Shown: positions 1 through 32,010 of the stretch, one piece after another | Position numbering within the stretch: position 1 is the first letter of the stretch | Layout of the letters: the number at the start of each line of letters is the position of its first letter | Source of the DNA: an uncultured Bacilli bacterium | GTDB taxonomy: Bacteria > Bacillota_I > Bacilli_A > RF39 > UBA660 | Reading direction: 5' to 3' | Assembly (NCBI GenBank): GCA_944332535.1 | Contig: CALVKE010000054.1 | Span: 1 to 32,010, forward strand | Length of the DNA: 32,010 nucleotides | Made by a program: the position numbers and the translations under genes | The notes under the pieces: model-generated | Databases searched by the model: none | Told to the model about the DNA's origin: nothing | The model's input: only the letters and a program-made list of their open reading frames with translations

Positions 1-57
1 TGTAAATTATATTTTAGTAGAGCGTATAAGTAGCTGGCATTCTAATATAATATATTA

Positions 58-1716
58 TTATTTAAAAACTTTCTTTTTTTGCTTCCAACTAATTATGACT
101 AGTGATACAAAAGATAATAAGCTTATGGTATTTGCTATTTTCATGGCGATTGTCTTTTTATAGGTTAATACATATCTTCCATTCTTTTGAATGGTTGCTT
201 GTAGAAATCCATTTTCACTTTGTTCTAAAGGAATTTCTTCGCTTCCTTTCTTAAGTTGATATCCCATATAATATAATCTTGGGAGTTCCAATTTCATTGT
301 ATTATCTACTTCTTTGACATCAAATATTAAAGTAGGTACTTCATTTAAAATCATAGTGCTTTTTCCACTTCCAGAAAGAGAAATAATATCTGCTGTTCTG
401 TTTTTATAATACTCCATATTATTTAACGTTTTTTCTGGGAGATATTCAGATTGATTTCCTACTCCTAAATTATAGTTGATTTCGTGAATATTTACTTTTT
501 CTGCATTCAAATGATAAGTATAGTAATAAGAACTAAAGAAAGTAAGACCAATTAATACGATGGCAAGAACGCGAAATTCTTTTCGGTGTTCTAATTGCTT
601 TAAGTAAATACCGGAAAAAAGAATTGCTCCGAAGGCAATATAAATACAAAGTCGCCATGGAAATTGGAGTGTTTGGAGAATATCTGGAGTATAATACCAA
701 GGAAATAAAGGAGTAATCATAATAATTGATAGAATAGTAAAGCAAAGTAGGAAAGTTGCTACTTTTTCCTTCCATAATTTTTTTCTTAGAAAATAGAAGA
801 TACTTAAGAAGAAAAGGATTGTAACAAATAGTGGTAAATGATATCGAATAAAATCATAGGTATGCGGTTTGGTGTAATTGATTAATTCCAAAATAGATAA
901 GGTACTAAATCTTAAGTCACCTTTTCCTGTCATGAAATAAGGCATAAATGCGCCATAACTTCCTTTTAACTTGATTTCTAACATAGGTATCCAGAATGAT
1001 GCAGTTAAACCTAGAATAGTAATTGCTGCTAATAGAAGGGAAAGAATATTTTTCTTAGTTATTAGTTTTTTCCAGAATATCGGAAGAAAGCTAACAACTA
1101 ATATAAGAGTAAAATAGATACTCATTGCCATATGCGAGTAAATTGCTAAAGTATATCCTCCCACGAAATAGAAAAAGAATTTTTTTCTATTATTTTCTGT
1201 TAAATAAATGAGACCTAGGACAATGAGGGGAATTGCTATTGGAATAAACATTTCAGAGAAGGCATCTCGGATAAATACTTGCGACAAATGATAAGGGGCA
1301 CTCATGTAAAAAAGGGAAGTGAGTAGAGCCACTTTTTTGTTTTGGAAAATTTTATAAGCTAATAAAAAGAAAGTTATTCCAGAGGCTAAAAAACCTAACC
1401 ATTGTGTGATACGCATTCCTATTGTGACATCATTTATAGAAAAGAGTGTTAAAAATTTCGTAGTATATGCGGCGCTTAGATGAGGAAGAGGAGGATAAAA
1501 GAATCTAGTTCCATACCCGAAATTATTGGCAATTTGAGCAAGAGGCTCTTGTACTAAAAGGTTATTCCAAGATAATTGATCGACAATAGCACTAATATTT
1601 GCTACGTGAAAGTTGGTATCGTGACCTCTGATATAGCCGGATTGTATGGCTGGAACCATAATCCAAATGCTAAATACGAATAAAATAAGGAAATAAATAT
1701 ACTTTTTTTGTTTCAT
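58..1716 (-). CDS. polytopic membrane protein, GT-C / PTPS-related family
   Basis: 552-residue integral membrane protein. What is visible: an N-terminal transmembrane segment (about residues 6-24), then a short outside loop with R-G-H-D-T-N-F-H (D33), then about ten further hydrophobic helices and a C-terminal soluble part before a last helix at about 530-545. An acidic-histidine motif in the first loop of a many-helix protein is typical of GT-C glycosyltransferase-like proteins and of the family called 6-pyruvoyl-tetrahydropterin synthase-related membrane proteins, whose function is poorly known. By family analogy it may use a lipid-linked sugar at the cell envelope; this is inference. The start is ATG at 1716, because AGGTGA lies 6-7 bases upstream; a GTG three codons earlier overlaps that site. 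It is transcribed divergently from cas9 and is probably not part of the CRISPR system. Confidence 0.75.
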   Translation of the reverse strand: MKQKKYIYFLILFVFSIWIMVPAIQSGYIRGHDTNFHVANISAIVDQLSWNNLLVQEPLAQIANNFGYGTRFFYPPLPHLSAAYTTKFLTLFSINDVTIGMRITQWLGFLASGITFFLLAYKIFQNKKVALLTSLFYMSAPYHLSQVFIRDAFSEMFIPIAIPLIVLGLIYLTENNRKKFFFYFVGGYTLAIYSHMAMSIYFTLILVVSFLPIFWKKLITKKNILSLLLAAITILGLTASFWIPMLEIKLKGSYGAFMPYFMTGKGDLRFSTLSILELINYTKPHTYDFIRYHLPLFVTILFFLSIFYFLRKKLWKEKVATFLLCFTILSIIMITPLFPWYYTPDILQTLQFPWRLCIYIAFGAILFSGIYLKQLEHRKEFRVLAIVLIGLTFFSSYYYTYHLNAEKVNIHEINYNLGVGNQSEYLPEKTLNNMEYYKNRTADIISLSGSGKSTMILNEVPTLIFDVKEVDNTMKLELPRLYYMGYQLKKGSEEIPLEQSENGFLQATIQKNGRYVLTYKKTIAMKIANTISLLSFVSLVIISWKQKKKVFK

Positions 1717-1720
1717 CGTT

Positions 1721-1739
1721 TTCACCTAGCTCTATTATA
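1721..1739 (-). promoter_or_regulatory. -10 element and RBS of the minus-strand membrane protein
   Basis: On the minus strand a perfect TATAAT occupies 1739-1734, followed by AGGTGA just before the ATG at 1716. No good -35 is visible. The predicted transcript start falls about 11 bases before the ATG, giving a very short leader. The 1740-1849 gap up to cas9 is A/T-rich and should also hold the cas9 promoter, but no convincing -35/-10 pair could be picked there. Confidence 0.4.
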
Positions 1740-1849
1740 CTAGAAAAATTTATTTTTTCTTCTTTTTTGTTGCTATTTTATACTTTTATATGTTATTTTA
1801 TAGGTAAAGGGAATATTCGTTTAGAAAATAAGAATTATGAGGTGAATTT

Positions 1850-4800
1850 ATGAAGTATACCATTGGATTAGATTTGGGAATTGACAATGTTGGTTGGGCG
1901 ATTTTTAATAACGATAACCAGCGACTTGAAAAAAGTGGAGTTTTGCGGTTTAAATCTTCTAGTGATGCAAGTGATAGAAGGCAATTTCGTTCTGTAAAAC
2001 GACTTCGAAAACGTCGCCTTCGTCGAGTAGAAGATGCTTTACAGAAGTTAAAAGAAAAGAATTTTCCCTCTACTGTTACAGTTGATTCGGAACTATTATT
2101 AAAAAGAGTAAGTGCTTTAAAACATCAAGTTAGTAAACAAGATATTACTAATATTATTGCGTTCTTTATGAAAAAAAGGGGATATATTCCGATTTCAGAA
2201 GAAAACGAAGCGGTTATCGTCGATTTAGAAGGACTTTATCCTTGTCAGTATTATTACCAATATTGGAAAGAACATGGAAAATATCGTGGGAAAAATCTTT
2301 TGGTTGGAACCAAAGAGTTACGAAGAGAATTAAATGATATTCTTTGTTTTCAAGCTCAATATTATCCAGAGCTAACGCAAGAATGGATGAATGCAATTTT
2401 GCTTATTTTTGACCGAAGGAGAAAATTCTATGAAGGTCCTGGTGGCGTTCATCAAATTACTCCTTATGGTCGGTTTCATACTACTGAAGAAATAGAAGAA
2501 TATCAGAGGATGAAGCAGAAACATCCAAATTATGAATGTTATCTTTTTGAAAGATTAATCGGAACTTGTAAGATTGCTTTAGGAGAACGTTGTGCTTCCC
2601 GTGCTAATTTGGAAGCAGAAAAGTACAATACGATTAACGATTGGGTTAATTTACGTTTTACGGATATTTCTAATGCTATTCAAAAAGATGTTTATTTTAA
2701 GCGACAGGATTCCTATTATCGTTTAACAACGGAGGGACTGGAATTTGTATTATCTTATTGTATGAAAAATGCGAAAGCAACTTATACGAACGTACTAAAA
2801 ACATTAGGAATTTCTAAAGATACTGTTTGTGGAGCACCACTTACCAAAACAAAAAAAATAAAGATTTATACCATGGATTTTTACCGTGAAGTTCTAAAAT
2901 TAATAGAGTCTACAGGATTTACTCCAATTTGGTTTATCGATCCAGATTCTTATAATACTGTAATGGATGTATTAAATGTTGTTCCTACTGTGGAAGATGC
3001 TCTTTCTTTAATAGAGGCAAAATTAGATTTTTCTTTGTCAGATGAGGAGGAAGATTTTCTTCGATCACTATATCCGAAGTATGGTGCTTATGAAGGGCAT
3101 CACGCGTTATCTGTTTCTGTTTTAAAACGTGCTAACGAGGATATGATAAAAAATACCTTGAATTTCATGCAAGTTCGTCGAAAATTTGATTATGATAAAG
3201 ATGCGAGAGAGTACTTTCATAAAAATTATAGCAATACTGGAAAATTATTAATGAGCAGGAGATATGTTGATACTATTATTTCTTCTCCACAAGTTAAAAA
3301 GACCTTGCGGCAAGCTATTTTAATTATTAACGAAATTATTTGTGAAAAGGGATGTTTGCCAGCCAATATTGTAATAGAGTCTACAAAAGAACTAAATAGT
3401 GATGATAAAAAGGCTGCGATTGAGGAAAGTCAGAGAAAGCAAGAACATCTAAGAAAAGAAGCGAGCGAACTGTTAATTTCTCTTTTTGGAGAAGAGAGTG
3501 TTACTGAAGATAATATTCAAAAAGTCATGCTTTATCAAGAAACGGATGGACTTTGCTATTATTGTGGTAAGAAACATCTTAGATTAGACGATTTACTTCG
3601 TCGCTCTTTTGATGTCGATCATATTTTGCCATACTCCAAGTCATATGATAACTCTTTTGATAATTTGCTCTTAGTATGTCACGATTGTAATGAGAAAAAA
3701 GGAAATCATACACCATATTATTATTTGAAAGATCAGTTTGAAGAGTTTCAAAAACGAGTTCAAGCTAATAAGAAAATGTCTTCTTTAAAAAAAGAACATT
3801 TGTTGTTTCGAGATGATATTAGTCGTTATGAGTTGAAATTTTTTAATCGTAATTTGAGAGATACTGCTTATGCTACTTCCGAGTTGATTTCTCAAATTCA
3901 GTTGTTCAACTATTATTTAGAAGGAGATGATCATGATCCTATTCAAACTTTGTCCGTTTCTGGAAGTATTACTAGCACGATTCGAAGACGCCATGCCATC
4001 GATAAAGATCGTAAGAAGGGACCTCAACATCATGCTCAAGATGCTGCCATCCTTTCCATCTTATCCAATATTCCTTTAGGAAAAGCTTTATTAAAAAGTC
4101 AAAATGATCCTAAATTTTATGCACCGAATCGTAAAGAAGAACGAGAACGTGATTTAGAAGAGATACGAAATTTATTAAATAGGGTGAATATTTCCGGTTA
4201 CGAAAAAGAAGTAATTCGAATAGATACTGAAAATCAATTCCGCATGGCGAATCAAGTTTATAAGAATCCACAGAAATCTTTGTCCCATCAAAACATATAT
4301 AAAGTAATTGAAAAAGAGGATAAATCTTATAAAATAGATCAGATCGATAACATTTATACATTAGACTTTTCAAAAGATACCGTTTGTAATCAATTGGACC
4401 ATTTATTTTCTGAGGAAGATTATTCTCTTACTCTTTTGTGTCAAGATAAGAATAAAAATTTGTTTTACTATTTAAAAGAAATTTTTGAGCGGTATCGTAT
4501 TGGAGATGCGAATCCTTTTTTAGAGTACTGTCTTGAAAAGTGGGGAATTACTGCGGATCAATTCGAAGTAGAAAAACACGGAATTCGTACTCCTTCAAAA
4601 AACGGAAACGGTCCAATCGTTCAGAAATTACGTTACTATTCTTCGATAAATACACCATTCTTTTTGGAAAAGAAAAATATTTCCAAAAAAGAAAATACGA
4701 AAATTGCATTAGATAATTTGGCACAAATGTGCACGAAAGTTTATTTTGATCGAGATAAGCAGCAGTTTCTGTTTTTACCTATACCTTCTGTTTGTGTCGA

Positions 4801-5128
4801 TTTGTCTACTAGAAAAATAAGAGAAGATGACTCCTATTATCAATTACTATATGCAATCTATATTGGAGAAAAGGAAGTAGTTCCAGTTGTTGATTTGTAT
4901 AATGGTAATTTGGTAAAAATTAAGAAAAAAGATAAAGAAATGGAAGGAATTATTAGTGGTTTTGACAAAACTTTAAATGCGATTACCATTAATAATAAGT
5001 ATACCTATACCAAAATTGGGCGTTTTGGTAAAAATGACCTTGCCATTACTGTTTATGATGTTTCTCCTTTAGGAAAAAAGAAAAAACGCTTGACATTTTC
5101 TTCTTCTGCTAGTACAATGAAAGTGTGA
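1850..5128 (+). CDS. cas9: Cas9 RNA-guided endonuclease
   Basis: 1092-residue effector nuclease of a type II CRISPR system; it cuts DNA matching crRNA spacers when loaded with crRNA and tracrRNA. Visible parts: RuvC-I (I-G-L-D-L-G, D8), an Arg-rich bridge helix at about 43-62, RuvC-II (I-V-I-E-S, E510), the HNH domain at about 565-625 with D590, H591 and N614 in the usual spacing, and RuvC-III (H-H-A-Q-D, H728/D731). All expected catalytic residues are present, so it should be active. The HNH domain carries two CxxC pairs (C569/C572 and C610/C613), suggesting a bound zinc. The length puts it with the small Cas9 proteins. GAGGTGA lies just upstream of ATG 1850. The last 40 bases of the gene contain the tracrRNA promoter. 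Confidence 0.98.
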   Translation: MKYTIGLDLGIDNVGWAIFNNDNQRLEKSGVLRFKSSSDASDRRQFRSVKRLRKRRLRRVEDALQKLKEKNFPSTVTVDSELLLKRVSALKHQVSKQDITNIIAFFMKKRGYIPISEENEAVIVDLEGLYPCQYYYQYWKEHGKYRGKNLLVGTKELRRELNDILCFQAQYYPELTQEWMNAILLIFDRRRKFYEGPGGVHQITPYGRFHTTEEIEEYQRMKQKHPNYECYLFERLIGTCKIALGERCASRANLEAEKYNTINDWVNLRFTDISNAIQKDVYFKRQDSYYRLTTEGLEFVLSYCMKNAKATYTNVLKTLGISKDTVCGAPLTKTKKIKIYTMDFYREVLKLIESTGFTPIWFIDPDSYNTVMDVLNVVPTVEDALSLIEAKLDFSLSDEEEDFLRSLYPKYGAYEGHHALSVSVLKRANEDMIKNTLNFMQVRRKFDYDKDAREYFHKNYSNTGKLLMSRRYVDTIISSPQVKKTLRQAILIINEIICEKGCLPANIVIESTKELNSDDKKAAIEESQRKQEHLRKEASELLISLFGEESVTEDNIQKVMLYQETDGLCYYCGKKHLRLDDLLRRSFDVDHILPYSKSYDNSFDNLLLVCHDCNEKKGNHTPYYYLKDQFEEFQKRVQANKKMSSLKKEHLLFRDDISRYELKFFNRNLRDTAYATSELISQIQLFNYYLEGDDHDPIQTLSVSGSITSTIRRRHAIDKDRKKGPQHHAQDAAILSILSNIPLGKALLKSQNDPKFYAPNRKEERERDLEEIRNLLNRVNISGYEKEVIRIDTENQFRMANQVYKNPQKSLSHQNIYKVIEKEDKSYKIDQIDNIYTLDFSKDTVCNQLDHLFSEEDYSLTLLCQDKNKNLFYYLKEIFERYRIGDANPFLEYCLEKWGITADQFEVEKHGIRTPSKNGNGPIVQKLRYYSSINTPFFLEKKNISKKENTKIALDNLAQMCTKVYFDRDKQQFLFLPIPSVCVDLSTRKIREDDSYYQLLYAIYIGEKEVVPVVDLYNGNLVKIKKKDKEMEGIISGFDKTLNAITINNKYTYTKIGRFGKNDLAITVYDVSPLGKKKKRLTFSSSASTMKV
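5090..5118 (+). promoter_or_regulatory. tracrRNA promoter inside the cas9 3' end
   Basis: TTGACA (5090-5095), exactly 17 bases, then TACAAT (5113-5118). This is a near-consensus housekeeping promoter inside the last codons of cas9. The predicted start point is about 5124-5126, at the cas9 stop codon and about 13 bases before the anti-repeat. Position and strength fit an independent tracrRNA promoter. Confidence 0.85.
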
Positions 5129-5238
5129 TGGATATTTGTTATACATCATCTCAAAAATTGCAGGGTTTCCTATTATAACTCTGAGGATTTATCCTCGATG
5201 AGGAACCCACTAGAACTACTTCGGTAGTTCTTTTTTTT
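5125..5238 (+). ncRNA. tracrRNA
   Basis: Trans-activating RNA needed by Cas9 to bind and mature crRNA. The stretch 5138-5179 is an imperfect reverse complement of the array repeat: it begins GTTATACATCATCTC, continues CAAAAATTGCAGG, and after an internal bulge ends CCTATTATAAC, which pairs with the GTTTTAGG start of the repeat. It is followed by a hairpin at 5183-5196 (GAGGA/TCCTC, probable nexus) and a terminator hairpin at 5213-5230 with a TTCG loop and eight Ts. The predicted primary transcript is about 114 nt. Because the array is also read on the plus strand, the two RNAs are complementary, as required. The 5' end is inferred from the promoter. Confidence 0.9.
5213..5238 (+). terminator. 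intrinsic terminator of tracrRNA
   Basis: Perfect 7-bp stem GAACTAC / GTAGTTC around a TTCG loop, followed by T8. It should stop both tracrRNA and the cas9 message. The T-run ends six bases before the cas1 ATG. Confidence 0.92.
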
Positions 5239-5244
5239 ATAGAT

Positions 5245-6147
5245 ATGGCTTTTCGTAGCGTATTAATTGAGAAAGCAACAAGGATAAATTTAGATTTAAA
5301 TCATGTAATCATCGCTTGTGGAGAGGATACTTATTCTTTGTTTTTGGATGAGATTTCTATTTTAGTAATTAGCGATCCACGTGCGTATGTTTCTTTGCGA
5401 TTATTGGAAACTTTATTAGAAAGAGGAATTACTGTTTTATTTACTAATTCTTCCCATATGCCAATTGGGGAACTTTCCTCTATGTGTCTTCATAGTCGAG
5501 GAGTAAAACGATTAAAACAGCAATTAACATGGAGTCAGGACAGTATTTCTTATTTATGGACAGAAATCGTTCGTCATAAAATTCAAAATCAAAGAGATGT
5601 TTTAGATAATTTAAAAAAATGGGATAAACTCGATAAAATTAATCAATTACTGAAGACTTTGGAAGAGAACGATCCTACGAATCACGAAGGAATTGTTAGT
5701 AGAATTTATTTTCGTGAATTGTTCGGTTCTTCTTTTCGTCGGTTTCAAGAAGATTTGCCAAATGCTTGTCTTAATTTTATTTATCAAGTGTTACGTTCTA
5801 AAATTAGTCAGGTAATTGTCTGTCAGGGTTATCATCCGTCTCTTGGAATTCATCATTACAATGAGTTTAATAATTATAATTTAGCAGATGATTTAATAGA
5901 AGTGTTTCGTCCTATCTTAGATTATTATGTATTTCTTTTATTAGCAGAGGAAAAAGAATCCGTTTCTTTTTTGACTCCGCTTTGGAAGGAAAAATTACTG
6001 GATATTGTAAATCGCCGAGTATTATATAAAGGAAAGGAATATAAAATTCATACTGTAGCGGAATTCTTTTTACAAGATATTTTTCGTTTCTTGGCAACGG
6101 GAGATATTTCTGTTTTAGATTTTCCAAAATTGATATGTATTCTTTAA
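5245..6147 (+). CDS. cas1: Cas1 integrase, type II
   Basis: 300-residue CRISPR integrase, catalytic subunit of the Cas1-Cas2 complex that inserts new spacers at the leader end. The N-terminus M-A-F-R-S-V matches the usual start of type II Cas1, so ATG 5245 is very likely correct. Visible metal-site regions: Glu in H-E-G-I-V-S-R, His in G-I-H-H-Y-N, and the acidic pair in A-D-D-L-I-E-V-F-R-P. No Shine-Dalgarno sequence precedes the ATG: the upstream bases are the T-run of the tracrRNA terminator and ATAGAT. Its last 13 bases overlap cas2. It must be expressed by read-through of that terminator, by leaderless initiation, or from an unseen start. Confidence 0.96.
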   Translation: MAFRSVLIEKATRINLDLNHVIIACGEDTYSLFLDEISILVISDPRAYVSLRLLETLLERGITVLFTNSSHMPIGELSSMCLHSRGVKRLKQQLTWSQDSISYLWTEIVRHKIQNQRDVLDNLKKWDKLDKINQLLKTLEENDPTNHEGIVSRIYFRELFGSSFRRFQEDLPNACLNFIYQVLRSKISQVIVCQGYHPSLGIHHYNEFNNYNLADDLIEVFRPILDYYVFLLLAEEKESVSFLTPLWKEKLLDIVNRRVLYKGKEYKIHTVAEFFLQDIFRFLATGDISVLDFPKLICIL

Positions 6148-6485
6148 GTTATTATAAACTAATGCGTTTGATTATTGTGTATGACTTTCCTATGCAAACA
6201 AGAGAAGACTATAAAATTTATCAAATGTTTCATAAACGATTGATACAGTTAGGTTTTTCTATGATGCAATACTCGATGTATTCTAAAGTCCTATTAAATG
6301 ATTCTAGTTATGAGCAGTTAATTACTAAGATTCAGGGAAGTTTGCCGAATCAGGGAAACATTATTTTATTTCGGATGACGGAAAAACAGTATCAAGATAT
6401 TCTTTTTTTAAGGGGAGTAAGAAACAAACAAGAATTAGTAGTAGGTAGTAAGGAGTTGGTAGTGATTGGTCGGGATGAAAATTGA
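6135..6485 (+). CDS. cas2: Cas2, CRISPR adaptation protein
   Basis: 116-residue structural partner of Cas1 in spacer acquisition. The core M-R-L-I-I-V-Y-D-F-P with its Asp, then the Q-Y-S-M-Y-S-K strand and the basic/hydrophobic C-terminal part, follow the ferredoxin-like Cas2 pattern of type II systems. The start is uncertain: ATG 6135 overlaps cas1 by 13 bases and gives a nine-residue N-terminal extension as in many type II-A Cas2 proteins, while ATG 6162 would begin at the core. Neither has a clear ribosome binding site, which suggests translational coupling to cas1. Confidence 0.95.
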   Translation: MYSLSYYKLMRLIIVYDFPMQTREDYKIYQMFHKRLIQLGFSMMQYSMYSKVLLNDSSYEQLITKIQGSLPNQGNIILFRMTEKQYQDILFLRGVRNKQELVVGSKELVVIGRDEN

Positions 6486-7345
6486 ATGAATTTTCCATTT
6501 GTTATGATGATCATGAGGAAAGTTTTTGGATAAAACATGAAAATCATATTTCTTATATCAAGATCGAAGAAGTTTTCCAATTTTATTCTCGAATGAGATT
6601 GGGATTGGAAGAGAAAAATGGTTCTTATCAAGTAAGATTAGGTCATCTTCTTTTAGATAAGAAAAATACGGTGCTTTTAAATCTTATGGATTTTTCTACT
6701 TTGTTTGAATTTTTATCTGGAGCTCGTGGAAGTTTAATGGCAGATCATGTCTATGGTTTGTTAGAAGATGTTGATGTTTCTATCGAAGAAAAAATAAATA
6801 CTTTATTAGAAGAAATGGTGTCTCCCGTTTGGAAAAATATTATTAACTATTCTTTTTCCTTTGATATTATTAAATATTTAAAAACAAATACTAATTTTTC
6901 TTTTCCTAATTTAGAAGATATTTATACTTGTTTGGAAGAGATCATAAAAAAGAATTCAAATATTAATTATTTTGTTTTTTATCATTCCGCATTTTGGAAA
7001 AAAGATTTCGAAGCAGATAATCTTTATTGCTTTGATTTAAATGCTAATGTTTCCCTTACTAAGAAGAATATTTTAATATTAAAAGACTCTTATCGGAATT
7101 TAGATATAGATTTATTGTCAGAAGAGGTACTGAGACAATTTCCGGATTTCATGGAGAAGGAGTCTCTTTACTGTTATTTAGATTGTTTTTTTCGTTATTA
7201 TTTTTCGAATAGCGAAGAAATTATTTCTGACGATGAGAAAATGTTAGTACTTGCTAAAATAATATTTCAATTGTTTGGTTATCAGTATAACATTAGATCA
7301 AAAAAAGAGATGAATAACATGTTTAAATCATTTTTATCTACCTAA
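6482..7345 (+). CDS. csn2: Csn2-position protein of a type II-A CRISPR locus
   Basis: 287-residue protein in the place where type II-A loci carry csn2, between cas2 and the array. Csn2 forms a ring around DNA ends and helps Cas1-Cas2 and Cas9 acquire spacers. I identify it mainly by position; sequence resemblance is only general (mixed alpha/beta, acidic, no nuclease motif). The length lies between the short (about 220) and long (about 350) Csn2 groups, so it may be a divergent subfamily. It starts with TTG at 6482, sharing TTGA with the cas2 stop, a sign of translational coupling. Codon use resembles its neighbours. The stop lies only 30 bases before the first repeat. Confidence 0.75.
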   Translation: MNEFSICYDDHEESFWIKHENHISYIKIEEVFQFYSRMRLGLEEKNGSYQVRLGHLLLDKKNTVLLNLMDFSTLFEFLSGARGSLMADHVYGLLEDVDVSIEEKINTLLEEMVSPVWKNIINYSFSFDIIKYLKTNTNFSFPNLEDIYTCLEEIIKKNSNINYFVFYHSAFWKKDFEADNLYCFDLNANVSLTKKNILILKDSYRNLDIDLLSEEVLRQFPDFMEKESLYCYLDCFFRYYFSNSEEIISDDEKMLVLAKIIFQLFGYQYNIRSKKEMNNMFKSFLST

Positions 7346-7375
7346 CTTATAAATTTGTGTTATAATAATTTATAG
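7346..7375 (+). promoter_or_regulatory. very short CRISPR leader with array promoter
   Basis: Only 30 A/T-rich bases separate the csn2 stop from repeat 1. They contain a perfect extended -10, TG-T-TATAAT (7358-7366), without a clear -35. The predicted transcript start is about 7372-7374, two to four bases before repeat 1. The distal end of the array (8564) has the decayed repeat, which confirms this side as the leader side. Confidence 0.75.
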
Positions 7376-8599
7376 GTTTTAGGATCCTGCAATTTTTGAG
7401 AGGTGTATAACAGTGCCACAGGAACCAAGAGTGCAATAAAAGTTTTAGGATCCTGCAATTTTTGAGAGGTGTATAACTTTTGAAATTCAGGTACGCATAC
7501 GTATTTGGTTTTAGGATCCTGCAATTTTTGAGAGGTGTATAACAGTCGGTTTTGTTGTAATCATAAATTTAGCGTTTTAGGATCCTGCAATTTTTGAGAG
7601 GTGTATAACTCGCAGGTCTTCTGATCCACATAGGTAACTGTTTTAGGATCCTGCAATTTTTGAGAGGTGTATAACCACTTTCGGTGCTTTTTGTATCTGC
7701 ATTTAGTTTTAGGATCCTGCAATTTTTGAGAGGTGTATAACCATAAGTATTTGAAATCTTTTTTTACTCGAGTTTTAGGATCCTGCAATTTTTGAGAGGT
7801 GTATAACTTTTTAATTACAATACCTGTAAAACCACCTGTTTTAGGATCCTGCAATTTTTGAGAGGTGTATGACTTTTTTACTTCAATTTTTTTAGGAAAC
7901 CTGGTTTTAGTATCCTGCAATTTTTGAGAGGTGTATAACTCATCGATGATTACTGCGTGAGCGTTTAATGTTTTAGGATCCTGCAATTTTTGAGAGGTGT
8001 ATAACACGTCTTCGATCGAAGTTTCTTATGATCACGTTTTAGGATCCTGCAATTTTTGAGAGGTGTATAACAAATGGACGTGCATGTTTTGTTAAAGATG
8101 AGTTTTAGGATCCTGCAATTTTTGAGAGGTGTATAACCGGATTATCATTGATTGTAAGTTTATGAATGTTTTAGGATCCTGCAATTTTTGAGAGGTGTAT
8201 AACATATTAAAAAAAATCTTAAACATTTTTTATGTTTTAGGATCCTGCAATTTTTGAGAGGTGTATAACGTTAAAAAGTATGAGGTCGTTTATTACGATG
8301 TTTTAGGATCCTGCAATTTTTGAGAGGTGTATAACTCTTGTTTTATAACGTCTAGAAGAAATATAGTTTTAGGATCCTGCAATTTTTGAGAGGTGTATAA
8401 CTTACAGCCGTTTATAGTAATAACACCATCAGTTTTAGGATCCTGCAATTTTTGAGAGGTGTATAACATTCTATCTAATGTATCGTTGATTATTTTTGTT
8501 TTAGGATCCTGCAATTTTTGAGAAGTGTATAACGAAAGGAGGAAGGCGTATGGAACCAACTCCGCTTTAGGATCTTGCAATTTTCGAGAAATTTAATGT
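7376..8599 (+). CRISPR. CRISPR array, 19 repeats and 18 spacers
   Basis: The 36-bp repeats begin GTTTTAGGATCC, continue TGCAATTTTTGAGAG and end GTGTATAAC. They start at 7376 and recur every 66 bp with no exception (7442, 7508, ... 8498, 8564); every spacer is 30 nt. Repeats 1-7 are identical. Repeat 8 has GTATGAC at its end, repeat 9 reads GTTTTAGTATCC, repeat 18 has GAGAAGTG, and repeat 19 (8564-8599) is strongly decayed (GCTTTAGGATCTTGC, divergent 3' end). This polarity places new spacers at 7412. The plus strand gives spacer followed by GUUUUAG, the form complementary to the tracrRNA at 5138-5179. Confidence 0.98.
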
Positions 8600-8624
8600 A
8601 TCAATAAAAGAGATTTTTTACTTT

Positions 8625-8654
8625 TTGTATATTCTTGTTACTTTAACCTATAAT
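8625..8654 (+). promoter_or_regulatory. putative promoter of the tspO-like gene
   Basis: TTGTAT (8625-8630), 18 bases, TATAAT (8649-8654). The predicted start point is at about 8661, directly at the GGAGG ribosome binding site. This also argues against a TTG start at 8625, since it would be the -35. The 8600-8624 stretch shows nothing else. Confidence 0.5.
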
Positions 8655-8672
8655 TATAGTGGAGGTATTACT

Positions 8673-9125
8673 ATGCAGAAGTTAAAAAATTTCTTTTATT
8701 TATTTTTTCCTTTGATAATAGGAGGAGTTGTTGGTTTTGTGATTAAGGACTATATCGACTATCCTAATTTAAACCAACCACCACTTGCTCCGCCATCGTT
8801 CCTTTTTCCCATTGCTTGGACAATTCTCTATTTTTTAATGGGACTTTCTTACTATTTGGTAAAGCGAAAAGAAGAAGATACTCCTAAAATTTCTTTCCTC
8901 TATTATGCTCAATTATTCGTCAATGCTCTTTGGTCTATTTTCTTTTTCCTTCTCAAATGGCGCTTCTTTTCCATCTTGTGGATTTTCCTTTTAATCGCCC
9001 TTGTCATCGCGTTAATCCTCTCTCTCTTTCCCAACTATAAAACATCCGCCTATTTACTCATTCCTTATCTTCTTTGGCTTTGCTTCGCCACTTACCTAAA
9101 TATTGGAGTTTATCTTTTGAATTAA
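8673..9125 (+). CDS. TspO/MBR family membrane protein
   Basis: 150-residue integral membrane protein of the TspO / peripheral benzodiazepine receptor family, which binds porphyrins and related molecules. Five hydrophobic segments are seen: about 5-22, 46-66, 79-95, 100-120 and 130-150. Family features are the L-A-P-P-S-F-L-F-P-I-A-W-T-I-L-Y block after helix 1, N-A-L-W-S-I-F-F in helix 3, and P-Y-L-L-W-L-C-F-A-T-Y-L-N in the last helix. The ATG at 8673 has GGAGG seven bases upstream. It follows the CRISPR array but has its own promoter and is probably unrelated to it. The physiological substrate cannot be told from sequence. Confidence 0.88.
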   Translation: MQKLKNFFYLFFPLIIGGVVGFVIKDYIDYPNLNQPPLAPPSFLFPIAWTILYFLMGLSYYLVKRKEEDTPKISFLYYAQLFVNALWSIFFFLLKWRFFSILWIFLLIALVIALILSLFPNYKTSAYLLIPYLLWLCFATYLNIGVYLLN

Positions 9126-9159
9126 AGATAAATTCCTTTTTTCTTTTGTTAATTTATTG

Positions 9160-9165
9160 TATAAT
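9160..9165 (+). promoter_or_regulatory. -10 element upstream of pcrA
   Basis: Perfect TATAAT at 9160-9165, eight bases before AAGGAGG (9173-9179) and 21 bases before ATG 9187. No good -35 is seen upstream (T-run). Plausible but unproven. Confidence 0.4.
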
Positions 9166-9186
9166 ATTTTTAAGGAGGATTTTGTA

Positions 9187-11286
9187 ATGATAGATTTAGA
9201 CGGATTAAATGAAAAACAGAAAGAAGCGGTGTTGAAAACAGAAGGTCCTCTTTTGATTTTAGCAGGAGCAGGAAGTGGAAAAACGAAAGTTTTAACTACT
9301 AAAATCGCTTATTTATTACAAGAAAAACAGGTGAGCCCTTATCAGATTCTAGCGATTACTTTTACTAACAAGGCAGCCAAAGAAATGAAAAGTCGTTTGT
9401 TAGAATTAGTAGGTCCCATTGCCCATTCTTGTCAAGTTTCTACTTTTCACTCTTTTGGATTAAAGATACTACGAGAAAATTACGATTTGTTAGGATACGA
9501 TAAGAATTTTTGTATTATCGATAGCGAAGATTCTTTGACATTGATCAAAAAAATTATGAAAGATACGGGAATGGATCCTAAAGAAATAAACCCTCGGGCA
9601 ATCCGTAGCCAAATAAGTGGTTGCAAAAATGAGTTGGTTTCTCCTCAGGACTATGAAAAATACGCGGCCAGTACCTATGAAAAGGATGTACTTCTCGTCT
9701 ATGAAAAATACGAGAAAATGTTAAAGTTGAATAATTCGGTTGATTTCGATGACTTATTAATTCTTCCCATTCGCCTTTTCCAAAAGAATCCGGAAGTATT
9801 AGAAAAATACCAAGAGCGCTACCAATATATTTTAATCGATGAGTACCAAGATACCAATCAAGCCCAATATATTTTGTCTAAGTTAATTTCCAAAAAATAT
9901 CGCAATATTTGTGTTGTAGGAGATAATGATCAAGCAATTTATAGTTTCCGCGGAGCTAATTATCGAAACATTTTGAACTTTGAAAAAGATTACCCAGATG
10001 CGGAAGTTGTTTTATTAGAAGAAAATTACCGTTCTACCAAAACAATTTTGAATGCTGCAAACGATGTGATTCGTCACAATCGAAATCGAAAAGAAAAAAA
10101 TCTTTGGTCTCGGCAAGGAGAGGGAGAAAAGATCACTTATTATAAAGCTTTTGATGAAAAAGAAGAGGCTTACTTTTGTGTAAGTGAGATAAAACGATTA
10201 GTTGCCAATGGTGTTAGTTACGAAGATATTGCAATTCTTTATCGTACTAATGCTCAATCTCGTACTTTAGAAGAAGCAATGCTTCAAAACAATCTTCCTT
10301 ATCGTGTCGTTGGAAGTTTCTATTTTTATAATCGAAAAGAAATTAAAGATTTGATGAGTTATCTTCGTTTGATTCATAATTTTAAAGATGATGTTAGCTT
10401 ACTACGTGTGATTAATACTCCAAAAAGAGGGATTGGGTTAAAAACGATTCAACATTTGATTGATAAAGCAGATCAAGAAGGTACAAGTATTTACGAAGCA
10501 ATTACCTCTGGAAAAGAATTAGAATTTAAAAAGTTGATCGATTCTTTGCGGGAAGTCAGTCAAAATGTTACCTTGACAGAACTAGTGGACAAGGTATTAG
10601 TAGCTAGTGGTATGAGATCAGAACTTGAAAATGAAAAAACTTTGGAAAGCGAAGTTCGTTTAGAAAACTTGGAAGAGTTTAAATCTATTACCAAAGCTTT
10701 TGAAGAGCGAGACGGACTCATTTCGTTAGAAGAGTTTTTATTAGAAACTTCTTTGGTGAGCGATAGAGAAGAGTACCGAGATGATGCGGATAAAATTAGT
10801 TTGATGACGGTTCATTCGGTAAAGGGATTAGAGTTTTCCTATGTCTTTGTAGTAGGACTAGAAGAAGGTATTTTCCCACATATTAATTCTTTATTAGATG
10901 CGAATGAATTGGAAGAAGAGCGAAGACTTTGCTATGTTGCCATCACTCGTGCTAAGAAAAAATTATATTTGGTCAATACAAGAAGAAGAATGTTATTTGG
11001 AAAAGATCAAATGAACCCGCCTAGTCGTTTCCTAAATGAAATCAATCCAGATTTGTTAGATAGGGAAGGAGCAAAAAAGAAAGAAGAGAATACTTCAACC
11101 TTCGAAAAGAAAGAAAAATTTTATACAGAAGACGTGGATTACCAAGCAGGAGACCATGTTCGACATGATACTTTTGGAGAAGGAATTGTCATTGAGGCTT
11201 CCAATACTTTGGTAACGGTTGCTTTTCCAAGTCCGCATGGAATTAAAAAGTTGATGAAAAACCATAAAGCCTTACAAAAGGTTTAA
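9187..11286 (+). CDS. pcrA: ATP-dependent DNA helicase PcrA/UvrD
   Basis: 699-residue superfamily 1A 3'-5' DNA helicase used in repair and in clearing replication and plasmid intermediates. Visible: Q-motif Gln11, Walker A A-G-A-G-S-G-K-T (26-33), motif Ia T-F-T-N-K-A-A, Walker B I-D-E-Y-Q-D-T, motif III G-D-N-D-Q-A-I-Y-S-F-R-G-A, motif IV N-Y-R-S, motif V L-M-T-V-H-S-V-K-G-L-E-F, motif VI V-A-I-T-R-A-K, and a C-terminal Tudor-like tail (G-D-H-V-R-H-D-T-F-G-E-G) as in Gram-positive PcrA. The start is ATG 9187 with AAGGAGG eight bases upstream; an in-frame TTG at 9157 overlaps the -10. In many Bacillota pcrA precedes ligA; here four unrelated-looking ORFs lie between or near them. Confidence 0.97.
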   Translation: MIDLDGLNEKQKEAVLKTEGPLLILAGAGSGKTKVLTTKIAYLLQEKQVSPYQILAITFTNKAAKEMKSRLLELVGPIAHSCQVSTFHSFGLKILRENYDLLGYDKNFCIIDSEDSLTLIKKIMKDTGMDPKEINPRAIRSQISGCKNELVSPQDYEKYAASTYEKDVLLVYEKYEKMLKLNNSVDFDDLLILPIRLFQKNPEVLEKYQERYQYILIDEYQDTNQAQYILSKLISKKYRNICVVGDNDQAIYSFRGANYRNILNFEKDYPDAEVVLLEENYRSTKTILNAANDVIRHNRNRKEKNLWSRQGEGEKITYYKAFDEKEEAYFCVSEIKRLVANGVSYEDIAILYRTNAQSRTLEEAMLQNNLPYRVVGSFYFYNRKEIKDLMSYLRLIHNFKDDVSLLRVINTPKRGIGLKTIQHLIDKADQEGTSIYEAITSGKELEFKKLIDSLREVSQNVTLTELVDKVLVASGMRSELENEKTLESEVRLENLEEFKSITKAFEERDGLISLEEFLLETSLVSDREEYRDDADKISLMTVHSVKGLEFSYVFVVGLEEGIFPHINSLLDANELEEERRLCYVAITRAKKKLYLVNTRRRMLFGKDQMNPPSRFLNEINPDLLDREGAKKKEENTSTFEKKEKFYTEDVDYQAGDHVRHDTFGEGIVIEASNTLVTVAFPSPHGIKKLMKNHKALQKV

Positions 11287-11338
11287 CCCTTTCTTCTTTT
11301 CTTTTTCTTTTGGCATACATTACAATGGGTGATGTTTT

Positions 11339-11536
11339 TTGAAAGAAGAATGGAAAAAAGTTCGAAATAAGTTACTACTTTATAGTCTTATTTTGTCTTC
11401 CGGAGTAGCTTTAGAGAGGTGCTCGATGGAGGAGAGTAATTTGTCTTCGACACAGATAGAGGAGGAAGATACTTCCTTTTTTAACCCAATCGAAGAAGAA
11501 GGGGCAAAGGTTTTGATAAAATTACAAGAAAAGTGA
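11339..11536 (+). CDS. small hypothetical protein
   Basis: 65-residue ORF starting with TTG, preceded by GGGTGAT at suitable distance. It has a basic N-terminus (K-E-E-W-K-K-V-R-N-K), one short hydrophobic segment (about 12-24) and an acidic C-terminal half. A Cys at 28 follows the hydrophobic stretch, but the residues before it (L-E-R) do not make a lipobox. It is in line with pcrA upstream and the nucleotidyltransferase 9 bases downstream, so it may be a small anchored protein co-transcribed with them. Family unknown; it could be a chance ORF. Confidence 0.45.
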   Translation: MKEEWKKVRNKLLLYSLILSSGVALERCSMEESNLSSTQIEEEDTSFFNPIEEEGAKVLIKLQEK

Positions 11537-11545
11537 GGGAAAAAT

Positions 11546-12451
11546 ATGAAATCAGATCTAACTTTGGTGGTTATGGCAGCAGGAATGGGAAGCCGTTTTG
11601 GCGGTTTAAAACAAATTGAGCCGATTGGTCCAAGTGGTGAGTTTATTACCGATTATTCTATTTATGATGCAATATTAGCTGGCTTTCAACGTGTTGTTTT
11701 CATTATTAAGAAAGAGCATTTAGAAATTTTTCAAAATACGATCGAAAAGAGAATTGGTGGAAAAGTTCCTGTTTCTTATGCTTTTCAAGAAAATACGTTT
11801 ACTTATGGCGATCAGGTATTTACCAGGGAAAAACCTTGGGGAACAGCACATGCTATTTTAGCTGCTAAACCACTTGTTACAGGAAATTTTGTGGTTATTA
11901 ACTCGGATGATTTTTACGGAAGAGATGCTTTCTTTTGTGCTGCGAAGTTTTTCGAAGAAGATCGTTCTCCTGAAGAGATGGGACTTATCGGGTATGTTGC
12001 TTTTAACACTTTAACCGAATACGGAGCAGTAAAACGGGGTGTTTTAGAAGTAGAAAACGGTTATTTAAAAGGATTAGTAGAAAGCAAATTAGAGCGAGTA
12101 GGAGACAAAGTTTGGGGAGAACCTTTACAGGGCGGAGATAAATTTTTGGTACACGAAGATACGCTAGTATCGATGAATATGCTTCTTTTTACTCCTAAAA
12201 TCTTTGATTTTATCGAAATGTTTCAATCCGATTTTGTCTCTTCTCTTTCAGAACATTTTGATACTTGTGAATACCTTATTCCGGATGTTATTGATATTGT
12301 AAACCGTAAGAAATTAGCCACTTTTCAAGTATTAAAAACCTCTGCTAAATGGGAAGGAGTTACTTATCCAGAAGATAAAGAGCAAGTACGTAATGCTATT
12401 CTTGCTAGAGTAGAAAAGGGAGAGTACAAGGAAAACTTATGGGAAAAATAA
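11546..12451 (+). CDS. nucleotidyltransferase, sugar-phosphate type
   Basis: 301-residue cytoplasmic enzyme of the NTP_transferase (GT-A-like) fold. The signature M-A-A-G-M-G-S-R-F-G-G-L-K-Q is at about residues 10-23, where the nucleotide binds, and the metal-binding acidic pair is in V-I-N-S-D-D-F-Y-G. Such enzymes join an NTP to a sugar phosphate, releasing pyrophosphate. The exact sugar is not readable from the sequence; the protein is unlike typical GalU or RmlA in its middle part (L-T-E-Y-G-A-V-K-R-G). GAGGG lies upstream of ATG 11546. It overlaps the next gene by 13 bases, which argues for co-transcription. Confidence 0.85.
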   Translation: MKSDLTLVVMAAGMGSRFGGLKQIEPIGPSGEFITDYSIYDAILAGFQRVVFIIKKEHLEIFQNTIEKRIGGKVPVSYAFQENTFTYGDQVFTREKPWGTAHAILAAKPLVTGNFVVINSDDFYGRDAFFCAAKFFEEDRSPEEMGLIGYVAFNTLTEYGAVKRGVLEVENGYLKGLVESKLERVGDKVWGEPLQGGDKFLVHEDTLVSMNMLLFTPKIFDFIEMFQSDFVSSLSEHFDTCEYLIPDVIDIVNRKKLATFQVLKTSAKWEGVTYPEDKEQVRNAILARVEKGEYKENLWEK

Positions 12452-12882
12452 TTCGTTTCATCGTTGTTTTTGTTACTGTTCTTGCAATCGGTGCCTTTGT
12501 TCTTCATAAATTGGTGTCTCCTTCTTGGGTGTTTGATTTACCAAACGGTTATAAAATTCGCAAGACGTCAAACAGTAATGTAGTTTTAGGAGTAGAAATC
12601 GATGGCGACTTTTATACACAATATCAAGATAGACAAGTGGGAGTAGAAGAGTATGTTGCGGAATTTCAGTATAATGAAGACTTCATTGGTTTAAAGTGTT
12701 TGCATGTAGATGGGGAAGACGCTAGCGTGTTATTCTATTTAGTGAATACGAAAGAGCAAGAAGTTCGAGGACCCTATGAAGACGAAGAAAGCTATTTAGC
12801 GGTTGTGGGAGTTTGGAGTAGCGATGTACTTTCTTCTTGGATTTCTACGACAGAGGCCCCAGAAGGAGCTCGTTTTCAGTAA
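12439..12882 (+). CDS. membrane-anchored protein of unknown function
   Basis: 147 residues: one N-terminal transmembrane segment (about 5-27), then an extracytoplasmic part of about 120 residues rich in acidic and beta-type residues (S-W-V-F-D-L-P-N-G-Y-K-I-R-K). No known motif was recognised. The start overlaps the end of the nucleotidyltransferase by 13 bases, with AAGGAAAA upstream, so translation is probably coupled. A terminator begins at its stop codon, making it the last gene of the unit. Confidence 0.7.
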   Translation: MGKIIRFIVVFVTVLAIGAFVLHKLVSPSWVFDLPNGYKIRKTSNSNVVLGVEIDGDFYTQYQDRQVGVEEYVAEFQYNEDFIGLKCLHVDGEDASVLFYLVNTKEQEVRGPYEDEESYLAVVGVWSSDVLSSWISTTEAPEGARFQ

Positions 12883-12903
12883 GAGTATGAGAATACTCTT
12901 TTT
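12882..12903 (+). terminator. intrinsic terminator
   Basis: Stem AGAGTAT (12882-12888) / ATACTCT (12893-12899) with loop GAGA, followed by TTTT and CTC. It begins at the last base of the preceding stop codon. Confidence 0.8.
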
Positions 12904-12959
12904 CTCTATTCTAATGATTTTTTTTCTTGTTGAAATATTACCCTATTTTGATTAAAATT

Positions 12960-12968
12960 TGGTATACT
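12960..12968 (+). promoter_or_regulatory. extended -10 promoter of ligA
   Basis: TG-G-TATACT at 12960-12968, with no clear -35. It lies 37 bases before the ligA ATG. AAAGGATGAT at 12990-12999 is the ribosome binding site. Confidence 0.6.
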
Positions 12969-12999
12969 ATTAATGAAAGAACGACAAAAGAAAGGATGA

Positions 13000-15003
<2,004 letters not shown>

Positions 15004-15006
15004 AAA

Positions 15007-15588
15007 ATGGATTATTTAGCTTTTGCCCTTTCTTCTTTAGAAGAGCATTATCATCACACATTTGTAAAAGATGTATCGACCCCGATCGAAGGAGTTTCTT
15101 TGGATGCCCTTAAAACCAGTCGGATTGTCTTTCAAAAAGAAGTATGGGAACGACTTCAAAATATTGCGCTTACGACGCAAGTAGATGAGAAAGAAATTGG
15201 ATTTTTACTGTATGGAAAAGAGTTTTTGCCAAATCAAGTTTATTTTTTTGATATTGTTTTGTCAGATGCTCCTTTAAAAAGTATTGTTGCCGAATTTGAT
15301 CCGGTGACGTGCCAAGAATTACAAAATGTAATTGAACGCAATTTAGATGCTCGAACCGTCGTTGCTCATGGGCACTCTCATCCGAAAATTAGCGAGAAAT
15401 ATTCCTTCTTTTCTTTAGGAGATTTCGCAAGCTATGTAGAACTTACTAAAACCGTTCCCGATTTTCAATCCAAAGATATGCAATTAGTAGGATGTCTGGT
15501 TACTCCCGATACTCCCATTCAATTTGCTTACTTTAGTCCGGCCGATGATAAATTTTATTGTTTTCAAACCATCGAAGTAGAATCCTAA
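15007..15588 (+). CDS. JAMM/MPN-like putative metalloprotease
   Basis: 193-residue protein with a possible JAMM zinc site: Glu in D-E-K-E-I-G-F-L-L-Y-G, then V-A-H-G-H-S-H-P and later S-L-G-D. JAMM enzymes need E, H-x-H and a downstream D. In most, ten residues separate the second His from the Asp; here there are thirteen, so the site is a variant. Members cleave isopeptide or peptide bonds or act in sulfur transfer. There is no signal peptide, so it is likely cytoplasmic. It starts four bases after ligA and is probably co-transcribed, but no known link to ligation explains this. The assignment rests on the motif. Confidence 0.6.
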   Translation: MDYLAFALSSLEEHYHHTFVKDVSTPIEGVSLDALKTSRIVFQKEVWERLQNIALTTQVDEKEIGFLLYGKEFLPNQVYFFDIVLSDAPLKSIVAEFDPVTCQELQNVIERNLDARTVVAHGHSHPKISEKYSFFSLGDFASYVELTKTVPDFQSKDMQLVGCLVTPDTPIQFAYFSPADDKFYCFQTIEVES

Positions 15589-15639
15589 ATTTGCGGTTTT
15601 GTAAAAGAGGAAAATTTCTTTTTCTTTTCTCTCATTTTA

Positions 15640-15648
15640 TGGTAGAAT
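15640..15648 (+). promoter_or_regulatory. extended -10 promoter
   Basis: TG-G-TAGAAT at 15640-15648, followed by GAGAGG and ATG at 15665. No clear -35. It would start the thioredoxin-like/fmt transcript. Confidence 0.5.
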
Positions 15649-15664
15649 AAAAGAGAGGTAAGTT

Positions 15665-16255
15665 ATGAAAAAGAAATTTTTTATTGTTGTTCTTCTCCTT
15701 TTGCTTGCTCTTTGTTGTTTTGGAATTTATGTATTCTTTGAAGACGATTATCGTTTTCAGTTAGAGTATCAATTCTATAATTATTTTCCATACGAGAATG
15801 GCAAGTATATTAAAGTATCCCTTCCTGCTGATAATCGGGTGCAATATGTAGGGGAAGAAGAACTTTTTTCGATATTGGAAAATGGAACAGGTGTTATTTA
15901 TTTTGGATATCCGTCTTGTCCTTGGTGTCGTAATATTGTAGAGACGTTAGTCGATGTTACCAATCGTGCAGAAGTTTCTGTTTATTACGTTAATGTCCAT
16001 CGATTAAAGGATTCCAAAAGAGTGATTTCTTATTTGGAAGATTATTTGAATCGAAATGAAGAAGGAAAACTCACTTTATATGTTCCGGATGTTTATTTTG
16101 TGAAGGATGGGCAGATTTTAACCCACCACATATCGGCTGTTTCTGGTTATACGGATGCCTTTTTAGGGATGACGGAAGAACAACAAAAAGAATTAGAATC
16201 TATTTATCAAAGTGGAATAGATCAGATGTTAGGAGAAGAAAACGATGGAGAATAA
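15665..16255 (+). CDS. membrane-anchored thioredoxin-like protein (CPWC)
   Basis: 196-residue protein with an N-terminal transmembrane anchor or uncleaved signal (about 4-25) and an outside thioredoxin fold. The redox motif C85-P-W-C88 lies in the strand-turn V-I-Y-F-G-Y-P-S-C-P-W-C. It should make, break or shuffle disulfides outside the membrane; this type resembles the thiol-disulfide proteins seen with Gram-positive bacteriocin and secretion genes, but no such gene is adjacent. The usual cis-Pro is probably in the Y-V-P-D-V-Y-F-V segment. It overlaps fmt by 11 bases, so the two are co-translated, although no functional link is evident. Confidence 0.8.
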   Translation: MKKKFFIVVLLLLLALCCFGIYVFFEDDYRFQLEYQFYNYFPYENGKYIKVSLPADNRVQYVGEEELFSILENGTGVIYFGYPSCPWCRNIVETLVDVTNRAEVSVYYVNVHRLKDSKRVISYLEDYLNRNEEGKLTLYVPDVYFVKDGQILTHHISAVSGYTDAFLGMTEEQQKELESIYQSGIDQMLGEENDGE

Positions 16256-17216
16256 ATTGCGTGTAGTATTTATGGGGACTCCGGATTTTAGTGTTCCGGT
16301 ATTAGAAGGATTAATGGAAAATTATGATGTTGTTTTGGTGGTGACGCAACCGGATAAAGAGGTAGGAAGACATAAGGTATTAACTCCTCCTCCTGTGAAA
16401 AAGACGGCAATTGATGCTGGCATTCCAGTGCTTCAACCAAAGTCAATCAAAAAAGAATATCAAGATATTTTAGATTTTCGACCTGATATTATTATTACTT
16501 GTGCTTATGGGCAGATTATTCCAAAAGAAATGTTAGATTATCCTTCGTATGGATGTATCAATGTTCATGCTTCTCTTTTACCAAAACTTCGTGGTGGTGC
16601 TCCAATTCATCGAGCTATTATGAATAATTATGCAAGAACCGGGGTTACGATCATGTATATGGTAGAGAAGATGGACGCGGGAGATATTCTTTCTCAGGAA
16701 GATACGATTATCACGAAGGAAGATAATTTAGAAACGCTTCATGATCGTCTTTCTCTTATGGGACGGGATTTACTTTTGAAAACATTACCATCGATTATAG
16801 AGGGAACTGTTCAGCCAATTCCCCAAAAAGAAGAGGAAGTAACGTATGCTTGGAATATTAAAAGAGAAGAGGAACGAGTAGATTTTCATCGTTATGCAAT
16901 CGATGTTTTTAACCATATTCGTGCTCTTAGTCCTCATCCTGGTGCGTATGCAACCCTCGATGGAAAGATTGTAAAACTTTACGCATCTTATATTCGAGAT
17001 TCTTTTTATACCGAAAAAAAAGATGGAGAGATCGCTCGTATTTATGAGGACGGTTTTGGAGTTAGCGTAAGGGATCGAGAAATCGTTTTAACGGAAATTC
17101 AGTGGGAAGGAAAAAAGCGAGTAAAGGTAAAAGACTATTTTCATGGAGTGGACCCAACTTCTTTTTTAGGAAAAGTGTTTAATGAGGAGGAGTACCATGA
17201 AGAAACCAAAAATTGA
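16245..17216 (+). CDS. fmt: methionyl-tRNA formyltransferase
   Basis: 323-residue enzyme that formylates initiator Met-tRNA with 10-formyl-tetrahydrofolate. It begins V-V-F-M-G-T-P-D-F-S-V-P, carries N106 and H108 in the H-A-S-L-L-P block, and the catalytic Asp in M-D-A-G-D-I. The C-terminal OB-like domain is present. Length is typical. AGGAG lies 10 bases before ATG 16245. In most Bacillota fmt is followed by rsmB and then rlmN; here two unknown genes follow instead. It overlaps the next gene by 20 bases. Confidence 0.97.
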   Translation: MENKLRVVFMGTPDFSVPVLEGLMENYDVVLVVTQPDKEVGRHKVLTPPPVKKTAIDAGIPVLQPKSIKKEYQDILDFRPDIIITCAYGQIIPKEMLDYPSYGCINVHASLLPKLRGGAPIHRAIMNNYARTGVTIMYMVEKMDAGDILSQEDTIITKEDNLETLHDRLSLMGRDLLLKTLPSIIEGTVQPIPQKEEEVTYAWNIKREEERVDFHRYAIDVFNHIRALSPHPGAYATLDGKIVKLYASYIRDSFYTEKKDGEIARIYEDGFGVSVRDREIVLTEIQWEGKKRVKVKDYFHGVDPTSFLGKVFNEEEYHEETKN

Positions 17217-17895
17217 GATGAATCGTGATACCATTATTGCCATTGTCGGTCTTGTCTTTTTTCTTGTTTTAATTATTTTGGCTCGGATGGGTGGAGGAGA
17301 GGAATCTTTGCAACCAGAAGCTAGTCCAACACCGGATATTCCTATTTATTCTCCAGAGGCGGATGAAGATGACGAGGAAGTAACTTCCGATAATTATCAT
17401 TTTACCTATACGATTGAAAAAGATGCAACCAAAGAGGTGATTGACGGAAAAGTATATGCGTCAAAAGCCAAGTTTTCGATTTTGGGTGCAAGCAAAGAGG
17501 AATATGTAAAGCTTTCTAACTCTTACATGCGCCTTGTGAACGGGGAATATCAAGTAATTGACCCGACGCAGATTCGTGATTATCTCATCTATCTTGATCT
17601 AGATGGAATTACAACTCTTCAAAGCTTTTCGGTTGCTAAAAACGAAGAAGATGACATTTATGAATATGAAATCGAAATTACGGATTTATTAGATCAATAT
17701 ACGGATTTAGATTATGATGCTTTTGCAGATTATAAAACCGATAAAATGACCATTTGTTACAACAAAAAAGGATACATAAAGGAGATTCGGTTAGATTATT
17801 CGAACTACTTTAGTTATCTATCTGGAAAAGACAGTGTTTTTAAAGTGACGATGGAATTTGATCAATACGGAGAAATTTCAGATTTCGAAGTTTAG
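17197..17895 (+). CDS. membrane-anchored acidic protein of unknown function
   Basis: 232 residues: short basic N-terminus, one transmembrane segment (about 13-30), a Pro/Ser/acidic linker (about 38-68), then an outside domain of about 160 residues with many beta-type segments and acidic side chains. No motif recognised. ATG 17197 has GAGGAGG directly upstream; an in-frame ATG at 17182 is less likely since it would put that site inside the gene. It overlaps fmt by 20 bases and lies ten bases before the HExxH protein, so the three are likely one transcript. It may be a partner or substrate-binding companion of the next protein (inference). Confidence 0.75.
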   Translation: MKKPKIEMNRDTIIAIVGLVFFLVLIILARMGGGEESLQPEASPTPDIPIYSPEADEDDEEVTSDNYHFTYTIEKDATKEVIDGKVYASKAKFSILGASKEEYVKLSNSYMRLVNGEYQVIDPTQIRDYLIYLDLDGITTLQSFSVAKNEEDDIYEYEIEITDLLDQYTDLDYDAFADYKTDKMTICYNKKGYIKEIRLDYSNYFSYLSGKDSVFKVTMEFDQYGEISDFEV

Positions 17896-17905
17896 GAGTG
17901 AAATA

Positions 17906-18886
17906 ATGAATGACTACTTAGAAGATTCGATTGTTGAAGAATCTATCGGCAGAAAGAAAAGAAAATGTTATATAGCAAGTTTTTTATTGGGAGCCTCTCT
18001 TACAGGGAGCATCCTTTATGGTTTTTCGAAAAATATATTATCTTGGGATCCTGATACGAGGCAGATTACCTTTTCTATGGATCGTTTTCGAGATACTTTT
18101 TCGATTTTTCCTTCTAAAGTCTTACAATGGGGGCTTTCTTGTAACTTTCATTTGACCGAAGAAGAAAAAGAAGTTTGTCTTGATTTAAGTACTTATGTAG
18201 ATGAAAATCCTTATCTTTCTTATTGGGATATTTTCTCTACTTTTTCTTCCTTGGAGATGACGGACGATTATCAGAATTTACAAGTATATCCGGGAAGTTC
18301 TTTTTTTGTTTCCGCAAGATATGACGCGAGCGATAACGAAATTATTTTTTATCATAATGATACCAAATCACTTTCTCTTGGGCATGAACTAATCCACGCA
18401 ACGGGCGGACTTCCTTTTTCCTTTTTTTACGAGGGAATGGTTTCCCTTTTGACGCCAGAATATTTATTGAATGGAGAAGTAATATCTTATTCGAAAGAGG
18501 TTTGTTTTGTAGAACTTCTTCTATCTTGTGTTGGGGCGGATACACTGTTAGAAGCTTATACGAAAGAAGATATTTCTATTTTATTGGAGGCACTAGAAAA
18601 ATTTGGAATGCAACAAGAAGATGCTGTTTCCCTCTTTCAGAAAATCGATGAATATTGCGCCCTTTATAAGTCTTTTGATGTTTCCAGAAATGAATTGGAT
18701 GCTTCTTTGGAAACCATTTTTCCTTATATCGATTTTTTGAGTCAACAAACGAATGAGGTAACAGTTGAAAAAGTGCAAACTTATTGGGATCTTCTCTCCC
18801 ACGGAGAACTTTCTTTTTTGATCGAGTACCATTATTCGAAAGAGGAAATGCAAGAAATGGCACAAGCGAAAGTCAAAGTAAAATAG
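17906..18886 (+). CDS. membrane-anchored zincin-like protein (HExxH)
   Basis: 326 residues with a transmembrane segment at about 26-45 and an outside domain. The zinc-peptidase motif H160-E-L-I-H164 is preceded by S-L-G and followed by A-T-G-G-L and then F-Y-E176-G-M; the third ligand could be E176, as in gluzincins, where a Glu-Gly pair on the next helix binds zinc. This suggests a membrane-bound metalloprotease or a degenerate relative. Family otherwise not recognised. AGGAGTG precedes ATG 17906; an in-frame earlier ATG at 17858 lies within the upstream gene. Last gene before a strong terminator. Confidence 0.75.
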   Translation: MNDYLEDSIVEESIGRKKRKCYIASFLLGASLTGSILYGFSKNILSWDPDTRQITFSMDRFRDTFSIFPSKVLQWGLSCNFHLTEEEKEVCLDLSTYVDENPYLSYWDIFSTFSSLEMTDDYQNLQVYPGSSFFVSARYDASDNEIIFYHNDTKSLSLGHELIHATGGLPFSFFYEGMVSLLTPEYLLNGEVISYSKEVCFVELLLSCVGADTLLEAYTKEDISILLEALEKFGMQQEDAVSLFQKIDEYCALYKSFDVSRNELDASLETIFPYIDFLSQQTNEVTVEKVQTYWDLLSHGELSFLIEYHYSKEEMQEMAQAKVKVK

Positions 18887-18888
18887 GG

Positions 18889-18930
18889 AAACAATTTTAG
18901 CGAAGAATCGTTTAAAATTGTTTTTCTTTT
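18889..18930 (+). terminator. intrinsic terminator
   Basis: Long stem: AAACAATTTTA (18889-18899) with TAAAATTGTTT (18913-18923), plus inner pairs GCGA/TCGT with a one-base bulge, followed by a T-rich run to 18930. It ends the fmt-HExxH transcript. Confidence 0.85.
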
Positions 18931-18970
18931 TCTCTTTTGGCAATGTTTGACATTATTTTACGGAATTTGT

Positions 18971-18999
18971 TTGAAAATAGCCGTATTTTCTCTTATAAT
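18971..18999 (+). promoter_or_regulatory. promoter of the rlmN-stp-prkC unit
   Basis: TTGAAA (18971-18976), 17 bases, TATAAT (18994-18999). The predicted start is about 19006, 12 bases before the rlmN ATG. This rules out upstream in-frame starts for rlmN. Confidence 0.85.
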
Positions 19000-19017
19000 A
19001 AAGATGGATGTGAAATT

Positions 19018-20040
19018 ATGAATTTATATGACTTAACAATCGAAGAATTAGAAGATTATTTTGTTGGAATAGGGGATAAAAAATATCGTGCTACCCAAGT
19101 TTATGAATGGTTGTATCGAAAAAGAATTCATGCTATTTCAGAAATGACGAATTTAAAAAAGGAATTGCTTGCTCATTTAGAGGAGAAGTTTACCCTACAT
19201 ACGATTTCTTTGGTAGAACAGCAAGAAGATGTGGATGTTCGAAAATTTTTGTTTCGTCTTATGGATGGAGAAGTCGTAGAAGCGGTTCTCATGCGTCATG
19301 TTTACGGAAATAGTGTCTGCGTATCTAGTCAAGTTGGTTGCAACATGGGTTGTAAGTTTTGTGAAAGCGGGCGCAGAAAAAAGGTTCGTAACTTAAAAAC
19401 GCACGAAATGGTAGAACAAATTTTATTGATTGAAGAAATTGTTGGTGTTCGTATTAGCCATGTCGTAGTGATGGGAATTGGGGAACCATTTGACAATTAT
19501 GAAAATTTAGTTTCGTTTCTTCATATTATTAATTATGCAAAAGGTCTTGCTATAGGAAGTCGTCATATTACTGTTTCCACTTGCGGAATTATTCCTAAAA
19601 TCCAAGAATTTATGCACCTTCCTTATCAAGTGAATCTAGCCATTAGTTTGCATGCTCCTAATAATCAGATTCGCGATGCGATCATGCCGATTAATAAAGT
19701 ATACAAATTGGAAGATTTGATCAAAATATTAAAAGAGTATATTGCTTTTACCAATCGTCGTGTAACATTTGAATACGTTCTTTTAAAAGGAGTGAATGAT
19801 TCTTCCCTTTGTGCCGAGGAACTGGCTAATTTACTTCATGGGATGAATTGTTATGTAAATTTGATTCCTTATAATGAAACGAGTCATATTGCTTTTGAGC
19901 GTAGTGATGAAATATCGATTCATAATTTTCAGGATACCTTGAAAAAAAGAGGAATTAATGTTACAATTAGAAAAGAATACGGTGGTAAGATTAGTGCTGC
20001 CTGCGGACAACTAAGAAGTAAGAAAGAGGGGTACGAATAG
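19018..20040 (+). CDS. rlmN: 23S rRNA (adenine2503-C2)-methyltransferase RlmN
   Basis: 340-residue radical-SAM enzyme that methylates A2503 of 23S rRNA (and A37 of some tRNAs). It carries the Fe-S motif C108-x3-C112-x2-C115, M-G-I-G-E-P after it, S-T-C-G-I, S-L-H-A-P, and C329 in A-A-C-G-Q-L, the C-terminal Cys used in catalysis. The start is ATG 19018, fixed by the promoter just upstream; the ribosome binding site is weak (GGATGTGA). It is followed directly, with no spacing, by the phosphatase gene, in the order usual for Bacillota. Confidence 0.97.
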   Translation: MNLYDLTIEELEDYFVGIGDKKYRATQVYEWLYRKRIHAISEMTNLKKELLAHLEEKFTLHTISLVEQQEDVDVRKFLFRLMDGEVVEAVLMRHVYGNSVCVSSQVGCNMGCKFCESGRRKKVRNLKTHEMVEQILLIEEIVGVRISHVVVMGIGEPFDNYENLVSFLHIINYAKGLAIGSRHITVSTCGIIPKIQEFMHLPYQVNLAISLHAPNNQIRDAIMPINKVYKLEDLIKILKEYIAFTNRRVTFEYVLLKGVNDSSLCAEELANLLHGMNCYVNLIPYNETSHIAFERSDEISIHNFQDTLKKRGINVTIRKEYGGKISAACGQLRSKKEGYE

Positions 20041-20787
20041 ATGAAGTCCTTTTATTTGACAGATTGTGGGAAAGTAAGAAGCCATAATGAGGATAGTGTC
20101 ATTATTGTAAAAAATGTGAAAGATGACTATTTAATGGCGGTAGCGGATGGTATGGGTGGACATTCTGCTGGAGAAGTAGCAAGTAGCATTACCATTAGTT
20201 ACTTATCGAAGCATTTTAAAGATACTTTTTTGAATATGAGTAAACAAGCTGCTATTGATTGGTTGAAAGATACAGTAAGTGAAATTAATAGTTTGATTTT
20301 TCGTTATGAAAAAGATCATCCGGAAAGTACAGGAATGGGAACTACCTTAGTAGTTGCGATCGTGACAGATGAGTATATTTTAATTGGTAACATTGGAGAT
20401 TCTAGTGGATTTGTCATGAAGGATGGCGTATTACATAAAGTGACTTATGATCATACTTTGGTGAATTTGTTGGTGACAGCAGGAGAGTTAACCGAAGAGG
20501 AAGCAATAAACCATCCGAAGAAAAATGTTTTGATGAAAGCCTTAGGAGCAAATGATCCGATTGATATTGATATCTTTGATTGTGATATGGATCTTACGGA
20601 CATTTTACTGGCTAGTGATGGACTTACTAATATGGTAGAGATTCATCAAATCGAAAAAGTGTTACTAAGTGATGGAGAAATGGAAGATAAAGTGATTAAG
20701 CTGATTAACAAGGCGAATAATCGAGGAGGAACAGACAATATTTCTATCGCCTATTTAAAAATTAAAGAGGGTGAAGTAAATGATTGA
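20041..20787 (+). CDS. stp: Stp/PrpC PP2C-type Ser/Thr phosphatase
   Basis: 248-residue metal-dependent phosphatase that removes phosphates placed by the PrkC-type kinase. Visible PP2C motifs: S-H-N-E-D-S near the start, V-A-D-G-M-G-G-H (metal-binding Asp), G-M-G-T-T, N-I-G-D-S, L-A-S-D-G-L, and G-G-T-D-N at the end. Full length, cytoplasmic. ATG begins one base after the rlmN stop, and the gene overlaps the kinase by eight bases, so phosphatase and kinase are made together. Confidence 0.97.
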   Translation: MKSFYLTDCGKVRSHNEDSVIIVKNVKDDYLMAVADGMGGHSAGEVASSITISYLSKHFKDTFLNMSKQAAIDWLKDTVSEINSLIFRYEKDHPESTGMGTTLVVAIVTDEYILIGNIGDSSGFVMKDGVLHKVTYDHTLVNLLVTAGELTEEEAINHPKKNVLMKALGANDPIDIDIFDCDMDLTDILLASDGLTNMVEIHQIEKVLLSDGEMEDKVIKLINKANNRGGTDNISIAYLKIKEGEVND

Positions 20788-22579
20788 AAAGGGGAAAATG
20801 ATTAGTGGTCGCTACGAAATTCTAAAAAGCATTGGCGAAGGTGGAATGGCGAATGTTTATGTGGGATATGATACGATTTTAAATCGAAAAGTTGCGATTA
20901 AGATATTACGAGGGGATTTGGCGAATGATGAAAAATTTGTTCGTCGGTTTCAAAGAGAAGCGCTTTCGGCGTCTAGTTTATCCCATCCTAATATTGTAGA
21001 AATGTACGATGTAGGAGAAGACGATGGTATTTATTATATCATCATGGAATATATTGAGGGAAAAACCTTAAAGCAGTTGATTAAGAAACGGGGAAGTATC
21101 ACTCTTAGTGAAGCAATTGATATCATGTTGCAACTTACGGATGGAATTGCCCAAGCACACGACAGTTATATTATTCACCGCGATTTGAAACCACAAAATG
21201 TCATGATCAAAGAAGATGGTACGGTTAAAATTACCGATTTTGGAATTGCTGTTGCGTTAAATAGTACGCAGCTTACTCAGACCAATTCGGTTATGGGAAG
21301 TGTACATTATATTCCGCCAGAGCAAGCAAGTGGAAAAGGTTCTACAATTCGAAGTGATATTTATGCGATGGGAATTTTGTTTTATGAATTGTTGACTGGA
21401 TCTCTTCCTTTTCGAGGAGACAATGCCGTAGAGATTGCTTTGAAACAAATGCACGATCCAATTCCAAGTGTGCGAAAGAAGAATCCATCGATTCCTCAGA
21501 GTGTTGAAAATATTATTCTAAAAGCGACTGCGAAAAATCCGAAAAATCGTTATGCGGATGCGAAAGAGATGCATGCGGATTTACTAACAGCACTAAATGA
21601 TGATCGAATGAATGAACCACGTCTTATTTTTAAATATCCAGAGCATGAAAATGAGGAGAAAATTGTCGTGAAAAAGAAAACGGTTAGTGCCGAAGTCTCT
21701 CCTAAAGTAGAAAAGGCGGAGGATGCGGAAAAAGAAGAAGTTGCTGTTAAAGTAGAGAAAGTAGAAGAAAAAGAGGAAGAAGACAAAAGTATTAAGAAAG
21801 GGAACCGTGTTATTTGGATTTTGATGAGCATTGTTGCTTTTCTAGTATTGATTATTGTTATTGCTGTTATTTTAATTCCGAAATTAACGGCTATTCCAGA
21901 TATTAAAGTTCCAGACGTTTCTAATTTAACGGTAGTAGAAGCAGAGAACAAGTTGAAAGAAGCGGGATTTGAAGTTGCGGTAGAAACCGAAAAAGAAGCA
22001 AGTGAAACCGTGGAAAAGGGAGATGTTATTAGAACTTCTCCTAGTGCTGGTCGAAGTATTAAAAAGGGAACCACGATTACTATTTTTGAGTCTCTTGGAT
22101 CCAATGTTTATGTCATGGAAAACTTTGTTGGAGAAAACTACATTGAAATTCAAACGATCCTTGAAAATATGTACGGTTTAAAAGTAACCATTGAAAAGAA
22201 AGATGTCGATGATGTTACAGAGTACGATGAACAAGAGATTATCGAACAAGATAAGCCGGCAGGTACCAAATTAGTAGAAGGAGATAGCGTTACTTTATAT
22301 ATTCCAAATATTTTAGAGGGATATCCAGACTTTGTAGAAGATGCCTACACGTTAGAAGATGTGCAAGCATTTTGTGATAAATATGGCGTTACTTTGAAAG
22401 TGGAGTATGAAGAGACGTTACAATATGCGGAGGGAACGGTGATTAGTCAATCCAGAGTTCCTGGTTCTCCAATTAAAAAAGGAGTAACTTTAAAAGTTGT
22501 CATTGCCAAAGTGCCAGAAGCACCAGAAGAGTCTAGCGATCCAACAGAAGAAGGCGGACTTGGCGATTTAATGCCATAG
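20780..22579 (+). CDS. prkC: PASTA-domain Ser/Thr protein kinase PrkC/StkP
   Basis: 599-residue transmembrane kinase that senses cell-wall fragments or lipid II through outside PASTA repeats. Kinase domain at about 10-270: G-E-G-G-M-A-N-V, Lys in V-A-I-K-I-L, H-R-D135-L-K-P-Q-N, D-F-G-I-A, and activation-loop Thr residues before S-V-H-Y-I-P-P-E. Then a highly charged Lys/Glu linker (about 285-340), a transmembrane helix (about 344-368), and three PASTA repeats (about 375-443, 445-513, 516-583), with a short acidic tail. GAGGGTGAAG precedes ATG 20780. Three PASTA repeats is a usual number. Confidence 0.97.
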   Translation: MIEKGKMISGRYEILKSIGEGGMANVYVGYDTILNRKVAIKILRGDLANDEKFVRRFQREALSASSLSHPNIVEMYDVGEDDGIYYIIMEYIEGKTLKQLIKKRGSITLSEAIDIMLQLTDGIAQAHDSYIIHRDLKPQNVMIKEDGTVKITDFGIAVALNSTQLTQTNSVMGSVHYIPPEQASGKGSTIRSDIYAMGILFYELLTGSLPFRGDNAVEIALKQMHDPIPSVRKKNPSIPQSVENIILKATAKNPKNRYADAKEMHADLLTALNDDRMNEPRLIFKYPEHENEEKIVVKKKTVSAEVSPKVEKAEDAEKEEVAVKVEKVEEKEEEDKSIKKGNRVIWILMSIVAFLVLIIVIAVILIPKLTAIPDIKVPDVSNLTVVEAENKLKEAGFEVAVETEKEASETVEKGDVIRTSPSAGRSIKKGTTITIFESLGSNVYVMENFVGENYIEIQTILENMYGLKVTIEKKDVDDVTEYDEQEIIEQDKPAGTKLVEGDSVTLYIPNILEGYPDFVEDAYTLEDVQAFCDKYGVTLKVEYEETLQYAEGTVISQSRVPGSPIKKGVTLKVVIAKVPEAPEESSDPTEEGGLGDLMP

Positions 22580-22587
22580 GGGGAAAA

Positions 22588-23415
22588 ATGGAAGGTCAAA
22601 TTGTTAAAATTTTAAGTAATTTATATTTTGTAGAGGCCAACGGGCAAATTTATGAATGTCATTCACGTGGGAAATTTCGAAATCAAAACATCACTCCTGT
22701 CGTGGGTGACTTTGTCCGAATTGACGATGTGCAATGTTATATTTTAGAGGTTCTTCCTCGTAAAAATCAGTTGGTTCGTCCGCTCGTTGCCAATATCGAT
22801 CAAGCCTTTTTAATTACTAGTGTAAAAAGTCCTGATTTTTCTTCTTATCTTTTGGATAAATTATTGGTTGTTATGCATGTTCATCATATTGAACCGATTC
22901 TTTGTTTTACTAAATACGATTTACTTACCAAAGAGGAAAAAAAGAAGATGAATGCGATTCTTCGTTATTATAAAAAAATTGGTTATTCGACGCTTCGAAA
23001 TCATCAGCTTTTTCGAATCAAACGAAAATTTAAAGGGAAGACGAGTGTCTTTACTGGTCAAACGGGAGCGGGGAAATCTTCTCTTTTAAATCGCTTGGAC
23101 TCTCATCTTCATCTAGAAACAGGGGAGATTTCGAAGGCCCTCGGAAGAGGAAAACATACGACGCGTCATGTCGAGTTGATTCGCTTATTTTCGGGAAAAG
23201 TTTTGGATACTCCTGGGTTTTCTTCTCTTGATATTTCTTCTTTTTCTCCTTCTGAGATTCGCGATGCTTTTGTCGAGTTTCAAAACTTTCCTTGTCCTTA
23301 TCCGGACTGTAATCATTTAAATGAAAAAGAATGTGCAGTAAAAAAGGCTGTTTCTGAGGGGAAAATATTAGCAAGTCGCTATGAAAACTATAAAAGATTT
23401 CAAACAGAAAAGTAG
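22588..23415 (+). CDS. rsgA: ribosome small-subunit GTPase RsgA
   Basis: 275-residue circularly permuted GTPase that helps mature the 30S subunit. Order of parts: N-terminal OB fold (1-65), G4 motif T-K-Y-D, then G1 G157-Q-T-G-A-G-K163-S, T-T-R-H for G2, D-T-P-G-F for G3, and a C-terminal zinc domain C-P-Y-P-D-C-N-H plus a later Cys (K-E-C). The permuted order is diagnostic. It begins eight bases after prkC with GGGGG upstream, matching the Bacillota order prkC-rsgA-rpe. Confidence 0.97.
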   Translation: MEGQIVKILSNLYFVEANGQIYECHSRGKFRNQNITPVVGDFVRIDDVQCYILEVLPRKNQLVRPLVANIDQAFLITSVKSPDFSSYLLDKLLVVMHVHHIEPILCFTKYDLLTKEEKKKMNAILRYYKKIGYSTLRNHQLFRIKRKFKGKTSVFTGQTGAGKSSLLNRLDSHLHLETGEISKALGRGKHTTRHVELIRLFSGKVLDTPGFSSLDISSFSPSEIRDAFVEFQNFPCPYPDCNHLNEKECAVKKAVSEGKILASRYENYKRFQTEK

Positions 23416-23427
23416 GTGAAGGAAAAC

Positions 23428-24066
23428 ATGAAAATTTCTGTTTCGTTTTTAAGTAGTTACGACAAAGCGAAAGATTTAAGAAAATTAAACGTAACCGATG
23501 TTGATTATATTCATGTCGATTATATGGATGGAAGATTCGTTCCTTATAAATCTCTTTCGTTTCGTCAATTAAAAACGATTTATAAATATACTTCAAAACG
23601 TTTGGATGTTCATCTTATGACAAGAAATCCAGAAAAACTAATTCGTCAGTTTGCCACATTAAATACAGAGTTTATTACTCTTCATGTAGAGATAAAAAAA
23701 GATATTTCTAAGTTAATTGACTTGATTCATTCTTATGGTATTAAAGCAGGACTTTCCCTTAAACCAGATACTCCTATTGCTTTGTTGGAACCATACCTTG
23801 AAAAAATAGATTTGATCTTGGTTATGAGTGTAGAGCCAGGAAGAGGAGGGCAAGAGTTTTTAGAGAATACTCCTTCTCGGGTGTTAGCCATTAAAAATCT
23901 ATTGAAAACTTATGAAAAAAGTGATATTCTATTAAGTATCGATGGTGGTATTAACAATATTACCAAAGAAGGGGTACAGGATTTAGTCGATATTATGGTC
24001 AGCGGAAGTTATATCACCACTGGCGAGGATTTCCAAGAACGTATTCATAATTTGCGTACCCATTAA
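23428..24066 (+). CDS. rpe: ribulose-phosphate 3-epimerase-like protein
   Basis: 212-residue TIM-barrel enzyme; the family interconverts ribulose 5-phosphate and xylulose 5-phosphate. Visible: H29-V-D31-Y-M-D-G-R-F, H-L-M-T-R-N-P, V-E-P-G-R-G-G-Q and S-I-D-G-G-I-N, with phosphate binding by G-S. Two spots differ from the usual enzyme: the start reads V-S-F-L-S-S rather than P-S-I-L-S-A-D, and the loop has E-P-G-R rather than N-P-G-F. The metal-binding His and Asp are kept. ATG 23428 is preferred over GTG 23416, because AAGG lies just ahead of it. Position after rsgA is conserved in Bacillota, so rpe is the best name. Confidence 0.85.
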   Translation: MKISVSFLSSYDKAKDLRKLNVTDVDYIHVDYMDGRFVPYKSLSFRQLKTIYKYTSKRLDVHLMTRNPEKLIRQFATLNTEFITLHVEIKKDISKLIDLIHSYGIKAGLSLKPDTPIALLEPYLEKIDLILVMSVEPGRGGQEFLENTPSRVLAIKNLLKTYEKSDILLSIDGGINNITKEGVQDLVDIMVSGSYITTGEDFQERIHNLRTH

Positions 24067-24078
24067 GGAGGATGTCAG

Positions 24079-24339
24079 TTGAAAAAAATTGTCAAAAATT
24101 TAGCGATAGGTGTTGGAGTAATAGCGGCATTTCATTATACGATGAAGCTTGTTCGAAAAACACGTGATGTGAAAGAAGAGAATCATCAATTAAAATTAGA
24201 TGCTATAAGACTGGAAGAGCAAGCAAGTAAGCAACAAGAAGAAACGGAAGAGTTGAAAGAAGAAGTAAAACAATTAAAAAAAGAAAGAGTTTATTATACG
24301 ATTCCTTCTTCTTCTCCTAAAAAGGAAGAAGAGGAATAA
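24079..24339 (+). CDS. small membrane-anchored coiled-coil protein
   Basis: 86 residues starting with TTG, with a strong AAGGAGG 8 bases upstream. A short hydrophobic segment (about 8-24) is followed by a Glu/Lys/Gln-rich coiled coil (about 30-70) and a Ser/Pro/Glu tail. Family unknown. In Bacillota the gene after rpe is often thiN (thiamine pyrophosphokinase); this is not it. It is the last gene of the rlmN unit, followed directly by a terminator. Confidence 0.75.
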   Translation: MKKIVKNLAIGVGVIAAFHYTMKLVRKTRDVKEENHQLKLDAIRLEEQASKQQEETEELKEEVKQLKKERVYYTIPSSSPKKEEEE

Positions 24340-24382
24340 AAAAAGTAAGAATCCCCTTGCTTGGGTCGATTCTTACTTTTTT
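24338..24382. terminator. bidirectional intrinsic terminator between convergent genes
   Basis: Stem AAAAAAGTAAGAATC / GATTCTTACTTTTTT with a loop of about 14 bases. It has an A-run at its left and a T-run at its right, so it can stop the rlmN unit (plus) and gpsA (minus). Confidence 0.92.
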
Positions 24383-25352
24383 ATTCTTTTTCGATTAAGA
24401 ATGTGAATAATTCTTTTGGTTCTTTTTTTCCATCAATGATTTCATGGATTAAATCGATAATTCCAATGTCTACTTGTTTATCTTGAATCAGTTGATGAAT
24501 GGACTCTAGTGTATATAACCCTTCGATCGTATGGGTTCTTTTATACTCTTCGATTTCCTCTTTGGATTTCGTTGCTAGGGTTTGTCCAAAGGTAAAGTTT
24601 CTAGATTTTTCACTGGTACAAGTTAATAAAATGTCTCCAAATCCAGAAAAGGATAAAATCGTTTTTGGATTTCCTCCTAAATGGAAAATCAATTCCATGA
24701 TGTCGTGTAAACTTTCTGTGATAAACATCGCTTTGGTCGATTCACTTGCCTTCATTCCATCTAACATTCCCGCTGCAATTGCAATAACGTTTTTGATTGC
24801 TGAACAAATTTGTACTCCGACCGTATCTTTGGTTGGTCTTAATTTGAAATGTTCGTTTTCAAAGGCTTTTTTAACGATTGCGATGGCTTGTTCATTTTGA
24901 GAAGCAATGGAAAGCCCGACTGGCATTTTATGAATGATATCGATTGCAAAGGATCCTCCTGCCATAACGCAGATATTTTCTCTTGGATTATATTTCGCAA
25001 TGACATCTTCTAGGAAAAGACAAGTGTTTTGTTCAATTCCTTTGGAAGCAATCACTAAAATTTGGTTATCGATTTTCCCCATCATTTGTTTACTAATACT
25101 ATTTACTACATGTGCTGGAACGGCAACGACAATAATATCTTGTCCTAAAATAGCCTCCTCCAAATTGGTAGTCACTTTAATTTCTTCCGGAATTTTCACA
25201 TCCTTTAGTACTTTTTGATTGTATCTTGTTTTCTCGATTGCATCTTTTTCTTCTTCAAATGCTGTCCACATTATAATATCGTGGCCATTTTCTAGTAAAT
25301 GAAATGCCAGACTAAGTCCATAGGCACCGGTTCCTAGAATGGAAATCTTCAT
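24381..25352 (-). CDS. gpsA: NAD(P)-dependent glycerol-3-phosphate dehydrogenase
   Basis: 323-residue enzyme that reduces dihydroxyacetone phosphate to sn-glycerol 3-phosphate for phospholipid synthesis. Visible: Rossmann motif G-T-G-A-Y-G-L-S-L-A at residues 7-16, V-A-V-P-A, A-S-K-G-I, the catalytic Lys in S-A-I-K-N, and G-F-G-D-I-L-L-T-C-T-S-E-K-S-R-N. The usual S-G-P-S-F-A is A-G-G-S-F-A here. The start is ATG 25352, with AAGGAGGTGA upstream; the longer reading frame runs through the promoter. Single-gene unit, convergent with the rlmN operon. Confidence 0.96.
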   Translation of the reverse strand: MKISILGTGAYGLSLAFHLLENGHDIIMWTAFEEEKDAIEKTRYNQKVLKDVKIPEEIKVTTNLEEAILGQDIIVVAVPAHVVNSISKQMMGKIDNQILVIASKGIEQNTCLFLEDVIAKYNPRENICVMAGGSFAIDIIHKMPVGLSIASQNEQAIAIVKKAFENEHFKLRPTKDTVGVQICSAIKNVIAIAAGMLDGMKASESTKAMFITESLHDIMELIFHLGGNPKTILSFSGFGDILLTCTSEKSRNFTFGQTLATKSKEEIEEYKRTHTIEGLYTLESIHQLIQDKQVDIGIIDLIHEIIDGKKEPKELFTFLIEKE

Positions 25353-25370
25353 CTTTTTCACCTCCTTTTT

Positions 25371-25400
25371 ATTGTAACATGTTTTTCTATCCTTTTTCAA
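25371..25400 (-). promoter_or_regulatory. promoter of gpsA
   Basis: Minus strand: TTGAAA (25400-25395), 18 bases, TACAAT (25376-25371), the latter with an extended TG-T. GGAGGTGA follows between it and the ATG at 25352. Confidence 0.7.
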
Positions 25401-25448
25401 AAAATATTTTTGATTCTAATAAAGGACTAGTCAAAAACGGTTGTTTTA

Positions 25449-25457
25449 TGTTACAAT
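25449..25457 (+). promoter_or_regulatory. extended -10 promoter of the nucleotidase gene
   Basis: TG-T-TACAAT at 25449-25457, with AAAGGTG at 25465-25471 and the GTG start at 25478. No good -35. It is divergent from the gpsA promoter. Confidence 0.55.
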
Positions 25458-25477
25458 GAAAACTAAAGGTGATAATA

Positions 25478-26038
25478 GTGCGAAAAATCATGATAGATTT
25501 AGATGACACCATCGTGCAAGGTGGCTATTTGGAAGTATTAAATGAATATATGGGAACAAACTATACTTATGAAGATACCGAAGATTATTTTGTGGAAAGT
25601 TTGCTTCCCGAAGATAAAGTGGCAGATTATTTGGATTATTTTTATAATCATGTTAACGTCTACGATTATGCCAAAGTGAAAGAACATGCGATTGAGACGA
25701 TTCAAAAGTTATCGGAAAAATATGAAATTTATATTTGTAGTGCTTATCTTGATAAACGGGTACCAGAAAAGTCTGGAGTCGTTACGAATACCAAACATAT
25801 GTGGTTAATTAAGAATCTTCCTTTTTTGGATCCGAAAAATTTTATTTTTACTAGCCGTAAAGATTTAATAGATTGTGATATTAAGATTGATGATAAGGTA
25901 GGAAATTTAAAGGGGTTAGGAAAGTTGAAACTTTTGATGGATGGATATCATAATCGAAAGTATACGGATCAAGACTTGAAAAAGCGAGGAATTCTTCGAG
26001 TTCACAGTTGGGATGAGATTGCAGATATTTTGTTATGA
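25478..26038 (+). CDS. 5'(3')-deoxyribonucleotidase-like HAD phosphatase
   Basis: 186-residue cytoplasmic HAD-superfamily protein. The nucleophile motif D7-L-D9-D-T is near the start, I-C-S-A-Y is motif II, K-D-L-I-D near residue 125 carries motif III, and D-I-K-I-D-D holds the motif IV acidic pair. This pattern and size fit the NT5C-type nucleotidases that dephosphorylate deoxynucleoside monophosphates. The start is GTG 25478, since AAAGGTG lies six bases upstream; a GTG at 25469 overlaps that site. The next gene begins 21 bases later. Confidence 0.8.
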   Translation: MRKIMIDLDDTIVQGGYLEVLNEYMGTNYTYEDTEDYFVESLLPEDKVADYLDYFYNHVNVYDYAKVKEHAIETIQKLSEKYEIYICSAYLDKRVPEKSGVVTNTKHMWLIKNLPFLDPKNFIFTSRKDLIDCDIKIDDKVGNLKGLGKLKLLMDGYHNRKYTDQDLKKRGILRVHSWDEIADILL

Positions 26039-26059
26039 TAAGTAATAGGGGGTGCAGGT

Positions 26060-27049
26060 ATGAAGTATTGGTGGTTAAAACGTTATAAAGGATTAAAAAT
26101 TAAATTAATTCCGGAATTAATCCGAGATGTAAATACTTATTTTGTTCTTCCAAAGAATTATAAAGATCGTTATGATGTGATTAAAGATAGCGATATTTCG
26201 CATCTTTCGGAAGAAGATTTAAGAATTTTACTAGCGGGCATTTTAAACCATGAGAAAATCAAGAATAATAAAGTTATTTTGATTATTGATGCTCTTTTAA
26301 AAATTCCGGATAATTCTATGCCAGAGACTAATTATACTTTATCCGAAATGTTAGAGGAAATCGGCCATTTAAAAGAGTATGATGAAGAGAGTAAACTATC
26401 TACCAATAATATTGCAGCATGTTACCATTGTCTGCAAGTGTTTTATATCGATGCTATTAAATACGTCAATAAAAAAGGTCAGTGTCTTTGCCCTTTTTGT
26501 CGACGTGCTACTCTTTACTTTGATAATGACTTTGTCCCTATGGATCATAACTTTTTACGTTTAGCCAAGTTGTTTTATGAGAATACCCCCCTAGGATGCA
26601 ATTATGGAAACATTCAGAAGTTACTTCGTAAGTGTGTAAAATTGAAAGAAGGAAATCCCACTTCATTTGTACAAGCGGATGCTGCCTTTTTGTCGGTTGG
26701 AAAAGAGCAATTCTTCTCGCTAACTCCGGATTATGTGCAGTTTTCTCTTGCCCCTCTTACTTATAAAAAAGCAATCACGTCTAAAGAAGAATTTCAAGTG
26801 GAATATCAGTTGAACGAATGCTTTTCCATGATTGAAAAGAATTTAATTTCAAAAGTAGTGATCGATATGGCTTTTGTTTCGTCTAATAAAAGTAATTCTT
26901 TTAATTTTTCTGTTCTTCTTACCGTATTAGAAAATTTAGGAAGAAATCCATATTTAAAAGAGATTGTTTTAGTGGCAGCTAATAAAAGACAGTATCAAAT
27001 ATTAAAAAATATGGTAAAAGATTTGTTAAAACCATGTGGAGTTCATTAA
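26060..27049 (+). CDS. protein of unknown function with a central zinc-binding Cys cluster
   Basis: 329 residues, soluble. In the middle, C121-x2-C124 and C144-x2-C147 (C-Y-H-C ... C-P-F-C-R-R) form a likely zinc ribbon or treble clef, with another Cys at 142. The N-terminal part is helical and charged; the C-terminal half is mixed. No family recognised. GGGGGTG and CAGG precede ATG 26060. It follows the nucleotidase by 21 bases, so it is probably in the same transcript. Its last 24 bases overlap the end of the convergent metal-regulator gene, with no terminator between. Confidence 0.75.
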   Translation: MKYWWLKRYKGLKIKLIPELIRDVNTYFVLPKNYKDRYDVIKDSDISHLSEEDLRILLAGILNHEKIKNNKVILIIDALLKIPDNSMPETNYTLSEMLEEIGHLKEYDEESKLSTNNIAACYHCLQVFYIDAIKYVNKKGQCLCPFCRRATLYFDNDFVPMDHNFLRLAKLFYENTPLGCNYGNIQKLLRKCVKLKEGNPTSFVQADAAFLSVGKEQFFSLTPDYVQFSLAPLTYKKAITSKEEFQVEYQLNECFSMIEKNLISKVVIDMAFVSSNKSNSFNFSVLLTVLENLGRNPYLKEIVLVAANKRQYQILKNMVKDLLKPCGVH

Positions 27050-27445
27050 TTTTTCAATGTTTTGAAGGGTTATGACATCTAAGAAATGTTCTACTTTTTC
27101 TACTTGTTTTAACGAATAGTCTTTTTGGTTTAGCTTTTGAAAAAAAGAGACTAATAAGTTGTGTCGATATAAAAAATATTTTGCGTATTCTTTTCCTTTT
27201 TTGGTTAGTTGTACGATTCCATATTTTTCAAAGGTTACCAAATGATTTTCTTTTAAGCGTTGCATCATTTTGGTAACAGAAGATGCTCGTACATTTAATT
27301 TGGAAGCAATATCCTTTACGTGGATATTGTTTTTTTCTTGGCGAATTCTCTCTATCATTTCTAAATAATCTTCCATGGCGTGCGTAATTTTTTTGTTTTC
27401 TTGTAGTTGATAACCGGTTAGTGTAAAAAATTGATTTTCTTCCAT
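27026..27445 (-). CDS. DtxR/MntR-family metal-dependent regulator
   Basis: 139-residue transcription factor. N-terminal winged helix (I-H-V-K-D-I-A-S-K-L-N-V-R-A-S-S-V-T-K-M as the helix-turn-helix), then a dimerisation helix region with the R-H-N-L-L and H-F-L-D metal-binding patterns. The short form lacks the SH3 domain, as in MntR. The family binds Fe(II) or Mn(II) and represses uptake genes. It is divergent from feoA-feoB, which suggests iron control. ATG 27445 is preferred to ATG 27475: AAGGAAGGGA lies upstream of the former, while the latter sits beside a -10-like TACAAT. Confidence 0.88.
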   Translation of the reverse strand: MEENQFFTLTGYQLQENKKITHAMEDYLEMIERIRQEKNNIHVKDIASKLNVRASSVTKMMQRLKENHLVTFEKYGIVQLTKKGKEYAKYFLYRHNLLVSFFQKLNQKDYSLKQVEKVEHFLDVITLQNIEKLMNSTWF

Positions 27446-27478
27446 TTGCCCAGTCCCTTCCTTTTCTTGCGACATATA

Positions 27479-27489
27479 TTACATTGTAA
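27479..27489. promoter_or_regulatory. palindrome in the regulator/feoA divergent region, candidate operator
   Basis: TTACATTGTAA is a perfect inverted repeat (TTACA-T-TGTAA). It overlaps the TACAAT -10-like element of the minus-strand regulator and lies 6 bases before the feoA region on the plus strand. Its placement fits an operator for the regulator, but the sequence is not a known DtxR or MntR box. Confidence 0.4.
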
Positions 27490-27536
27490 GTTAGATGAGG
27501 GAAACTTATGATAATTTTAGAAGGGATGAAGAATTT

Positions 27537-27770
27537 ATGATAGAACTTTCTCAACTTATGGTGGGAGATCAAGGCAAAATTTATCAAATTGCCGATGATT
27601 TAGAAGTAAAAAGAAGACTTTTGGATCTTGGTTTTACTAAAGGAAGTCAAGTAGAGTGTGTACTTTCCAGTTCTTTTGGAGGACCGTTTGCTTATAAAAT
27701 TAAAAATAGTGTTGTGGCAATTCGCAGAGGGGATGCTCGTAAGATTTTAGTAGAGAGGGTTTTGGGATGA
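27537..27770 (+). CDS. feoA: FeoA, ferrous iron transport accessory protein
   Basis: 77-residue SH3-like cytoplasmic protein that works with FeoB. Features: L-x-V-G-D-Q-G-K-I-Y, R-R-L-L-D-L-G-F-T-K-G-S-Q-V, and I-A/V-I-R-R-G-D-A-R-K-I at the end. The start at ATG 27537 gives the normal family length; ATG 27495 would add 14 unlike residues and has no ribosome binding site. It overlaps feoB by four bases (ATGA), so the two are coupled. Confidence 0.92.
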   Translation: MIELSQLMVGDQGKIYQIADDLEVKRRLLDLGFTKGSQVECVLSSSFGGPFAYKIKNSVVAIRRGDARKILVERVLG

Positions 27771-29827
27771 AATATAAAATTTTGTTAGCTGGAAATCCGA
27801 ATGTCGGAAAAAGCACCGTTTTTAATCATCTTTCGGGCGAAAATCAACATACGGGAAATTGGATAGGGAAAACAGTAGATACGGCGATGGGTGTGTTTTC
27901 TTATCGGGATCATGATTATGAGTTATACGATTTACCGGGTACGTATTCTTTGAACAGTCATTCGAAAGAAGAAGAGGTTGCACGTGATACTGTTTTCTTT
28001 TTTCCCCATGATTTAGTGGTTGTGGTAGTCGATGCGATTTCTTTGGAGCGAAACTTGAATCTTGTTTTTCAGATTTTGGAGTATACCAAGCAAGTCGTCG
28101 TTTGTATTAATTTGATGGATGAAGCTCGGAAAAAGGGAATTGAAATAAAGACCAAAGAATTGTCTTCTCTTCTTGGGGTGAGGGTTGTTTTAACCTCAGC
28201 TCGGCGGGATGAGGGATTGGAAGAATTAAAAGAGGCTATTTATGAGACGTTAGAAAAAAGAAACGAATCTGTTTATCAAGTTTCTTATCATCCACTTTTG
28301 GAAGAGGCTACCTGTCTTTTGGAAGAATACCTTACTTCCCTTGATCTTCCGGTTTGCTCGCGTTGGTTGGCTTTTCGTCTTTTGATAGAACCGGAGTCCT
28401 TTCTGGTTTTGGTATCGCAATTTTTGCATTATAATTTTCAAGAAGATAAACATCTTCAAAATCTTCTTTTCTTGGTACGACGAGATTGGCAAGAAAAGGG
28501 CATTACTCGTAATCAGCTATTAGACTTTGTTAGTGAGGATTTTTCAAGGCAGCAAAAAGAGGTAGTCGATGCGGTCGTTGAAATGAAGCAAAAATCTTCG
28601 AATTCGTTTTCTTGGGACCGCATTCTTACGAGTAAAAAATATGGTATTCCTATTATGATCTTGATGTTGATGGTTGTTTTCTTCTTGACCATTTCTTTTT
28701 CCAATTATCCTTCGGAGTTGTTATTTTCTTTGTTTGCGCGCTTGGAGAGTTTTCTTCTTTCGCTTTTTTCTCTGTTACATATTCCTTCCTTTATTACCTC
28801 TTTACTTGTGTTAGGAGTTTTTAAAACGCTTTCATGGGTCGTCTCTGTCATGCTTCCACCGATGGTTATCTTTTTTCCTATGTTTTCTCTTTTAGAAGAT
28901 TTGGGGTATTTGCCGCGGGTCGCTTTTAATATGGATGGTATATTTCAACGATGCGGAGCTTGTGGGAAGCAAGCGCTTACTATGATGATGGGCTTTGGTT
29001 GTAATGCGGTTGGAATTACGGGAACGCGGATTATCGATTCGAAAAAGGAACGACTTTTGGCCATTCTTACGAATAGTTTTGTTCCCTGCAATGGTCGTTT
29101 TCCAATGTTAATTGCTCTTATTTCGATGTTTCTTTTAGGAAGTAGTGCCGGAGTTGGAGCGACTCTTCTTCAAATGCTTTACTTAACTGGTTTTGTTTTA
29201 TTTGCTTGCCTGATGACGTTTTTTCTTTCGTATGTATTATCGAAAACCTTGTTAAAAGGAGAAAGAACCAGTTTTACTTTAGAACTTCCTCCTTTTCGCA
29301 AACCGGAAATTCTAAAAACGATTGTTCGGAGCTTGAAAGATAAAGCATTTCAAGTGTTAAAACGAGCCGTCTTGGTAAGTATTCCCGCAGGTATTCTTAT
29401 TTGGATTTTTGCTAATGTAGAAATTTCTGACCATTCTATTTTATCTTATGTTACGAATTTTCTAGATCCGTTTGCACAATTATTAGGCTTGGATGGTGTT
29501 ATTTTGACGGCTTTCTTTTTAGGCTTTCCCGCAAACGAAATTGTTATTCCTATTATGATTATGAGTTATTTGGCAACCGGAACAATGCAAGAGTATACTT
29601 CTTTCGCCGCGTTAAAAACTTTGTTTATCGATCACGGATGGACGACGCTCACGGCTTTTTGTACGATTTTATTCGCTCTTTTTCATTTCCCCTGTTCCAC
29701 TAGTATGCTCACGATCTATCATGAGACGAAAAGTGTCAAATGGACATTGCTTTCCTTCGTTTTACCGCTTGTTGTAGGAAGTTTGTTATGCTTTTTGACA
29801 GCGAGTATTTATCGGATATTTGTTTAG
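27767..29827 (+). CDS. feoB: FeoB, ferrous iron transporter
   Basis: 686-residue membrane transporter with an N-terminal GTPase domain. G1 is G9-N-P-N-V-G-K15-S-T; G-D-L-P-G-T-Y-S is replaced by Y-D-L-P-G-T-Y-S-L as G3; N-L-M-D is G4. A GDI-like helical domain follows (about 170-270), then the membrane core of about 8-10 helices with two Nucleoside_recog/Gate repeats; the conserved G-A-C-G-K and V-P-C-N-G-R-F-P segments are present, with Cys residues thought to line the iron path. Full length and apparently intact. Paired with feoA and facing the metal regulator gene. Confidence 0.97.
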   Translation: MKYKILLAGNPNVGKSTVFNHLSGENQHTGNWIGKTVDTAMGVFSYRDHDYELYDLPGTYSLNSHSKEEEVARDTVFFFPHDLVVVVVDAISLERNLNLVFQILEYTKQVVVCINLMDEARKKGIEIKTKELSSLLGVRVVLTSARRDEGLEELKEAIYETLEKRNESVYQVSYHPLLEEATCLLEEYLTSLDLPVCSRWLAFRLLIEPESFLVLVSQFLHYNFQEDKHLQNLLFLVRRDWQEKGITRNQLLDFVSEDFSRQQKEVVDAVVEMKQKSSNSFSWDRILTSKKYGIPIMILMLMVVFFLTISFSNYPSELLFSLFARLESFLLSLFSLLHIPSFITSLLVLGVFKTLSWVVSVMLPPMVIFFPMFSLLEDLGYLPRVAFNMDGIFQRCGACGKQALTMMMGFGCNAVGITGTRIIDSKKERLLAILTNSFVPCNGRFPMLIALISMFLLGSSAGVGATLLQMLYLTGFVLFACLMTFFLSYVLSKTLLKGERTSFTLELPPFRKPEILKTIVRSLKDKAFQVLKRAVLVSIPAGILIWIFANVEISDHSILSYVTNFLDPFAQLLGLDGVILTAFFLGFPANEIVIPIMIMSYLATGTMQEYTSFAALKTLFIDHGWTTLTAFCTILFALFHFPCSTSMLTIYHETKSVKWTLLSFVLPLVVGSLLCFLTASIYRIFV

Positions 29828-29860
29828 AAAGGAGAAAGTTTTCTTCCTTTTTTCTTTTTT
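29828..29860 (+). terminator. putative terminator after feoB
   Basis: AAAGGAGAA (29828-29836) pairs with TTCTTCCTTT (29841-29850) with a one-base bulge and loop AGTT, followed by a T-rich run. The stem is A/T-rich, so it is weaker than others in the window. Confidence 0.55.
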
Positions 29861-29868
29861 AGTTTTCC

Positions 29869-29897
29869 TTGACTTATTCCGCGATTCCCCTTACAAT
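29869..29897 (+). promoter_or_regulatory. promoter of rny
   Basis: TTGACT (29869-29874), 17 bases, TACAAT (29892-29897). The predicted start is about 29904, giving a leader of about 53 bases with GGAGGG before ATG 29957. Confidence 0.8.
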
Positions 29898-29956
29898 AGA
29901 GTTGAATATTATGATTTATTATGATATTTCAGTTTGTAGGAAATGGAGGGAAAAAC

Positions 29957-31507
29957 ATGGATATTTTAATCTCCATTTTACTGATCGTTATTGGAATCAT
30001 TGTCGGTTTTGTACTTTGTCGTGTATTTGGATTTTTAGGAGAGAAGAATGCTACCCTTCGGGCGGAAGCTATTTTAGAAAAAGCCAAACACGATGCAGAT
30101 AAAGCAAAAAGAGAAAGTATATTAGAGGCAAAAGAAGAAGCTCATAAAATTAAAGTGGAACTAGAAAAAGAAAAGAATGAAAAAAAGCAAGAGATGAAAG
30201 AATTGGAAGAGCGAATCCTGCAAAGAGAAAAAAATATGGAAAAAAGGGAGGAACTTTATCAAAAACGGGAGGAATCTCTTGATGAAAAAGAAGAGCGAAT
30301 GAATCAGAAACAGGAAGAGCTCCAAAACGAAAAGGTAAAAGTGGAAGAAATTAGAGAGGAACAATTACTCTTATTACAACAAATATCAGGGATTTCGAAA
30401 GAAAAAGCGAAAGAACTTGTGATGAAGAGAGTAGAGGAATCTCTCAGTTTGGAAATTACTTCTTATATTAAAGAAAGAGAAAATGAAGCAAAACTAGAAG
30501 TGGATAAAAAAGCCAAAGACATGCTAGTTTCTTCGATGCAAAAGTTTGCTAGTGATGTTTCTAGTGATCAAACGGTCACTGTTGTGAATTTGCCCAATGA
30601 TGATTTGAAGGGACGAATTATTGGACGAGAAGGAAGAAACATTCGAACGATCGAAGCGATTACGGGAGTAGATTTGATTATTGACGATACTCCAGAAGCT
30701 GTCGTATTATCTAGTTTTGATCCGTTAAGACGAGAAATTGCTCGTGTGACGCTAGAGACGTTATTGAAAGATGGAAGAATCCATCCGACTAGAATCGAAG
30801 AGATTTACGATAAAGTGTCGAAAGATATGAAAGCGAAAATTATGGAATATGGAAACGATGCTTTATTTGAACTTGGTATTACGAAAGTAGACCCTGAGTT
30901 AGTTCCTATTTTAGGAAAACTTCACTTTCGGACGAGTTATGGTCAAAATGCTTTGCAACATTCGATCGAGGTGGCTCAACTTTCTGGTATTTTAGCAGGA
31001 GAATTAGGAGAAAATGTTCTTCTTGCCAAACGTGCTGGACTATTTCATGATATTGGAAAAGCGATCGATCATGAGGTTGAGGGAAGCCATGTAGAAATCG
31101 GTGCTGATCTTGCTCGTCGGATGAAGGAACCGGATGTAGTGATTAATGCCATTGAATCTCATCATGGAGATAAAGAAGCAACTAGTGTGATTTCAATTAT
31201 TGTAGCTATTGCAGATGCATTGTCTGCCTCTCGTCCTGGTGCTAGAAATGATTCCTTAGAAAATTATATCAAACGTTTGGAGCAATTAGAAAAAGTAGGA
31301 AATGATATTCCAGGAATTGAAAAAACTTATGCGGTACAAGCAGGACGTGAATTAAGAGTAATCGTCAAACCAGAAGAAGTCGATGATTTGCGTGCTCATC
31401 AAATTGCTCGTGAAATGAAAGAAAAGATCGAAGAGACGATGCAATATCCTGGTACGATTAAAATTACGGTAGTTCGTGAAACTCGTGCGCAAGAAGAAGC
31501 AAGATAA
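29957..31507 (+). CDS. rny: ribonuclease Y
   Basis: 516-residue membrane-bound endoribonuclease that starts mRNA decay in many Bacillota. Order: N-terminal transmembrane helix (about 4-24), long Glu/Lys coiled coil (about 30-190), KH domain ([12 protein letters not shown] around 215-275), HD domain with H364-D365 in L-F-H-D-I-G-K-A, and a C-terminal domain. Typical length. ATG 29957 has GGAGGG six bases upstream; an in-frame start at 29921 would place that site inside the gene. It has its own promoter and terminator and so is a single-gene unit. Confidence 0.98.
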
Positions 31508-31561
31508 AAAGTGACTATTCGAAATTCAGTATGATTCTGATTTTTGAAGTGTCACTTTTTT
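31506..31561 (+). terminator. intrinsic terminator of rny
   Basis: Outer stem AAAAAGTGAC (31506-31515) / GTCACTTTTT (31551-31560), with a second inner hairpin (TTCGAAATTCAG / CTGATTTTTGAA), and a T-run after it. It starts inside the rny stop codon. Confidence 0.88.
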
Positions 31562-31606
31562 GTTTTAGAAAAATATAAATAATGATTACAAATTTATTTA
31601 AAGTAG

Positions 31607-31635
31607 TTGAAAAGAGAAGGAAAAGAGATTATAAT
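31607..31635 (+). promoter_or_regulatory. promoter of the exported-protein gene at the window end
   Basis: TTGAAA (31607-31612), 17 bases, TATAAT (31630-31635). The predicted start is about 31642. The first start codon downstream is ATG 31666, behind AAGGGAAG. Confidence 0.85.
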
Positions 31636-31665
31636 GGAGGTATAAAATAGAAGGGAAGTAAGAAG

Positions 31666-31710
31666 ATGTATCGTAAGTTAAAAAGAATCTGGGGGGGGGG
31701 GTCAAACTAA
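31666..31710 (+). other. upstream start and leader ORF cut short by a G11 tract
   Basis: ATG 31666 with AAGGGAAG upstream opens a frame M-Y-R-K-L-K-R-I-W-G-G-G-S-N that stops at TAA 31708-31710 with the present 11 Gs. With 9 or 12 Gs the frame would instead read W-G-G-(G)-V-K-L-T-Q-P-S and run straight into the next ORF at 31746. It may be the true N-terminus in an off state, a short leader peptide, or the result of a miscounted homopolymer. Confidence 0.6.
31691..31701 (+). repeat. G11 homopolymer tract
   Basis: Eleven consecutive Gs in a strongly A/T-rich region, 35 bases after the predicted transcript and inside a translatable leader frame. G runs of this length are hot spots of slipped-strand length change. 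I saw no other G run of similar length in the window. Confidence 0.97.
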
Positions 31711-31745
31711 CCCAACCTTCTAAAACAAAGGAAAGGAAGAGAAAA

Positions 31746-32010
31746 ATGAGCCGGGAAGAAAAGAAGCAAGTTGCTAAAATTGCTGTGTTTTTGACGAGTA
31801 TTTTTGTTATCTTTTTGAGTGTTTCCTATGCGTTTATTCATGTTACTTTAACTGGAACGAGGCGACATATTATTCGTGCGGGGAATTTACGAGTGGAATT
31901 AGAAGAAGAAAATGCTATAATACTAGAGAATGCATTTCCTATGTATGATGAAGTAGGAATGATTCAAGAACCTTTTGTTTTTCATGTAGATAACCTGGAT
32001 GAATTACGAG
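31746..32010 (+). CDS. exported protein with SipW/TasA-like N-terminus, partial
   Basis: The gene is cut by the window end; 88 residues are visible. M-S-R-E-E-K-K then a hydrophobic segment (about 10-28), then T-L-T-G-T-R-R-H-I-I-R-A-G-N-L-R-V-E-L-E. The arrangement of a long signal segment followed by an A-G-x-L-x-V/L block recalls TasA/CalY proteins with SipW-type signal peptides, which form fibres or coat the cell surface. AAGGAAG before ATG 31746 supports an internal start; the frame also extends upstream through the G tract if that has 9 or 12 Gs. Function inferred from the N-terminus only. Confidence 0.7.
   Translation, partial: MSREEKKQVAKIAVFLTSIFVIFLSVSYAFIHVTLTGTRRHIIRAGNLRVELEEENAIILENAFPMYDEVGMIQEPFVFHVDNLDELR

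Follow-up and report, generated by a model that had tools for sequence, protein, structure and literature searches.

A G11 tract ahead of an exported-protein gene as a probable slipped-strand switch in an uncultured Bacilli bacterium

An uncultured Bacilli bacterium carries eleven consecutive Gs close to the start of a gene for an exported protein. This run is very likely a slipped-strand contingency switch, assembled in an OFF or low state, although neither a change in its length nor an effect on expression has been observed at this locus. The run lies in the window, that is, the whole 32,010-nucleotide stretch of DNA analyzed, which is the complete contig C54 of a 1.12 Mb assembly of 96 contigs (G000), and very probably it belongs to a set of fourteen G-run switches in this genome. 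It fulfils two of the expectations for a translational contingency locus: the homopolymer is far beyond chance and is set where its length shifts the frame at a gene start, and related loci are open or closed according to tract length. The idea of a phase switch had been put forward from the sequence of the window alone, and the genome-wide and family-wide context presented here supports it strongly.

The elements of the locus are listed in Table 1. The leader ATG at 31666 sits behind AGAAGGGAAGTAAGAAG in the window sequence. With the assembled eleven Gs the frame that it opens is closed by the stop TAA 31708-31710 after 14 residues; with twelve Gs it gives at least 115 residues and remains open to the contig end. 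An open frame, at 9 or 12 Gs, puts 27 residues ahead of M31746, and the leader peptide at 12 Gs is MYRKLKRIW-GGG-VKLTQPSKTKERKRK, with one Gly fewer at 9 Gs. The anatomy described in the sequence-only reading, namely the tract, ATG 31666, the early stop, and the opening at 9 or 12 Gs into the protein beginning at 31746, was confirmed. That reading had also called the promoter perfect, which holds for TATAAT and for the 17-bp spacing but is slightly too strong for TTGAAA, one base off TTGACA. The C-terminus of the window gene lies beyond the contig end, and hence outside all results on the window protein.

Table 1. Coordinates of the window locus and of a diversity-generating retroelement (DGR) of the same genome; positions refer to the window unless another contig is named.
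Feature	Position	Strand	Remarks
-35 element TTGAAA	31607..31612	+	17 bp from perfect TATAAT; TTGNCA at the matching place in sister leaders
-10 element TATAAT	31630..31635	+	kept in 4/5 sister leaders
Leader-start ribosome-binding region, inside AGAAGGGAAGTAAGAAG	31648..31662	+	near-invariant among sister leaders; anti-SD duplex -6.0 kcal/mol
27-codon leader	31666..31745	+	leader shared with L019 and L020 (in frame, G10) and with L163 (fixed in frame)
G11 tract, proposed slippage switch	31691-31701	+	eight codons after ATG 31666
Exported/surface protein, cut by contig end	31746..32010	+	own ATG 31746 with SD AAGGAAG
DGR parts: VR, MutS-domain accessory, TR, reverse transcriptase	L130 (G000:C75) 97-243, 784-1170, 1170-1313, 1777-2721		also L036/L131 (G001:C82)

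Relatives of the window gene encode a membrane segment at the N-terminus and a beta-rich domain of some 150-170 residues. The suggested likeness to TasA was not confirmed and has only weak support. No TasA/camelysin profile in Pfam or NCBIfam matched the window fragment or its full-length relatives, and the fold predicted after the signal segment (pLDDT 73) gave as its best relevant match an archaeal bundling pilin (7ueg), a weak one with a prob of 1.00 but a TM of only 0.34.

Long G-runs are in great excess in this genome. Expected counts were taken from Markov models of order 1-3 built from the window; the assembly contains 14 runs of at least nine Gs, against 0.11-0.56 expected, and nine of at least ten, against 0.02-0.11. 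Within the window itself, the longest other G or C run is 6. Assembled runs mostly have 9-12 Gs, and only one of exactly 8 is present. Furthermore, every one of the 14 tracts was observed either a few codons past an ATG or in a -35/-10 promoter spacer: eleven are of the coding type, 5-11 codons after the ATG, and three (L011, L012, L017) are of the promoter type, between TTGACA and TAGAAT. Six of the 14 lie no more than 400 bp from a contig end, where 0.96 would be expected (p=2e-4), as is to be expected when copies recur or tract length varies. The products of the genes under tract control are large and exported; they have a membrane segment at the N-terminus, and their domains are Ig-like (Glucodextran_B), List_Bact_rpt, Gly-rich or FGE/lectin-like. 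A known riboswitch was ruled out as an explanation of the tracts by the absence of any Rfam match in the ten tract-bearing loci searched. At L015 (G000:C51), three consecutive pilin-like genes (GFTLIELLAVIVILGVIMAIAIPAMTGYI) occupy positions 1350-2959, near a tract-bearing surface gene.

In the coding-type loci the gene is opened by one of the three G phases. As assembled, L019 (1009 aa, G10), L020 (712 aa, G10), L027 (622 aa, G9) and L031 are open; the window, L010, L014, L016, L018 and L022 are closed. A neighboring G count opens closed loci, giving 614 aa in L010 (one G fewer), at least 527 in L014 and at least 710 in L022. Tract length was also found to differ between near-identical copies: L015 and L022 have G10 and G9, respectively, with 49 bp upstream and 58 bp downstream of the run identical, and in genus G013 near-identical promoters carry runs of 9, 9, 10, 11, 11, 13, 14 and 14 Gs. 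This variation is from copy to copy. With one genome per species and no reads, none could be shown within a population, so that the rate of slippage, its reversibility in a population and its effect on expression are inferred.

Two further copies bear on where translation begins. L163 (G000:C49, minus strand near the contig start) carries the window's leader, but its run is interrupted (GGGAGGGGG) and the leader is fixed in frame; to judge from its sequence it is a natural locked-ON copy. In L020 the internal ATG has gone through an in-frame gap, and the gene is still read from the leader. Together these copies argue that, in the window's leader family, translation genuinely starts at the leader ATG.

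The closed frame, however, may not silence the window gene, because the SD of its internal ATG 31746 is as good as that of ATG 31666 (anti-SD duplex energies of -6.2 and -6.0 kcal/mol, respectively); a basal short form is not excluded, and remains an inference. It is conceivable, if rather unlikely, that translation of the protein always begins at ATG 31746 and that the tract only adds a 27-residue basic extension or sets the level. The equal SD energies favor this, as does the alignment of M31746 with the ordinary start of the promoter-switched relatives L025, L033 and L023, an alignment that makes the tract-bearing 27-codon leader look like an added module; the internal ATG is, moreover, retained in the window, L013, L019 and L163. 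Against it, L020 has lost this ATG, and L010, L014, L016, L018, L021 and L022 likewise lack a usable one between the tract and the membrane segment; the shared mechanism can therefore do without it. Since most sister loci are in this position, their general mode would be translational ON/OFF, and the choice between two N-termini that had been suggested remains possible only where the internal ATG is kept.

The switch reading gains from the wider family. The nearest relative of the source bacterium is apparently a rabbit-associated bacterium. The sister genome G001 has its runs mostly in promoter spacers and only a few in coding sequence (L027, L031, L037). Runs of G10 or longer were found in 129 of 288 family genomes, with up to 55 per genome; genomes of other families in a class-wide sample have none or few, with a maximum of 8. 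The pattern TTGACA-N0-12-G9 was observed in about 70 relatives' genomes (71/291, in 50/150 genera), and a reversed control pattern in 2 genomes. The G-run recurs at several positions inside the -35/-10 spacer across about 50 genera, and spacers of the promoter type measure 15-23 bp, mostly 18-20, that is, around and above the 17-bp optimum. Downstream of promoter-type tracts in G001 (L026, L028, L030, L035) a 5' UTR segment, about TTTACAGTGATNNTANTTCGTGATA, is repeated; it has no Rfam match.

G-runs can slip in expression as well as in replication. A tract that does not switch, with the gene expressed despite its frame through ribosomal or transcriptional slippage, or with the leader a dead relic, can draw on this and on the lack of population data to set against it. 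We consider it improbable: most family tracts fall in promoter spacers, where only DNA length matters and not frame, and the leader frame is preserved in the interrupted-tract copy L163. Homopolymer counts in metagenome assemblies may be off by one. Even so, an artefact of poly-G read tails or a miscounted homopolymer, to which the closeness of several tracts to contig ends might point, is very hard to maintain. Across independently assembled genomes of many genera, most tracts have coherent, conserved sequence to either side and lie on the sense strand of promoters or start regions; a miscount by one G would flip the state read from the assembly, ON or OFF, and leave the conclusion standing.

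The site itself is not conserved, other genes being found after rny in other genera; in G017 (L072/L133), whose rny is 72% identical, rny is followed by a G9 promoter tract and a different exported protein. Nothing pointed to these elements being phage-borne: in the viral contigs searched, the leader was absent, and so was the one fixed form of the promoter-tract pattern that was looked for. Loss of mismatch repair as an aid to slippage was rejected: G000 has MutS, and a MutS_I match over the cut-off was obtained in about 94-95 of 98 genomes, so that MutS is kept in nearly all relatives. In G060, G9/G10 runs occur in two apparent acetyltransferase-type coding regions (L047, L051); if of that type, these genes would be phase-variable surface-modifying enzymes.

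Under the contingency-switch reading, slippage during replication would add or remove Gs in the tract. At 9 or 12 Gs (0 mod 3), translation from ATG 31666 would cross the 27 leader codons and go on into an exported surface protein anchored in the membrane, the ON state; at 10, 11 or 13 Gs, the leader would stop after 14-18 codons, the OFF state. Instead of full OFF, expression might be low if ribosomes re-initiate at ATG 31746, which lies about 36 nt beyond the stop reached with G11. Across the genome-wide set, the mutable G-run would act in two designs, as a translational switch in the first codons or as a promoter switch in the -35/-10 spacer.

The survey of mismatch repair also found small MutS-domain proteins next to reverse transcriptases, and with them two DGRs, G000:C75 and G001:C82, in which 17 of 18 and 15 of 16 TR/VR mismatches, respectively, are at TR adenines. 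A reverse transcriptase adjoins both (RVT_1 E about 1e-17). G001:C82 (L036) carries the anatomy of both systems on one gene: a G9 promoter tract and a 628-residue target ending in the VR, together with the TR, the MutS-domain accessory and the reverse transcriptase. G000 and G001 together have 14 complete genes under tract control; by eye, a VR-like C-terminal domain was counted in 9 of these (L010, L017, L024, L027, L028, L029, L030, L035 and L036, and not L019, L020, L025, L032 or L033). Among complete relatives sharing the window's N-terminal domain, L017 and L030 have it and L020 and L033 do not. Three unswitched G000 paralogs (L162, the second gene of L163, and L164) have it as well. A cis TR with clean adenine bias was found, among the VR-like tract-controlled genes, only for L036. 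Remote VR-like copies show many base differences from the nearest TR; TR adenines are over-represented among the differences in L017 (18/36), L028 (8/16) and L024b (8/18), and L029 has no such excess (14/36, against 12 the other way). Judged by these differences, the remote copies are as might be expected for older, trans targets.

We lean, without much assurance, towards a two-layer diversification in which G-run slippage picks, from a large repertoire, the anchored proteins to be displayed and DGRs rewrite the binding faces of many of them. Across the family the two systems overlap without being coupled, the association of DGR reverse transcriptase with G10 tracts being not significant (13/22 vs 28/76, Fisher p=0.086). 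In L129 (G000:C23), a G8 run at 763-770 lies near the end of a MutS_I-domain ORF that stops at 108 aa and overlaps a continuing frame at 726-944, with a reverse transcriptase downstream at 1637-2395; this is possibly a phase-variable or decayed DGR accessory.

An uncultured, small-genome family of Bacilli thus carries G-runs on a large scale and in two interchangeable designs, often, in the window's genus, on genes that also look like DGR targets. Our literature search found no paper on phase variation in RF39, and a limited search found none joining G-run switching and DGRs. If switching in vivo is true, existing metagenome reads could reveal which surface proteins are turned on or off in the host, and whether random switching and targeted hypermutation act jointly to counter phage or host recognition.

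Phase variation by G-runs is best known in proteobacterial pathogens, and porA and opc are switches in which repeat length sets promoter spacing. Another such switch is nadA (PMC2791445). As in these three, repeat length here alters the spacing of promoter elements and so transcription; unlike them, the G-run lies inside the -35/-10 spacer, at several positions, across about 50 genera within a single family. The poly-G/C contingency loci known from Campylobacter, Helicobacter and Neisseria (PMC4965091, PMC2823697, PMC5084427) resemble the present set in the large number and similar length of their homopolymer tracts, in being of both translational and transcriptional type, and in acting on surface targets, but they are proteobacterial and their targets include glycan-modifying enzymes, whereas the targets here are for the most part large exported proteins, of which many have a variable lectin-like C-terminus. 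In Bifidobacterium breve, sortase-pilus expression depends on replication slippage in G-tracts (PMC9187656), and there too intragenic tract length decides a surface structure of a gut commensal at several loci per genome; B. breve, however, is a high-GC actinobacterium and the genes are pilus genes, whereas here a small AT-rich uncultured Bacilli lineage has a leader cassette common to different surface proteins, plus promoter-spacer tracts. The DGRs resemble known ones in their reverse transcriptase, MutS-domain accessory, adenine-specific TR/VR pair and FGE/C-type-lectin-like target domain, but known targets are not described as repeat-switched in the literature found, whereas these are driven by G-run promoters or leaders. 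The individual mechanisms are known in other bacteria (PMC9187656, PMC4965091, PMC2791445); the new points are the leader cassette, the scale on which this lineage uses G-runs, and their overlap with DGR targets.
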